Below are positions 1 through 53,904 of a DNA stretch of 53,904 nt, piece by piece (within the stretch, counting starts at the first letter, position 1; each line of letters opens with the position of its first letter). The position numbers and the translations under genes were made by a program. Under the pieces are notes generated by a model that saw only the letters and a list, made by a program, of their open reading frames with translations, was not told where the DNA came from and made no database searches. Source of the DNA: Saprospiraceae bacterium (GTDB taxonomy: Bacteria; Bacteroidota; Bacteroidia; Chitinophagales; Saprospiraceae); the NCBI GenBank assembly GCA_022841505.1, contig JALHRK010000003.1, positions 1 to 53,904 on the forward strand. Reading direction: 5' to 3'.

Positions 1-43
1 TCCATTGCCTTTCATTTCTAACTTCTTTGTAGCTAATTGCCAT
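1..43 (-). CDS. Possible 5' end of a transposase-like gene (partial)
   Basis: Reading leftward from an ATG at 43, an open frame of 14 codons (MAISYKEVRNERQW) runs off the left edge. The opening resembles, from memory, the first residues of Bacteroidota DDE transposases that begin with a 'YKEVRN/YEELKN'-type segment. Only 14 residues are visible, so neither the family nor even the reality of the gene can be settled. The rest of the left flank up to the repeats at 161 shows no other coding signal. Confidence 0.25.
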   Translation of the reverse strand, partial: MAISYKEVRNERQW

Positions 44-160
44 AAAATCAGATTTGAAGCAAATATACGAACTCTGGGAATCAATCGGTTACAACACAAC
101 AACTCTAATAATAAAATCATGAGCTCATTGCATTTACTGCACACTTCCTGCTTTCGATAG

Positions 161-307
161 CCACCATCAAAATCCCGAAGGGATGACATGATTATAGAAA
201 TGGTCGTGCAACAGCCCCCATCAAAATCCCGAAGGGATGACATGATTATAGAAATGGTCGTGCAACAGCCACCATCAAAATCCCGAAGGGATGACATGAT
301 TATAGAT
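161..307. repeat. 54-bp direct repeat, two full copies and one partial
   Basis: Near-identical 54-bp units start at 161, 215 and 269. The third stops after about 39 bp, just before the ATG at 323. Each unit carries the core ATCCCGAAGGGATGACATG, in which CCCGAAGGG is a short palindrome, followed by ATTATAGAAATGGTCGTGC. Similar 'CCCGAAGGGATGACATGATTATAG' intergenic repeats are common in Bacteroidota genomes (recollection). Because 54 is a multiple of three and the units lack stops, the repeats read in frame with the downstream gene and would give a spurious N-terminal extension. Confidence 0.85.
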
Positions 308-322
308 GATAAAAAAACAACC

Positions 323-2920
323 ATGAAGTACCCGCGCATTTTGAAGTTATCCCTGTTATTCATCTGCATCTGCCACTTGGGACAGGCACAAGTGACCAAT
401 ACAAATGCTAAACGAAACGTTCTCGTTGACGACAAAGGCGTCATGCGCTGGGAAGACACCAAACAGGAAATCCAGGGCTTCGGCGTCAATTACACCGTCC
501 CGTTTGCGCATGCTTACCGCTCGGCGAAAAAACTGGGCATTGACCCGCTCAAAGCCATTGACGAAGACGTGTATCATTTTTCCAGATTGGGTTTTGACCT
601 GTACCGGGTACACGTTTGGGATACGGAAATCAGCGATACCTTGGGCAATTTGTTGTACAATGAAAACCTGCATGCGTTCGATTATTTGCTAAAAAAATTG
701 GGCGAACGAAACATCAATTACGTCCTCACCCCAATCGCCTTTTGGGGCAATGGCTGGCCGGAACCGGACGAGCCAACGCCTGGGTTTTCTGCCAAATACG
801 GAAAAGACAACTGCCTCACCGATCCGGGCGCCATCAAAGCTCAGGAGAACTACCTGTTCCAGTTCATGAACCACATCAACCCTTACACTGGGGTGGCGTA
901 TAAAGACGATCCCCGACTCATTGCCATTGAAATCAGCAATGAACCCCACCACCGGGAAGCGCCGGAAAAAGTAACGGCGTTTATTCAGCGCATGGTGACT
1001 GCGGTAAAAAAAACGGGGAATAAAAAACCGATCTTCTACAACATCAGCCACAGCGTACATTTAGCCGAGGCATATTTCAAAGCCGGCATTCAGGGAGGCA
1101 CCTTTCAATGGTATCCAACCGGGTTGGGTTACCAGCAGGAATTGACCGGAAATTTATTGCCCAATGTGGATGATTACGACATCACTTTTGATGCGACGAT
1201 CAAAAAATACAAAGGCGCCAAATTGGTCTATGAGTTTGACGCTGCCGACGTCGCAAAATCCTACATGTACCCCGCAATGGCCCGCTCCTTCCGGGAAGCA
1301 GGTATTCAGATCGCTACGCATTTTGCGTATGATCCCCAATTTTTGGCTTACGCCAATACGGAATACAATACCCACCACATGAATTTGGCGTATACGCCCA
1401 ACAAAGCGCTGAGTTTGAAAATTTGCGCTGAAATTTTCCACCGTATTCCCATGTATAAAGACTATGGATCTTACCCGGAAAATACCGTTTTTGATGGATT
1501 TTCCATTAATTATGAACAAGACCTTGCACTGTTTAATACAGCGGAAAAATATTATTACACCAACCATACCACCGTTCCTCCGGCAAATCCTTCGGACCTC
1601 AAACACGTGGCAGGCTTCGGAAATTCTCCCGTTGTAACCTATCCCGGAACGGGCGCTTATTTTCTGGATCAGTTGGAAAGCGGCGTATGGCGACTGGAAG
1701 TGATGCCCGACGCCGGAATCATCGCAAATCAGTACGGCAGAAACAGCCTTGAAAAAACCGTAGCGGTGGTGCAATGGAATCAAAATCCGATGACGATCAA
1801 CTTAAGCGATCTGGGGCGTGATTTTTCCATCCAGCCGCTCAATGCCGGGAACGGCCATCAACCCGAAGTTTCCAACGGGAAATTTGTCGTTGCTCCCGGG
1901 GCTTACCTGCTGACCAAAGCAGGCAAAAAATCCGGGTGGAAAGCAAGCGATGTCTGGCAAAATATCCGGTTGAATGAATTCCACGCCCCTGTATCAACCG
2001 TGGATAAAACCTACGTCGTCCATCAACCTGCTGATTTTGCGATAGCCGATGCGCCGTTGAAGGTGGAAGTGCAGGTCATTACGCCGGATCCTTCAGTAAG
2101 CGTTCAGCTCCAGTTGACGAATGGCCCGAATTGGAAAATGATCAATATGGAACGAAAAAGCGGCTTTGCGTACGCTGCCGAAATTCCCCGGGAGCAAGTG
2201 AGTCAGGGATTTTTGACGTATTATATTTATGTAAAAACCGGGGATCAAACAAAAACATTTCCTGCCGGAAAACCGGGATTGCCTTACGACTGGGATTTTT
2301 ACGACCGCAATCCTTACCGCGTTCGGGTGCTTGGAAAAGATCAACCGGTTTATTTATTCAATGCGCAGGAAGACTGGGACGGGCTTTCTTTAACCCGGTG
2401 GTCAAGGGAATCAAAATTGGTTCCCACAGACCAGGTCAACGAATCGGAAGGCCAGATTAAAGTCAACCAACTTTTTCAAAAAGACAATGAAGACCTCAAC
2501 GGAGCGGTTATCCATGATTATACCGCGAAGGCTTATCTCAATAAAAAAATAAACCCGGTGAGGGCGCAATTATCTGGTAAAAAGACCTTGGTGGTCAAAG
2601 CCAGGTCGTTAGACGCCGGGACAAAAGCCATCCAGGTAGCGCTGGTTACCAAAGACGGAAGCGCCTACGGAAAAATCATTGAGCTCGATACAGCAATGAA
2701 GGAATACAAAATCCCGGTTGCAGAACTGATCAAAGTAAAAACGGTGACGATGCCGCGGCCTTATCCCACTTTTTTGCCCTATTATTTTTTGAACACCAGC
2801 ATGGATGCTTTGAAATTAGAGGACATTGAGGGGGTACAGATTTCCATTGGCCCTGGGCTTCCAGAGGCGAAGTTGACGGGCCAGCATAGTGTTGGGCTGG
2901 TGAGTTTGAGGTTAGAATAA
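323..2920 (+). CDS. Secreted glycoside hydrolase, cellulase-superfamily TIM barrel (GH5-like)
   Basis: An 865-residue exported protein. The chosen ATG is followed by a Lys/Arg-rich start and a hydrophobic signal peptide ending near GQAQ (residues 1-23). An earlier in-frame start at 188 would lie inside the 54-bp repeats and is rejected. Residues about 50-400 look like a (beta/alpha)8 clan-A hydrolase: GFGVNY after strand 1, LYRVHVWD near 93-100, the acid/base motif EISNEP with Glu207, and a candidate nucleophile Glu304 in LVYEFDA. The rest (about 440-865) should contain beta-rich accessory domains. The exact GH family and substrate cannot be read from the sequence; a plant or microbial beta-glycan is plausible. 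It is a single gene, with no sugar transporter pair (SusC/SusD) nearby. Confidence 0.8.
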   Translation: MKYPRILKLSLLFICICHLGQAQVTNTNAKRNVLVDDKGVMRWEDTKQEIQGFGVNYTVPFAHAYRSAKKLGIDPLKAIDEDVYHFSRLGFDLYRVHVWDTEISDTLGNLLYNENLHAFDYLLKKLGERNINYVLTPIAFWGNGWPEPDEPTPGFSAKYGKDNCLTDPGAIKAQENYLFQFMNHINPYTGVAYKDDPRLIAIEISNEPHHREAPEKVTAFIQRMVTAVKKTGNKKPIFYNISHSVHLAEAYFKAGIQGGTFQWYPTGLGYQQELTGNLLPNVDDYDITFDATIKKYKGAKLVYEFDAADVAKSYMYPAMARSFREAGIQIATHFAYDPQFLAYANTEYNTHHMNLAYTPNKALSLKICAEIFHRIPMYKDYGSYPENTVFDGFSINYEQDLALFNTAEKYYYTNHTTVPPANPSDLKHVAGFGNSPVVTYPGTGAYFLDQLESGVWRLEVMPDAGIIANQYGRNSLEKTVAVVQWNQNPMTINLSDLGRDFSIQPLNAGNGHQPEVSNGKFVVAPGAYLLTKAGKKSGWKASDVWQNIRLNEFHAPVSTVDKTYVVHQPADFAIADAPLKVEVQVITPDPSVSVQLQLTNGPNWKMINMERKSGFAYAAEIPREQVSQGFLTYYIYVKTGDQTKTFPAGKPGLPYDWDFYDRNPYRVRVLGKDQPVYLFNAQEDWDGLSLTRWSRESKLVPTDQVNESEGQIKVNQLFQKDNEDLNGAVIHDYTAKAYLNKKINPVRAQLSGKKTLVVKARSLDAGTKAIQVALVTKDGSAYGKIIELDTAMKEYKIPVAELIKVKTVTMPRPYPTFLPYYFLNTSMDALKLEDIEGVQISIGPGLPEAKLTGQHSVGLVSLRLE

Positions 2921-3014
2921 AAAAAACGATGCTATATGCAATTTTTCAAGGATGCATCAACGTTAAAGCAACTGAATCAAGATTTGATTCATTGTTAACC
3001 AAAAAACATTCATT

Positions 3015-3560
3015 ATGAAAACGAAAAAAAGCCTGATTGGCATTATGGCCATGTTGGCTCTCACCATGGGATTTGTGAAACCCGAAGATTGGTTTCTGCT
3101 TAAATCCGAAGTATTTCAAATTGAATTTCCGAAGGAACCGGCCACTACAACAGAAGTAATTGATTCTGAAATCGGGGCATTGGAAATGAAAATCTTTCTG
3201 TACGATGCCTCTCAAGCCGGAACAGATGACAATTTGGTCTATATGGCGACATACATTGAATATCCGGATACCTTGATTAGCTCTGAGCAAACAGACAAAA
3301 TATCTGCTATTTTTAGAGGTGCAATTGACGGGATGGTCAACAATGTTTCCGGAAAATTATTGTCAGAAAGCGAAATCACCTTGAATGGATTCCCTGGAAA
3401 AGAGGTCAAAATTGATTTCAGAAATGGACTGGCCATCTTCAAAGTTCGTTTTTACCTGATTAAGCATAAAATGTATATCATTCAAACCATCACAGAAACG
3501 GGGAAATTTCCCAACAAATCTGTTGACCGGTTTTTGGACTCCTTTAAATTGATCAATTAA
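3015..3560 (+). CDS. Small exported protein of unknown function
   Basis: A 181-residue protein starting MKTKKSLIGIMAMLALTMG, a short cleavable-looking signal peptide. The mature part alternates charged and hydrophobic strands (FQIEFPKEP near 36-44, then LVYMATYIEYP) and ends with an amphipathic segment (KSVDRFLDSFKLIN). The layout (strand, helix of about 25 residues, then strands and a C-terminal helix) resembles small periplasmic DcrB/PsbP-like folds, but no diagnostic motif supports that. It is preceded by 94 bp after the hydrolase gene and followed by a strong hairpin at 3621, so it probably ends its own transcription unit. Function unknown. Confidence 0.75.
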   Translation: MKTKKSLIGIMAMLALTMGFVKPEDWFLLKSEVFQIEFPKEPATTTEVIDSEIGALEMKIFLYDASQAGTDDNLVYMATYIEYPDTLISSEQTDKISAIFRGAIDGMVNNVSGKLLSESEITLNGFPGKEVKIDFRNGLAIFKVRFYLIKHKMYIIQTITETGKFPNKSVDRFLDSFKLIN

Positions 3561-3620
3561 TTATTAGCCTGCTACGGCACAATTAGCGCATTGGCAATCA
3601 TGCGTTGCGGCCTTGGTAAT

Positions 3621-3673
3621 TAATTTTTGAGCGCCTTGTTTGCCTTCGGGACAGACAAGGCGCTCAAAAATTA
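3621..3673. terminator. 19-bp perfect inverted repeat, probable terminator
   Basis: The arm at 3621-3639 (TAATTTTTGAGCGCCTTGT) is the exact reverse complement of 3655-3673, with a 15-nt loop. The GC-rich centre of the stem is flanked on the outside by T-rich and A-rich stretches in both orientations, as in bidirectional intrinsic terminators. It lies between the small exported protein gene and the SIR2-TIR operon and probably isolates the two transcription units. Confidence 0.75.
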
Positions 3674-3763
3674 CAAATAGCGTAAAACATCAGGAAAGTT
3701 GAAATATCTTACCGGAAGTTAATTTATTGCTATTTTTACTACCTTGAAACAATCAGAGACGCG

Positions 3764-5128
3764 ATGCTGGAAGACCACTGGAAAGACCTCCTGTATGCAC
3801 TTACCAAAGGTAAATGTGTAGTCCTATTGGGCGCAGGACTGTCCGTAAAAAACCGGGATTCTGTTACCCGACCGCTTACGGAATGGCTGGCGCTGGAACT
3901 GGCAGATCAGTTAACACAGGATTATCCGGATCATCCTTTGGTCAAGACCGAATTATCCCAACTGCTGTATGTAGCCACCGAATATTACAACAAAAAAGGA
4001 AAATACAACCTGCTTTCAGCGGTTGAAGGGTTTTACAGCAAGCATGCAAAGCAATGTTGCGAAACCCATAGTTTGCTGGCAGAGTTACCATTAGGATTGA
4101 TCATCTGTTCCAGCCCCGACCTGATGGTCAGTGAGGCTTATCGCCAATTGTTCAAGAGTTTTGACGCTGCGCACTACGCATACTCCAAAGACCGCACTTC
4201 GGAGGCTAAAAACAATTTGTCGGAAGAAAATGACAGCGCGCCCGACGCTTCTCCTGACAATCCTTTGGTCTATCATCTTTTGGGTAGCATTTCCAACCCG
4301 GATTCTTTGATTTTGACGGAAAAAGACCGACTAAATTTTCTCGAAGACATCATTCGCCACAACAATGCCATTTCCAACAAGGTGCTCAAGCAGATGACGA
4401 AAGACAAAATTTATTTGTTTCTCGGCTTCGACTTTGAACAATGGCATTTACGGCTTTTGTTGCGGGCGCTGAATCTGGACGAGGCCCAGGAAGCGCCGCT
4501 TTATGCGCCCAATGGCCAGGCTCAACTCAATACCGGAGCGATGGTATTTTTCCAGAGGCAGTACAAACTGGAGTTTTTGCAAATCTCGAGCGAAACCTTT
4601 GTTCGGGAATTGCATGAACGCTACTTCAACGCGCCGCAGCCGACCCCGGTTAACGATGCAGTCGAAGCTAAAATAAATGTGTACTACATGTACCACGAGC
4701 AGGATGAGGCTTTGAAAGTACAACTTGATCAAAGCCTTGCGCCGCTGCGTTTGAGCCGGAAAATCAAAACCTGGGACGAATCAAAACTATTGCCCGGAGC
4801 CGAATGGAAAGAAGAAATAGCCCGGCAAATCGAGCAGGCCAACTTAGTTTTGTTATTGGTCAGCAGCGATTTCATGGCTTCAGAGGAACTATATCAGGGA
4901 CAGCTTCAACAGGCGTTGCAACGCCAGCGACAGGGAAAAGCCGCGATATGCCCGATCCTGGCCCGACCCAGCTATTATGAAACTGCTGTTTTTTCTAAAC
5001 TGCACAGCATACTCCCCCGCAATAAAAAATTCATTACCCTGTGGGACAACGAAGATGAAGCCTTTCGGCATATTGCTATGGAAGTTGAAAAAATTGTAGA
5101 CGTACTCACCGAAAATCTCAAAACCTAA
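3764..5128 (+). CDS. SIR2-like plus TIR domain protein (candidate conflict/signalling protein)
   Basis: A 454-residue soluble protein. Residues about 10-290 look like a SIR2-like Rossmann domain: VVLLGAGLS at 19-27, LVYHLLGSI at 168-176 and SLILTEKD. Residues about 304-440 look like a TIR domain: INVYYMYHEQDEAL, then KTWDESKLLPGAEW at 335-348 and LVLLLVSSDFMASEEL at 361-376. Both folds can be NAD-processing effectors, but key residues look altered. The SIR2 'TTNYD' Asn aligns with Ser117 and the 'LHG' His with Leu173. The TIR catalytic Glu position appears to be Gln380. The stop is 3 bp before the next ATG, so it is co-transcribed with the nSTAND ATPase. A weak -7-like TACCTTG lies at 3740-3746. 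No membrane segment or signal peptide is seen. Confidence 0.8.
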   Translation: MLEDHWKDLLYALTKGKCVVLLGAGLSVKNRDSVTRPLTEWLALELADQLTQDYPDHPLVKTELSQLLYVATEYYNKKGKYNLLSAVEGFYSKHAKQCCETHSLLAELPLGLIICSSPDLMVSEAYRQLFKSFDAAHYAYSKDRTSEAKNNLSEENDSAPDASPDNPLVYHLLGSISNPDSLILTEKDRLNFLEDIIRHNNAISNKVLKQMTKDKIYLFLGFDFEQWHLRLLLRALNLDEAQEAPLYAPNGQAQLNTGAMVFFQRQYKLEFLQISSETFVRELHERYFNAPQPTPVNDAVEAKINVYYMYHEQDEALKVQLDQSLAPLRLSRKIKTWDESKLLPGAEWKEEIARQIEQANLVLLLVSSDFMASEELYQGQLQQALQRQRQGKAAICPILARPSYYETAVFSKLHSILPRNKKFITLWDNEDEAFRHIAMEVEKIVDVLTENLKT

Positions 5129-5131
5129 GCA

Positions 5132-6844
5132 ATGAATTACCGTTACCCCGGCCCCGCTTCCTTCCGGGAAGAGGATGAACTCCTTTTCAACGGGAGAAAA
5201 ACAGAGACCCGGTCACTGTACGACCTGCTGATGTCGCAGTCGCTGGTGGTGCTGTTTTCCCGGTCGGGGATGGGTAAAACTTCGTTGCTTCAGGCTGGTA
5301 TCCTCCCTTTGTTGCGCTTCAGCGAATACGACCCCATTATGCTTCGTCTGAACCGCACCGATATACCGCTCGAACGCCAGGTTTCCAGCGACATCCTGCC
5401 GGGCATGCCCGAAGGCAGCACCTTGTGGGAAACGCTCAGGACTTATAACCAGCAACGACATGGGGCGCCTTTTCTAATTTTCGACCAGTTCGAAGAGATT
5501 TTCACCCTTTACAATGAAAGCCAAAGAGCTGTTTTTGTGCGCCATTTGGCCGATGTCATCAATGGAATTTTGCCCACAGAATTGCAGGACATCCTGAAGC
5601 AGGACATCAAAAACGGGCTTTCCGACGCTGAAGCACTGGAACGGGAAAAGCCACCCCGGGTGAAAATCGTATTTTCGATTCGCTCCGACATGCTCCACTT
5701 TCTGCATGCCCTTTCCGGGGATATACGCACCATTCTTCGCAACCGGTTTGAACTGAGAGGCTTGCAACCGATGCGGGCCAAAGAAGCCATCGTCAACCCT
5801 GCGGCGCGGTCGCAGGAAGAAGGCAATTTTAAATCGCCGCCCTACCATTTTTCGGAGGATGCGGTACATGAAATATTGAGCTACCTCAGCCGTCGCCGCC
5901 AAAACCAATTCACCGGCCTGATGCAGGAGCCGGAAATCGAATCTTTCCAGTTGCAGTTGGTTTGTAAATCCATTGAGGAAAAAGTAATCGCCGAAGCCAA
6001 CAAAGGCCAGGTGTTGATTACTCCCGGTTTTTATCAAGGGGAACAGGGACTCAGCGAAGTACTCAACCAGTTCTATGAAGATACGTTGCGAAAAATCACC
6101 GATGAGGTTCAGCGCGATAAAGCACGCCGCCTCATCGAAGGCCATCTTGTGAAAAACGAACGCCGGGTCAGCGTAGACCAGGACACCATTCAAATCACCC
6201 ACCAGGTAGCGCCGGAAACGCTGTCCTTGCTGGTGAATGAACGCCTGCTACGCCGCGACATACGGGAAACCGGCGTGTATTATGAGTTAAGCCACGACAC
6301 TTTAGTGCACCCGGCCCTGCAAAGCCTTCGCAAGTGGGAAGAACAGGAAGTTCGCCGCCGCGCCGCCGAAGCTGAAGCCAAATTCAAAGTAGAAGAAGAA
6401 AAAAGGCAGGAAGCCGAACGCCTGAAACAGGAGGCAGTGAGCCAAAGGGCTTTAGCCGAGGAGCAAAAACAGGAGGCTGAGCGCCAGAAACGGGAAGCAG
6501 AAGACCAAAAGACTTTGGCGGAAAAGCGCCGCAAGCGTTCGCTTTATATTACGGCGATTGCCGTATTGCTTGCCGTAGTCTCCGTTTGGCTGGCTTTTGT
6601 TTCTGAAAAGCGGCTCGAAGAAATAGAGCACGCCAATGCCGGAAGGGATTTGCTAGAGTTTCACCAATACATAGACCGGGGCGACGAGTTGTTCAAAGGC
6701 GGCTATTTCGATTCGGCCCTCGAAATGTACCAGATTGCCGATAGTCTGAGGATTGCGCACCCCGATTTTGAAGAATTGGAGCAGGCAGGGCCCGGGCTGA
6801 AAGAAAAAATCAGGGACTGTGGTGCTGCCCTTAAAAATAAATAA
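5132..6844 (+). CDS. nSTAND-type P-loop ATPase with coiled coil and one membrane segment
   Basis: A 570-residue protein that opens like the Novel STAND NTPase 1 family: YPGPASFREEDELLFNGR at 5-22, Walker A SRSGMGKTS at 43-51, Walker B LIFDQFEE at 115-122, an Arg-containing strand (FSIRSDM, 181-187) and FELRGLQPM near 206. A winged-helix region ends with YYELSHDTLVHPAL at 383-395. Residues about 403-468 form a highly charged coiled coil. A single hydrophobic span, about 471-490, is followed by roughly 80 residues that look like one TPR-type helical pair (GGYFDSALEMYQIADSL). The expected topology is a cytoplasmic ATPase and a periplasmic tail. It lies 3 bp after the SIR2-TIR gene and 11 bp before the WG-repeat gene. 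It may couple an envelope or cytoplasmic signal to the SIR2-TIR partner. Confidence 0.85.
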   Translation: MNYRYPGPASFREEDELLFNGRKTETRSLYDLLMSQSLVVLFSRSGMGKTSLLQAGILPLLRFSEYDPIMLRLNRTDIPLERQVSSDILPGMPEGSTLWETLRTYNQQRHGAPFLIFDQFEEIFTLYNESQRAVFVRHLADVINGILPTELQDILKQDIKNGLSDAEALEREKPPRVKIVFSIRSDMLHFLHALSGDIRTILRNRFELRGLQPMRAKEAIVNPAARSQEEGNFKSPPYHFSEDAVHEILSYLSRRRQNQFTGLMQEPEIESFQLQLVCKSIEEKVIAEANKGQVLITPGFYQGEQGLSEVLNQFYEDTLRKITDEVQRDKARRLIEGHLVKNERRVSVDQDTIQITHQVAPETLSLLVNERLLRRDIRETGVYYELSHDTLVHPALQSLRKWEEQEVRRRAAEAEAKFKVEEEKRQEAERLKQEAVSQRALAEEQKQEAERQKREAEDQKTLAEKRRKRSLYITAIAVLLAVVSVWLAFVSEKRLEEIEHANAGRDLLEFHQYIDRGDELFKGGYFDSALEMYQIADSLRIAHPDFEELEQAGPGLKEKIRDCGAALKNK

Positions 6845-6855
6845 ATCCCCGCGAC

Positions 6856-9800
6856 ATGAAAAAACACCTCCCCATTCTGTTGTGTGCACTTTGTATCGCC
6901 AACCTTGCTGCCGCTCAAAAACGCTGCAAGGAGTACGATAAAATATTGCAAAACATCGAGTCCGTCATTTCCCGGGGACAATTGGACTCCGCCCACATGC
7001 ACCTGCGCGCACTGCGTGCCTGCGCGCCAGCAGAAGACTCGCTGGCGGAAGCCTGGAATACGCGGATCATTGAGGGATTTAAAGCGCTGATCACAAAATC
7101 GGAAGCGGATGAGAAAACAGCCCAAGAACAAGCCGACCGTGCAAACAGAAAAGAAAAAGAAGCTCAAGCCAACCTGAAAAGAGCCAACCGCCTCATTGAA
7201 CACTTCAATTTCCGGGAGGAAAAAGCGGCCTGGGCTTATAAAAACGGAAAATTTGGCGTAATCGACCGGGAAGGCCGCCTCCTTGGAAAACACGGCTTCA
7301 TTTACGAAACCCCCGATTCTTTTTTATACGGCATTGCGCTGGCTAAGGTAAACAACCAATTCGTGTTTGTCGGCGAAAACGGCGACGAATTGACAGAGCG
7401 GGATGATTACGCCCTGCTCGTATATCCCAAAGCATACCGGGTCGGCCACGCCAATAAAGACGAAGACCGTTTCTATGGGGAACCGGAAGCTTTTTGGGTA
7501 GATTACAGAAAAGCTTCCCTGCAAAATCCCATGGCGCTTGCCGTGTACGATAATTTCAGAACAACAAGATATGCCATAGATTTTTTCATGAAGGATTCTT
7601 TATGGGGGATTATGGACAAAAATGGCAATACATTACTCAGGCCGCAATTTTCGGAAATTCAAAGTTTTAAAAATGGCTTTTTCAAAATAGAAAAAAACAA
7701 AACCTGGGGCTGGATAGACACAACAGGACAGGTCAAAATCCGCCCCCAGTTTGATGAGGCAGGAGATTTCAACAATGGCTTAGCCAAAGTCAAAAAAGAG
7801 GATAAATTGTATTTTATCAACACCCGTGGGTATGCGGCTATACCGTTAGATTACGACTCCACCGGTGAATTTTCAGACGGCTTGGCATGCGTACAAAAAG
7901 GCCATCTCTGGGGGTTTATTGACACGACAGGCAGGGAAACCATCACCCCGCAATACGACGAAGCCGGAGATTTTCGCTACGGTTTGGCGCGGGTAAAAAA
8001 AGACAGCGCCTGGAGTTATATAGACCGGAACAACCGCGTTGTTTTTACGACCCCCTACAAGGAAGTCGGCGATTTTTACTTCGGTTTGGCAAGGGTCAGA
8101 AAAGACAGTTTGTGGGGGTATATTGATGTGAAAGGAAATGAAAAAGTACCGCAGGTATTTGAACAGGCAGGTGAGTTATCAAACTGGGGACGTGCCTGGG
8201 TGGAAAAAGCGGGAGGTTCGTATGGGATAATGGATAGCGTGGGCAACGTACAGATTAGTCCGGAAGCTAACGCCAGGCATACTTCGTATCTTTCAAATGG
8301 CTTGTTCTGGATAAAAAGATCAGATGAGGGCTATTATTTTTTGTGTGACAGTTCGGGAAAAGAATTGATCGCGCCCCGTTTTGACGAAATAAGCAGTTTT
8401 GATGAGGAAGGCATTGCGCTGGTTAAAGAAAACGGAAATTGGATACTTGTAGATACCTTCGGGATTGAACAGTTGGTTTCTACCAATGAAACAAGGGAAT
8501 ATTTTAATGCAGGGTTTGCTGTTTTCAAAACAAACGGCTTGTTTGGGGTGATGGATACGCTTGGAAAAGTGCGCATCCCTTGCCGTTACAATTTCATTGA
8601 GCGCATAGAGGATGACCTTTTTTCGGTGAACATCGGGGGCAAGGAAGATGATGAATACCATTCCATTACCGGCGGTCTTTGGGGTTGCGTGGACACCGCG
8701 GGCGTCGTGCGGATCCCTTTGAAGTACCAGGCAGTAGAAGGCTTTAAAAACGGTTTCGCCATCGTAATGCGGGATAGCCTCTGGGGAGTTGTTGACCGGA
8801 ACGGAATTGAAAAAATTCCTCCCCGTTACACTCGTGCAGAATCTTTTAAAAATCACCTTTTTAAAGTAAATACAGGGGGCAAAAAAAACGAATATAGAAG
8901 TGTTTCCGGGGGGCTGTGGGGCTTTGTTGACACGGCAGGAGTCGAGCAGGTTCCTTTGCGCTACACTCGAATTGAGGCTTTTTTTGACGGGTATGCTAAG
9001 GTAAATATTGGCGGTGAAGAAAACCCAGACGGGGGCATCACCGGGGGGCTTTGGGGTTTGATAGATACGCTTGGCATTGAACGAATCCCCCCTCATTACA
9101 ATCATATTGAGCCTTTTTATTTTTATGATGGCCTGGCCCGGGTAAACAAAGGCGGTAAGGAAAACGAATTTGGACAAATAACGGGTGGTCTATGGGGCTT
9201 TTTCGATACCCTGGGCGTCGAACGAATCCCTGTAAAATACCAGTCGGCTATTTGTTGTCATGGCGGATATATAGCTGTTATGCAAGATAGTTTATGGGGG
9301 GGTGTTAACCGCAACGGAATTGAAAAAATCCCCACCCGCTACACGGCTGTCGGAACTTATTCAGACGGTTTGATCCAGGTAAATAGGGGCGGCAAAATAA
9401 ATGAAGCCGGGATGGTTGTTGGCGGTTTGTGGGGTTGGTCAGATACGACGGGTATCGAACAAATTCCTTTGAAATACCAGGCAATTGGCGATTTTTACGA
9501 TGGTTATGCCCCGGTCATGCGGGATAGTTTGTGGGGATTTGTTGACCGAAACGGAATTGAAAAAATCCCTTTCCGCTACACCATGGCTGAGTCTTTTCAA
9601 AATGGTCTTGCCAAAGTGAATTCAGGCGGCCTGTGGGGCTGCATAGATCCGATGGGTATCGAGCGAATTCCTTTGAAATACCAGGCAATTGGTCATTTTA
9701 ACGGGAATTGTTTTCCAGTGATGCAGGATAGTCTCTGGGGGTTCCTTGATCGGGATGGCTACGAAAAATCCGAACGCCAATACACCCATTTTGAAGACCT

Positions 9801-10707
9801 GGAGAATGGTTTGATTGCTGTAAATACAGGCGGTAAAAAAAATGAAGATGGAACTGTGAAAGGTGGTCTATGGGGGTTTCTTGATCGGAATGGCCATGAA
9901 AAAATCCCCCCTCGTTATACGTATATCGCCCGCCAAGAAAATGGTTTGATCAGAGTGAACAAAGGCGGCATCGATCATGATTATTGGGGAATGACCGGCG
10001 GCTTGTGGGGATGGGTGGATACGACGGGTGTCGAAAGAATTGCGCTCCAATACGAGGCAGCGGAGGATCATTATAAAGGCTTGGCCAAAGTCAGGAAAAA
10101 CAATTTATGGGGGTTTATAGACTGCAGTGGGAAGGAAGTGATTCCTTTAACGTTTACAACTATTCCGTTTAATTTTCAATTCAGTTTGCTCGTCAAGGCA
10201 AATAAAAATGGAAAATCAAACGATTATGGTGAGATTACAGGCGGCGAATGGTCTCATTTTGACACCCTGGGCCGAGGGTTCAAATATGAAAATATAGAGG
10301 AATTTGTGGACGGTTATTTTCTCGCGAAAAGAAATGGAAAATCAGGGTTATTGGATTCTGAGTTCAAAGAATTGTTGCCCTGCGAATATTCCGGTTTCCG
10401 ACTGGTAGCCTTCCAGACGTTTATTACAGAAAAAAACGGGCGCTTTGGCCTGTTTTCTTCAAAATATGGCATCAACATTGCGCCGGAATACGAACAATTT
10501 GGCATGCTGGGAGAAGCATACGACTGGATTCGGGCGAAAAAAAATGGCTTATGGGGTTGGGTAGATAAAAAAGGGCGGGTTATGATTCCTTTTAAATTCG
10601 ATGGCGCCACGCCATTCCGAAATGGGGAGGCGATGGTGCGACAGGAGCCATTTCCAAAGTTTTTTTACATCAACAAACAAGGGGTGATGCTGCAGCAACG
10701 GTTTTAA
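6856..10707 (+). CDS. Exported giant WG-repeat protein
   Basis: A 1283-residue protein with a signal peptide (MKKHLPILLCALCIANLAAAQ). A helical, charged region (about 22-115) then leads into roughly 28-30 WG repeats running to the C-terminus. Typical modules read DSLWGFVDRNGIEKIP or GLWGFVDTAGVEQVPLRY, about 40 residues apart. In the central part many modules carry an extra Gly-rich loop of the type VNTGGKKNEDG. WG repeats form beta-rich arrays thought to bind ligands or partners. It is the last gene of a tight operon with an nSTAND ATPase and a SIR2-TIR protein, so it may act as sensor or receptor on the outer side of the inner membrane. Nucleotide-level similarity between central modules suggests recent internal duplication. 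No T9SS sorting domain is visible, so the final location is periplasmic or outer-membrane by inference. Confidence 0.85.
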   Translation: MKKHLPILLCALCIANLAAAQKRCKEYDKILQNIESVISRGQLDSAHMHLRALRACAPAEDSLAEAWNTRIIEGFKALITKSEADEKTAQEQADRANRKEKEAQANLKRANRLIEHFNFREEKAAWAYKNGKFGVIDREGRLLGKHGFIYETPDSFLYGIALAKVNNQFVFVGENGDELTERDDYALLVYPKAYRVGHANKDEDRFYGEPEAFWVDYRKASLQNPMALAVYDNFRTTRYAIDFFMKDSLWGIMDKNGNTLLRPQFSEIQSFKNGFFKIEKNKTWGWIDTTGQVKIRPQFDEAGDFNNGLAKVKKEDKLYFINTRGYAAIPLDYDSTGEFSDGLACVQKGHLWGFIDTTGRETITPQYDEAGDFRYGLARVKKDSAWSYIDRNNRVVFTTPYKEVGDFYFGLARVRKDSLWGYIDVKGNEKVPQVFEQAGELSNWGRAWVEKAGGSYGIMDSVGNVQISPEANARHTSYLSNGLFWIKRSDEGYYFLCDSSGKELIAPRFDEISSFDEEGIALVKENGNWILVDTFGIEQLVSTNETREYFNAGFAVFKTNGLFGVMDTLGKVRIPCRYNFIERIEDDLFSVNIGGKEDDEYHSITGGLWGCVDTAGVVRIPLKYQAVEGFKNGFAIVMRDSLWGVVDRNGIEKIPPRYTRAESFKNHLFKVNTGGKKNEYRSVSGGLWGFVDTAGVEQVPLRYTRIEAFFDGYAKVNIGGEENPDGGITGGLWGLIDTLGIERIPPHYNHIEPFYFYDGLARVNKGGKENEFGQITGGLWGFFDTLGVERIPVKYQSAICCHGGYIAVMQDSLWGGVNRNGIEKIPTRYTAVGTYSDGLIQVNRGGKINEAGMVVGGLWGWSDTTGIEQIPLKYQAIGDFYDGYAPVMRDSLWGFVDRNGIEKIPFRYTMAESFQNGLAKVNSGGLWGCIDPMGIERIPLKYQAIGHFNGNCFPVMQDSLWGFLDRDGYEKSERQYTHFEDLENGLIAVNTGGKKNEDGTVKGGLWGFLDRNGHEKIPPRYTYIARQENGLIRVNKGGIDHDYWGMTGGLWGWVDTTGVERIALQYEAAEDHYKGLAKVRKNNLWGFIDCSGKEVIPLTFTTIPFNFQFSLLVKANKNGKSNDYGEITGGEWSHFDTLGRGFKYENIEEFVDGYFLAKRNGKSGLLDSEFKELLPCEYSGFRLVAFQTFITEKNGRFGLFSSKYGINIAPEYEQFGMLGEAYDWIRAKKNGLWGWVDKKGRVMIPFKFDGATPFRNGEAMVRQEPFPKFFYINKQGVMLQQRF

Positions 10708-10816
10708 GAGCATGTTCAAAATTCCATCAATGGGCTACGCCCAACTTACGTTTGACTTCGTCGAATCTTCGATTTGGCTATAAGCGGGAAATTTGATCAT
10801 GCACTTATACTTCGCA

Positions 10817-10877
10817 GCAATAGGTTTTGTGCCCCCCCGGCAATTTCAACGATAAATAAATGCACAAAACCTATTGC
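10817..10877. terminator. 16-bp inverted repeat between convergent genes
   Basis: GCAATAGGTTTTGTGC at 10817-10832 is the exact reverse complement of 10862-10877, separated by 29 nt. It lies between the end of the WG-repeat gene (plus) and the end of the T9SS protein gene (minus), where a bidirectional transcription terminator is expected. No long U-tract follows either arm, so the mode of termination is uncertain. Confidence 0.55.
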
Positions 10878-10907
10878 CGTTGAGTATAATTCATTCAAGC
10901 ACTACAA

Positions 10908-12269
10908 CTACATCACAATATACTTAAACGTCTCGGGCTCAAAATTACCTTCAGCGTACACCGTAATCAGGTACATCCCTTTTTCAAGATCCGGTAATGC
11001 GATGGAATGGGTGTTGACCGTTTGGGTGTAAAGTAATTCCCCGGTTATTTTTTTGACGTCCAGTGTGTAGAAAAAATCGTGATTGATTCCGCGAAAATTT
11101 AATTGGTTGGAGGAATTCGGATTTGGATAAATAGCAATTGAATTTGCAATTGTTGATCCTTCAAAGTTGATCGCGATCGCAACTGAATAGGTAAACGTGC
11201 CGTCGAAGTCGGTTTGTTTCAATCTATAGTATTGAATCCCCGCCTCCGGAGTTTTATCCTCAAAAGTATACTGCAAATTCATGGTGGAATTGCCTGCTCC
11301 CTGGATGTTTTCAAGCACAGTCCAGCGAATGCCGTCTGTTGATTTTTCGATACTGAAATAGTCATTGTTCAATTCAGTGGCAGTCGCCCAGCTTAGACCG
11401 ATGCTTTCTTTTTCGGGTTTCCCATTGAAGAAAAGGAGTTCTATCGGAAGCGGGGCAAATACAGCAGCATCACAGGAAGCACAGTTGTTGACGACCATAG
11501 CGCTGCCAAAACTGGCACCCCCCGAAGTTGTCCCTCCGGTAGCCTTGCAAATCACAACGGTTTCATTATTTGTCAACGGGTTATTTAACAAAGCATTACC
11601 CTTGATGCTTACCGCTGCCGGTCCGTCGGGTGCATTAAAGGAGTTGGTCAGGTTATTGGTCAGGTTGGTTAAATTGGTGCAACTGTTTGCGCCAAGACAG
11701 ACCGCCGTGCCGCTCGCCGAACCCTGAACCAAAAGCGTATGAATATTGGCTGTTCCCTCGTTTACAAAAATGGAAGTCGAACTGTTGATATCCAACCGAT
11801 AGGCGCCCCCATTCATATTCAACGTTGCTCCAACGCCATTGAAGATGGCATTGTTTGCATTTTGCATCACCACAGTTTTGTTGATGGTCAGTTCCCCTCT
11901 GTTGGAAATGACGCAGTTGCCATTTAGGTTCGAAGTCCCGCCTCCGTTGATGGTTAGGCTTCCGCCCGCTTCTACGAAAATGTTGCCGCCATTCAAGTTC
12001 ATATTCCCTAACGTTAATTGCCCGCATACCCTTAGGGTTCCTCCATTAATATTCACTGCGTTAATTGAACCGTTACCGGCGTACCAATACGTTTGCCCGG
12101 AATTAATATTCCCATTATTCACTAATTGACCGTTCCCTCCACTGCAAGTGCCGGCCGCAGGCTGAACCCTGCATTGCGCTTGTAATTCATTCAGTAATCC
12201 CGGGCTCAAAAGCAAAATTAAAGCGAGAACAAAGTGTGAGGCATAGCCTCCTTTAAGTAGTTGTTTCAT
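10908..12269 (-). CDS. Secreted beta-repeat protein with T9SS type A sorting domain (paralogue 1)
   Basis: A 453-residue exported protein. The ATG at 12269 is chosen because it starts a good signal peptide (MKQLLKGGYASHFVLALILL, cleaved near LQAQ); the frame stays open upstream to 12398 without signal-peptide character. The mature protein starts with a Gly/Asn-rich beta-helix-like array (GGTLRVCGQLTLGNMNLNG, EAGGSLTINGGG). A fibronectin-like segment follows (LSWATATELNNDYFSIEKS, then YYRLKQTDFDG), and a C-terminal type A sorting domain (IAIYPNPNSSNQLNFRG, ending FKYIVM). It is expected to pass through T9SS and attach to the surface or be released. It is clearly paralogous to the next minus-strand gene and is separated from it by 336 bp, so the two are probably transcribed separately. 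Confidence 0.85.
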   Translation of the reverse strand: MKQLLKGGYASHFVLALILLLSPGLLNELQAQCRVQPAAGTCSGGNGQLVNNGNINSGQTYWYAGNGSINAVNINGGTLRVCGQLTLGNMNLNGGNIFVEAGGSLTINGGGTSNLNGNCVISNRGELTINKTVVMQNANNAIFNGVGATLNMNGGAYRLDINSSTSIFVNEGTANIHTLLVQGSASGTAVCLGANSCTNLTNLTNNLTNSFNAPDGPAAVSIKGNALLNNPLTNNETVVICKATGGTTSGGASFGSAMVVNNCASCDAAVFAPLPIELLFFNGKPEKESIGLSWATATELNNDYFSIEKSTDGIRWTVLENIQGAGNSTMNLQYTFEDKTPEAGIQYYRLKQTDFDGTFTYSVAIAINFEGSTIANSIAIYPNPNSSNQLNFRGINHDFFYTLDVKKITGELLYTQTVNTHSIALPDLEKGMYLITVYAEGNFEPETFKYIVM

Positions 12270-12605
12270 GCGAAATTTCAATAGCGTTTTTGAATAAGTA
12301 CCAGCCAAAAAGATAATTTGCTTAGCTGGTAAATTTTGCGCTATCCCGGAAGTGTTGCACTGTTTGCATGGTTCACCTGCCGGTTGCGCAAAATCCAAAG
12401 CACAACTGAGTCCCGCAGAGAATGTTCACAAAAAGATTGTCACAATTTGGTCACTTTCCTCAAGTTATTAATATGATTTTCAGATCATTACGCTCGAATT
12501 AATCAGGTTAAATTGTGATAATGAATAAAATACGCCACCTGGAATAAATGTATTTGTAGGTCGCCCGCAATTGAAAAAATTTTTATTTTTTTTATTAACA
12601 ATGCT
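12270..12605. other. Non-coding stretch between T9SS paralogues
   Basis: No convincing gene is seen in these 336 bp. Short inverted repeats are present (TACCAGC...GCTGGTA near 12299-12338, and TTTTGCGC...GCGCAAAA). The promoter of the minus-strand gene below 12269 should lie here, but no clear TAnnTTTG match was found. The right end next to 12606 is very A/T-rich (GAAAAAATTTTTATTTTTTT), which may be a termination region for the paralogue transcribed from 13973. Confidence 0.4.
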
Positions 12606-13973
12606 CTATATTACAATGTATTTGAATGTTTTAGGTTCAAAATTACCTTCCGAATACAGCGTAATCAGGTACACTCCTTTTTCAAGATCCTGTAATGCGA
12701 TTGAATGGGTATTGAACATTTGAGTATGCAGCAGTTCTCCGGTCAATCTTTTGAGTTCCAGCGTGCAGGGGATATCCTGACCGATTCCGCGAAAATTTAA
12801 TTGATTCGATGAATTCGGATTGGGATAAATAGAAATTGAATTCGCATTAGCTGAACCCTTAAAGTTAATCGCGATGGCGTCTGAATAGGTAAAAGTGCCG
12901 TCGAAGTCGGTTTGTTTCAACCTGTAATAATGAACTCCTTCATCGGGCGTATTGTCCTCAAAAGTGTACTGCAAAGTGTGCGTCGAACTGCCTGCTCCTG
13001 GAATGGTTCCAAGCATGTCCCATTTAATCCCATCTATTGATTTTTCAATATTAAAATAGTCGTTGTTGAGTTCAGTGGCGGTCGCCCAGCTTAATTCGAT
13101 GCTTTCTTTCTCCTGTTTTCCATTGAAGGAAAGGAGTTCGATAGGAAGGATTAGTGCAGCAGTACAGGAAGAGCAGTTTTCCATAACCGTAGCTCTGCCA
13201 AAACTGGCAGAACCCGACTTGGTAGCCCCCGTAGCTTTGCAAACAATTACGTTAGCGTCATTTGTTAAATTGTTGTTCAATAAAGCATTGCCCGTATACC
13301 TCATCACCCCTGCCCCAACTGGGGCGATAAAGGTATTTGTAACGTTGTTGGTCAAGTTTGTTAAATTCATGCAACTGAGAGAACCCAGGCACACGTCACC
13401 CGCACTTGCCGAACCCTGGGTGACAAGCGTATGAATATTGGCAGTCCCATTGTTGATGAATTTCGAAGTCGCACTGTTTATATCCAATGAATAGGCTCCA
13501 CCATTCATGTTTAAAATTGCTGTGGGCGTCGCGTTGAATAGGGTATTATTTAAATTTTGCATAACAATACTCTTGTTCATGTTCAACGTCCCTCTGTTCG
13601 ATATAACACTATTGCCATTCATACCCAGCGACCCGCCTCCATTGATGGTTAAGGTTCCGCCTGCTTCAATGATTATATTGCCGCCGTTAAAAGTGATGGT
13701 AGACAACGTTAGGTTCCCACATACCCTTAATGTACCGCCTGCATTGAGGTTTACTCCGCTTGGAAAGGTGCCTGTAGCTGCGTACCAAAACGTTTGACCA
13801 GAATTAATATTTACCCCATTTGTCGCCGCTCCATTGCCTCCGGTGCAAGCACCCGCAGCTGGAGGGGAGGCGCATTGCCCCAGGATATCATTGAGTGATC
13901 CGGTCGTCATGAATATGGTCAAAAGGACAACAGACAGAGCGGAAACGTAGTTTTTCTTGTAAATAAGTTTCAT
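12606..13973 (-). CDS. Secreted beta-repeat protein with T9SS type A sorting domain (paralogue 2)
   Basis: A 455-residue paralogue of the 10908-12269 product with the same architecture. There is a signal peptide from the ATG at 13973 (MKLIYKKNYVSALSVVLL, cleaved near DILGQ), then Cys-containing PPAAGACTGGNGA. A Gly/Asn-rich beta-solenoid-like array follows (GGTLRVCGNLTLSTITFNGG). Next come LSWATATELNNDYFNIEKS and the C-terminal type A domain (ISIYPNPNSSNQLNFRG, ending FKYIVI). Conservation is high in the C-terminal third and lower in the array, as expected if the exposed repeats diverge. Codons between 13974 and 14093 remain open but do not encode a signal peptide, so the later ATG is preferred. 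Function is likely surface or adhesive, by inference only. Confidence 0.85.
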   Translation of the reverse strand: MKLIYKKNYVSALSVVLLTIFMTTGSLNDILGQCASPPAAGACTGGNGAATNGVNINSGQTFWYAATGTFPSGVNLNAGGTLRVCGNLTLSTITFNGGNIIIEAGGTLTINGGGSLGMNGNSVISNRGTLNMNKSIVMQNLNNTLFNATPTAILNMNGGAYSLDINSATSKFINNGTANIHTLVTQGSASAGDVCLGSLSCMNLTNLTNNVTNTFIAPVGAGVMRYTGNALLNNNLTNDANVIVCKATGATKSGSASFGRATVMENCSSCTAALILPIELLSFNGKQEKESIELSWATATELNNDYFNIEKSIDGIKWDMLGTIPGAGSSTHTLQYTFEDNTPDEGVHYYRLKQTDFDGTFTYSDAIAINFKGSANANSISIYPNPNSSNQLNFRGIGQDIPCTLELKRLTGELLHTQMFNTHSIALQDLEKGVYLITLYSEGNFEPKTFKYIVI

Positions 13974-14238
13974 ATTTAAAATATTTATAATTTTCTGATT
14001 TTGAGCACAATGAGCCGCAAAGATGGGTTCACTCAAGCCCGTAAGTGTTATACAATTCAGGAAAAGAGTTACATGATTTGTGGATTTCAACACGCAGGAA
14101 AACGCCGAATACCTAAAGTAACCTATGTCTACGGAATATCATATAAACTGATCTACATCCCCCACACCATTGAGATTTGTCATTCCCATCTGAAAAAAAA
14201 GCCGCCACCTTGTGCTTACTTATAAAAAAGATTTGATC

Positions 14239-15873
14239 ATGCTGCAGCACTTCAACGATTTAACCACCCAACCGGATTTGCACAGCCATGCCGATGGCAC
14301 CGGCCCGTTGCGTAAACAGCGCCCCGTCTACCTCGATCTGCTCCCGCCTTGCAACAATGCCTGTCCCGCCGGGGAAAACATACAGGCATGGCTGGCTTTG
14401 GTCGTGGCCGGAAAACACCGGAAAGCCTGGCAAAAGCTGGTAGAGGAGAATCCCATGCCGGCCATACACGGGCGGGTTTGTTATCACCCCTGTGAAAGCA
14501 GCTGTAACCGCACTCAGGTAGATAGTCCGGTCAGCATCCACGCCGTCGAACGCTTTTTGGGAGACCTGGCGATTGAAAAAGAATGGGAGTTTGAACCCGT
14601 GATCGGGACTACCGGAAAAAGGGTTTTGGTCGTTGGGGCTGGCCCCAGCGGGCTGTCTGCGGCCTACCACCTTCGCAGGTTGAAACACGAGGTAGAAATT
14701 TTTGAAGCGGGCCCGCTACCTGGCGGGATGATGCATTTTGGCATCCCGGCTTACCGCTTGCCGCGGAATATCCTGATGGCCGAAATCCTTCGCATAGAAA
14801 AAATGGGCGTCAAAATCCGGTTGAACTACAAAGTAGAAGACATCCTGCGCGAAAAGGAAGCCGGGAATTTTGATGCGGTATTTGTTGCCATCGGGGCCCA
14901 TATTGGAAAAAAGACCGACATCCCGGCGCGCGATGCCGGCCAGATCTTTGATGCGGTGAGTTTCATCCGGGACGTTGAACTCGGCCAGGCGCCCAAAATA
15001 GGCCGCCGTGTCGCTGTTTATGGAGGTGGAAACACCGCTATGGATGCAGCGCGCATTGCCAAACGATTAGGGGCAGAAGAAGCGCTGATCATCTACCGCC
15101 GCGACCGCGAGCACATGCCGGCTCATGATTTCGAAGCAGCCGAAGCGCTGAGTGAAGGCGTAAAAATCCATTGGCTGCGCACCATCAAAAGCATTGACCA
15201 GCAATCATTTACGGTGGAGGTCATGCGCATTGAAAATGGCAGACCCGTTCCTACGGGCGAAGTTGAAACCCTGGAAGCAGATTCTCTGATCCTGGCGCTT
15301 GGACAAGACACCGATACGGATTTCCTGAAAAAGGCGCCCGGTATGGCGATTAAAGAAGATGGTACGGTGGTTGTAGGCCCCGATATGATGACGAGTTGCG
15401 CCGGTGTTTTTGCGGGCGGCGATATGGTTCCGGGTGAAAGAAGCGTCACCATTGCTGTGGGACACGGAAAAAAAGCGGCCCGGTTTATCCACAGTTTTTT
15501 AGAAGCAGAACCTTATGTGAAACCTGAAAAAAAACCGGTTGCAGGGTTTGAAAAACTGCACGTGTGGTACCGAACCGAAGCGCCCGTCCAGGAGCAACCC
15601 CACCTTGATCTGGAGACAGCCACCAGGGACTTTTCGGAGATCGTTGGCGGTTTGTCTGAAAAAGAGGCCAGGAATGAAGCTGGCCGATGTTTTTCGTGCG
15701 GCAATTGCTTCGAATGCGACGGTTGTTTCGGCGCATGCCCGGAGGAAGCCGTCATCAAATTAGGCCCCGGCCAGCGCTACCTTTTTAACTATGACTTGTG
15801 CACCGGCTGCGCTGTTTGTTTTGAACAGTGCCCCTGTCATGCCATAGAAATGACCCTGGAGCCCATATCATAA
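14239..15873 (+). CDS. NAD(P)H-dependent FAD/iron-sulfur oxidoreductase (glutamate-synthase beta-like)
   Basis: About 544 residues from the ATG at 14239; a GTG at 14212 is in frame but less likely. The order of modules is an N-terminal Fer4_20-type cluster domain (PCNNACPAGENIQAW, CYHPCESSCNR), an FAD Rossmann motif (VVGAGPSGLSAAYHL), a second NAD(P) Rossmann motif (VYGGGNTAMDAARIAKR) and a GD motif near the end of the flavoprotein part (GVFAGGDMV). Two C-terminal [4Fe-4S] motifs follow (CFSCGNCFECDGCFGACP from about 484, and CTGCAVCFEQCP). The family includes the glutamate synthase small subunit, PreT and NfnB-like enzymes. Its stop is only 9-18 bp before the pyruvate:ferredoxin oxidoreductase start, so it probably moves electrons between NAD(P)H and ferredoxin linked to that enzyme. 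Confidence 0.88.
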   Translation: MLQHFNDLTTQPDLHSHADGTGPLRKQRPVYLDLLPPCNNACPAGENIQAWLALVVAGKHRKAWQKLVEENPMPAIHGRVCYHPCESSCNRTQVDSPVSIHAVERFLGDLAIEKEWEFEPVIGTTGKRVLVVGAGPSGLSAAYHLRRLKHEVEIFEAGPLPGGMMHFGIPAYRLPRNILMAEILRIEKMGVKIRLNYKVEDILREKEAGNFDAVFVAIGAHIGKKTDIPARDAGQIFDAVSFIRDVELGQAPKIGRRVAVYGGGNTAMDAARIAKRLGAEEALIIYRRDREHMPAHDFEAAEALSEGVKIHWLRTIKSIDQQSFTVEVMRIENGRPVPTGEVETLEADSLILALGQDTDTDFLKKAPGMAIKEDGTVVVGPDMMTSCAGVFAGGDMVPGERSVTIAVGHGKKAARFIHSFLEAEPYVKPEKKPVAGFEKLHVWYRTEAPVQEQPHLDLETATRDFSEIVGGLSEKEARNEAGRCFSCGNCFECDGCFGACPEEAVIKLGPGQRYLFNYDLCTGCAVCFEQCPCHAIEMTLEPIS

Positions 15874-15891
15874 ATAAATTAAATGTTTATC

Positions 15892-18800
15892 ATGTCCAGT
15901 CAAAAAACAACCGCAACTGCAGTAACCCTCGACGGCAATGAAGCCACCGCATATATTGCTTACCGCGTCAATGAAGTTTGCGCCATCTATCCCATCACAC
16001 CTTCTTCCACGATGGCGGAATTGGCGGACGAATGGTCGGCTAAAGGCATAAAAAACATTTGGGGTTCCGTGCCTGAAATCATTGAAATGCAAAGCGAAGG
16101 CGGCGCCGCCGGAACCGTTCATGGCGCTTTGCAAACGGGCGCGCTGACCACCACGTTCACGGCATCCCAGGGTTTGATGCTCATGCTGCCCAACATGTAC
16201 AAGATTGCGGGAGAACTGACTTCGGCTGTTTTTCAGGTTGCTGCGCGCTCCTTAGCTGCCCAGGGGTTGTCCATCTTTGGCGATCACCAGGACGTGATGG
16301 CTGCGCGGTCTACCGGCTTTGCCATGCTGGCCGCTGCCAGTGTGCAGGAGGCGCATGATATGGCGTTGATTGCCCAGGCTGCTACCTTAGCGGCGCGCAT
16401 CCCGTTTATCCATTTTTTTGACGGTTTCCGCACTTCCCACGAAGTGAATAAGATCTTCCTGATTCCGGATGAAATTATCCGCGCCATGATCAGCGACGAG
16501 CTTGTTTTTGCGCATCGAAAAAGGGGCCTGAACCCGGACAACCCATTTATCCGCGGAACCGCCCAGAATCCGGATGTTTATTTTCAGGGAAGAGAAACCG
16601 TCAACCCGTTTTATGCGCGTACTCCGGATATCGTATTGGAGGTGATGAAAAAATTCGGCGGACTAACCGGCCGGCATTACTGTCCTTTTGATTATTCAGG
16701 CGACCCGGAGGCCACGCGTGTCCTTGTTATTATGGGTTCAGGCGGGGAAACGGTGGCGGAGACCGTCAAGTACCTTCAGGCCGGCGGTGAAAAAGTCGGT
16801 GTGGTCCAGGTTCGCTTATTCCGGCCTTTTTCAATGGATCATTTTTTAGCTGTTTTACCCACTTCTGTTCAGGCGATCAGCGTATTGGACCGGACTAAGG
16901 AACCCGGCGCATCGGGCGAACCCATGTACCAGGACATCGTCACCACGCTTGTGGAAGCCTTCAACCAGGGCAAAATATCGCACCTGCCCAAAATTACCGG
17001 CGGGCGATACGGCCTATCTTCAAAGGAATTTACTCCGACCATGGTGAAAGCCATTTTTGACGAACTAAAGGAAAAACAGCCCAAAAACCACTTCACCATC
17101 GGCATCACAGATGATATTGGCTTTACCAGCTTAGCCGTTGATCCCTATTTTTCTTTAGATGAATCCGGATGGCGCCAGGCGCTATTTTTTGGGTTAGGAG
17201 CTGACGGGACGGTCGGCGCCAACAAAAACAGCATTAAAATTATTGGTGAAAACACCCCGTTGTTTGCACAAGGCTATTTTGTATACGATTCTAAAAAATC
17301 GGGTGCCCGTACGGTTTCTCACCTGCGCTTCGGCCCCGAACCCATCCGCGCGCCTTACCTGATCGCTCAGGCGGACTTTATCGCTTGCCATCAATTCAAT
17401 TTTTTAGAAAAAGTAGAGATGCTGCCCCAGGCGCGCCATGGGGCCACCTTCCTGTTGAATAGCCCTTACGGCCGGGATCAGGTTTGGGATCAACTCCCCT
17501 TGTCTGTTCAAAAAGCGATCCTCAGCAAGCAGATCCGGTTTTATGTGATTGACGCAACGGAGGTTGCCCGCGAAACCGGAATGGCCGGGCGGATTAACAC
17601 CATCATGCAAACCTGTTTTTTTGCGCTTTCGGGCGTGCTTCCGCGCGAAGAAGCGATCCGCCACATCAAAAAAGCCATTGAAAAAACGTATTATAAAAAA
17701 GGCAAAACCGTCATCGAAAAAAACTATCAGGCGGTTGATCAAACCCTGGAAAATCTGTTTGAAGTGACCATCCCTCAAGCCGCCCATGCCACTACGGACT
17801 TTTTGCCGGTCGTGCCGGACGCTGCTCCCCTGTTTGTGCGGGAAGTGATCGGAAAAATGATGGCCGGCCACGGCGATGAACTGCCTGTTAGTGCCATGCC
17901 GGTTGACGGTACTTATCCCAGCGGCACCACCAAATGGGAGAAAAGAAATATTTCGGACCTCGTTGCTTGCTGGGAACCAGACCTTTGCATTCAATGCGGC
18001 AATTGCAGTTTTGTTTGCCCGCACAGCGTGATCCGGGCAAAATTTTATCACGAAGATTTGCTCCGGGAAGCGCCGCAGGGATTTGCGTCGGCTCCCATCA
18101 ACGCCCGGGGGTTCCCCGAAACGCGCTACACCCTGCAAGTCTACCTTGAAGATTGTACAGGTTGCAACCTCTGTGTGGAAGCCTGCCCGGTCACAAGTCC
18201 AGCCAATCGCAGCGAAAAAGCAATTAATTTAAGAGACAAAGCGCCCATTTTGGAGCAAGGCCGCGAAAGCATCCGCTATTTTGAGCAGATTCCATTTAAC
18301 GACCGCGCCAAAGTCAATTTCTCCATGGTACACGGCGCGCAGTTCCTGGAGCCTTTGTTCGAATTTTCAGGCGCTTGTGCTGGTTGTGGCGAAACGCCTT
18401 ACATCAAGTTGCTGACCCAGTTGTTCGGCGACCGGCTGATCGTGGCCAATGCAACGGGCTGTTCTTCCATCTACGGCGGCAACCTCCCCACTACCCCCTG
18501 GACCGTTAATGCTGCCGGGAAAGGCCCCGCCTGGTCCAATTCTCTTTTTGAAGACAACGCAGAGTTTGGGTTGGGTATGCGCCTGACCGCCGACAAACAC
18601 CTAGCCATGGCGCACGATTTGCTCCGGCAGTTGGAACCGGAATTGGGGGCGGATTTTGTCCGGGATTTGATTGAAGCGCCGCAAAAAATGGAATCAGAAA
18701 TTGCAGCGCAGCGCTTGCGGGTTTCCGAACTGAAATCGCAGTTGGCAACCATGGATTCCAGCATTGCCCGTCATTTGTTATCCATCGCCGATCAGCTCGT

Positions 18801-19473
18801 TCACCGGAGCGTATGGCTCATTGGCGGCGACGGCTGGGCGTACGACATTGGAGCCGGAGGTCTCGACCACGCAATGGCGAGCGGCCGCAACATCAATATC
18901 TTAGTGCTGGATACGGAGGTGTATTCCAATACCGGCGGGCAAATGTCCAAAGCAACCCCGACTGCCGCTACCGCAAAATTTGCAGCAGCAGGAAAACGGG
19001 TCGGCAAAAAAGACCTGGCTTTACAGGTCATTTCTTACGGCAATGTTTACGTGGCACAAGTGGCGATGGGCGCTAACCCCCAGCAGACGCTTTTGGCCAT
19101 GCGCGAAGCGGAGGCATACGACGGCCCTTCCATCATTTTAGCGTACAGCCATTGCATCGCCCACGGCATAGACATGGAAAAAGGGATGAACCAGCAAGAC
19201 CTCGCTGTAGCGAGCGGGTATTGGCCGTTGATCCGCTACAACCCGATGTTGCGCAAAAAGAACCGCAACCCTTTTGTACTGGATTCGCCGAGACCCGTGA
19301 TTTCATTGAAGGACTACGCCTACAACGAATTGCGGTATAAAGTGCTGAACCTGATCAATCCGGACGAAGCTGAAAAATTGATGGCACTGGCGCAGGAAAT
19401 CGTTGACTTGCGTTGGAAAACTTATGAGGAAATGACAGTTTCTTCTGCGGATGCTTTTCAACCCATTTTTTAA
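15892..19473 (+). CDS. nifJ: Pyruvate:ferredoxin (flavodoxin) oxidoreductase
   Basis: A single-chain 2-oxoacid oxidoreductase of about 1193 residues, the usual length of NifJ-type PFOR. It converts pyruvate and CoA to acetyl-CoA and CO2, passing electrons to ferredoxin or flavodoxin. Visible features are YPITPSSTMAELADEW near the N-terminus (pyruvate/TPP domain), two ferredoxin-like clusters (CIQCGNCSFVCPHSV near 700 and CTGCNLCVEACP near 755), the proximal cluster ligands in GACAGCGETPYIKLL, and the TPP-binding region GDGWAYDIGAGGLDHA with LDTEVYSNTGGQMSKATP. An ATG at 15883 is also possible. It is the middle gene of a three-gene operon with an NAD(P)H:FAD iron-sulfur protein upstream and a DHOD-like protein 15 bp downstream. 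The enzyme is oxygen-sensitive in most family members. Confidence 0.95.
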   Translation: MSSQKTTATAVTLDGNEATAYIAYRVNEVCAIYPITPSSTMAELADEWSAKGIKNIWGSVPEIIEMQSEGGAAGTVHGALQTGALTTTFTASQGLMLMLPNMYKIAGELTSAVFQVAARSLAAQGLSIFGDHQDVMAARSTGFAMLAAASVQEAHDMALIAQAATLAARIPFIHFFDGFRTSHEVNKIFLIPDEIIRAMISDELVFAHRKRGLNPDNPFIRGTAQNPDVYFQGRETVNPFYARTPDIVLEVMKKFGGLTGRHYCPFDYSGDPEATRVLVIMGSGGETVAETVKYLQAGGEKVGVVQVRLFRPFSMDHFLAVLPTSVQAISVLDRTKEPGASGEPMYQDIVTTLVEAFNQGKISHLPKITGGRYGLSSKEFTPTMVKAIFDELKEKQPKNHFTIGITDDIGFTSLAVDPYFSLDESGWRQALFFGLGADGTVGANKNSIKIIGENTPLFAQGYFVYDSKKSGARTVSHLRFGPEPIRAPYLIAQADFIACHQFNFLEKVEMLPQARHGATFLLNSPYGRDQVWDQLPLSVQKAILSKQIRFYVIDATEVARETGMAGRINTIMQTCFFALSGVLPREEAIRHIKKAIEKTYYKKGKTVIEKNYQAVDQTLENLFEVTIPQAAHATTDFLPVVPDAAPLFVREVIGKMMAGHGDELPVSAMPVDGTYPSGTTKWEKRNISDLVACWEPDLCIQCGNCSFVCPHSVIRAKFYHEDLLREAPQGFASAPINARGFPETRYTLQVYLEDCTGCNLCVEACPVTSPANRSEKAINLRDKAPILEQGRESIRYFEQIPFNDRAKVNFSMVHGAQFLEPLFEFSGACAGCGETPYIKLLTQLFGDRLIVANATGCSSIYGGNLPTTPWTVNAAGKGPAWSNSLFEDNAEFGLGMRLTADKHLAMAHDLLRQLEPELGADFVRDLIEAPQKMESEIAAQRLRVSELKSQLATMDSSIARHLLSIADQLVHRSVWLIGGDGWAYDIGAGGLDHAMASGRNINILVLDTEVYSNTGGQMSKATPTAATAKFAAAGKRVGKKDLALQVISYGNVYVAQVAMGANPQQTLLAMREAEAYDGPSIILAYSHCIAHGIDMEKGMNQQDLAVASGYWPLIRYNPMLRKKNRNPFVLDSPRPVISLKDYAYNELRYKVLNLINPDEAEKLMALAQEIVDLRWKTYEEMTVSSADAFQPIF

Positions 19474-19488
19474 GCAAAAAAAAAGTTC

Positions 19489-20481
19489 ATGAACCTCGAC
19501 ACGACTTATATGGGACTGAAATTGCATTCGCCCATCGTTGTATCAGCCAGTACCTTGTCGGAAAAGACTGACAATATCCTGCAAATGGAAGACTCCGGCG
19601 CTGGAGCCGTTGTTTTGTTTTCGATGTTTGAAGAGCAAATCAGGAAAGAAAACGCCAAGTTTCAGGCGGTTATCCAGGCAACCAGCAATGTATTTGCAGA
19701 AGCAGCAGATTATTTCCCGGACCTCGAGGATTATCACGTCGGAACGGCCCGGTATTTAGAAACCATCCGGCTGGTCAAAGAACGGGTAAAGATACCCATC
19801 ATTGCCAGTCTGAACGGCATCACACCGGAGGGTTGGATAGATTATGCCCATCAGTTGGAGCAAGCAGGCGCCGATGGTTTGGAAATCAATATTTTTTACA
19901 TTCCTGCCGACCTTGAGTTGACTGGCCAGGCTGTGGAGCAACGCTATCTGGAGATCATCCGCATGGTCAGGCAAACCGTGCAGATCCCCATTGCGGTAAA
20001 GCTGAATCCTTATTTCAGTGCCATGGGGCATACGGCTTTGCGCATGCAGGAGGCAGGAGCCGATGCTTTGGTGTTGTTCAACCGTTTTTACCAGCCGGAT
20101 TTTGACATAAAGACGTTAAAAGTGCTGCACAACCTGCAATACAGCGATGCTTCAGAGATTCGCCTGCCGCTGTTGTGGATTGGCATCCTGTCAGGGAAGT
20201 TGCGTTTGTCCCTGGCTGCAACCACCGGCGTTCAAAGCGCGGAGGAAGTAATCAAATATTTACTGGCTGGGGCCGATGTGGCCATGACGGCTTCTGCTTT
20301 GTATAAAAACGGAATCCGGTATTTAGAAACCATGCACGACGATTTGCGAAACTGGATGTCGGGGAAAGGATTCCAGTCCATCAGCGCTTTTAAAGGAGCC
20401 ATGAACCAGTTTAATGTTTCTGACCCCGATGCGTATGAACGGGCGAATTATATTCGGATTTTGGAGGGGGTGAAGGGATAG
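19489..20481 (+). CDS. Dihydroorotate-dehydrogenase-like flavoprotein
   Basis: A 330-residue TIM-barrel protein of the DHOD/PreA family. It opens MNLDTTYMGLKLHSPIVVSASTLSE, has IASLNGITPEGWIDYAHQLEQ and GADGLEINIF in the middle, and VKLNPYF near strand 6. The FMN-phosphate region (TTGVQSAEEVIKYLLAGAD) comes near the end. Bacteria often carry this 'dihydroorotate dehydrogenase-like protein' beside PFOR and a glutamate-synthase-beta-like protein, where its substrate is not established. It follows nifJ by 15 bp, so it is probably co-transcribed. A role in pyrimidine synthesis is less likely than an electron-transfer or PreA-like role, given the partner genes. Confidence 0.85.
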   Translation: MNLDTTYMGLKLHSPIVVSASTLSEKTDNILQMEDSGAGAVVLFSMFEEQIRKENAKFQAVIQATSNVFAEAADYFPDLEDYHVGTARYLETIRLVKERVKIPIIASLNGITPEGWIDYAHQLEQAGADGLEINIFYIPADLELTGQAVEQRYLEIIRMVRQTVQIPIAVKLNPYFSAMGHTALRMQEAGADALVLFNRFYQPDFDIKTLKVLHNLQYSDASEIRLPLLWIGILSGKLRLSLAATTGVQSAEEVIKYLLAGADVAMTASALYKNGIRYLETMHDDLRNWMSGKGFQSISAFKGAMNQFNVSDPDAYERANYIRILEGVKG

Positions 20482-20522
20482 CCTATCATCCAAACCGTTA
20501 TTCATTTTCTCAGGAAGAACAA

Positions 20523-20981
20523 TTGGCAATAGACGATTTTCATAGCAAAAACCATTCATTATCTCATTTAATGATTAGAGCTATTTGTGAAGAATTTTTT
20601 CCATTAAGTGGCTCAGAATCAGGCATATCAAAAAGCTACCAAGAATACTTAAAGCCTATTACAGACTCCATGAAGGTTTGGTCGATCTTCATCGAATCCA
20701 GCATTTTCAATTTCTCAATTTTAGGCTTTGTTAAATTCAACATAACGATAGATGAATACGTTAATCTGTATAAGAACCTCTTAAATAAGGGAGTAGTTGA
20801 CAAGGAAGGCACCGTTTATTACACCAGCATTGAAGAAGCGAGAGCCTTACTGGTGAATGGCGAGTGTAATATGTCGGGGGCTTTTAGCAAAAAACGCCAT
20901 CTGATATCTCTGGATGACCTGCATCCAACAAGTTTGTACCGGATTTTTAAACTGATCGGGCAAATTGATCGGGTATCTTAA
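20523..20981 (+). CDS. Uncharacterised small soluble protein
   Basis: About 152 residues if started at the TTG at 20523, which has AGGAAG 7-8 nt upstream; the alternative is the ATG at 20571 (MIRAICEEFFPLSG). The protein is mixed alpha/beta, with FNFSILGFVKFNITIDEYVN and GTVYYTSIEEARALLVNGE, and contains no membrane segment or recognisable motif. It lies 41 bp after the DHOD-like gene on the same strand and could be a late member of that operon, or independent. No function is proposed. Composition is more A/T-rich than its neighbours. Confidence 0.5.
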   Translation: MAIDDFHSKNHSLSHLMIRAICEEFFPLSGSESGISKSYQEYLKPITDSMKVWSIFIESSIFNFSILGFVKFNITIDEYVNLYKNLLNKGVVDKEGTVYYTSIEEARALLVNGECNMSGAFSKKRHLISLDDLHPTSLYRIFKLIGQIDRVS

Positions 20982-21016
20982 AACAGGATAAAACAAAAGA
21001 AGAACATGGCAAACAT

Positions 21017-21646
21017 ATGAACATAAAAAGAGCCTGGGTATTGACTCCCGTGGTCGGAATCCTCCTATTTGTACTGCTTTACATCGCAGCTGCCTTGAAC
21101 TACCCGGGTGGGTCACAAATTGACCAACACTCCATTGGGTTTAGCTGGGTCAACAATTATTGGTGCAATTTGCTCAATGAACGCGCAATCAACGGGCACT
21201 ACAATGGCGGCAGGCCAATTGCGCTGACAGGTATGGTGGTCCTTTGTTCGTCCCTTTCCCTGTTTTGGTACCTTTTTCCAAGGTATATCCACTTTAGCAA
21301 ATTTTCCAGACTGGTCGTTCAGCTTTCGGGTACCCTTTCCATGATGATTGCAATTTTTTTATTTACCAATTTCCACGATGCGATCACGTATGTTGCCTCT
21401 TTTATTGGCCTGATTGCGGTGGCGGGCACCTTCATCGGATTGTACAAAATAAAATGGTTTGGGCTGTTTTGGTTTGGAATCTTTAACATGACCCTGGTCG
21501 TTCTGAACAACTACCTGTATTACACCAAAGGCATGCTCGTCTATTTACCTGTTGTCCAAAAAATCACCTTTGTCTCGTTTTTGCTTTGGATTTGCTGGAT
21601 CAATGTGGGTTTGTACCGCAAAACGAACCGGGAATTGATTTTATAA
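21017..21646 (+). CDS. Multi-pass membrane protein (DUF998-like)
   Basis: A 209-residue protein with about six hydrophobic spans, beginning VLTPVVGILLFVLLYIAAALNYPGG. A polar loop holds WVNNYWCNLLNE, followed by further spans (TGMVVLCSSLSLFWYLF, LSGTLSMMIAIFLFTNF, YVASFIGLIAVAGTFIGLY, LFWFGIFNMTLVVLNNYLYY and ITFVSFLLWICWINVGL). The overall plan and the WCNLL loop recall DUF998-type integral membrane proteins, but this is only a resemblance. It starts 36 bp after the preceding small gene and ends convergently with the EI24 gene, 4 bp away. Function unknown. Confidence 0.7.
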   Translation: MNIKRAWVLTPVVGILLFVLLYIAAALNYPGGSQIDQHSIGFSWVNNYWCNLLNERAINGHYNGGRPIALTGMVVLCSSLSLFWYLFPRYIHFSKFSRLVVQLSGTLSMMIAIFLFTNFHDAITYVASFIGLIAVAGTFIGLYKIKWFGLFWFGIFNMTLVVLNNYLYYTKGMLVYLPVVQKITFVSFLLWICWINVGLYRKTNRELIL

Positions 21647-21650
21647 GAGA

Positions 21651-22385
21651 CTATTCAACTAACTTCATTCGCTTCAGCACCTCCGGCGTAGCTGCAGCCG
21701 TCGCCAAAGGCAGGGCAAACAAAAAACCGATGCCCGTGAACAGCAGCAAAAGAAAGATGGTCCCGTTGCCAATGGCAAAACCCCGGTTGCGGCGCACAAA
21801 ATGGACGCTGTCGCGCACCTTGTAATAGCGCTCCAGGGTATAATCCATATTGCCGAAACCGGCGTAATACGCCTGCACCAAAAAGATCGCTACGGCCACA
21901 AAAGGGCTAAAAATCGGAATCAACCCCAGCAGCAGCAATAGAAAAGAATAGAACAATTCCTGGATAATGTTGCGCAGGGAAATGCGGATGCCGCGCACGA
22001 GGTCTTCCCAGGCTTTGGCAAGGCTGAAAGGCACAGAACGCCCGGTAGCCATGCGTTTTTCGATGTTTTCGGAAAGAAAACTCATAAACGGCGAAGCCAG
22101 CGCCAATACGATCTGTTTAAAAACAATCAGCCCCGCTGCGCCAATCAGCAGCGCCCCAAAAACATTGGCGATGCGCAACAGCGTTGCTTTACCCCAGTCG
22201 AAAGGCCAAAGCGAGCTGATCCAGCCGCCGACGTCGTCTGACCAGACCCAGGCCGCCTGAAAAATCAGAAAACCGAGGAGGGCGCTGATTAGGCCGGGGA
22301 TAAGCGTGAAACCCCAAAGCCGGTAGCGCGTCAGGATGCGGATGCCGTTGGCGTAAGCAGTAATGCCGTTGATAAAGCCTGTCAT
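21651..22385 (-). CDS. EI24/CysZ-like membrane protein
   Basis: A 244-residue membrane protein. The ATG at 22385 is chosen because the protein opens MTGFINGITAYANGIRILTR, a typical EI24-family start; the upstream open frame to 22625 would overlap the next gene and is not membrane-like. Hydrophobic spans include GFTLIPGLISALLGFLIF, RIANVFGALLIGAAGLIVF and FYSFLLLLLGLIPIFSPFVA. Family features seen are the P-F-x-S-F-x-S-E-x-I/V stretch (SPFMSFLSENIEKR) and MDYTLERYYKVRD. The family contains the sulfate transporter CysZ and eukaryotic EI24; no sulfur-assimilation genes are nearby, so a transport role is unproved. Confidence 0.8.
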   Translation of the reverse strand: MTGFINGITAYANGIRILTRYRLWGFTLIPGLISALLGFLIFQAAWVWSDDVGGWISSLWPFDWGKATLLRIANVFGALLIGAAGLIVFKQIVLALASPFMSFLSENIEKRMATGRSVPFSLAKAWEDLVRGIRISLRNIIQELFYSFLLLLLGLIPIFSPFVAVAIFLVQAYYAGFGNMDYTLERYYKVRDSVHFVRRNRGFAIGNGTIFLLLLFTGIGFLFALPLATAAATPEVLKRMKLVE

Positions 22386-22561
22386 AGTAAACCAGTTTGT
22401 CGAGCGAATATGCTGTTCTCCGGAGCCTAAAGTAGTGCTAATTCTGCGAGTGGGTTCTTTTTTTCGACTATCGTGCATTTCAACTTGCATACAATTCATG
22501 CACCTCAATTTGCGTTTATCTTCGTAATTTTCCCGACTGAAAGCACAACACCACGCCGTCC

Positions 22562-25500
22562 GTGAAAAATCTGATACCGCATTACATTCAGGATCAATTC
22601 TTAAGCGACCGTCAAACCGGCGCATTCCGCGCTTATACCATGTTCGTAGACCTGTCCGGGTTCACGCCGCTCATGGACGTACTTGCCCGGGAAGGGAGCC
22701 GGGGCGCCGAACAAATGTCAGTCATCCTGAATGATATTTTTGCGCCGCTGGTGCGTTTGGTCTACACCAAAGGTGGCTTTATCCCCTATTTTGCAGGCGA
22801 CGCTTTCATCGCAGTTTTCCCGGAAAGCGCTCCCGAGGTGAATGCCCGCGAGGCGCTTTTTGCGGCGTTGCAGGCACGTAACATGTTCAGTCAGCGCGCT
22901 TTCCGTTTTGGCGAATTTACCATCGGCATCAAAATTGGATTGGCTTATGGCGACGTGGAATGGGGCATTGTGGGCGACCAGCACAAGTCGTTCTATTTCC
23001 GGGGCAAGGGCATTGACCAATGTACCGCCTGCCAGATCCGCGCCCAAAATCAGGACATCGTTCTCGACGCTTTCTGGCGCGAACAAGCCGGTCCCTATGT
23101 GGTGCCTTTGGAAGAAATAGACGAATCGTATTACCGCGTGGTAGGCAATATCCCTTTTGAAGAAACCCCACTGCGCCTTTCCAACCTGCCGCTGTTAGAC
23201 GAATCGGTAGGGCTCCGGTTCCTGCCGGCGCCACTGCTGGAGCACAAGGGCGAAGGCGAGTTCCGCACCGTCATTGCGGTTTTCCTGTCCTTCACGGGCC
23301 TTAAAAGCCATGAAGCGCTCAACGAGTTTGCAACCATCATCCTCAACCAGGTCAATAATTTTTCCGGCTATTTCAAAGAAGTAGACTTCAGCGACAAAGG
23401 CGGGGTCATCGTCGTGTTTTTCGGCGCGCCGATTTCTTTTGAAAACAATACCGACCGGGCCATTGAATTCCTGCTGGCGATTTGGGAAGAACTGCGCTTC
23501 CTCAAACACGGCGCGGGGGTGGAATTCCGGGCAGGCGTCACCCTCGGCACGGCCTATACCGGCATTGTCGGTGGGGAAGAACGCTGCCAGTATGCCGCAG
23601 TCGGCAACCGCATCAACTTAGCGGCCCGCATCATGACGTATGCCGACTGGGGCGATGTGCTGGTGGATGGCGAAGTCCACAAAAACCGGCATTTCCGCTT
23701 CCAGCACAAAGGGGATATCAAATACAAAGGCATCAAAGGCAATATCCCGACGTTTAAGCTCATCGGACGCGACTACGACAACATGCCCGCCTATACCGGC
23801 ACCATGGTGGGTCGCCAGGCGGAGCTGGAACAGTTGTTTGCTTTTTCAAAACCCCTGCTCGAAAACCGGCCTGCGGGCGTTGCTTATGTGTATGGGGAAG
23901 CTGGCATTGGCAAAAGCCGGGTAGCTTACGAATTGCGCCTGCTGCTTGCCGAACACGGCCTTACAGAATGGCACCAATGCCAGTCAGATCAGATTTTGCG
24001 CAAGCCATTCAATCCCTTTGTCTATTTTTTAAAAAACTACTTCGATCAGTCGCCCGACCGGCCACTGGCCGCCAACCGGGAGTACTTCGAATCCCGGGGA
24101 CAGGCGCTGCTGACGAGCCTCTCCGAACTCGAAGGCGCGGAAGCTGCTTATGTTTCGCGCGAATTGCAGCGCACCCATTCGGTGCTGGCTGCCCTCATCG
24201 GCATCACCTACCCGGATTCGCTTTGGGAACAATTGGACGCCAAAGGCCGGTATCAGAATTCAATTTCGGCCATCATCAACCTGATCGCGGCGGAAGCACT
24301 GTTGCGGCCATTGGTACTGGAATTGGAAGACGGCCACTGGGTTGACGACAGCTCCCGCGAGTTGCTGCATGAACTGGTGCGTGTCATGAACCGCCACCGC
24401 CTGCTTTTGCTGATTACTTCGCGCTATCTCGACGATGGCGCCAAACCGGTGCTCTTAGCGGAAGACTTTGTAAAAAATCTTGGCGTAGCGCAGTTGGAAA
24501 TCAATCTCAATGTGCTGCAACCTGAATCGGTGCGCGCTTTTGCGGAAGCCCGGCTGGGAGGCCCCATCAGTGAGCCTTTTTTCGACCTGCTGCTGCGCGC
24601 CACCAACAGCAACCCGTTCTATCTGGAGCAGGTGCTGGAATACTTCACCGAAAGCCAGGTGCTGGAATATGTAAAGGGCTTTTGGACCATTAAAGACAAA
24701 AACATCAAGCTTTCCGATTCCATCAATTCCATCCTGACGGCGCGCATTGACCGCCTTTCGGCTTTGGTGCGCGAAACGGTAAAAGCTGCTGCCGTAATTG
24801 GCCGGGAATTTGAATTGCCGGTGCTGACGGAAGTGATGAAAGTTCAGGAAGAATTTGTGCTGCGCAACGGCAACTCCCATGTCTTGCTGAAGGAGCAGGT
24901 GAAAACCGCCGAAGAAAGCCAGATCTGGCAGGCCATGAACGAGTTACGCTATATTTTCAGGCACTCGCTGCTGCGGGAAGCCGCTTACAGCATGCAATTG
25001 CGGGTGCGCCTGCAACAACTGCACCAACTCATCGCCGAGGCCATCGAACGCCTGTATTCCGACAACATTGACGAGCGCTACGTGGACCTGGCATTCCATT
25101 ACGAGCAGGCCGGGGTTTTCGACAAGACCTGCCTCTATTTGCGCAAAGCAGCCGATTACTCCAAACGCAACTACCAAAACCAGCAAGCGCTGGAGTATTA
25201 TGAGAAACTGCTCAAAAAACTGGGCCGCCAAAGCGATGTCGTGGATCAAATCCGCACCTACATCAAAAAAGGCAAGGTCCTGGAACTCATCGGGCAATGG
25301 GAAGAGTGCGAACAGACCTACGAAAAAGCGCTTGGCTTAGCCAAAAAATCGCGCGATGTGGTCTTGTTGGGGCAAGCCAACAACAACCTCGGGCAATTGC
25401 TCATGCTGCGCGGCGATTACACCAAGGCGATGAACTACCTGCAGATTTCCGCAGGCCTGTTTGAATCCATCGAAGACGAACTGGGCCTGGCGCGGGTACA

Positions 25501-26602
25501 TGGCAACCTGGGCAACCTCTATTTCCGGCAAGGTAAATACGACGAGGCCATGACCTATTTCGAGCGCAGCATCGAACTGGGTTATACCCGCACGGGTACC
25601 GCCGGCAGCGCGCAGATTGTCGCCAACCTGGGGCTGACCTACATGAACCAGGGCAAATACGACGAAGGCATCAAGTGTCAGGAAGTGCAACTGGACATTT
25701 GCCGCCGCCAGAATGACAAGCAGGGCATGGCTACGCTATATACCAATATGGGCATCGTTTATTTTGAACGCGGCGATTACGACAATGCGCTCAATTGCTA
25801 CGAACAAGGCCTTGCGCTAAGTGAAGAATTGGGCAATAAGCAACTGACCTCTATCGCCATCGGTTGCATCGGAAGCGTTTATGAACGCAAGGGCAATTAC
25901 GAAAAAGCAATGGAACTCTTCCGGCAAGACCTGGCGCTTTGCGAAGAACTCGGCGACAAACAAGGCATTGCCATTGCCCTGGGTCTGATTGGGGAGTTGT
26001 ACAGTGTAAAAGGCGATTTTTATTTAGCCATAGATTACCTGCAGAAAAACCTGATGCTCTGCGAAGAATTGAATTATCAGAAAGGCATTGCCAAAGCGGT
26101 GAATACGCTGGGGGATGTCTTTTATTACACCCGGGAGTTTCAGCGCTCGCTGCAACACTACAACCGGGCCATAGACATCACGCGCAAAATCAACAACCGC
26201 CTGGTTTTGGGCTCCAGCCTGGTGGAAAAAGGCATGGTACTGCTGGAAATGGGCGATTTGCCCCAATTGGACGAAACGTTGAAAGATGCGATGGCCATCG
26301 CTCACGGCCTCGGCAATCCCGACCTGCTTTTTGAAGCCGAACTGCTCAATGCCCGAACGCACTCCCTGCACGGCAGAAAAGAGGAGGCCCGCAAATTGCT
26401 TTTTCAAATGCTCGACCTCTACACCGATCCCGACAAATTAGCCGCCATTTATTACGTCCTTTTCCGGCTGGAACCAGAAAATTCCAGCTATAAGGAAGAA
26501 GCCGTCGCGCGTTACGAAGGGTTGTATAAAAGCACGCCGAAGTACGTTTTTAGTCGGCGATTGGGGATTATGCGGGATTGGAAAAAACCACAGGGGTCGT
26601 AG
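22562..26602 (+). CDS. Soluble-adenylyl-cyclase-like protein: two class III cyclase domains, AAA ATPase and TPRs
   Basis: A 1346-residue cytoplasmic protein with a GTG start. Cyclase domain 1 (about 20-200) has FVDLSGFTPLMD with Asp30 and PYFAGDAFIAVFP with Asp80, the two expected metal ligands. Its Asn/Arg region reads GIDQCTACQIRAQ. Cyclase domain 2 (about 235-405) has VFLSFTGL and DFSDKGGVIVVFFG in place of the metal Asp motifs, but keeps AAVGNRINLAARI with Asn352 and Arg356. The halves therefore look complementary. A P-loop ATPase follows (MVGRQAELEQLF, then Walker A GEAGIGKS at 445-452) with LELEDGHWVDDSS as Walker B region. At least eight TPR-type motifs run from about 860 to the end. 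The architecture matches mammalian soluble adenylyl cyclase and many bacterial relatives. The stop codon lies within a REP-like palindrome. Confidence 0.9.
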   Translation: MKNLIPHYIQDQFLSDRQTGAFRAYTMFVDLSGFTPLMDVLAREGSRGAEQMSVILNDIFAPLVRLVYTKGGFIPYFAGDAFIAVFPESAPEVNAREALFAALQARNMFSQRAFRFGEFTIGIKIGLAYGDVEWGIVGDQHKSFYFRGKGIDQCTACQIRAQNQDIVLDAFWREQAGPYVVPLEEIDESYYRVVGNIPFEETPLRLSNLPLLDESVGLRFLPAPLLEHKGEGEFRTVIAVFLSFTGLKSHEALNEFATIILNQVNNFSGYFKEVDFSDKGGVIVVFFGAPISFENNTDRAIEFLLAIWEELRFLKHGAGVEFRAGVTLGTAYTGIVGGEERCQYAAVGNRINLAARIMTYADWGDVLVDGEVHKNRHFRFQHKGDIKYKGIKGNIPTFKLIGRDYDNMPAYTGTMVGRQAELEQLFAFSKPLLENRPAGVAYVYGEAGIGKSRVAYELRLLLAEHGLTEWHQCQSDQILRKPFNPFVYFLKNYFDQSPDRPLAANREYFESRGQALLTSLSELEGAEAAYVSRELQRTHSVLAALIGITYPDSLWEQLDAKGRYQNSISAIINLIAAEALLRPLVLELEDGHWVDDSSRELLHELVRVMNRHRLLLLITSRYLDDGAKPVLLAEDFVKNLGVAQLEINLNVLQPESVRAFAEARLGGPISEPFFDLLLRATNSNPFYLEQVLEYFTESQVLEYVKGFWTIKDKNIKLSDSINSILTARIDRLSALVRETVKAAAVIGREFELPVLTEVMKVQEEFVLRNGNSHVLLKEQVKTAEESQIWQAMNELRYIFRHSLLREAAYSMQLRVRLQQLHQLIAEAIERLYSDNIDERYVDLAFHYEQAGVFDKTCLYLRKAADYSKRNYQNQQALEYYEKLLKKLGRQSDVVDQIRTYIKKGKVLELIGQWEECEQTYEKALGLAKKSRDVVLLGQANNNLGQLLMLRGDYTKAMNYLQISAGLFESIEDELGLARVHGNLGNLYFRQGKYDEAMTYFERSIELGYTRTGTAGSAQIVANLGLTYMNQGKYDEGIKCQEVQLDICRRQNDKQGMATLYTNMGIVYFERGDYDNALNCYEQGLALSEELGNKQLTSIAIGCIGSVYERKGNYEKAMELFRQDLALCEELGDKQGIAIALGLIGELYSVKGDFYLAIDYLQKNLMLCEELNYQKGIAKAVNTLGDVFYYTREFQRSLQHYNRAIDITRKINNRLVLGSSLVEKGMVLLEMGDLPQLDETLKDAMAIAHGLGNPDLLFEAELLNARTHSLHGRKEEARKLLFQMLDLYTDPDKLAAIYYVLFRLEPENSSYKEEAVARYEGLYKSTPKYVFSRRLGIMRDWKKPQGS

Positions 26603-26626
26603 GGGTTGAAAATTTTCAACCCTTAC
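26599..26626. repeat. REP-like 28-nt palindrome overlapping the cyclase stop codon
   Basis: The left half GTAGGGGTTGAAAA and right half TTTTCAACCCTTAC pair over 14 bp with one G:T-type mismatch. It has the same outer GTAGGGG and central AAAATTTT as the perfect palindrome at 27067-27094 inside the nearby transposase gene. The TAG stop of the cyclase-ATPase gene (26600-26602) is formed by the palindrome's own first bases. It can also fold as an RNA hairpin at the 3' end of that mRNA. Confidence 0.7.
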
Positions 26627-26644
26627 CCTTACCCGGGCGACATC

Positions 26645-26714
26645 CCCGGATACCCAGACGTATTCGGACATACCCGGACATTGTCAGACATTACCAGCCA
26701 TTATAAGACATGCC
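26645..26714. repeat. Degenerate 10-bp tandem repeat
   Basis: Seven imperfect decamers with a CGGACATTnn-like consensus run head to tail. Units after the first begin at 26655 (CAGACGTATT), 26665 (CGGACATACC), 26675 (CGGACATTGT), 26685 (CAGACATTAC), 26695 (CAGCCATTAT) and 26705 (AAGACATGCC). The array sits between the REP-like palindrome and the transposase start, in the transposase's upstream region. Confidence 0.6.
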
Positions 26715-26772
26715 ATAGGATTCAGATCCAGAATCCCCGATATTGCAGGGTAAATTTTACCCATACAATATC

Positions 26773-27429
26773 ATGAAGCGATACAACCCGAACATACATC
26801 ACCGAAAAAGCATCCGACTGAAAGGGTACGATTACTCCAGGGAGGGATTGTATTTCATTACCATTTGTACCCACAACCGGGAATGCCTGTTTGGGGAAAT
26901 TGTTGATGGCAACATGATCCTGAACGAGGCTGGAAAAATTGCCGATGCTTGTTGGCAGGATATTCCCAACCATTTTCCGAATGCCGTTTTACACGAATAT
27001 ATTGTCATGCCCAATCATGTTCATGGAATTATTGAATTGGTTGATGGCGGGGGTGGCGGGGGTGTTGTAGGGGCAGAAAATTTTCTGCCCCTACCGTCCA
27101 CGGCGCCACCGTCCACGGCGCCCACGCCGCCGCCGTCCACGCCGCCACCGTTCATTCCCATTCCCCCAAAAAACGAATTCCAAAAAATGATTCCCCGTTC
27201 AATTGGATCCATCGTGAAGGGATTCAAAATCGGGGTAACGAAAGGGGTTCGGGAAAACTCGGATGATGACAATCGGGACCTGAAAATTTCTTCCCTGACG
27301 ACGATATGGCAACGTAATTATTATGAAATCATCATACGAGATAAACGAGCTTATCTTATGATTTCCGGATACATCCTCAACAATCCAAAGAATTGGCGAG
27401 GCGACAGGTTCTATCGTAAAGGCAAATAA
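26773..27429 (+). CDS. REP-associated tyrosine transposase (RAYT, Y1/IS200-like)
   Basis: A 218-residue single-strand DNA transposase-like protein. The ATG at 26773 (MKRYNPNIHHRKSIRLKGYDY) is typical; the frame is open slightly upstream. Family signatures are GLYFITICTHNRECLFG, the HUH-type motif in VMPNHVHGIIE, and a C-terminal catalytic Tyr in WQRNYYEIIIRD. Between residues about 97 and 140 there is a Gly- then Pro/Ser/Thr-rich insert encoded by a REP-like palindrome and a GC-rich minisatellite. RAYTs cleave REP or palindrome DNA and are usually domesticated single-copy genes. REP-like palindromes occur both just upstream and inside this gene. The frame is intact, so the insert is tolerated. 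Confidence 0.9.
   Translation: MKRYNPNIHHRKSIRLKGYDYSREGLYFITICTHNRECLFGEIVDGNMILNEAGKIADACWQDIPNHFPNAVLHEYIVMPNHVHGIIELVDGGGGGGVVGAENFLPLPSTAPPSTAPTPPPSTPPPFIPIPPKNEFQKMIPRSIGSIVKGFKIGVTKGVRENSDDDNRDLKISSLTTIWQRNYYEIIIRDKRAYLMISGYILNNPKNWRGDRFYRKGK
27067..27094. repeat. Perfect 28-nt REP-like palindrome inside the RAYT coding sequence
   Basis: The left half GTAGGGGCAGAAAA is the exact reverse complement of the right half TTTTCTGCCCCTAC, with no loop. It is translated in frame as part of VVGAENFLPLP within the variable region of the transposase. It shares the GTAGGGG ends and AAAATTTT centre with the palindrome at 26599-26626. Confidence 0.85.
27095..27156 (+). repeat. GC-rich minisatellite coding a Pro/Ser/Thr-rich stretch
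   Basis: Directly after the palindrome, units built on CCGTCCACGGCGCC and CCGCCGTCCACGCCGCCA repeat with a period near 15-18 bp. They encode PSTAPPSTAPTPPPSTPPP. This sits in the transposase between the HUH motif and the catalytic Tyr helix and keeps the frame. Slippage of such repeats would change linker length without breaking the gene. Confidence 0.65.
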
Positions 27430-27503
27430 ATGTATGGGTAACGGGGTAGGCATTGCTCATTTTGTCCCCTTGCGAATTTGCCCTTTAACTTTCATAGTCG
27501 GTA

Positions 27504-28802
27504 TTATGCGCAACTCGACAACCGCCCCTCATCCACCCCAACCCCACTCACCATTTTGCGGTAAGCAGCTTCAGTTTCTGAGGAAGGTTTAATTTTGTAT
27601 TGCTCCCAGAGCGCTGCGGCGCACTTTTGGTAGGTGGCAATGGCATGTCCGCGCTGCCCCAACTGGTCGTAACAGATCATCAGCAGGCGGTAGGCTGTTT
27701 CAAAATAGGGTTCTTTTTCTAAGATGCGCTGGCAAAGGTTGATGGCAACAGTGGGATTGCCTTCCCGGAAAAAATAAACGCCCATGCGCTCCAGCACGTG
27801 CAGGTATTTTTCGGACAAAGCGTTCCGTTCCTGTTCGATCCAGGGCTCGCAATGCCTGCCCAGGTCTTCCATAAATTCGCCGTTGTATTGGCCAATGGCT
27901 TCGTGATAGGCAGGCAATGCCTCTTCCAGGCCTGAGCGCAACTCCTGCAATTGCCCGTTTTGCCAAAGCGCGCGGAAAGAAGCCGCATCGCTGGAAAGGG
28001 CGTAAGCTGGATTGATGAAATACCGTTCGTTTTCATGGCCAATTAAATCAGAGCAGCCGGTCGTTTCCCGGATGTGCTTCCGCAACTGGCAGACGGCAAC
28101 CTGCAGCGAATTAGCGGCGGTGTCTATATCGCCCCAAAATAAATCGGCTAAGGTGTTTTTATGGATTTGTCTGGGTGCCTGGTAAAGCAGGTACGCCAAC
28201 AGTAATTTCAGTTTTTTGCCTTTCAATTCCGGAAGCAGGTTGCCCTCAATGCGTACCTCGAAATTGCCCAGAAACTGCGCCTGGATGCCGGTTGGCGGCA
28301 AATCGGGCAGCGTACTCAGGCTGATGATCCGGGCCACAGATTTGGGCACGATGCCAATAGACAAAGCCTGGTTAATCATGTTCAGGATGGCGCCGGTGAA
28401 ATTGTTGCGGTCGCGGGAGGGGGCTGCTCCGGGCAGCGTTGTACTTTCTGATGTGACCAGATCCAGCAGCCGGTCCGCCTGTTGCGGGTAGAACAAAAAT
28501 CGCGAACACCCGGCGCTGACGTAATCATCCACCTGCTCCAGAAGCGCCGGAGCGGCAAGCACAATGCGGGGAATGGCCGGGAAGTGCGATTGAAGGGCGC
28601 GCAAGGCCGCGATGGATTTGCTGCTGTTTTTTTCTGCAAAAACCACGAAAAAGGAAGCGGCCGTTTCAGCTAAGCTAAAGACAGAAGCGTCTTCTATGCG
28701 GTAATGCTTAAGCACAGCTTTCCGGTCGAACAAGCTGTTCAGGGCGGAAATGGCCTTTTCATTACCGCCAAATAACACGATGTGGGGGGTAGGCATTCTC
28801 AT
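27504..28802 (-). CDS. SARP/BTAD-type transcriptional regulator with receiver-like N-terminus
   Basis: A 432-residue predicted DNA-binding protein. Residues 1-130 (HIVLFGGNEKAISALNSLF, then ASFFVVFAEKNSS and PRIVLAAPALLEQVDDYVSAG) look like a response-regulator-type Rossmann domain, but without an obvious phosphoacceptor Asp. A winged-helix OmpR-like region follows from about 172 (FLGNFEVRIEGNLLPEL, LAYLLYQAPRQIHKNTLADLFW, NSLQVAVCQLRKHI). A bacterial transcriptional activation domain of TPR-like helices spans about 275-425. SARP-type regulators usually activate nearby genes. It is transcribed divergently from the 29084 gene across 281 bp, and faces the cyclase-ATPase and RAYT genes. Start could be 28802 or 28796. 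Confidence 0.85.
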   Translation of the reverse strand: MRMPTPHIVLFGGNEKAISALNSLFDRKAVLKHYRIEDASVFSLAETAASFFVVFAEKNSSKSIAALRALQSHFPAIPRIVLAAPALLEQVDDYVSAGCSRFLFYPQQADRLLDLVTSESTTLPGAAPSRDRNNFTGAILNMINQALSIGIVPKSVARIISLSTLPDLPPTGIQAQFLGNFEVRIEGNLLPELKGKKLKLLLAYLLYQAPRQIHKNTLADLFWGDIDTAANSLQVAVCQLRKHIRETTGCSDLIGHENERYFINPAYALSSDAASFRALWQNGQLQELRSGLEEALPAYHEAIGQYNGEFMEDLGRHCEPWIEQERNALSEKYLHVLERMGVYFFREGNPTVAINLCQRILEKEPYFETAYRLLMICYDQLGQRGHAIATYQKCAAALWEQYKIKPSSETEAAYRKMVSGVGVDEGRLSSCA

Positions 28803-29083
28803 AATGTTTATTGGGTCAATAATCAGACACGCGATCTTTAATGGGATGCTACGTGTTAATCTATTGTATGCAGTGTTTGTTACCTGAATGCAAGAAAAAT
28901 AACAACAAGCTCAAAATTAAGCGGCGTGAAGTATAATTTGGATTATTGATACAAGGTAGCCATATTTGCAAACCACTCTGGTGATTTCACGAAACTTTTA
29001 TTGTCTTGCTCCGTACAATGCTTAATTATCTACCGGTTTACCGGCCCCGCATGAAACAGGATGAGGACGTCTAATTAAAAAAA

Positions 29084-29314
29084 ATGACGACCATGACACC
29101 ATCACAGTATGATTCGAACCACGAAGAAGAGCGCCACGAATGCTTTAGCGAACACAAAGACAACTGGATCATCTTTCGATGCCCGCAATGCGATTATGTA
29201 CGCCGGATGAATTGGGAGACTGGCGAAATGAAAGTCCGCGGGGGCGAATTTTCGGTCTTGCATTCCGGGATGCACTTCCCCATCGGGATCAATCCGAATA
29301 CCAATATGAACTGA
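29084..29314 (+). CDS. Small zinc-ribbon-like protein
   Basis: A 76-residue acidic protein starting MTTMTPSQYDSNHEEE. The motif FRCPQCDYVRRMNWETGEM provides one CxxC pair; one further Cys and several His upstream (HECFSEHKDNW) could complete a metal site. It lies divergent from the SARP regulator, and the 281-bp intergenic region is A/T-rich, as expected for promoters. It ends 27 bp from the convergent YegP-domain gene. No function is known. The small size, clean start and Cys motif support a real gene. Confidence 0.6.
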   Translation: MTTMTPSQYDSNHEEERHECFSEHKDNWIIFRCPQCDYVRRMNWETGEMKVRGGEFSVLHSGMHFPIGINPNTNMN

Positions 29315-29341
29315 AGCGGATTTTCCTGTTCAACGACGTGG

Positions 29342-30316
29342 TTAAGCAACTAAGTGTACCAAACGACTGGCTTCCAGATGTTTGATCCTGCCATCTGCAT
29401 GCATATCCACATTCGATACCAGCCGGTAAGAGCCTGGCATCAGGTTCTCTAAGCGCACTGGCATGGTTATTCCCCCTGTTTCAGCAACAAAACCCTGTTG
29501 CTCTGCCAGGAGGATATTATCCCCTGAGTCCAGCGACCGTGCATACACTTTTGCCATAAAAGTTGCCTCGCCTGCTGCTCCCGGTTCAGCTAAATCAATA
29601 TGTATTTCCAGCGCAGTGCCGCCTGGGAACAGATTATCCCCGATGTTGTGGCCTTCTGTTGTTGTGATCGTGAGGTCTTTTGTTTGAGGAGGCAGCATCG
29701 CTAAAAGAGGCTGATGCTGTTTTTTGGCGGGTGGCGGCGCAGCAAACCGGGTAACGAAACGCTCGATCGCTCCGGTATCAATGCCCTTAAAAGTAGCCTT
29801 GTCGCCCGTAACCGGATATTCAATAACGCCCAGCATGGGTTCACCCTGCCCCCTGTGTTGCCACTCAAGGCTAAACCGGAAGCGGGAGGGCTGATGGGCA
29901 GGCTCCGGCTTGGAGGCAACCGGCGCTTGCTTAGGCGCCAGAACGGGCGTAGTTCCTATAGCCACACCGGCAAGCAGGCTGCGCTGCATCTGATCAATCG
30001 CGGCATCCATTTCTGCTTCGTCTGCAAAATCCCGGCTACGGGCAATTTCCAGTTTATTGGCTGCGCGAATGATGAAATAGGGACAATCGCCTTCGAGGCA
30101 GCGTTCTACCCGCTTCGCATTCTTTTCCACCGACGAAATGCCGCCATTCCGGCTCCGGGCATCTTTATAGCCCTGGCTATACAACAAAGCCTGCCCGTTT
30201 TCATCGTTGAAATGAAAATAGTGCAGGTGATCTTTTTCATTTTTGAAGGTTTCAAATTCCGATTTTCCACCGGTCGAAACCCGTTCCAGGTGGTACCTGT
30301 CTTTTTGGGGGGTCAT
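29342..30316 (-). CDS. YegP (DUF1508)-domain protein with a C-terminal beta-sandwich-like region
   Basis: A 324-residue protein. Its N-terminus carries two YegP-type units. The first is FHFNDENGQALLYSQGYKDA, then RNGGISSVEKNAKRVE. The second and more divergent unit is YFIIRAANKLEIARSRDFADEAEMDAAI. A Pro/Ala-rich linker (about 125-145) leads to a C-terminal region of beta-strands (GTALEIHIDLAEPG, FMAKVYARSLDSGDNILLAEQ, MPVRLENLMPGSYRLVSNVD). That region resembles in style, not clearly in sequence, the strands of the two downstream-numbered paralogues. Without a signal peptide it is probably cytoplasmic. The leader before its ATG contains the same GCGCCTG-T-tract element as both paralogues, suggesting shared regulation. 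Function unknown. Confidence 0.75.
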   Translation of the reverse strand: MTPQKDRYHLERVSTGGKSEFETFKNEKDHLHYFHFNDENGQALLYSQGYKDARSRNGGISSVEKNAKRVERCLEGDCPYFIIRAANKLEIARSRDFADEAEMDAAIDQMQRSLLAGVAIGTTPVLAPKQAPVASKPEPAHQPSRFRFSLEWQHRGQGEPMLGVIEYPVTGDKATFKGIDTGAIERFVTRFAAPPPAKKQHQPLLAMLPPQTKDLTITTTEGHNIGDNLFPGGTALEIHIDLAEPGAAGEATFMAKVYARSLDSGDNILLAEQQGFVAETGGITMPVRLENLMPGSYRLVSNVDMHADGRIKHLEASRLVHLVA

Positions 30317-30381
30317 AGCGCCTGTTTTTTTGGAGTGAATAAACGAAATCAGACTTCAGACATGGGTTGTGTAATAAGGTG

Positions 30382-30506
30382 CAAAGGGCAAAAGACAAAG
30401 GGCAATTATTCCGGAAAATCAAATTATTTCGCAAAATAATCATAATTGATTCCGTCAATATTTAATTTCAAGAAACTAAATTGCCTTTTGCCACTTGCCT
30501 TTTGCC
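30382..30506. repeat. Inverted intergenic repeat rich in GGCAAAAGGC-type units
   Basis: AAGGGCAAAAGACAAAGGGCAATT near 30382-30405 is the imperfect reverse complement of AATTGCCTTTTGCCACTTGCC and its continuation near 30479-30506. The arms are separated by about 73 nt. It lies in the 251-bp gap between the YegP-domain gene and the first paralogue. Such TTTGCC-type repeats are frequent in Bacteroidota intergenic DNA (recollection). Confidence 0.5.
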
Positions 30507-30535
30507 TCTTATACACCCCACATCTGAAGTCTAAT

Positions 30536-30563
30536 GTCTGACGTCTTAAATCTAACGTCTAAT
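30536..30563. repeat. 28-bp repeat 3' of paralogue A (second copy at 31098-31125)
   Basis: The sequence beginning GTCTGACGTCTTAAATCTAA is identical over 28 nt to 31098-31125. Each copy lies immediately 3' of one of the two 153-residue paralogue genes. Internally it consists of related TCTgACGTCT / TCTAACGTCT units. Confidence 0.8.
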
Positions 30564-30567
30564 AAAA

Positions 30568-31029
30568 TTAGTCTTCATACACGTTCACGAAACCCAGTTC
30601 GTGGAAGCCTACGATCGGTCCTGGTTTGCCGGAAGCGAAGCTCCAACGCAGGCGTGCGATGAAACGATATACGCCTTCGCTCAGGGTCTTTTTGTTCAAC
30701 GTTACGTCAACGGTGTAGGTATTCGGAATACCGGCGTCGCCGATGCTGGCCTGAGGGTTAACGCCTGTTTCAGCGCCGCCCATTTGTTCCAGCAATACGT
30801 CGCACGTCCACTTACCGCCGCCGAGGAAAGCGGTAAAAATGCCGCTGGTTTTCCACATGAAGCGAACGACAATTTCCTGATCGCGCTGGACGCTGTAATT
30901 GGTCGGCACAAGCTTCCCGATCGTACCCACCGGTACGCGGTCGAAGTCTTCCGTAGAGTCGCCTTCCAGAATATAGGCATTGCCCGATACGCTCAGGTTG
31001 GTTGGATTGATTGCAATTTCGAATGGCAT
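30568..31029 (-). CDS. Uncharacterised 153-residue protein (tandem paralogue A)
   Basis: A 153-residue protein with no signal peptide or membrane span. It begins MPFEIAINPTNLSVSG and ends GFHELGFVNVYED. Alternating strands suggest a beta-sandwich: GNAYILEGDS, QEIVVRFMWKTSG, FLGGGKWTCDVLLEQMGG and YRFIARLRWSFASGKPG. It is about 70-75% identical by eye to the next minus-strand gene, with complete conservation of the FLGGGKWTCDVLLEQMGG region including its single Cys. The leader, gene and 3' repeat were duplicated as a unit of about 563 bp. No family is recognised. Confidence 0.8.
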   Translation of the reverse strand: MPFEIAINPTNLSVSGNAYILEGDSTEDFDRVPVGTIGKLVPTNYSVQRDQEIVVRFMWKTSGIFTAFLGGGKWTCDVLLEQMGGAETGVNPQASIGDAGIPNTYTVDVTLNKKTLSEGVYRFIARLRWSFASGKPGPIVGFHELGFVNVYED

Positions 31030-31040
31030 GGTTATTTGAG

Positions 31041-31078
31041 TTTGCGCACCTGTTTTTTTTGGGGTGCAGGTTAAAAAT
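31041..31078 (-). promoter_or_regulatory. Conserved 38-nt leader upstream of paralogue A
   Basis: Plus-strand bases 31041-31078 are identical to 31604-31641, and both lie 11 nt 5' of a paralogue start codon. The element contains GCGCACCTG, eight T, then GGGGTGCAGG; GCACC and GGTGC can pair around the T-tract. A shorter related sequence (GCGCCTGTTTTTTTGGAGTG) precedes the YegP-domain gene at 30318-30337. It is a candidate shared promoter, operator or 5'-UTR element. Confidence 0.55.
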
Positions 31079-31097
31079 GCATCGTTTAAAATCTTAA

Positions 31098-31125
31098 GTC
31101 TGACGTCTTAAATCTAACGTCTAAT
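31098..31125. repeat. 28-bp repeat 3' of paralogue B (copy of 30536-30563)
   Basis: Identical over 28 nt to the copy at 30536-30563 and placed 5 nt beyond the stop codon of the 31131-31592 gene. It marks the distal end of the duplicated unit. Confidence 0.8.
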
Positions 31126-31130
31126 CAAGA

Positions 31131-31592
31131 TTAATCTTCGTACACGTTGATAAAGCCGAGGTCATTAAACCCTACAATCGGGCCTGGTTTGCCGGAAGCG
31201 AAGCCCCAGCGCAGGCGGGCAACTACCCGATAAACACCCTGGCTCAGGGAATTCTTGTTGATCTTCACGTCAAGTTCGTAGAAGTTCGGAGTACCTGTGT
31301 CGCCGACTACGGCTTTCGGATTGGCGAATGTTTCGCCACCGCCCATTTGCTCCAGCAAAACGTCGCAAGTCCATTTGCCGCCGCCGAGAAAGGCGGTGAA
31401 AATGCCGCTGGTTTGCCAGTGGAACCGGACGATGATGTCCTGGTCGCGCTGGATGCTGTAATTGGAAGTAACGAGGTTTCCGGGAGTACCCACCGGTACG
31501 CGGTTGAAGTCCGCAGTGGAGTCGCCCTCCAGAATGTGAGCGTGTCCGGTCACTTTCAGGTTGGTTGGATTGATTGCAATTTCAAATGGCAT
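31131..31592 (-). CDS. Uncharacterised 153-residue protein (tandem paralogue B)
   Basis: A 153-residue paralogue of the 30568-31029 product. The start is the ATG at 31592 (MPFEIAINPTNLKVTG), matching the paralogue exactly; the frame is open upstream to 31676 through the conserved leader but that is not coding. Conserved blocks are RVPVGTPG, FHWQTSGIFTAFLGGGKW, TCDVLLEQMGGGE and RLRWGFASGKPGPIVGF. Probably a soluble beta-rich protein. Same strand and leader as paralogue A and the YegP-domain gene, which suggests a co-regulated trio. Function unknown. Confidence 0.8.
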   Translation of the reverse strand: MPFEIAINPTNLKVTGHAHILEGDSTADFNRVPVGTPGNLVTSNYSIQRDQDIIVRFHWQTSGIFTAFLGGGKWTCDVLLEQMGGGETFANPKAVVGDTGTPNFYELDVKINKNSLSQGVYRVVARLRWGFASGKPGPIVGFNDLGFINVYED

Positions 31593-31603
31593 GGTTGTTT
31601 GTG

Positions 31604-31641
31604 TTTGCGCACCTGTTTTTTTTGGGGTGCAGGTTAAAAAT
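31604..31641 (-). promoter_or_regulatory. Conserved 38-nt leader upstream of paralogue B
   Basis: Identical to 31041-31078 and located 11 nt upstream of the paralogue B start codon at 31592. It has the same T8 tract flanked by GCACC and GGTGC arms. Confidence 0.55.
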
Positions 31642-31643
31642 AC

Positions 31644-32057
31644 ATCCGTTGTTCTTTGTTTCGGATCGCAAAGCAAAGATGGGGGCGCACCACTTAAAAA
31701 GCGCTGAAATGCGGCTGAAAGGTTACTGAAAGATTGGTTAAGTGGTCGCCAACTTTAGTTGGCAGACCTTGAAAACCGGGCGGAGCCCGGCAAATAGAAC
31801 ATGCGAGGCGGAGCCATCGCGCGAGCGGGGCAATGATGTGGTCGCCAACTTTACGGGCTGAGACTGGGGAATAGTACACGCGAGGCGGAACTTCGACTTG
31901 GCTTCGACTGGCTTCGGCTACACTCAGCAAACAACTCAGCCGCCAGCTCAGTTACCGCGCCATCGCGCGAGTGAAGTTAATTTATAACCTTGGAAGCCGC
32001 TTAACAGGAGTTCAGCTGTACAACGCACGGTCGCGCTGAACAGCGTTCTGCGGTACA
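31644..32057. repeat. Gene-free stretch with scattered short repeats
   Basis: No gene is supported in these 414 bp. Repeated words are present: GTGGTCGCCAACTTTA at 31742-31757 and 31838-31853, GCGAGGCGGA at 31803 and 31880, and CCATCGCGCGAG at 31814-31825 and 31960-31971. GCCAACTTTAGTTGGC is a small palindrome. CTTCGACTTGGCTTCGACTGGCTTCGGCTACACTCAGC resembles the CTTCGACTACGCTCAG repeats common in this phylum (recollection; 38 bases spanning 31890-31927 in two related halves). It looks like accumulated, decayed REP-type elements. Confidence 0.55.
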
Positions 32058-34313
32058 CTACCGAATCAACGTCGCAAACCCTTTAATCTCCACCAATTTC
32101 CCACGCGGCTCCCGGTAAACAACCAGCACGACATAGACGCCGGGTGGCGCCTCGTCCCCAGTGTTCAGCACGCGGCCGTTCCAGGCGTCGTCGGGATTGT
32201 TCGTTTCGAAAACCATTTCGCCCCAGCGGTTCCAGATGCTGAGTTTGAAACCCGTGGCGCCTTCCATGATGCCAACGCCTTTGAACTGGTCGTTCGAGCT
32301 GTCGTTGTTGGGTGTGAACGCATTGGGCAGGAAATAGCGCACTTCCGGCAAAATATCTATAATTCGGATCAGCGTGTCTTTACAGCCGCTGGGGTGGGTC
32401 ACCACCTGCATCACTTCGTAGACGCCCGTGTCCCGGAACGTATAAACGGGGCTGGGCAAGGAGGAAGTAGCGCCGGTATCGAAATCCCAAAGCCAGCGAA
32501 TGGCGCCCTGCGATTCATCTGTGAAGGTCACCGTGGGCTGAATACTGCTGGGATCTTCGGGGGTAAAAGAAAATCCGGCTTGCGGAGAAGGCCGCACCAC
32601 AATGAGGTTATTAAAAACCGTATCGGTCTGGCAACCGATGGGCGAGGTAATGTCTACGGAAACCGTGTAAGTGCCCGGCGATTCGTAGATATAGGTTGGA
32701 CTGATTTCAGTGCTCGTTCCGCCGTCGCCGAAATTCCAGACAATGTCGTAGGTCTCGTCAATCGGAAAAGAAAGGTTATCGAAAAAAACGGAAACGGGCG
32801 CGCAGCCATTGGCTTCGCTGGGCGAAATCACAATCAGCGCCGGCACCGGGAAATAGCTGATCACACGGGTTCGTTCATCTTCGCAACCATTGGTGTCCCG
32901 CACGGTCAGCGTCACCGGCAATTCTCCGGGGATGAGGTAATTGTGGAAAGGATTTCGAATTGTTGAGCTTCCTCCGTCTCCAAATTCCCAGTCCCAATCG
33001 GTAAGACAACAACTGCCCGTCGTGGAAAGATCGGTAAACGTGACCGGGCCCGCCACACAGGTATCGTATTCAAACTCGAAGTCGGCGCGGATTTCAGGAA
33101 AAACATTCACATAAATCGTGGCCGTATCTCCGCAGTTGGTTCCCGGATTCAGCATCAGGGTTCCCTCGTATTGGCCCACGCCGGGGAAGGTCACCGTAGG
33201 GCTCCAGGGACTAAACGTACGCAAGGTATCATTGATGAGAAATTCCCAGCGATGGACGTCAATAAATTGTTCCAAAAAGGAAGTATTCTGAAAGGTCACC
33301 GTGTTGTTTCCACAGGAATTGATCACAAACTCCCGGTTTCCAAGGGTTTCATCCGAAGCAACCTGCGCAATCACCTGCGGGTCGCAATTGGCTACATTGA
33401 ACTGGAAATCGCGCAGAATCCGGCTGAGCAATACCCCGTTTCGGTACTCAGACACACAAACCCCGACGACAAATTGCCCCTGAACCGTTGGCGTGCCGGT
33501 GATTACCCCCGTCGTTGGATTGATGGACACGACAGGGTTGCCGCCCATCGGAGCAAGGGAGGTGTAGGTGGGAACGGTGAATGCAACCGTACCGTAAGGT
33601 GGCGGACAAGCCGGATCGGGATAGGCGCCCGCGCAACTACTGGCTAAAGAAGCCGGCGTGGTAATCTGGCCGCCGCCGAGCAGGGGCGTACAAAATTCGT
33701 ACACCAACTGGTCGCCGTCCGGGTCGGTGGCAGAGTGGTCAAACTCCAAAGGCTGATTGACGCAGATCACTGTAGGCGGAAATTGAGCAAACTCCGGCCC
33801 GCTGTTGCACAAATTCTGGGAAGTAGGGGTGATTTCTACAGAGTAAGTCGCCCCCGAAGCTTCCGGGTTGATGAGATTATTGATGGTGATGTTCCGGCAG
33901 CAGCGCTGGTAGGAAACGTGGTAACTTTCGGCAGAAGCCGGCAGGTTGAGCGAGAAATAGTACACGCCTTCTTCCACACAAACATCGGGTGGAATCAAAC
34001 AAGGGTAATCAGGCGCTTCCACATTCCGGGATTCTGCGAGGGGTACATCTACCCGGCGAAAAAAAGAATTTTGATTCAGGCTTGCGCAGTTTGTTGCACC
34101 GCCACAACGGTATACGGCAATCAATGCCTGCGGGTCAAAATTGGCGCAATCGGTACAATTGCAATCCCGGTAGACTTTAAGGGTGAACGCGTAATTGCCA
34201 TTGCCAAGGCATTCGTAAGTCATGACGCCGCCCACAATATGCCTTGCCTGGATGGTTCCGGCAATAAGCAACATCAAGAGCAAAGTAGTTGTAGTTTTCA
34301 ATAGCAATCGCAT
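32058..34313 (-). CDS. Large PKD-domain surface protein with T9SS type B sorting domain (paralogue 1)
   Basis: A 751-residue exported protein with signal peptide (MRLLLKTTTTLLLMLLIAG, cleaved near IQARH). The N-terminal half is a Cys-rich region (HIVGGVMTYECLGNG, YRDCNCTDC, YQRCCRNITI, DQLVYEFCTPLLGG). Several PKD domains follow: WDWEFGDGGSS, DIVWNFGDGGTS and RWLWDFDTGA. The C-terminus is a CHU_C/type B gliding-motility sorting domain: FLPNAFTPNNDSSNDQF, then LSIWNRWGEMVFE and GVYVVLVVYREPRG. It is presumably secreted by T9SS and bound to the surface as an adhesin or filament-type protein. Only 26 bp separates it from the paralogue at 34340, so the two probably form an operon. Confidence 0.88.
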   Translation of the reverse strand: MRLLLKTTTTLLLMLLIAGTIQARHIVGGVMTYECLGNGNYAFTLKVYRDCNCTDCANFDPQALIAVYRCGGATNCASLNQNSFFRRVDVPLAESRNVEAPDYPCLIPPDVCVEEGVYYFSLNLPASAESYHVSYQRCCRNITINNLINPEASGATYSVEITPTSQNLCNSGPEFAQFPPTVICVNQPLEFDHSATDPDGDQLVYEFCTPLLGGGQITTPASLASSCAGAYPDPACPPPYGTVAFTVPTYTSLAPMGGNPVVSINPTTGVITGTPTVQGQFVVGVCVSEYRNGVLLSRILRDFQFNVANCDPQVIAQVASDETLGNREFVINSCGNNTVTFQNTSFLEQFIDVHRWEFLINDTLRTFSPWSPTVTFPGVGQYEGTLMLNPGTNCGDTATIYVNVFPEIRADFEFEYDTCVAGPVTFTDLSTTGSCCLTDWDWEFGDGGSSTIRNPFHNYLIPGELPVTLTVRDTNGCEDERTRVISYFPVPALIVISPSEANGCAPVSVFFDNLSFPIDETYDIVWNFGDGGTSTEISPTYIYESPGTYTVSVDITSPIGCQTDTVFNNLIVVRPSPQAGFSFTPEDPSSIQPTVTFTDESQGAIRWLWDFDTGATSSLPSPVYTFRDTGVYEVMQVVTHPSGCKDTLIRIIDILPEVRYFLPNAFTPNNDSSNDQFKGVGIMEGATGFKLSIWNRWGEMVFETNNPDDAWNGRVLNTGDEAPPGVYVVLVVYREPRGKLVEIKGFATLIR

Positions 34314-34339
34314 GTGTTCCTTTTATAGAGACGTAAGAT

Positions 34340-36610
34340 TTACCGCACTAAAGTAACAAAACCTTTGTAAAATTCAGGAGCCCCGCGCGGATGATCCAGT
34401 GAAACTTCATACAAATAGACACCTTGTGGCGCCTGTTGGTTGCCGATCAGGCCATTCCAGCCAGAATCCGGGTCGTTTGATTCAAAAATCAGGTCGCCCC
34501 AACGACTCCATATTTTCATACTAAACCGTTGAACGCCCCGCAGGTAGCCTTCTCCTTTAAAGACATCATTTACGGTGTCATTGTTGGGTGAAAAAGCATT
34601 TGGCATGTGAAAAGAAATAAATGGCGCCACGTCTATCAGGCGGCTCGTGGTGTCCTGGCAGCCAAAACTATTGGTTACCCGTAAAACCACCCGATGCAGA
34701 CCTGTATCCTGCAAGGTATAAACTGGATTTTGTTCAATAGAAGTATGCACGCCGTCGAAATTCCAATTCCAGCGCCAGGCGTCAATGGATTGGTCGGTGA
34801 ACGTGACAACCGGATCAAAAGGGTCGGGTTTTTCCGGGGAAACCGTAAAATCGGCCTCCGGACCGGAGTAAATCCTGATCAATTCCCTGAAAATCGTATC
34901 CGTACTGCACCCAATGGGCGAAGTAATGGACAAGGAAACGTCGTAGACCCCGGCTTCTTCAAATACATGGGTCGGGCTGATTTCGTTGCTGGCGCCGCCG
35001 TCGCCAAAATCCCAGACGACGTCATAAGTTTCGTCTATGGGTGAAGACAGGTTATTGAAGGAAATTTCCGCCGGAGGGCAGTCTTCAACCCGGTTGGGCG
35101 AAACCAAAATCAAAACGGGTACCGGGAAATAGCGGATTATTTTTTGAATGGAATCACGGCAACCATTGATATCCTCTATTTGCAGGGTAACGATGCGTTC
35201 TCCGGGGTCGCTGTAATCGTGCTGCGGGGATTGAGTGGCCGAAACTTTCCCGTCGCCGAAACGCCAATCCCAGGTCAACACCCCTCCCTGGGCGTCGGCC
35301 ACGGATAAATCTCTGAAATCTACCAATCCGGCCACGCAAGTATCATATTCAGAAACAAAATCAGCGGTAATATCCGGATTGATGGTGATGTCCAGATAGG
35401 CTGTATCCGGGCAAATGGCGTTGGAGTTCAGATACAAGCGCCCGGAATAATTACCCGGCCCCGGGAAATCTACAGCAGCATTCCATTGGGTTACTACGGT
35501 AGGCGGGCCGCCAAGATCGAATTCCCACCTGAAATTAGCGATGTTTTGTTGTTGGACGCTTTGGTTAGGAAACACCAGCGAATAATCTCCACAGGTCTTA
35601 TATATGTACACCCCATTTTCCAAAGGGGCCTGCAATCTGGCGGAAACTAATATCTGGCAGGTGGTGACATTAAACTGAAAATCGCGGCGAACGGTACTCA
35701 TCAATACCCCGTTCCGGTATTCCGATACACAAATTCCGACAACGAACTGCCCAACAATATTGGGCGTGCCGGTCAGGATGCCCGTGGTTGCGTTGATGCT
35801 CAGTCCCGAAGCTGTTCCTAATGGATTCAACGCTGTGTAAGTTGGCGCGTTAAAATTCACCGCAGCATAAGGCGGTGGCAGGTCGGGGTCTGGCCCTACG
35901 CCATTGGGCCCGAAATTGCCCATCGTACCCCCACCCAGAAAGGGCGTACACAACTCATAGATCAAAAGGTCACCATCTGCGTCTGTCGCTGTGTGGTTGA
36001 AGGTAAAAGGCTCACCGACACAAAGGACTGCCGGCGGGAAATTGTCGAATTCCGGACTGCTGTTGCAGCTTAACTGAGCTTCCGGCGTCAACTCCATCGT
36101 GTAGGTAGCGCCGGAAGCCCCCGGGTTGACGATATTCGTGATCGTATTATTGCGGCAACAACGCTGGTAGGTCACAAAGTAACTCTGGTTACTAATCGGC
36201 AGCTCAACAAAGAAGACATACTCCCCTTCCTCTACGCAAACATTGGGCGGCACAACAACACAGGCGTTGCCCGGATTCGGATCAACGGGGTTGACATCCG
36301 GAGGGAGTAGGTCAAACAAGTCGAACGGCGTGTTGTTGCCCTCCCGAAATACCGTAACCGTAGCGGGAAATGCACCATCCGGGTCAGAGTCGAACCCGGC
36401 CCCGTTCCCCTGGCAATCCCGGTATATTTTCATAACGAACCGATAAGTACGGGAATTTGAGTTGGGATCGTCGCCGGTAAATCCCATGCACTGATAAGTA
36501 AGGACGCCACCAATAATATGGGCCCCGTATGCGTTAGTGGCAAATAGCACACCCAGTAACAGGTGCAACAATTTTTTGGACAATGGCGTTATGAAGATTT
36601 CGCGTTTCAT
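34340..36610 (-). CDS. Large PKD-domain surface protein with T9SS type B sorting domain (paralogue 2)
   Basis: A 756-residue exported paralogue of the adjacent gene, likely the first of the pair to be transcribed. The signal region is MKREIFITPLSKKLLHLLLG, cleaved near AYGAH. It shares HIIGGVLTYQCMG, YQRCCRNNTITNIVNPG and VVGICVSEYRNGVLMSTV, the PKD motifs WDWRFGDGK, DVVWDFGDGGASNE and WRWNWNFDG, and the type B end FHMPNAFSPNNDTVNDVF with MKIWSRWGDLIFES. Cys pairs are numerous, consistent with an extracytoplasmic location. The upstream 220 bp to the divergent Sua5 gene should hold the promoters; no clear element was recognised. Confidence 0.88.
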   Translation of the reverse strand: MKREIFITPLSKKLLHLLLGVLFATNAYGAHIIGGVLTYQCMGFTGDDPNSNSRTYRFVMKIYRDCQGNGAGFDSDPDGAFPATVTVFREGNNTPFDLFDLLPPDVNPVDPNPGNACVVVPPNVCVEEGEYVFFVELPISNQSYFVTYQRCCRNNTITNIVNPGASGATYTMELTPEAQLSCNSSPEFDNFPPAVLCVGEPFTFNHTATDADGDLLIYELCTPFLGGGTMGNFGPNGVGPDPDLPPPYAAVNFNAPTYTALNPLGTASGLSINATTGILTGTPNIVGQFVVGICVSEYRNGVLMSTVRRDFQFNVTTCQILVSARLQAPLENGVYIYKTCGDYSLVFPNQSVQQQNIANFRWEFDLGGPPTVVTQWNAAVDFPGPGNYSGRLYLNSNAICPDTAYLDITINPDITADFVSEYDTCVAGLVDFRDLSVADAQGGVLTWDWRFGDGKVSATQSPQHDYSDPGERIVTLQIEDINGCRDSIQKIIRYFPVPVLILVSPNRVEDCPPAEISFNNLSSPIDETYDVVWDFGDGGASNEISPTHVFEEAGVYDVSLSITSPIGCSTDTIFRELIRIYSGPEADFTVSPEKPDPFDPVVTFTDQSIDAWRWNWNFDGVHTSIEQNPVYTLQDTGLHRVVLRVTNSFGCQDTTSRLIDVAPFISFHMPNAFSPNNDTVNDVFKGEGYLRGVQRFSMKIWSRWGDLIFESNDPDSGWNGLIGNQQAPQGVYLYEVSLDHPRGAPEFYKGFVTLVR

Positions 36611-36832
36611 TCAAACAATATAAAAGCTTGAAAATAGTTGATAACAGGAGCCGGATTACCCGGACTCGCAACGATGTCAAATTAAATGATAGTTTCGGAA
36701 GAATTTCCACTTTGAGCGGTATATTTTGCGACTTGGCCACTTAGCAGACAATAACGCGTCATCCCACAACAACAAAAAGGCTGAAATCTTCCGACCTTGA
36801 AATACTTTTCAGGCGGTATAAAAATAGTCCAT

Positions 36833-37435
36833 ATGACGATCTTTACAAACCCGGTGCTTCATATGATTCCACAACACCATGTCGAAGGCGCGCTGGCAGC
36901 TATAGAAAATAACGGGTTAGTCCTGTGCCCCACCGACACCCTTTGGAGCATCGCCTGCGATGCCACCGATCCGGTTGCAGTGCTCCGGTTGTTAAGGCTA
37001 AAACCCAATGCGCACGCCAATAGTTTTGAAATTTTGGTTGATTCTATTGAAATGCTCAGGGAGTATGTAGAACACCTGCACCCGCGGGTTGAAACGTTGC
37101 TCTCCTACCACACCCGCCCCTTAACGGTGGTATATGACAGAGCGCGCAACCTGCCCGAAAAAATTCAAAACCCCGATGGCAGCATCGCTGTTCGAATCGC
37201 TCAGGATGAGTTCTGCCGCGACCTGATTGGCTGTTTAAAACACCCCTTGGTTTCTACCTACGCCCACCTTGAAAACACCCCGATGCCCACCCATTTCGGC
37301 GCAGTGAGTTCTGCGGTCATCGAGGCGGTGGATTACGTAGTGCGCTACCGGCAAAACGATAAATCGCATGGCCAGCCTTCTGTAATGGTGCGCTTACTGG
37401 AAGAGGAGGAGGAAATGGAGTTTTTAAGGGAGTAA
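36833..37435 (+). CDS. Divergent Sua5/YciO/YrdC-family protein
   Basis: A 200-residue protein of the YrdC fold, whose best-known members make threonylcarbamoyl-AMP for tRNA t6A. The ATG at 36833 is chosen over a TTG at 36797; ATG 36863 is also possible. Recognisable family parts are LVLCPTDTLWSIACDATDP, the HTRPLTVVYD strand and SIAVRIAQDEFCRDLI. Two active-site motifs are changed: the K-x-R motif reads Lys57-Pro-Asn59, and the S-T-S-A-N motif reads STYAH at 141-145 with His in place of Asn. It may be a diverged paralogue with another ligand, or a weakened t6A enzyme. It is followed 9 bp later by the GH36 gene, possibly co-transcribed by chance of spacing. Confidence 0.8.
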   Translation: MTIFTNPVLHMIPQHHVEGALAAIENNGLVLCPTDTLWSIACDATDPVAVLRLLRLKPNAHANSFEILVDSIEMLREYVEHLHPRVETLLSYHTRPLTVVYDRARNLPEKIQNPDGSIAVRIAQDEFCRDLIGCLKHPLVSTYAHLENTPMPTHFGAVSSAVIEAVDYVVRYRQNDKSHGQPSVMVRLLEEEEEMEFLRE

Positions 37436-37444
37436 TACCCAGTG

Positions 37445-39169
37445 ATGCAGGCAACACTCACTTTATCCGGGAAACATGTCCAAATTCAGTCTGGCGGTCA
37501 AATTTCCAATGAACTGGCGACCATTTTTTTCCGTTGTTCGGAGCCCAACGGGCAAGGAAAGCAGCTACAAATCCTCATTTCACCGAAAACGGAGGTATAT
37601 CTTCAACATGTTTCCATTGATTTTGAATACGACTATACTTCTGCGCAAAGCATTTTTTGCAATGGTTTTCAATCCTGGTCAGAAAGCCGGGAATATGCTC
37701 CTTCCGAGCGCATTCCAACGTTAAAATGGTTTGCCCGCTCCTTAATGAAATACTACGGAGATGCGCATTTCCAGGAAATTTCCCGAAAAAAAGGCTATTT
37801 TCATTCCTGGACATACAGCTATGTTCGACGCCCAAACGGGCATTTATTTTTTATAGGATCTCTCAACGAAGCGAATGGCTTCACCTGGTTTGGCCACGAC
37901 CTCAAACGTGGCGTAATGTCAATCCACAAAGACTGCATCGGCCTGAAAGTCCAGGAGCCCTTTATTGTGCTGGATGTTCTGATCATCGAAGGAACGGAAG
38001 CTGCCGTTTTTAATGCCTGGTTTTCAGCGCTAAAATTGCCTGCTTCGATCGCACCCCGTGCAACTGGCTGGACGAGTTGGTACAATTATTACACCAATAT
38101 TTCAGAAGCAACTTTGTTGAAAAACCTGGCAGCACAAGCATTGATTCCTGTCGAACAACAAGCCGCCCTCCATTTTTTTCAAATTGATGACGGTTATCAA
38201 ACCCGTGTCGGCGACTGGCTTAACCTAAAGCCTTCCTTCCCCAATGGCATGGCCGCCGTAGCCAATCGGATTCACCATGCAGGCAGCAAAGCAGGGATTT
38301 GGATAGCGCCGTTTATTTGCGAACAAAAATCCATGCTGTTCCAGGAGCACCCTGAATGGCTACTTCGCGATGATTTTGGGGCCCCGGTCCGCGCCGGTTG
38401 GAATCCCTTGTGGAGTGGCTGGTTTTATACACTTGATTTCTACAACGAAGCTTTTCGGGAAGGCTATCTCCGTCCCATATTGGAAAAAATGCTACTGGAG
38501 TGGAAATTCGACCTGCTGAAGCTGGATTTTCTTTACGCAGTCTGCATTTTGCCACGCCCGGGTAAGCCGCGGGGAATGATCATGCGCGAAGCGATGCAGT
38601 GGTTGCGTGAAGTTGCCGGAGAAAAACGGCTGCTGGGCTGTGGTGTGCCTTTGGGCAGTGCCTTCGGCCTGGTAGATTATTGCCGGATTGGAGCGGATAT
38701 TCACCTGAGTTGGGAACATCGGCTGCTCCGGTTTTTGGGCAATCGCGAACGGGTTTCTACACTGCTGGCCCTGCGCACTACATTGGGCAGGTGGCGCCTT
38801 GACGGCAAGGTCTGGCGCAACGACCCGGATGTGTTTTTGCTACGCCGTCACAACCTGCGCCTGACTGAAAGGCAGCAACGCACAATTCTGTTGATCAATG
38901 CATTGTGTGGGGGTCTATTGTTTACTTCGGATGAATTGGATCTTTACACTCCTGCTCAATGGGAAACCGCAACGCTGGGTTTTGAACTGCTGTCCGCACA
39001 GGTGCAAAGTATAGAATACCGGGATTCTGATCTTTATTTTTTAACTTTTTTGCAGCATGGGCAAACCCGCCATGCACTTTGCAACCTGAACGGGCACGCA
39101 AAAAGCATCAGCGTAGCGGGGCAGATAATTCGGCTCCAGCCCTTCGATTTTCAATTCCTGACACCGTAG
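37445..39169 (+). CDS. Alpha-galactosidase, GH36-like
   Basis: A 574-residue cytoplasmic glycosidase with no signal peptide. The start is the ATG at 37445, directly after a GTG. An N-terminal beta-sandwich (about 1-200) precedes a TIM barrel typical of GH36/clan D: GWTSWYNYYTNI near 208-219, FFQIDDGYQTRVGDW near 244-258 and AGIWIAPF near 283-290. The catalytic nucleophile is Asp in LLKLDFLYA (about residue 361), with the acid/base Asp in RIGADIHLSW (about residue 418). It should release terminal alpha-galactose from oligosaccharides; exact substrate unknown. It ends 8 bp before the convergent GT4 gene's stop. Confidence 0.88.
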   Translation: MQATLTLSGKHVQIQSGGQISNELATIFFRCSEPNGQGKQLQILISPKTEVYLQHVSIDFEYDYTSAQSIFCNGFQSWSESREYAPSERIPTLKWFARSLMKYYGDAHFQEISRKKGYFHSWTYSYVRRPNGHLFFIGSLNEANGFTWFGHDLKRGVMSIHKDCIGLKVQEPFIVLDVLIIEGTEAAVFNAWFSALKLPASIAPRATGWTSWYNYYTNISEATLLKNLAAQALIPVEQQAALHFFQIDDGYQTRVGDWLNLKPSFPNGMAAVANRIHHAGSKAGIWIAPFICEQKSMLFQEHPEWLLRDDFGAPVRAGWNPLWSGWFYTLDFYNEAFREGYLRPILEKMLLEWKFDLLKLDFLYAVCILPRPGKPRGMIMREAMQWLREVAGEKRLLGCGVPLGSAFGLVDYCRIGADIHLSWEHRLLRFLGNRERVSTLLALRTTLGRWRLDGKVWRNDPDVFLLRRHNLRLTERQQRTILLINALCGGLLFTSDELDLYTPAQWETATLGFELLSAQVQSIEYRDSDLYFLTFLQHGQTRHALCNLNGHAKSISVAGQIIRLQPFDFQFLTP

Positions 39170-39177
39170 CGCCAAAA

Positions 39178-40302
39178 TCATGGGAGCATCTTTACAAGGG
39201 CCTGCTCCACCACTTTTGCAGCCCCGTCCCAATTATAACGAAGGCGCTGTCGCCGCCCGGCTTTTACAAGCGATTCCCGGAGTTTTTCATCCGCATACAA
39301 CTGCTTCAGGGCTGCGGCAATTTGTTCCACATTTTCCGGATCTACTTTCAGGGCAGCATCGCCCGCAACTTCCGGCAGTGAAGACACATTAGAGGTCAAC
39401 ACCGGCGTATCGCAATGCATAGCTTCCAGTAGCGGCACGCCAAACCCTTCAAACAAGGAGACATAAGTCAGCGCCAAAGCGGATGCCGTGAGATCCGGCA
39501 ATTCCGTTTCGGGTACGTATCCCATAAAAAGGATGTCTTCTTTGTAGACGGCTGCCTCCCAGGTACTGCGAATGATGCCCGTTTGCCACGTAAATCGCCC
39601 GCCAATGAGGAGTTTCACCGGCGCGTTGGTTGCTGTTTTGAAATGGTCGAAGGCCTGAATGAGGCGGTGAATATTTTTGCGGGGATGTACGGCGCCGAGG
39701 TACAAAAAATAAGGTTGGCCGCCACTGTATTTTGCGCGAACGCGTGCCTGGCTGTCTTTTGAAATCGGCGCAAAACCTTCCCGGCAACCATTGCAGCTCA
39801 CCGAAATTTTAGCTGCTGCAATGTCGTAACGTTCCATGACATCCGCTTTGGTAAATTCCGATACAGCCACCACCGAATCCGCACGGCGCAGGTAGCGCGG
39901 CACGAAATAGTGGTAGTAGTACCGGGCTGCCCGCGGAATTTCAGCCGGAAAATGCAGGTGCGCCAGGTCGTGCGTCACCATCACGGTTTTAACAGGCGCA
40001 GCAAGCGAGCAGAACCCGTCGGGCGAAAAAAACACATCCGCACCGCAGCGGCGCAAAGCTGCCGGAAGCGTCCATTCAAACCAAAGATACCACAAGACCG
40101 GGTGCCGCGCCGGCGGCGGCACAACGATCCCCGACACGTTTGGCCCAAACAAAAACCGCTCATCAAACGGGCGATCGAACAGGAAGATGAATTCCCAGTC
40201 TGGGTGCCAGTCCACCAGCCGCCGCACGACTTCGTGGGTGAACCAGCCGATGCCTTCGAGTTTGTCGGGGAGTAGGAATCGAGTATTTATGGCTATTTTC
40301 AT
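39178..40302 (-). CDS. GT4-family glycosyltransferase
   Basis: A 374-residue GT-B fold glycosyltransferase with the usual length. The N-terminal half starts MKIAINTRFLLPDKLEGIG and contains VMVTHDLAHLHFP and VVAVSEFTKADVMERY. The C-terminal nucleotide-sugar half begins FLYLGAVHPRKNIHRLIQAF. It has the E-x7-E-type donor motif in SLFEGFGVPLLEAM and ends with LRYNWDGAAKVVEQAL. Members of this family transfer hexoses from NDP- or GDP-sugars to lipids, glycans or metabolites at the cytoplasmic side of the membrane. The start at 40302 lies 4 bp beyond the 40307 stop of the neighbouring amidohydrolase-like gene, so the two are tightly spaced. Confidence 0.88.
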   Translation of the reverse strand: MKIAINTRFLLPDKLEGIGWFTHEVVRRLVDWHPDWEFIFLFDRPFDERFLFGPNVSGIVVPPPARHPVLWYLWFEWTLPAALRRCGADVFFSPDGFCSLAAPVKTVMVTHDLAHLHFPAEIPRAARYYYHYFVPRYLRRADSVVAVSEFTKADVMERYDIAAAKISVSCNGCREGFAPISKDSQARVRAKYSGGQPYFLYLGAVHPRKNIHRLIQAFDHFKTATNAPVKLLIGGRFTWQTGIIRSTWEAAVYKEDILFMGYVPETELPDLTASALALTYVSLFEGFGVPLLEAMHCDTPVLTSNVSSLPEVAGDAALKVDPENVEQIAAALKQLYADEKLRESLVKAGRRQRLRYNWDGAAKVVEQALVKMLP

Positions 40303-40306
40303 TTAA

Positions 40307-41599
40307 CTATTTCTCATACCGCTGTTTAAACCTCCGGTACAAAGCCTTCTGCTTGTTATCCAAATCCACATTGCGGCCCTGAATAAAGGCATGGGTAACC
40401 ACGCTCGTGCGCATGTCCAGAATATCGCCTTCGCTGACAAACAGGTTGGCGTCTTTGCCCACTTCCAGCGAACCGGTGCGGTTTTCGATGCCCAGAATTT
40501 TAGCTGTGTTCAGGGTCAGCGCAGTAATCGCGTCCTCCTTGCTGAGGCCAAAGCCAACCGCTTGCCCCGCCTGAAACGCGAGGTTGCGCTGCTGCCAGAA
40601 TCCTTCGTGGCCGATGCAATACAGCACGCCCGCTTTTTGCAACAACACCGGCGCTTTGAACGGTTGATCCACATCCGTGTCTTCCGTAGCAGGCAGGCTT
40701 TGGGTAGACCCAAGTATGACGGCCACGTTATTGGCTTTGAGCAAATCGCTCACCAACCAGGCGTCCCGGCCGCCCACAATGACCAATTTGAATTTGTACT
40801 GCTGCGCAAACAACACAGCCTGCTGGATGGACTTTGCACTGTTGGTTTGAATGAACAGGCGCTTGGAACCGTCGTACAAACCCCGTGCTGCTTCAAACTT
40901 CAGGTTGCGCGTTTCCACCGTCGCTTTTTGGTGGTAAGCCTGCGCTTCTTTGAAAAAGTCTTCCAATTCCTGCATGGCCGCGGCATAACCTTCGTTTTTG
41001 ACGAGTTCATCCGTGAAGCGGTTGAAGCGGAATTGCTCCGGCCACGACATATGAACGCCGCCATCGGTATGATAAGCTGCGTCTTCCCAGTTCCAGGCGT
41101 CCAGTTGCACTACGCTCGATTGCCCCGAAATGCGCCCGCCTTCGGGCACAATTTGCGCCAGCAAAATGCCCTGAGAGCGCACGGTCGGGATGACGTGGGA
41201 GTCGGTATTGTACGCCACCAAAGCCCGAATGCTGGGGTTCAGGTCGCCAATTTCCGAAGCGTCGCGGGTGGCGCGCACGGCTTCAATTTCCACCAATCCC
41301 AATTGGGTATTGGGGGCAATGAGGCCAGGATACACGTGCTTCCCGGCGGCATCCACCCGGGTATAAGCGTTCAGATCAACCGACGGCGTTTGGCCGGCTG
41401 CGCCTACAAACGTGATTTTGCCTTTGTCGAAAGCGATGACGCTGTTTTCAATCACCTGCCCGTTGCCGAGGTGCGCCGTTGCGCCGGTGAGGTAAGTGCC
41501 TTTGCTTTGCGGTTTCGCCGGCACTGGGCCAGCCTGGGCAAAAACTGCCGCTGTTTGCACCAGCAATCCGGCGGCGAGTAGAATAGATTTTATATTCAT
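40307..41599 (-). CDS. Exported amidohydrolase-like protein lacking the metal-binding HxH motif
   Basis: A 430-residue protein from the ATG at 41599, with a signal peptide (MNIKSILLAAGLLVQTAAVF, cleaved near FAQ). It has the amidohydrolase/imidazolonepropionase-like frame: a small beta-domain (VIAFDKGKITFVGAAG), the entry to the barrel (HVYPGLIAPNTQLGLVEIE), and C-terminal ALTLNTAKILGIENRTGSLEVGKDANLFV. Where active family members have D-x-H-x-H after 'PGLI', this protein has PNTQLG. The usual metal ligands are therefore absent and it may be a pseudo-enzyme. It follows the larger amidohydrolase gene on the same strand by 126 bp, a pairing seen in other Bacteroidota (recollection). Confidence 0.85.
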   Translation of the reverse strand: MNIKSILLAAGLLVQTAAVFAQAGPVPAKPQSKGTYLTGATAHLGNGQVIENSVIAFDKGKITFVGAAGQTPSVDLNAYTRVDAAGKHVYPGLIAPNTQLGLVEIEAVRATRDASEIGDLNPSIRALVAYNTDSHVIPTVRSQGILLAQIVPEGGRISGQSSVVQLDAWNWEDAAYHTDGGVHMSWPEQFRFNRFTDELVKNEGYAAAMQELEDFFKEAQAYHQKATVETRNLKFEAARGLYDGSKRLFIQTNSAKSIQQAVLFAQQYKFKLVIVGGRDAWLVSDLLKANNVAVILGSTQSLPATEDTDVDQPFKAPVLLQKAGVLYCIGHEGFWQQRNLAFQAGQAVGFGLSKEDAITALTLNTAKILGIENRTGSLEVGKDANLFVSEGDILDMRTSVVTHAFIQGRNVDLDNKQKALYRRFKQRYEK

Positions 41600-41626
41600 G
41601 ATTTTGTTCTCTTTATGAATGTTTAT

Positions 41627-41721
41627 TGAGGATTCGAGTATTTGGTTATTTGAGTATTTGACTTTCAAATAACCGAATCCTCAAATCTTCAAATCCTCAA
41701 ATCTTCAAATTTTCAAATCCC
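41627..41721. repeat. Intergenic inverted repeat plus TCAAATCCT-type tandem repeats
   Basis: TGAGGATTCG at 41627-41636 and GTTATTTGA at 41645-41653 are the reverse complements of 41674-41683 and 41665-41673. Together they form a 19-bp stem with an 8-nt bulge. It is followed to about 41721 by tandem AATCTTCA / AATCCTCA / AATTTTCA octamers. It fills most of the 126-bp gap between the two amidohydrolase-family genes and may also act as a hairpin between them. Confidence 0.65.
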
Positions 41722-41725
41722 CCAA

Positions 41726-44716
41726 TCAATCTTCCATTTCATCGTGCACATCATCGCAATGGTATTCTTTCGACTGCGAAGCGCCACGGGCAGCTTGCGT
41801 TGGTCCCCCACCCTGCTTGGCTGCGATCATTTTCTGGACTAACCGGGAGCGTTCTGCCGAAACAGCAGCACGCAATTGTTCGTCTTCTTTGCGGTCGAAA
41901 AACTTGATCCCATCCACAAAAGTCTGTTCCGCTTTCGCGTAAACGGACAACGGGTGGTCGCTCCACAGCACAATGTCGGCGTCTTTACCTACTTTGATGC
42001 TACCGACGCGGTGATCCACGTGCAGTAGTTTGGCCGGATTGAGGGTGACAAATTTCAGCGCCTCTTCCTCTGGTACACCGCCGAAAAGTACGGCTTTGCC
42101 CGCTTCCTGATTCAGGCGGCGCGCCATTTCGGCGTCATCTGAATTGAAAGCCACCAAAACGCCCTGCTCGTGCATGAGCGCGCCATTGTACGGGATGGCT
42201 TCATAAACCTCGTATTTATAAGCCCACCAGTCGGAGAAGCTGGAACCGCCCACGCCGTGTTTGGCCATGATGTCGGCCACTTTGTAGCCTTCCAGAATAT
42301 GGGTGAAGGTGTTGATTTTGAAGCCAAAGCGCTCGGCCACTTTCATCAGCATGTTGATTTCGCTTTGCACGTAAGAGTGGCAGGTGATGAAACGCTTCTT
42401 TTCCAGAATTTCAAGGCCCGTTTCCAGGTCAAGGTCTCTGCGGTAAGGTTTTCCGCTGCGCTTGAGGGCGCCGTATTCTTTGGCGCGGGTGAAGTAGTCT
42501 TCGTAAAACTGTTCGACCCCCATGCGCGTTTGCGGAAAGCGCGTGGCAGTCGCTTCATTGGCGCCCGATTGCTTGACATTTTCCCCGAGGGCAAACTTGA
42601 TAAACCCGTCTGCGCCTTCAAACTTCATGGCATCAGGCGCATACCCCCAGCGCATTTTAATGAGTGCCGATTGGCCGCCGATCGGGTTGGCCGAGCCGTG
42701 CAGCAATTGCGCCGCTGTAACGCCACCCGACAACAGGCGGTAAATGTTGATGTCTTCGCTGTTGATCACGTCGCCGATGCGCACCTCTGCGCTGCTGGCC
42801 TGGGTGCCTTCGTTGACGCCGCGACTGACCGCCACGTGCGAGTGTTCGTCGAGGATGCCAGGCGTGAGGTGTTTGCCGGTTCCGTCTATTTCTACGGCGC
42901 CTGTGGCTTTCAGACCCTTGCCCACCTGTGCGATTTTCCCGTTTTGAACGAGCACATCGGCGCCTTGCAGAATGCCGTCTTTTTCATTTGTCCACACCGT
43001 GGCATTGCGAATCAGGTAGGTTGCGGGCTGTGGTTTTTTCTCCCAGCCATACGCTACAAAAGGATAGGTAAGGGCGCCTGGCTCGCTTTTTTCGCGCGGC
43101 TTCCGGTCGTCTTTTTTCTCTTCTTTGGCCGCAGCAGGCCCCGTGTAAGAAGCGTTCCAATCTATCCACTGCCCCGCGCCGTTCTGGCCTTTCCCCGACC
43201 AGGTGCGGCCGGAAACCGTGCCCGACAGGCGGATCGCGTTCTTTTCGCCTTTCGGCGTAAAGGACAGCGTAATGAGGCCGTTTGAAACCTGGTGTTTCAC
43301 TTTCACATTGGTGCTGTCGTTCACCACAATGGTCATTTCCACTTTTTCTCCTTCACCTTTGGCGGCCAGTTGGTAAGGGATATTGTCCACCACCAAGTTG
43401 TAATTTCCGGTTAATTCCGGCGCATCCAAATCTTTCAGGATGTACGGTTTGCCATTGACCCAGTTGTGGTGAATTTTGGTCTCTTTTTCAAAAATATCGT
43501 TGCTGGCGATGATGAAATTGGCGATTTTGCCTTTTTCCAAACTGCCGAGCTTGTCCGATGCGCCTGCGATACTGGCCGGTGTGGCCGTCAGGGCTTTCAG
43601 CGCTGCGTCTTTGGCCAAGCCATTTTCTACTGCTTTGCGCAAATTCGGCAGAAATTCTTCAGCTTTTTTCAAACCATGCGAAGTCAGCACAAAAGGAATC
43701 CCCGCTTCGGCAATTTTGGCCGGGTTGTATGGCGCCAGTTCCCAGTGTTTCATCTGCGAGAGGTTCACCAATTGCGCATCAAACGGGTCTTCCACGTCAT
43801 AGGCTTCCGGAAAATCGAGTGGAAGGATGAAGGTGGAACCGGTTGCTTTCAGCTCGGCAAGGCGTTGGTATTCGTCGCCATCGCCTTTAAAGAGGTAAGT
43901 GATGCCGAATTCTTTGCCAAGTGCCGCAGCGCGCAGCGCTTCCAGTTTGTTGCCCACCTCGAAAATTTGGGGCAGCGACTGCACCGCATTCCAGGCCGAG
44001 AGCGAAATGTTCGTTTCTGCTTTTTGGGCTGCATGCCACTGTCCGTCTAAATAGGTCTGGCGCAGCAGCGCAATGCCGCCCATCAGCGAGCCGGGGTAGT
44101 TTTGGCGCGAACTGCCTTTGCTGAAGGAAAGGTGGTGTGCCACTTGTTCTTTAACAATTGTCAGGTGTTCCTTCTCATTTGCTAAGGTGACCAAAGTGGA
44201 AGTTCCCCGCGAAATGCCGTCCATCCGATGGCTCAGTACCGCGCCAAAGCCCGAATTGCGGTAACCTTTGGCGGCAGCGTCGGTGGCTTTGAAGACTTCA
44301 TAGGCCCGGAATTCCGGCTTCAAAGCCTCGTTCCACATATAAGCACCGTCTTTCGAAGTCACCGTTTGCTGCGGTTGGTTGAAATTGCGGCCCTGTTGTC
44401 CCTCGGTGCGCATCTCCGGCATGCCATACGACGAATACAAATCAATGAACGAAGGGTAAATGAACTTGCCTTTCAGGTCCAGCACCACCGCGTCTTTTGG
44501 AAGGACGACGCTGGCGCCCACGCTTTCCACTTTGCCATCGCGGATGAGCAGGGTTGCTTTTTCCAATTTTTGATTCCAGGAAACGAAAATAGTGGCATTG
44601 GTGAACGCATAACACTTGTCGCGCTCGTCGTACACGCCATTCTGAGGAAAGGTCTGCTGGGCTATTGCCGACAAGGCAAGGATGGCCAGCGCCACCGTAG
44701 ATAGTGCTTTTCTCAT
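41726..44716 (-). CDS. Exported tandem-domain amidohydrolase
   Basis: A 996-residue protein with signal peptide (MRKALSTVALAILALSAIAQ). It carries two amidohydrolase-like halves. In the first (about 30-440) the usual metal motif is replaced (YPSFIDLYSSYGMPE), while its end (LTATPASIAGASDKLGSLEKGKIANFI) is family-like. A beta-rich linker (about 440-560) follows. The second half (about 570-960) keeps the metal motif in LTPGILDEHSHVAVSRG, further His in FITCHSYVQSEINML and FTHILEGYKVADI, and the late Asp in VAFNSDDAEMARR. Only the second half is likely catalytic. Substrates of such exported Bacteroidota enzymes are unknown; the related family acts on cyclic amides or dipeptides. A His/Asp/Glu-rich tail (YHCDDVHDEMED) ends the protein. 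Confidence 0.88.
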   Translation of the reverse strand: MRKALSTVALAILALSAIAQQTFPQNGVYDERDKCYAFTNATIFVSWNQKLEKATLLIRDGKVESVGASVVLPKDAVVLDLKGKFIYPSFIDLYSSYGMPEMRTEGQQGRNFNQPQQTVTSKDGAYMWNEALKPEFRAYEVFKATDAAAKGYRNSGFGAVLSHRMDGISRGTSTLVTLANEKEHLTIVKEQVAHHLSFSKGSSRQNYPGSLMGGIALLRQTYLDGQWHAAQKAETNISLSAWNAVQSLPQIFEVGNKLEALRAAALGKEFGITYLFKGDGDEYQRLAELKATGSTFILPLDFPEAYDVEDPFDAQLVNLSQMKHWELAPYNPAKIAEAGIPFVLTSHGLKKAEEFLPNLRKAVENGLAKDAALKALTATPASIAGASDKLGSLEKGKIANFIIASNDIFEKETKIHHNWVNGKPYILKDLDAPELTGNYNLVVDNIPYQLAAKGEGEKVEMTIVVNDSTNVKVKHQVSNGLITLSFTPKGEKNAIRLSGTVSGRTWSGKGQNGAGQWIDWNASYTGPAAAKEEKKDDRKPREKSEPGALTYPFVAYGWEKKPQPATYLIRNATVWTNEKDGILQGADVLVQNGKIAQVGKGLKATGAVEIDGTGKHLTPGILDEHSHVAVSRGVNEGTQASSAEVRIGDVINSEDINIYRLLSGGVTAAQLLHGSANPIGGQSALIKMRWGYAPDAMKFEGADGFIKFALGENVKQSGANEATATRFPQTRMGVEQFYEDYFTRAKEYGALKRSGKPYRRDLDLETGLEILEKKRFITCHSYVQSEINMLMKVAERFGFKINTFTHILEGYKVADIMAKHGVGGSSFSDWWAYKYEVYEAIPYNGALMHEQGVLVAFNSDDAEMARRLNQEAGKAVLFGGVPEEEALKFVTLNPAKLLHVDHRVGSIKVGKDADIVLWSDHPLSVYAKAEQTFVDGIKFFDRKEDEQLRAAVSAERSRLVQKMIAAKQGGGPTQAARGASQSKEYHCDDVHDEMED

Positions 44717-44937
44717 GTTTGAAAAGGGTGATTGGATTGAGTTTTGAAATACTGTTCAATGTGTTGGTCAAGGCTGGTCGCAGCGCGGTTTTTCTTTCTA
44801 CTTTCTACCCACTACCCGCTACCTTTCTTCGCTAAGGTAACGAGATGTTTATATTTTTTGACTTTTGGGCTGGAAAAGTGGAAAAATGGAGGAGGAAACG
44901 GATGCGGGTGGAGTGTTCTGTGCAAACAGCATTGTCC

Positions 44938-45035
44938 AATTTCAGCGGTAACTGTATTTTTAAACATAGTTACCGCTGAAATTCGCGCCAATTTCAGCGG
45001 TAACTAGGTTTTTTACCTAACTTAGCGCTGAAATT
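44938..45035. promoter_or_regulatory. Tandemly duplicated dyad upstream of an ATPase-nuclease gene
   Basis: The 15-mer AATTTCAGCGGTAAC occurs at 44938-44952 and 44990-45004. Its reverse complement occurs at 44969-44983 exactly, and at 45021-45035 with two mismatches. Each pair forms a 46-bp dyad with a 16-nt spacer, and the two dyads repeat with a 52-bp period. The last arm ends 15 bp before the start codon at 45051. The position suggests an operator or a recognition site for the encoded protein; the repeats could also form RNA hairpins. Confidence 0.75.
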
Positions 45036-45050
45036 CAAATAATCTTCCAC

Positions 45051-46481
45051 ATGGCAAAAGTGCAAACCATTATTGGCAGACGACAGGAATTGGAAATACT
45101 CGACCGCGTATTTGCCAGTCACAAATCCGAATTTCTCATACTCTACGGCAGGCGGCGGGTAGGCAAGACATTTTTGATCAACCAGAAATTTGGCGAGCAT
45201 TTCACCTTCCGCATGACCGCACTTGGAAACGCCACGCTGAGTCAGCAGTTGACCAATTTCCACACGACCATGCAGACCTGCGCTCCGCACCTTGTCACTG
45301 ACCGTGTCTCCGATAATTGGTTCTCAGCATTCCAGTTGCTCATCCGATTGGCTTCAGAAGACAAACGGCCCCGGAAAGTTATTTTTTTTGACGAACTCCC
45401 CTGGTTTGATACCTATGGCTCTGACTTCCTTCAAGCCCTCGAACATTTCTGGAACTCCTGGGCTTCGCTGCGTTCCGATGTACTACTCATCGGTTGCGGC
45501 TCGGCGGCTTCCTGGATGATCAACCACCTCATTCACAATCGGGGCGGGTTGCACAACCGCATCACCGAGCGCATCCAGCTACACCCTTTCACGCTGGCCG
45601 AAACGGAAGCATTCATGAAAGCCAAAGGCGGAGTTTTTGATCGCTACCAATTACTCGAACTCTACATGGCTTTGGGCGGAATTCCTTATTACCTTGAAAA
45701 TGTACAGGTCAATCGCAGCGTTGCTCAAAACATCGACCGGATGTTTTTTACACCCGGCGCCATCCTCAATCTGGAATACGGTGACCTCTATCGTTCTCTT
45801 TTCACACGGGCCGAGCGGCATATCGCGGTTGTAGAAGCGCTGGCGCAAAAATCAAAAGGCTTGAGTCGAAAGGAATTGCTAACAGCAGCCGGCTTGACCG
45901 ATGGCGGCTCAGCTACGGTAACCCTTGACGAATTAGAGCAATCGGGTTTTATCCGTCGCTATTTCCCTTTCGGAAAAACAAAACGAGATGCGCTATTTCA
46001 ACTTATAGATCCATATTCCTTATTCTACCTGACTTTTGTCAAGGATAGCAAAGCCGAAGGCAAAGGCGCCTGGCTCGCTCAAATCAATAGCCCCCGCTGG
46101 CGCACATGGAGCGGTTATGCTTTCGAGTACATTTGCCGTTACCACATTGACCCCATCAAAAAACACCTCGGCATCAGCGGCATTTATACTGAAGTGTCTA
46201 CCTGGCGCAGCCAACGCGGTGAAAATGGAGCACAGATCGACCTGTTGATTGATCGCAACGACCGGGTCATCAATATTTGTGAAATGAAATTTTCAGTAAA
46301 AGCCTATACCCTGACGAAGGACTATGCCGACAACCTGCGCAACAAAATCTCCATTTTTCGGGAGGAAACGGGTACGAACAAAACGCTGTTTTTGACGATG
46401 ATTACCACTTTTGGACTGAAATCGAATAACTATTCTATACAATTGGTCAATGACTCACTTGATATGGGGGCGTTGTTTTAG
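45051..46481 (+). CDS. AAA-type ATPase with C-terminal DUF234 nuclease-like domain
   Basis: A 476-residue protein of the archaeal-ATPase/DUF234 family. It opens with IIGRRQELEILDRVF, a Walker A LYGRRRVGKTFL (33-40 core) and Walker B VIFFDELPWFDT. A winged-helix region lies about 260-330 (LSRKELLTAAGLTDGGSATVTLDELEQSGFI). The C-terminal DUF234 domain has the PD-(D/E)xK-like pattern GAQIDLLID with Asp397 and ICEMKFS with Glu411 and Lys413. The family is widespread, often strain-specific, with unknown function; nuclease activity is inferred. It is monocistronic, immediately downstream of two palindromes. No membrane span. Confidence 0.85.
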   Translation: MAKVQTIIGRRQELEILDRVFASHKSEFLILYGRRRVGKTFLINQKFGEHFTFRMTALGNATLSQQLTNFHTTMQTCAPHLVTDRVSDNWFSAFQLLIRLASEDKRPRKVIFFDELPWFDTYGSDFLQALEHFWNSWASLRSDVLLIGCGSAASWMINHLIHNRGGLHNRITERIQLHPFTLAETEAFMKAKGGVFDRYQLLELYMALGGIPYYLENVQVNRSVAQNIDRMFFTPGAILNLEYGDLYRSLFTRAERHIAVVEALAQKSKGLSRKELLTAAGLTDGGSATVTLDELEQSGFIRRYFPFGKTKRDALFQLIDPYSLFYLTFVKDSKAEGKGAWLAQINSPRWRTWSGYAFEYICRYHIDPIKKHLGISGIYTEVSTWRSQRGENGAQIDLLIDRNDRVINICEMKFSVKAYTLTKDYADNLRNKISIFREETGTNKTLFLTMITTFGLKSNNYSIQLVNDSLDMGALF

Positions 46482-46921
46482 TGAAGTAACGGAATCATAC
46501 AACAAACAGAACGTAAAATCATCACAACTTGACCTCAGCGACAGTGTATAAAAAATGGCTAACAGCCATAAGGCGTAGGATTGGCGCATGAGTAATGTGT
46601 TTTTGGTAGATTGGTAAAACAATAAAGTCGGAACAAATTGCAAATTGCCAGAAAAAACACAAAAAAACAAGTTCTTGGATTCGCCACAATACATTGAATC
46701 GTGGCAATAGCAGGAGTAGCCCAAATTTAATTATCTTTGGCAGCAATATTTTCAGCGATCCGAATACATGGCTAAAGAATTTAACATAACTGGTACCTGT
46801 ATCCCCTCACGGCATTAAATGGCGGACACCTCATTACTACAAACTTGTTTTCAATCTCCAACCCCCATACTCCAGTGTCTTTGTCAATAGTATTTCCACC
46901 AATCAACATAACTCGAAACGC
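46482..46921. other. Non-coding stretch, no feature recognised
   Basis: These 440 bp lie between the ATPase-nuclease gene and the DUF4832 protein gene. Short open frames on the minus strand (46455-46746) encode Leu/Phe-rich peptides without a convincing start or family and are not called. The A/T-rich end before 46922 probably holds the promoter for the downstream gene. No RNA gene or long repeat was seen. Confidence 0.4.
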
Positions 46922-49462
46922 ATGACCTCAACTAAGTACATCCACCCGCTTTTTGCCGCCGTCCTTTTCCTGTTGTTCCAGGTACACCATCCGGCAACAG
47001 CCCAGCAGCCAGCGATGATCAGCTATTCACCGTCTGCTGCTGATTTCGTCAATCCGGAGCGCGGCTTTATGCGATTCACTGAAACGACTTCCGGCGATTA
47101 TACTCCGTTAAGTCCTAACGAATTGGCCTCCTGGAGAAACCTTCACCTCCCAGGCGGAGATCCTGCTGCGGATTATGCCATTTTTGCCTCGCTGGTGTAC
47201 CGGGGGTTTTACCTAGAAAGCTTCACAAATAGCCCTATTTCTACGGCCTATCTGACGGCTATGCAAGAAGATTTCAATGCGGCGAGGCTGGCAGGTGTAA
47301 AGCTAATTGTGCGTTTTGCTTATACAAAGGAAACGACGCCTCCTTATGGCGACGCCCCTAAACTCATTGTATTGCAACACATTGCCCAATTAAAACCTTT
47401 GCTTTTAGCCAATTCAGACGTCATTGCAACGCTGCAAATGGGCTTCATCGGCGCCTGGGGCGAAGGGTATTATACCGACCATTTTGGTTTTGGCAGCCTG
47501 AGTGCGCAAAACTGGGCAGACCGAACAGACGTGCTGAATGCCCTGCTCGATGCCCTGCCCGCCAACCGGTCGGTTTCTGTGCGGTATCCGCAAATGAAGC
47601 AAAAAGCAGTCTACGGTCCACAAGCTCCAGCAAGCGCTGCACCACTGACGCTGGCCGAGGCCTGGCAAAACACGCCCAAAGCCCGCATCGGTTTTGTAAA
47701 CGATTGCTTTCTATCTGACCCTTCCGACACCGGAACTTATACCAATTACGACCTCAATGCCTCGGGTTGCGATACCTGTTTGTTCAAACCTTATTTTGCT
47801 GTCGACAGCCGCTATGTGCCGGTTGGCGGCGAGACTTGTAACGACTGGAATCCCTATTCTGACTGTACAGGTCCGTCGGGTGGAAACGCCCAGACCGAAA
47901 TGGCGCGCATGCATTTTTCTTACCTCAATTCGGGGTGGTACAATGCCGTAAACAACGACTGGGTAAGCGGGGGCTGTATCGAAGAAATCAAACAGCGCCT
48001 GGGCTATCGTTTTGAATTGCAAACCGGCGAATTCACCGCTGAATCACAGCCCGGGCAAACGGTTTCTGTTAAAATCGAATTGAAAAACAAAGGATTTGCG
48101 GCGCCGTATAACCCAAGACAGGTGCGGCTTTTGCTGCGTCACACCACTACCGGCGCGCTCTGGCATGTGGATCTGACGGACGATCCGCGTACGTGGTTTG
48201 CGGGTGACGAGACACATACCATTGAACAGGCGTTTTGCCTGCCGCCCGATCTCCCATTTGGAAACTATGCCTTGTTGTTGCACTTGCCCGATCCGGAACC
48301 TGCACTGGTTGACCGCCCGGAATACGCCATTCAGCTTGCCAATCAGAACGTTTGGGAGCCGGCCACTGGTTTCAATAGCCTTTTACATCAAATTGTGGTG
48401 AATAGTGGGGCGAACCAAACCGCTTGCGCGGGCGAGACCTGTTTCCAACCCGCCATGCTCTCTCTGCCCACTGCTGATTTTATGGCTTCTAGCCAAAACG
48501 GTTGCGCTCCTTTCACGGTGACTTATTCGAGTGAGGATTCCCCGTGTCTGGACCACCAATGGTCGTTCCCCGGTGGCACGCCCGCGACTTCCACAGAGGC
48601 GAATCCAACCGTGGTCTATCAAACACCCGGGACATTTTCGGTTAGTCTTACGACAACCAATGCCGCCGGTTCGGGCACCCAAACAAAAAACAACTTTATC
48701 GGGGTTGAGCAAGAGCCAATCGTAAGTATTTTGCCCTGGACAGACATTCAAATCTGCGAAGGGCAAACAGCCACATTGGCGGTGTCAGGTATTAATCTTG
48801 TTAATTTTCAATGGTATTTTAACGCAATGCCCATACCCGAAGCAACGACGACTTTTCTTATCGCGATCACACCCGGGATATATAGAGTCTTTGCTGCAAA
48901 TGCAGCGGGGTGCGGTAGTTTTTCCAGCGAAATTTTCCTTGATGTTGTCCCTGACCCGTTGCTTTCGATTACAGGTTTGGATACCGCTTATACCGATCAG
49001 GATCCGCCGGTAACGCTTGTGGCCAGCACGCCGGGAGGGACTTTTTCCGGGCCGGGCGTTTCTGGAAATCAATTCTTTCCGGCGCTGGCAGGTGTGGGCC
49101 AACACCAGATTTCTTATCAGTTAACAGACTCGAACGGCTGCACTTTCAAGGCTTTTTTCACGGTGACCGTCTCCCCATTCGTCTCCACGACCTTGCCGGA
49201 AGGTTTCTCAAGTATCCAGCTTTTTCCAAACCCGACGAGCGGAGATTTTTATTTAAAAATAGATCTAACCGCCTCTAAAAATTTGACCATCAATTTATTG
49301 GACTCAAATGGCAGGGTTTTGGAGCGCCGTGCAGCAGACTTTTTAGCGGGTGAATCGGTGCTATTGTTTGAAAAATGGGAGCTGGCCAGCGGGGCATATG
49401 TATTGGAGGTTGCGGATGAGCAAGGGAACGCGTTTCGGCAGCGGGTGGTTTTGGTGAAGTAA
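46922..49462 (+). CDS. Secreted DUF4874/DUF4832 protein with PKD and T9SS type A sorting domain
   Basis: An 846-residue exported protein with a signal peptide ending near HPATAQQ. Residues about 33-190 match the look of DUF4874 (FVNPERGFMRFTETTSGDY, IVRFAYTKETTPPYGDAP, MGFIGAWGEGYYTDHFG), a TIM-barrel-like region. DUF4832 follows (about 200-470: SVRYPQMKQKAVYG, IGFVNDCFLSDPSDTGTY, GETCNDWNPYSDC). Then come a PKD domain (HQWSFPGGTPATSTEANPTV), an Ig-like segment, and a type A C-terminal sorting domain (IQLFPNPTSGDFYLKI, ending RQRVVLVK). Such proteins are probably surface glycan-acting enzymes or binding proteins, but no reaction is established. Cys-rich loops fit an extracellular location. 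Confidence 0.85.
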   Translation: MTSTKYIHPLFAAVLFLLFQVHHPATAQQPAMISYSPSAADFVNPERGFMRFTETTSGDYTPLSPNELASWRNLHLPGGDPAADYAIFASLVYRGFYLESFTNSPISTAYLTAMQEDFNAARLAGVKLIVRFAYTKETTPPYGDAPKLIVLQHIAQLKPLLLANSDVIATLQMGFIGAWGEGYYTDHFGFGSLSAQNWADRTDVLNALLDALPANRSVSVRYPQMKQKAVYGPQAPASAAPLTLAEAWQNTPKARIGFVNDCFLSDPSDTGTYTNYDLNASGCDTCLFKPYFAVDSRYVPVGGETCNDWNPYSDCTGPSGGNAQTEMARMHFSYLNSGWYNAVNNDWVSGGCIEEIKQRLGYRFELQTGEFTAESQPGQTVSVKIELKNKGFAAPYNPRQVRLLLRHTTTGALWHVDLTDDPRTWFAGDETHTIEQAFCLPPDLPFGNYALLLHLPDPEPALVDRPEYAIQLANQNVWEPATGFNSLLHQIVVNSGANQTACAGETCFQPAMLSLPTADFMASSQNGCAPFTVTYSSEDSPCLDHQWSFPGGTPATSTEANPTVVYQTPGTFSVSLTTTNAAGSGTQTKNNFIGVEQEPIVSILPWTDIQICEGQTATLAVSGINLVNFQWYFNAMPIPEATTTFLIAITPGIYRVFAANAAGCGSFSSEIFLDVVPDPLLSITGLDTAYTDQDPPVTLVASTPGGTFSGPGVSGNQFFPALAGVGQHQISYQLTDSNGCTFKAFFTVTVSPFVSTTLPEGFSSIQLFPNPTSGDFYLKIDLTASKNLTINLLDSNGRVLERRAADFLAGESVLLFEKWELASGAYVLEVADEQGNAFRQRVVLVK

Positions 49463-49502
49463 CTTGGGTTGAGGTTAGGAAAGGTTTTTTTTAAAACCAA
49501 AC

Positions 49503-49534
49503 TTGCTTCCCAAAACTAAAAACCACTACCTTTG
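49503..49534 (+). promoter_or_regulatory. Bacteroidota-type promoter for ileS
   Basis: TACCTTTG at 49527-49534 matches the Bacteroidota -7 consensus TAnnTTTG exactly. ACTTGC around 49503-49505 provides a -33-like TTG at about 21 bp spacing. Transcription would begin near 49540, just ahead of the leader peptide, as the attenuator requires. Confidence 0.5.
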
Positions 49535-49558
49535 TTTCCATTCGTATAAAATCTTAAA

Positions 49559-49691
49559 AGATTGCGATGAACGTTTCCTTCACCATAATCAACAGCATTA
49601 TTATTCCCGGGTTGCCGCGCAATCTGTGAGCCGATGTTGTTGTTGAAACACTGAAAAAGCTCCGGCAGATTGCGATCTGCCGGAGCTTTTT
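49559..49691 (+). promoter_or_regulatory. Transcription attenuator of ileS (leader with alternative hairpins)
   Basis: Three segments carry matching words. Segment 1, AGATTGCG at 49559-49566, and segment 3, CAGATTGCG at 49666-49674, can each pair with segment 2, CGCAATCTG at 49618-49626. Segment 3 overlaps the 5' arm and loop of the terminator at 49654-49691. If the ribosome stalls at the Ile codons (49585-49605), segment 2 is free to pair with segment 3 and block the terminator. If it reads on to the stop codon at 49627, it covers segment 2 and the terminator forms. Without translation, 1:2 pairing also favours termination. This is the classical amino-acid leader-peptide logic applied to isoleucyl-tRNA synthetase. 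Confidence 0.8.
49567..49629 (+). CDS. ileS leader peptide, isoleucine-rich
   Basis: A 20-residue open frame, MNVSFTIINSIIIPGLPRNL, with ATG at 49567 and TGA at 49627-49629. It contains five Ile codons (ATA ATC ... ATT ATT ATT) within seven codons. The frame ends exactly where pairing segment 2 ends, and it lies between a promoter-like sequence and a strong terminator in front of ileS. The peptide itself is not expected to have a function; its translation senses charged tRNA-Ile. Confidence 0.8.
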   Translation: MNVSFTIINSIIIPGLPRNL

Positions 49692-49695
49692 CTTT
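49654..49695 (+). terminator. Intrinsic terminator in the ileS leader
   Basis: AAAAAGCTCCGGCAGAT at 49654-49670 is the perfect reverse complement of 49675-49691, with a TGCG tetraloop. The 17-bp stem is followed by the T-rich run TTTTTCTTTT. This is the strongest intrinsic terminator seen in the window and lies about 45 bp before the ileS start codon. Confidence 0.9.
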
Positions 49696-49737
49696 TACAA
49701 AAAATTATCTTTGCGGGTCTTTGAAAAAAAACCACCG

Positions 49738-52700
49738 ATGTACAACGAGTTTAAGAGCCTGAACCTTCAGGAAATTGACAAAGAAATGCTGGCCTTTTGG
49801 GAAGCGCAGGACATTTTTAACAAAAGCGTGGAACAACGCCCGACCAACAACGCGTGGGTCTTTTACGAAGGGCCGCCTTCCGCCAACGGCAAGCCTGGCA
49901 TCCACCACGTCATGGCCCGCGCCATCAAAGACATTTTTTGTCGTTACCAAACCCTGAAAGGCAAGCGGGTGGAGCGCAAAGGCGGCTGGGATACGCACGG
50001 CCTGCCCATTGAACTGAGCGTGGAAAAGGAACTCGGCATCACCAAAGAAGACATCGGCAAGACCATTTCAGTAGACGAATACAACCAGAAGTGCCGGGAA
50101 ACCGTCATGCGCTACAAAAACGAGTGGGACGACATCACCCGCCGCATGGGCTATTGGGTGGATTTGGACAACCCCTACATCACTTATGAAAACGACTACA
50201 TCGAAACCGTGTGGTGGTTGCTGAAACGCCTGTACGACAAGGGGTTGCTGTACAAAGGTTATACCATCCAGCCTTATTCGCCGGCAGCGGGCACGGGGCT
50301 GAGTTCGCATGAGCTGAACCAGCCAGGGGCGTATAGAGAGGTGACCGACACGACGGTGGTGGCGATGTTTAAGGTCATGAAAGATGAAAAATCAGCTTCC
50401 TTTTTCGATACAGAAGACGAAGATGTGCGCATCCTGGCCTGGACGACAACGCCGTGGACTTTGCCTTCCAATACGGCGCTGACGGTGGGGCCGAAAATTG
50501 ATTATGTCAAAATCAAAACCCTCAATCCCTATACCCACGAGCCGGTCAGCGTGGTGCTGGCCGATGTGCTGGTCGGAAACTGGTTCGCATCAGACCCGGA
50601 AAAACAAAAAAACAAGCCGGCCATCCTCGAAAAAAGTAGTCCGTTTAAAGGCGCTGCATTAGAAGGCGTGCGCTTTGAGCAATTGCTGCCTTACGGCAAT
50701 CCCATCGAAGAATTGAATGGCCATACCGACGCTTTTCGCGTGGTGGTGGGCGATTTTGTGACGACAGAAGACGGCACCGGCGTGGTACACACCGCTCCTT
50801 CTTTTGGCGCCGATGACATGAAAGCCGCGCGTGCCAACGGCATCGGCGCGCTGACACTGGTGGACAAACAAGGCAAATTCAAAGACTCTGTCGGCGAATT
50901 TTCCAACCGCTACGTCAAAAACTACAAAGACGATCCCGACTACGTGAGCGTGGACGTAGACATCGCCGTAAAACTCAAGCAGGAAGGCAAGGCGTTGAAC
51001 GTACAAAAATACGTCCACAACTACCCCCACTGCTGGCGCACCGACAAACCGGTGCTTTATTACCCGCTCGATAGTTGGTTCATCAAAGCCAGCTCCCTTA
51101 AAGACCGCATGTTCGAACTGAACCAAACCATCAACTGGAAACCCGCTAGCACAGGCGAAGGGCGCTTTGGCAAATGGCTTGAAAACTTGCAGGACTGGAA
51201 CCTGAGCCGCAGCCGTTACTGGGGCATTGGGTTGCCGATCTGGCGCACAGCCAATGGCGATCAGGAGATTTGTGTTGGCTCACTTGGCGAACTACAAGCG
51301 CTTACGACCGATGCGAATGATCGCATCAATACCCGCGCCGTTCAGGAAATCCTGTCACAGCAGGAAATTGACGCCATCATTGCCAGCTATCATTTGAGCC
51401 TGCAACCAGATTTTGATTTGCATAGACCTTATATTGATCAAATTGTGCTGCTCAGCCCGGATGGCAAACCGATGTACCGGGAAGCAGACCTCATTGACGT
51501 TTGGTTCGACTCCGGTTCTATGCCCTATGCGCAGTGGGGACTGGATTTGGCGAAACTCAAAGCAGGCGACGACCGCCCATTCAAAGCGCCTTTCGATAAT
51601 ATGTATCCCGCCGACTTCATCGCAGAAGGCGTTGACCAAACCCGTGGCTGGTTTTATACCCTGCACGCCATCGCCGTTATGGCTTTCGACAGCGTTTCGT
51701 TTAAAAATGTGGTCTCCAATGGTCTGGTTTTGGATAAAAACGGCCAGAAGATGTCGAAACGCCTCGGCAACGCAGCGGATCCGTTCGAGACGATTGCCAA
51801 ATACGGCGCCGACGCCACCCGCTGGTACATGATTTCCAATGCGGCTCCCTGGGACAACCTGAAATTCGACGTCGAAGGGATTGCAGAAGTGCAGCGGAAG
51901 TTTTTCGGCACGCTGTTCAATACCTACAACTTCTTCGCCCTCTACGCCAATGTGGATGGTTGGAAAATGGACGAGTTCAACGTCATGCCTTACGACCAGC
52001 GCACCGAACTCGACCGCTGGATCATCTCCAAACTCTACAGCCTCGTGGCGGATTACCATGCGGCGATGGACGACTACGAGCCACACCGCGCCTGCCGTTT
52101 GGTGGAAGATTTTGTGGATGCACATTTGTCGAACTGGTACGTGCGCCTTGGTCGCCGACGTTTCTGGCGCGGGGAGATGAGCAACGATAAAGAGGCTGCT
52201 TATCAGACCTTGTTCGAGTGTCTGATGGTGGTTGGACAACTTTCCGCCGCCGTTGCGCCATTTTTCAGCGACTGGCTCTACCGCAATATGACTGCACCCA
52301 TCCGGGACGTTGCGCAGCAAAAAAACACGCCCCTGCGCCACGAAAGCGTGCACCTGACCAACTTGATACAACCGGAGGCCTCGAAGATTGATAAAGCATT
52401 AGAAAAACGCATGGACTACGCCCAGCGCATCTGTTCGCTGGCGTTCAGCATCCGCAAGGCGAACGGGCTTCGGGTGCGGTTGCCGCTGCAAAAACTGCTG
52501 TTGCCGGTGCTCGACGAAAGCTTCATCAAAGAAGTGGACGGCGTGAAAGATTTGATTCTGAGCGAAATCAACGTGAAGGAAATCGAATACATCACCGATG
52601 CAGGCGGGTTGCTGAAAAAACAGGCAAAAGCCAATTTCAAAACCCTCGGCGCCAAACTCGGCAAGGACATGAAAGCTGCCGCCGAGCGCATCGCTGTTTT

Positions 52701-53136
52701 TGGCAACGAGGAAATCAATGCCCTCGAAAAAGCTGGCAGCATGCCTATGGACATCAACGGCACGGTTTACGACCTCACGCCTGCCGACCTCATCGTCACA
52801 ACGGAAGACCTGCCTGGTTGGAAAGTCGCTACGGATGGACCACTCACGGTGGCGTTAGATGTGACCTTGACGCCGGCACTGGAAGCAGAGGGCATCGCCC
52901 GCGACCTCGTGAACCGCATCCAGAACTTGCGCAAGGAGAAAAATTTCAACGTGACCGACCGCATCAATGTGCGCATTGAATGGCGTCAGCAATTGGAGCT
53001 TACCGTGGAGCAATTCCGGGAATACATCAAGGCAGAGGTACTGGCCGACTCGCTCATTATGGCCTCGGAAGTTGAAGGCGATCTGGTGGAATTGGGGGAT
53101 GAACTGAGTTTGAAAATTGAGGTCAGTTTGAATTGA
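49738..53136 (+). CDS. ileS: Isoleucyl-tRNA synthetase
   Basis: A 1132-residue class I aminoacyl-tRNA synthetase that charges tRNA-Ile. The ATG at 49738 is chosen; a TTG at 49711 is in frame but overlaps the leader. The HIGH-type signature is GKPGIHH (about 51-57) after VFYEGPPSAN, and the KMSKS-type loop is KMSKRLGN at about 671. The editing domain includes ILAWTTTPWTLPSNTAL and GTGVVHTAPSFGADD. GWDTHGLPIE, WFDSGSMPYAQWG and GVDQTRGWFYTLH are typical of IleRS. Length and motifs fit the long, eukaryote-like IleRS clade common in Bacteroidota, some members of which are less sensitive to mupirocin. It is preceded by an Ile-specific attenuator. Confidence 0.97.
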   Translation: MYNEFKSLNLQEIDKEMLAFWEAQDIFNKSVEQRPTNNAWVFYEGPPSANGKPGIHHVMARAIKDIFCRYQTLKGKRVERKGGWDTHGLPIELSVEKELGITKEDIGKTISVDEYNQKCRETVMRYKNEWDDITRRMGYWVDLDNPYITYENDYIETVWWLLKRLYDKGLLYKGYTIQPYSPAAGTGLSSHELNQPGAYREVTDTTVVAMFKVMKDEKSASFFDTEDEDVRILAWTTTPWTLPSNTALTVGPKIDYVKIKTLNPYTHEPVSVVLADVLVGNWFASDPEKQKNKPAILEKSSPFKGAALEGVRFEQLLPYGNPIEELNGHTDAFRVVVGDFVTTEDGTGVVHTAPSFGADDMKAARANGIGALTLVDKQGKFKDSVGEFSNRYVKNYKDDPDYVSVDVDIAVKLKQEGKALNVQKYVHNYPHCWRTDKPVLYYPLDSWFIKASSLKDRMFELNQTINWKPASTGEGRFGKWLENLQDWNLSRSRYWGIGLPIWRTANGDQEICVGSLGELQALTTDANDRINTRAVQEILSQQEIDAIIASYHLSLQPDFDLHRPYIDQIVLLSPDGKPMYREADLIDVWFDSGSMPYAQWGLDLAKLKAGDDRPFKAPFDNMYPADFIAEGVDQTRGWFYTLHAIAVMAFDSVSFKNVVSNGLVLDKNGQKMSKRLGNAADPFETIAKYGADATRWYMISNAAPWDNLKFDVEGIAEVQRKFFGTLFNTYNFFALYANVDGWKMDEFNVMPYDQRTELDRWIISKLYSLVADYHAAMDDYEPHRACRLVEDFVDAHLSNWYVRLGRRRFWRGEMSNDKEAAYQTLFECLMVVGQLSAAVAPFFSDWLYRNMTAPIRDVAQQKNTPLRHESVHLTNLIQPEASKIDKALEKRMDYAQRICSLAFSIRKANGLRVRLPLQKLLLPVLDESFIKEVDGVKDLILSEINVKEIEYITDAGGLLKKQAKANFKTLGAKLGKDMKAAAERIAVFGNEEINALEKAGSMPMDINGTVYDLTPADLIVTTEDLPGWKVATDGPLTVALDVTLTPALEAEGIARDLVNRIQNLRKEKNFNVTDRINVRIEWRQQLELTVEQFREYIKAEVLADSLIMASEVEGDLVELGDELSLKIEVSLN

Positions 53137-53257
53137 TAGGGGGGATAGAAGTAGAGTTGGCAGGACTTTAGTGGGCAGTTTGCAGTCGCATCTACATTTT
53201 AACATACTGATCGCTAAACGATTGGCGTTACATTCTTTAAATCAAAAAAAGAATGCC

Positions 53258-53904
53258 ATGCGCCACCTTACCTGTCCATGGATTGCCCTGCTCCTCCTGA
53301 CCAGCAATCCCCTTTCCGCCGCTACTTACTACGTCTCCAACGCCGGAAACAATTCCAACTCCGGGCTTTCCCTTGCCCAGGCATTTTTGACGCTCCAGAA
53401 AGGCGCCGACGTAGCCTTAGCGGGAGACACTGTATTGGTGGCAAACGGCACTTACGCCGGGTTCGATTTCCGCAATAAAAACGGGACTGCCGCCAATCGG
53501 GTCGTTTTCCAGGCGCTGGGCGCCAATGTGCTCATCAACCAAAGTGGCCCCATCCGCAGCGACGGCATCAACATCGAAAATGCGGATTACGTGACGGTGG
53601 ACGGCTTCATTGTGAACGGCATGCCGGGCAACGGAAACGGTGTTCGGGTGGTCACGTCCGATTTTTGTGTGGTCAGAAATTGCAGTTGTGACGGCAATGC
53701 GGAGCGAGGCATTTTCACGGGCTTCACCGATGATATTTTGATTGAAAACAACGTCTGCACCAACTCCGTGGACGAGCATGGCATCTACGTCTCGAACAGT
53801 TCCGATCGCCCCATCGTACGTTTCAACACTTGTTACGGCAACAACAACATCGGCATCCATTTCAATGGCGACCTCTCTGCCGGTGGCGACGGCATCATCT
53901 CCGA
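53258..53904 (+). CDS. Secreted right-handed beta-helix protein (5' part, runs off the edge)
   Basis: The open frame from the ATG at 53258 continues to the window end: 215 complete codons, no stop. The N-terminus is a signal peptide (MRHLTCPWIALLLLTSN, cleaved near LSAA). Next comes TYYVSNAGNNSNSGLSLAQAF, the DUF1565-type opening of many beta-helix proteins, with GDTVLVANGTYAGFDF. Parallel beta-helix coils follow: VTVDGFIVNGMPGNGNGV, VVRNCSCDGNAERGI, ILIENNVCTNSVDEHGIYV and VRFNTCYGNNNIGIHF. Members include polysaccharide lyases and NosD-like proteins; the catalytic type cannot be told from this part. It is 121 bp after ileS and probably has its own promoter. Confidence 0.85.
   Translation, partial: MRHLTCPWIALLLLTSNPLSAATYYVSNAGNNSNSGLSLAQAFLTLQKGADVALAGDTVLVANGTYAGFDFRNKNGTAANRVVFQALGANVLINQSGPIRSDGINIENADYVTVDGFIVNGMPGNGNGVRVVTSDFCVVRNCSCDGNAERGIFTGFTDDILIENNVCTNSVDEHGIYVSNSSDRPIVRFNTCYGNNNIGIHFNGDLSAGGDGIIS

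Follow-up and report, generated by a model that had tools for sequence, protein, structure and literature searches.

The leader preceding ileS, the gene of isoleucine--tRNA ligase, in the analysed stretch of DNA from a Saprospiraceae bacterium (hereafter the window, 53,904 nt in all) is very probably, as judged from sequence comparison, a ribosome-mediated transcription attenuator of ileS that is backed by a bypass promoter. It would represent a case of classical attenuation apparently acting, within Bacteroidota, on the gene of an aminoacyl-tRNA synthetase; little literature on the RNA control of amino-acid genes in this phylum was found among open-licence PMC papers. The covariation of the leader is strong enough for direct testing, the bypass promoter suggests how a shut-off switch can suit a gene that is presumably never to be silenced, and the occurrence of Ile-only ileS leaders beside Ile/Val ilvD leaders offers a natural test of specificity.

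The elements found before ileS are given in Table 1. The original prediction had read there a promoter match, a 20-codon Ile frame, the words AGATTGCG and CGCAATCT, a perfect terminator and ileS, and each of these was recovered at its place. The two boxes of the first promoter (P1) are those that we take to be the -33 and -7 boxes of Bacteroidota. Ile codons occupy positions 7, 8, 11, 12 and 13 of the leader, copies of AGATTGCG lie at 49559-49566 and 49667-49674, and CGCAATCT lies at 49618-49625. The 3' part of segment 3, CAGATTGCG (49666-49674), doubles as a strand of the antiterminator, and the T-tailed terminator hairpin (49653-49692) is perfect over 17 bp, or 18 with the outer G-C pair. 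Folding of the leader RNA (49540-49738) yields -64.7 kcal/mol against -40.4 (sd 4.1) for its shuffles, a distance of 6 sd, and 0 of 200 shuffles were as low. A scan of both strands of the window for runs of any residue returned seven matches, the single Ile one being the ileS leader; the one non-Ile match that was read, a Val-run ORF at 29643, was set aside as antisense to a long ORF. The ileS hairpin is absent from the list of a generic terminator scan of the window and was recovered by the scans combining ORF and hairpin.

Table 1. Elements of the putative ileS attenuator in the window, with the functional roles assigned to them by prediction.
Element	Position	Strand	Details or basis
P1, predicted promoter	49503..49534	+	TTG at 49503-49505, TACCTTTG at 49527-49534, spacing 24 nt
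Leader peptide ORF	49567..49629	+	MNVSFTIINSIIIPGLPRNL and stop, 20 codons, five Ile codons in seven
Ile codon run, putative sensor and segment 1	49585..49605	+	codons 7-13, IINSIII
Segment 2, 5' strand of the antiterminator	49618..49633	+	CGCAATCTGTGAGCCG; last leader codons, stop and next bases
Segment 3, 5' arm of the terminator and loop	49653..49674	+	pairing and covariation data
Segment 4, 3' arm of the terminator, then T-run	49675..49692	+	covariation, 38 units
P2, putative -7 box	49706..49713	+	TAnnTTTG, between terminator and ileS
ileS, isoleucine--tRNA ligase, 1132 aa	49738..53136	+	ATG at 49738; TIGR00392, 947 bits, cut-off 621

In the mechanism that we propose, polymerase starting at P1 would produce a leader RNA whose 20-codon ORF bears the Ile run. 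When charged Ile-tRNA is plentiful, a ribosome arriving at the stop codon would cover segment 2, leaving the terminator to form and transcription to end before ileS. When charged Ile-tRNA is short, the ribosome would stall on the Ile run and cover segment 1, segment 2 would pair with the 5' arm of the terminator, and the resulting antiterminator would preclude the terminator and permit readthrough into ileS, providing more of the Ile-tRNA-charging enzyme. On RNA devoid of a ribosome, segment 2 would be held by upstream RNA in many units and termination would be favoured. The second promoter (P2), past the terminator, would ensure a basal level of the presumably essential IleS independently of the leader. 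Sequence comparison shows the ORF, the Ile run, the two mutually exclusive helices with their fit to assumed ribosome positions, and the motifs of both promoters; from these we infer that P1 and P2 are active, that polymerase reads through into ileS and that the leader responds to Ile-tRNA charging.

The comparison relied on 80 IleS loci from a named genome collection and on 100 Saprospiraceae genomes, 96 of them with an ileS match. A unit was scored where a T-tailed hairpin followed, within 90 nt, a short ORF containing four or more Ile in a stretch of nine codons. Applied to 170 ileS upstream regions, this rule produced 60 sense-strand hits, spread over 57 regions, against 3 hits on the antisense strand, which is more than chance would give. 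Subtraction of two false regions (L056, L063) and three repeats (L097, L098, L110) from the 57 left 52 distinct units. The candidate Ile leaders of the Chitinophagaceae loci L056, L063 and L070 were rejected as out-of-frame readings, apparently of a conserved upstream gene, and that of L058 for its position inside ileS. The 80 named loci account for 17 scan hits, two of them false, and the 15 true ones all fall among the 29 loci placed, by titles or tree, in Saprospiraceae and kin. From the 89 family regions scanned came 39 hits, a few of which are deviant (L107, L112, L135, L160). Of the 96 Saprospiraceae genomes in which ileS was matched, 45 carry the unit, namely these 39, that of the window and five read individually, one of which (G016) stands at a contig edge and presumably precedes ileS.

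The 5' arm of the terminator has its complement in segment 2, which lies around the stop codon that closes the ORF. In swap and shuffle statistics, uncorrected for relatedness here and below, segment 2 of the 52 units pairs with its own arm at -17.5 kcal/mol and with swapped arms at about -13.1, none of 20,000 permutations being as good; for the 31 units whose arm is without CAGATT, the values are -17.7 and -12.8, again with 0 of 20,000. The z score of the pairing against shuffles is below -2 in 41 of the 52 units and not in the 11 others (L016 reaching +0.7), and the own arm of L019, L143 and L156 came no higher than 35th in a ranking of 51 swaps. Of the 52 units, 38 make up alignment A1; the remaining 14, including the four deviant ones, had been omitted before aligning. 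On these 38 units, 82.7% of the antiterminator cells are paired versus 71.4% in shuffles and at most 44.7% in slid versions, the structure behind these counts being drawn from the window, which favours the antiterminator over the slid versions. Changes on both sides affect eight of its nine pairs. The antiterminator was also compared with 500 shuffles on five measures: on four of them its value was reached by no shuffle, whereas its count of pairs changed on both sides, the remaining measure, was reached by 5 of the 500. For the terminator, 94.7% of the cells are paired and 11 of 17 pairs changed on both sides in the same 38 units. The two helices share columns 116-120 and are thus mutually exclusive. 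Covariation can also be followed by eye, for example in L028, L020, L115, L163, L166 and L171. Comparison with relatives, through which the original prediction was to be judged, therefore finds both the Ile codons and the segment complementarity conserved, with covariation.

The geometry originally envisaged, with 1:2, 2:3 and 3:4 alternatives, needs a different segment 1. The copy of AGATTGCG before the leader ATG, formerly given this role, is present in 2 of the 52 units, namely in the window and in L014, its congener. The 25-nt stretch that precedes the ATG pairs with segment 2 of the same unit at -8.2 kcal/mol versus -7.6 when swapped, 305 of 10,000 permutations being as low. Owing to this rarity and to a pairing hardly above the swapped one, the word was discarded as segment 1 and its role passes to the Ile run, whose pairing with its own downstream stretch reaches -9.3 against -6.8 with those of the others (0 of 20,000 permutations, 52 units).

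The effect of ribosome position was evaluated by simple folding of the RNA at the stage when the 3' arm of the terminator has yet to be made, under the assumption that the ribosome masks up to 12 nt past the start of its A-site codon. The mean number of terminator-arm bases held by upstream RNA over the 52 units was 14.5 with a ribosome stalled at Ile, 3.9 with one at the stop codon and 9.7 with no ribosome, the contrast between stall and stop arising partly because the stop position masks more RNA; the corresponding values in the window were 14.5, 3.4 and 6.2. Stalling holds more arm bases than the stop position in 51 of 52 units and more than free RNA does in 45 of 52. When segment 2 is shuffled, the stalled value is 8.6 versus 14.6 as observed, the latter being higher in all 52 units. 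With the ribosome at the stop codon, at least seven arm bases are still held in 7 of the 52 units.

Both promoters recur as motifs. Of 45 units, 27 have a P1-type TAnnTTTG in the 110 nt that precede the leader ATG, versus 2.3 expected, as counted on the motif only, and 17 of 28 P1 boxes have a TTG upstream of the TA at a distance of exactly 23 nt. Allowing 17-25 nt, TTG accompanies 20 of 28 P1 boxes (3.2 expected) and 16 of 35 P2 boxes (6.4 expected), the -33 box of P2 being the weaker. The P2 box of the window, TATCTTTG, a second TAnnTTTG past the terminator, is absent from the original prediction. In 35 of the 52 ileS units, against 2.9 expected, the 80 nt downstream of the hairpin contain a box of the P2 type; none of 12 ilvD units has one over the same distance after the terminator (0.5 expected). 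The carrier locus L028, from Lewinella sp. W8, shows no exact match to the P2 box. Among the 16 units whose gap between hairpin and ileS measures 80-250 nt, P2 is situated within 20 nt in 8, further down in 4 and absent in 4. A TTG precedes P2 by 17-26 nt in 17 units, and in 16 of these it falls within the hairpin. Of 73 other strong terminators, 4 have a TAnnTTTG at most 35 nt away; the strict rule used to define them found only 8 ileS units, 3 with the box, so that the contrast between the two groups is small.

With a second promoter box past the terminator, the attenuator probably controls ileS only in part, and attenuation need not dominate ileS expression. A TAnnTTTG was found within 120 nt of ileS in 38 of 49 leaderless family regions; because these regions keep a box near ileS, P2 looks like the older ileS promoter, the attenuated P1 unit possibly acting as a booster. 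This apparent age, together with the start of the P2 box 13 nt past the hairpin in the window and within 20 nt of it in 28 of the 52 units, would also suit an arrangement in which ileS is transcribed solely from P2, the terminator ending a separate short transcript or an upstream gene and the Ile ORF having no part in regulating ileS. We hold this arrangement to be unlikely: a plain terminator needs no antiterminator, yet the antiterminator is conserved and covaries, and many units possess a P1 box of their own.

The codons of the leaders also argue for attenuation rather than for transcription from P2 alone, their Ile content fitting the downstream gene. Leaders of ilvD in Saprospiraceae likewise consist of an Ile-rich ORF and then a terminator (12 of 30 ilvD-domain loci in sense, 3 in antisense), but they combine Ile and Val codons and have no P2 box within 80 nt of the terminator. 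When the best window of eight codons is taken from each leader, the 52 ileS leaders contain 290 Ile, 1 Val and 1 Leu among 416 residues, and the 12 ilvD leaders 58 Ile, 23 Val and 2 Leu among 96; the leaders had been selected on Ile content at ileS and on content of Ile, Val or Leu at ilvD. Even under one scan rule the difference from the ilvD leaders persists: the ilvD rule applied to the ileS upstream regions gave 32 distinct leaders, whose 256 counted residues include 194 Ile and 4 Leu, Val being outside the eight commonest residues, with antisense hits in 3 regions and no leader beyond those of the Ile scan. At pheS loci, a leader scan asking for three Phe in eight codons gave 0 of 30 in sense and 2 in antisense. 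The Ile codons of the ileS leaders are ATT (194), ATA (67) and ATC (45), third positions varying and isoleucine being kept; ATA represents 1 of the 61 Ile codons of the ileS gene of the window.

A leader with its own promoter box and terminator could moreover be the gene of a small protein or of a mainly trans-acting small RNA, the terminated transcript measuring about 150 nt. This seems very improbable to us, as trans action leaves the antiterminator unexplained, the peptide is variable outside the Ile run, and neither of the two matches of the RNA model lying away from ileS resembles a copy. These two, G033:C33 (L280) and G067:C15 (L281), were found in the 100 family genomes at E 1e-5 or better among the matches listed: L281 was rejected for want of an Ile ORF, and L280, which has an Ile-rich GTG-start frame (VEITCTIIIIVPIKKQNRNISHI) but no fitting long forward ORF after it, was read as chance. 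The other matches listed at this level lie at ileS, on the reverse strand of the hairpin or, where ileS starts another contig of the genome, at the end of a contig. Weaker matches were also set aside, L282, L283 and L290 being without an Ile ORF and L289 being a cysteine leader. The genome of the window has one strong full-length match among the matches listed. At E 0.1, at least 84 of the 100 genomes show some match; many of these matches are simple terminators or correspond to this hairpin read in antisense.

Leader-peptide attenuators are classical for amino-acid operons and for pheST in Proteobacteria. The ileS unit has in common with them, and with His_leader, a leader ORF with cognate codons, the 1:2/2:3/3:4 alternatives and an intrinsic terminator, and at the level of sequence it displays every defining feature of a classical leader-peptide attenuator that can be tested in silico. 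It differs from them by its occurrence in Bacteroidota, by the gene concerned, by a second promoter box abutting the terminator and by a score below the His_leader cut-off. In Firmicutes, ileS is preceded by T-box leaders, which sense tRNA directly; they share with the ileS unit the gene and the presumed signal, uncharged tRNA-Ile, but have no leader peptide. A work by Lopatovskaya et al. (2010), cited in PMC4833913, may treat related matters. That the window could contain a T-box, or some other RNA that binds tRNA or a metabolite and has no leader peptide, is hardly credible, even considering that ileS is under T-boxes in other phyla, Actinobacteria being one according to PMC1262725: searched at the gathering threshold, the whole window contains no Rfam family and no T-box, and a T-box is also absent among the Rfam matches to E 10 in 49480-49760, where the best sub-threshold match is His_leader (RF00514, 37.8 vs 49 bits), Thr_leader scoring 25.1 vs 55.

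Two reports come closer to the attenuator proposed here. In Caulobacter crescentus, an "ileS leader CDS" (CCNA_03934) is named and serves as a negative control in PMC4117421; it is likewise a short ORF ahead of ileS, compared here by name. In Flavobacterium psychrophilum, leader-peptide attenuation is inferred upstream of amino-acid operons in PMC9723704, with the same proposed mechanism and in the same phylum, but for biosynthetic operons, and the word ileS is absent from the main text of that paper. The earlier suggestion that an ileS attenuator may be undescribed in Bacteroidota agrees with our searches of open-licence PMC papers, which listed none, and has to be narrowed in view of the ileS leader ORF named in PMC4117421 and the Bacteroidota attenuation inferred in PMC9723704. 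The gene, the phylum, the family-wide covariation and the conserved bypass promoter appear to be new; the principle itself is known.

The unit was undetected in 51 of the 96 genomes, including G049 and G055, whose ileS matches are partial and whose upstream sequence is unread; some loci end short upstream (L021, L034), so part of these absences may be missing data. An IleS tree built by a quick method (58 rows) implies no fewer than 16 changes of the presence label; well-supported branches force 10 of them, and shuffled labels require 19.7 changes on average, with 29 of 500 shuffles as low. Such numerous changes point to a dispensable and weakly clustered switch, which may have been lost patchily across the family. 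By eye, the leaderless loci L121, L095 and L162 retain apparent remnants before ileS. At the scale of the class, a search of 395 genomes with the RNA model gave six matches at 1e-5 besides the genome of the window: L213 and L217 are Ile leaders before ilvE and ilvD (genes read from translations), L215 has Ile-rich ORFs and a downstream gene outside the locus, and L214, L216 and L218 were dismissed as looking like plain terminators. This class sample revealed no ileS unit beyond the family, but five other family members listed in it were likewise unmatched, so that the search says little on the range of the unit.

One or two unrelated genes separate the terminator from ileS in six units. The insert of L015 is a pair matching the PADLOC candidate PDC-M41A/B, its second gene encoding a DUF5131 protein, that of L020 encodes an Mrr-type nuclease and that of L118 a protein with the Pfam domain Abi_C and no PADLOC match. 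We put forward with considerable doubt that the attenuator could form a single conserved module with the abutting bypass promoter, a "booster" responsive to Ile charging being set before a constitutive promoter (the -33 box of the latter, if there is one, falling within the hairpin of the terminator), and that in some species foreign inserts (the candidate two-gene defence system PDC-M41, the Mrr-type nuclease, the Abi_C protein) may be induced when Ile-tRNA charging falls, for example during phage infection. No family was found for the inserts of L016 and L017, and the insert of L022 encodes a DUF922 protein.

Leader ORFs of a similar kind were found in Saprospiraceae ahead of another gene, as 12 of the 30 ilvD loci carry an Ile/Val-rich leader ORF and a terminator upstream (see table). 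In two class-level matches to the RNA model from other Bacteroidia (L213 and L217), Ile/Val-rich leader ORFs and terminators likewise precede genes read as ilvE-ilvD from their translations. At L289, a weaker match located away from ileS, two Cys-run leader ORFs, MYSLQHTTALKNTHTCVCCCCCNMNP and MNIQSTTFCCCCCCCMIYRIPCEVD, are arranged in tandem with one terminator apiece and are followed by a nitrite/sulfite reductase gene, probably constituting a double cysteine attenuator.

Coordinates and loci of the features described
Feature	Locus	Position (strand)
ileS	window	49738-53136 (+)
Tandem Cys-run leader ORFs	L289	1424-1743
Leader ORF and terminator upstream of ilvD	L223, L224, L225, L229, L231, L235, L239, L241-L244, L246	

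In the 52 ileS leaders, ATA accounts for 67 of the 306 Ile codons, against 1 of 61 in the ileS of the window, and this rarer codon may sharpen the stalling of the ribosome. Apparent remnants or variants of the attenuator were recognized by eye at L121, L130, L095, L162 and L125, where a terminator or a CAATCTGTGA-like segment persists but only a weak Ile run, or none, remains.

Unrelated genes, differing by locus, are inserted between the attenuator and ileS at L015, L016, L017, L020, L022 and L118, including defence-like genes at three loci (L015, L020 and L118); L015, L016, L017 and L022 fall within a single small clade in the IleS tree.

The IleS of the window scores 729 bits against the MupB model and 725 bits against the MupA model, far below the exception cut-offs of 1900 for these mupirocin-resistant enzymes, and may represent the longer IleS type. 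The IleS of two relatives (L034 and L035) displays a Lys-rich N-terminal extension, as judged by eye.
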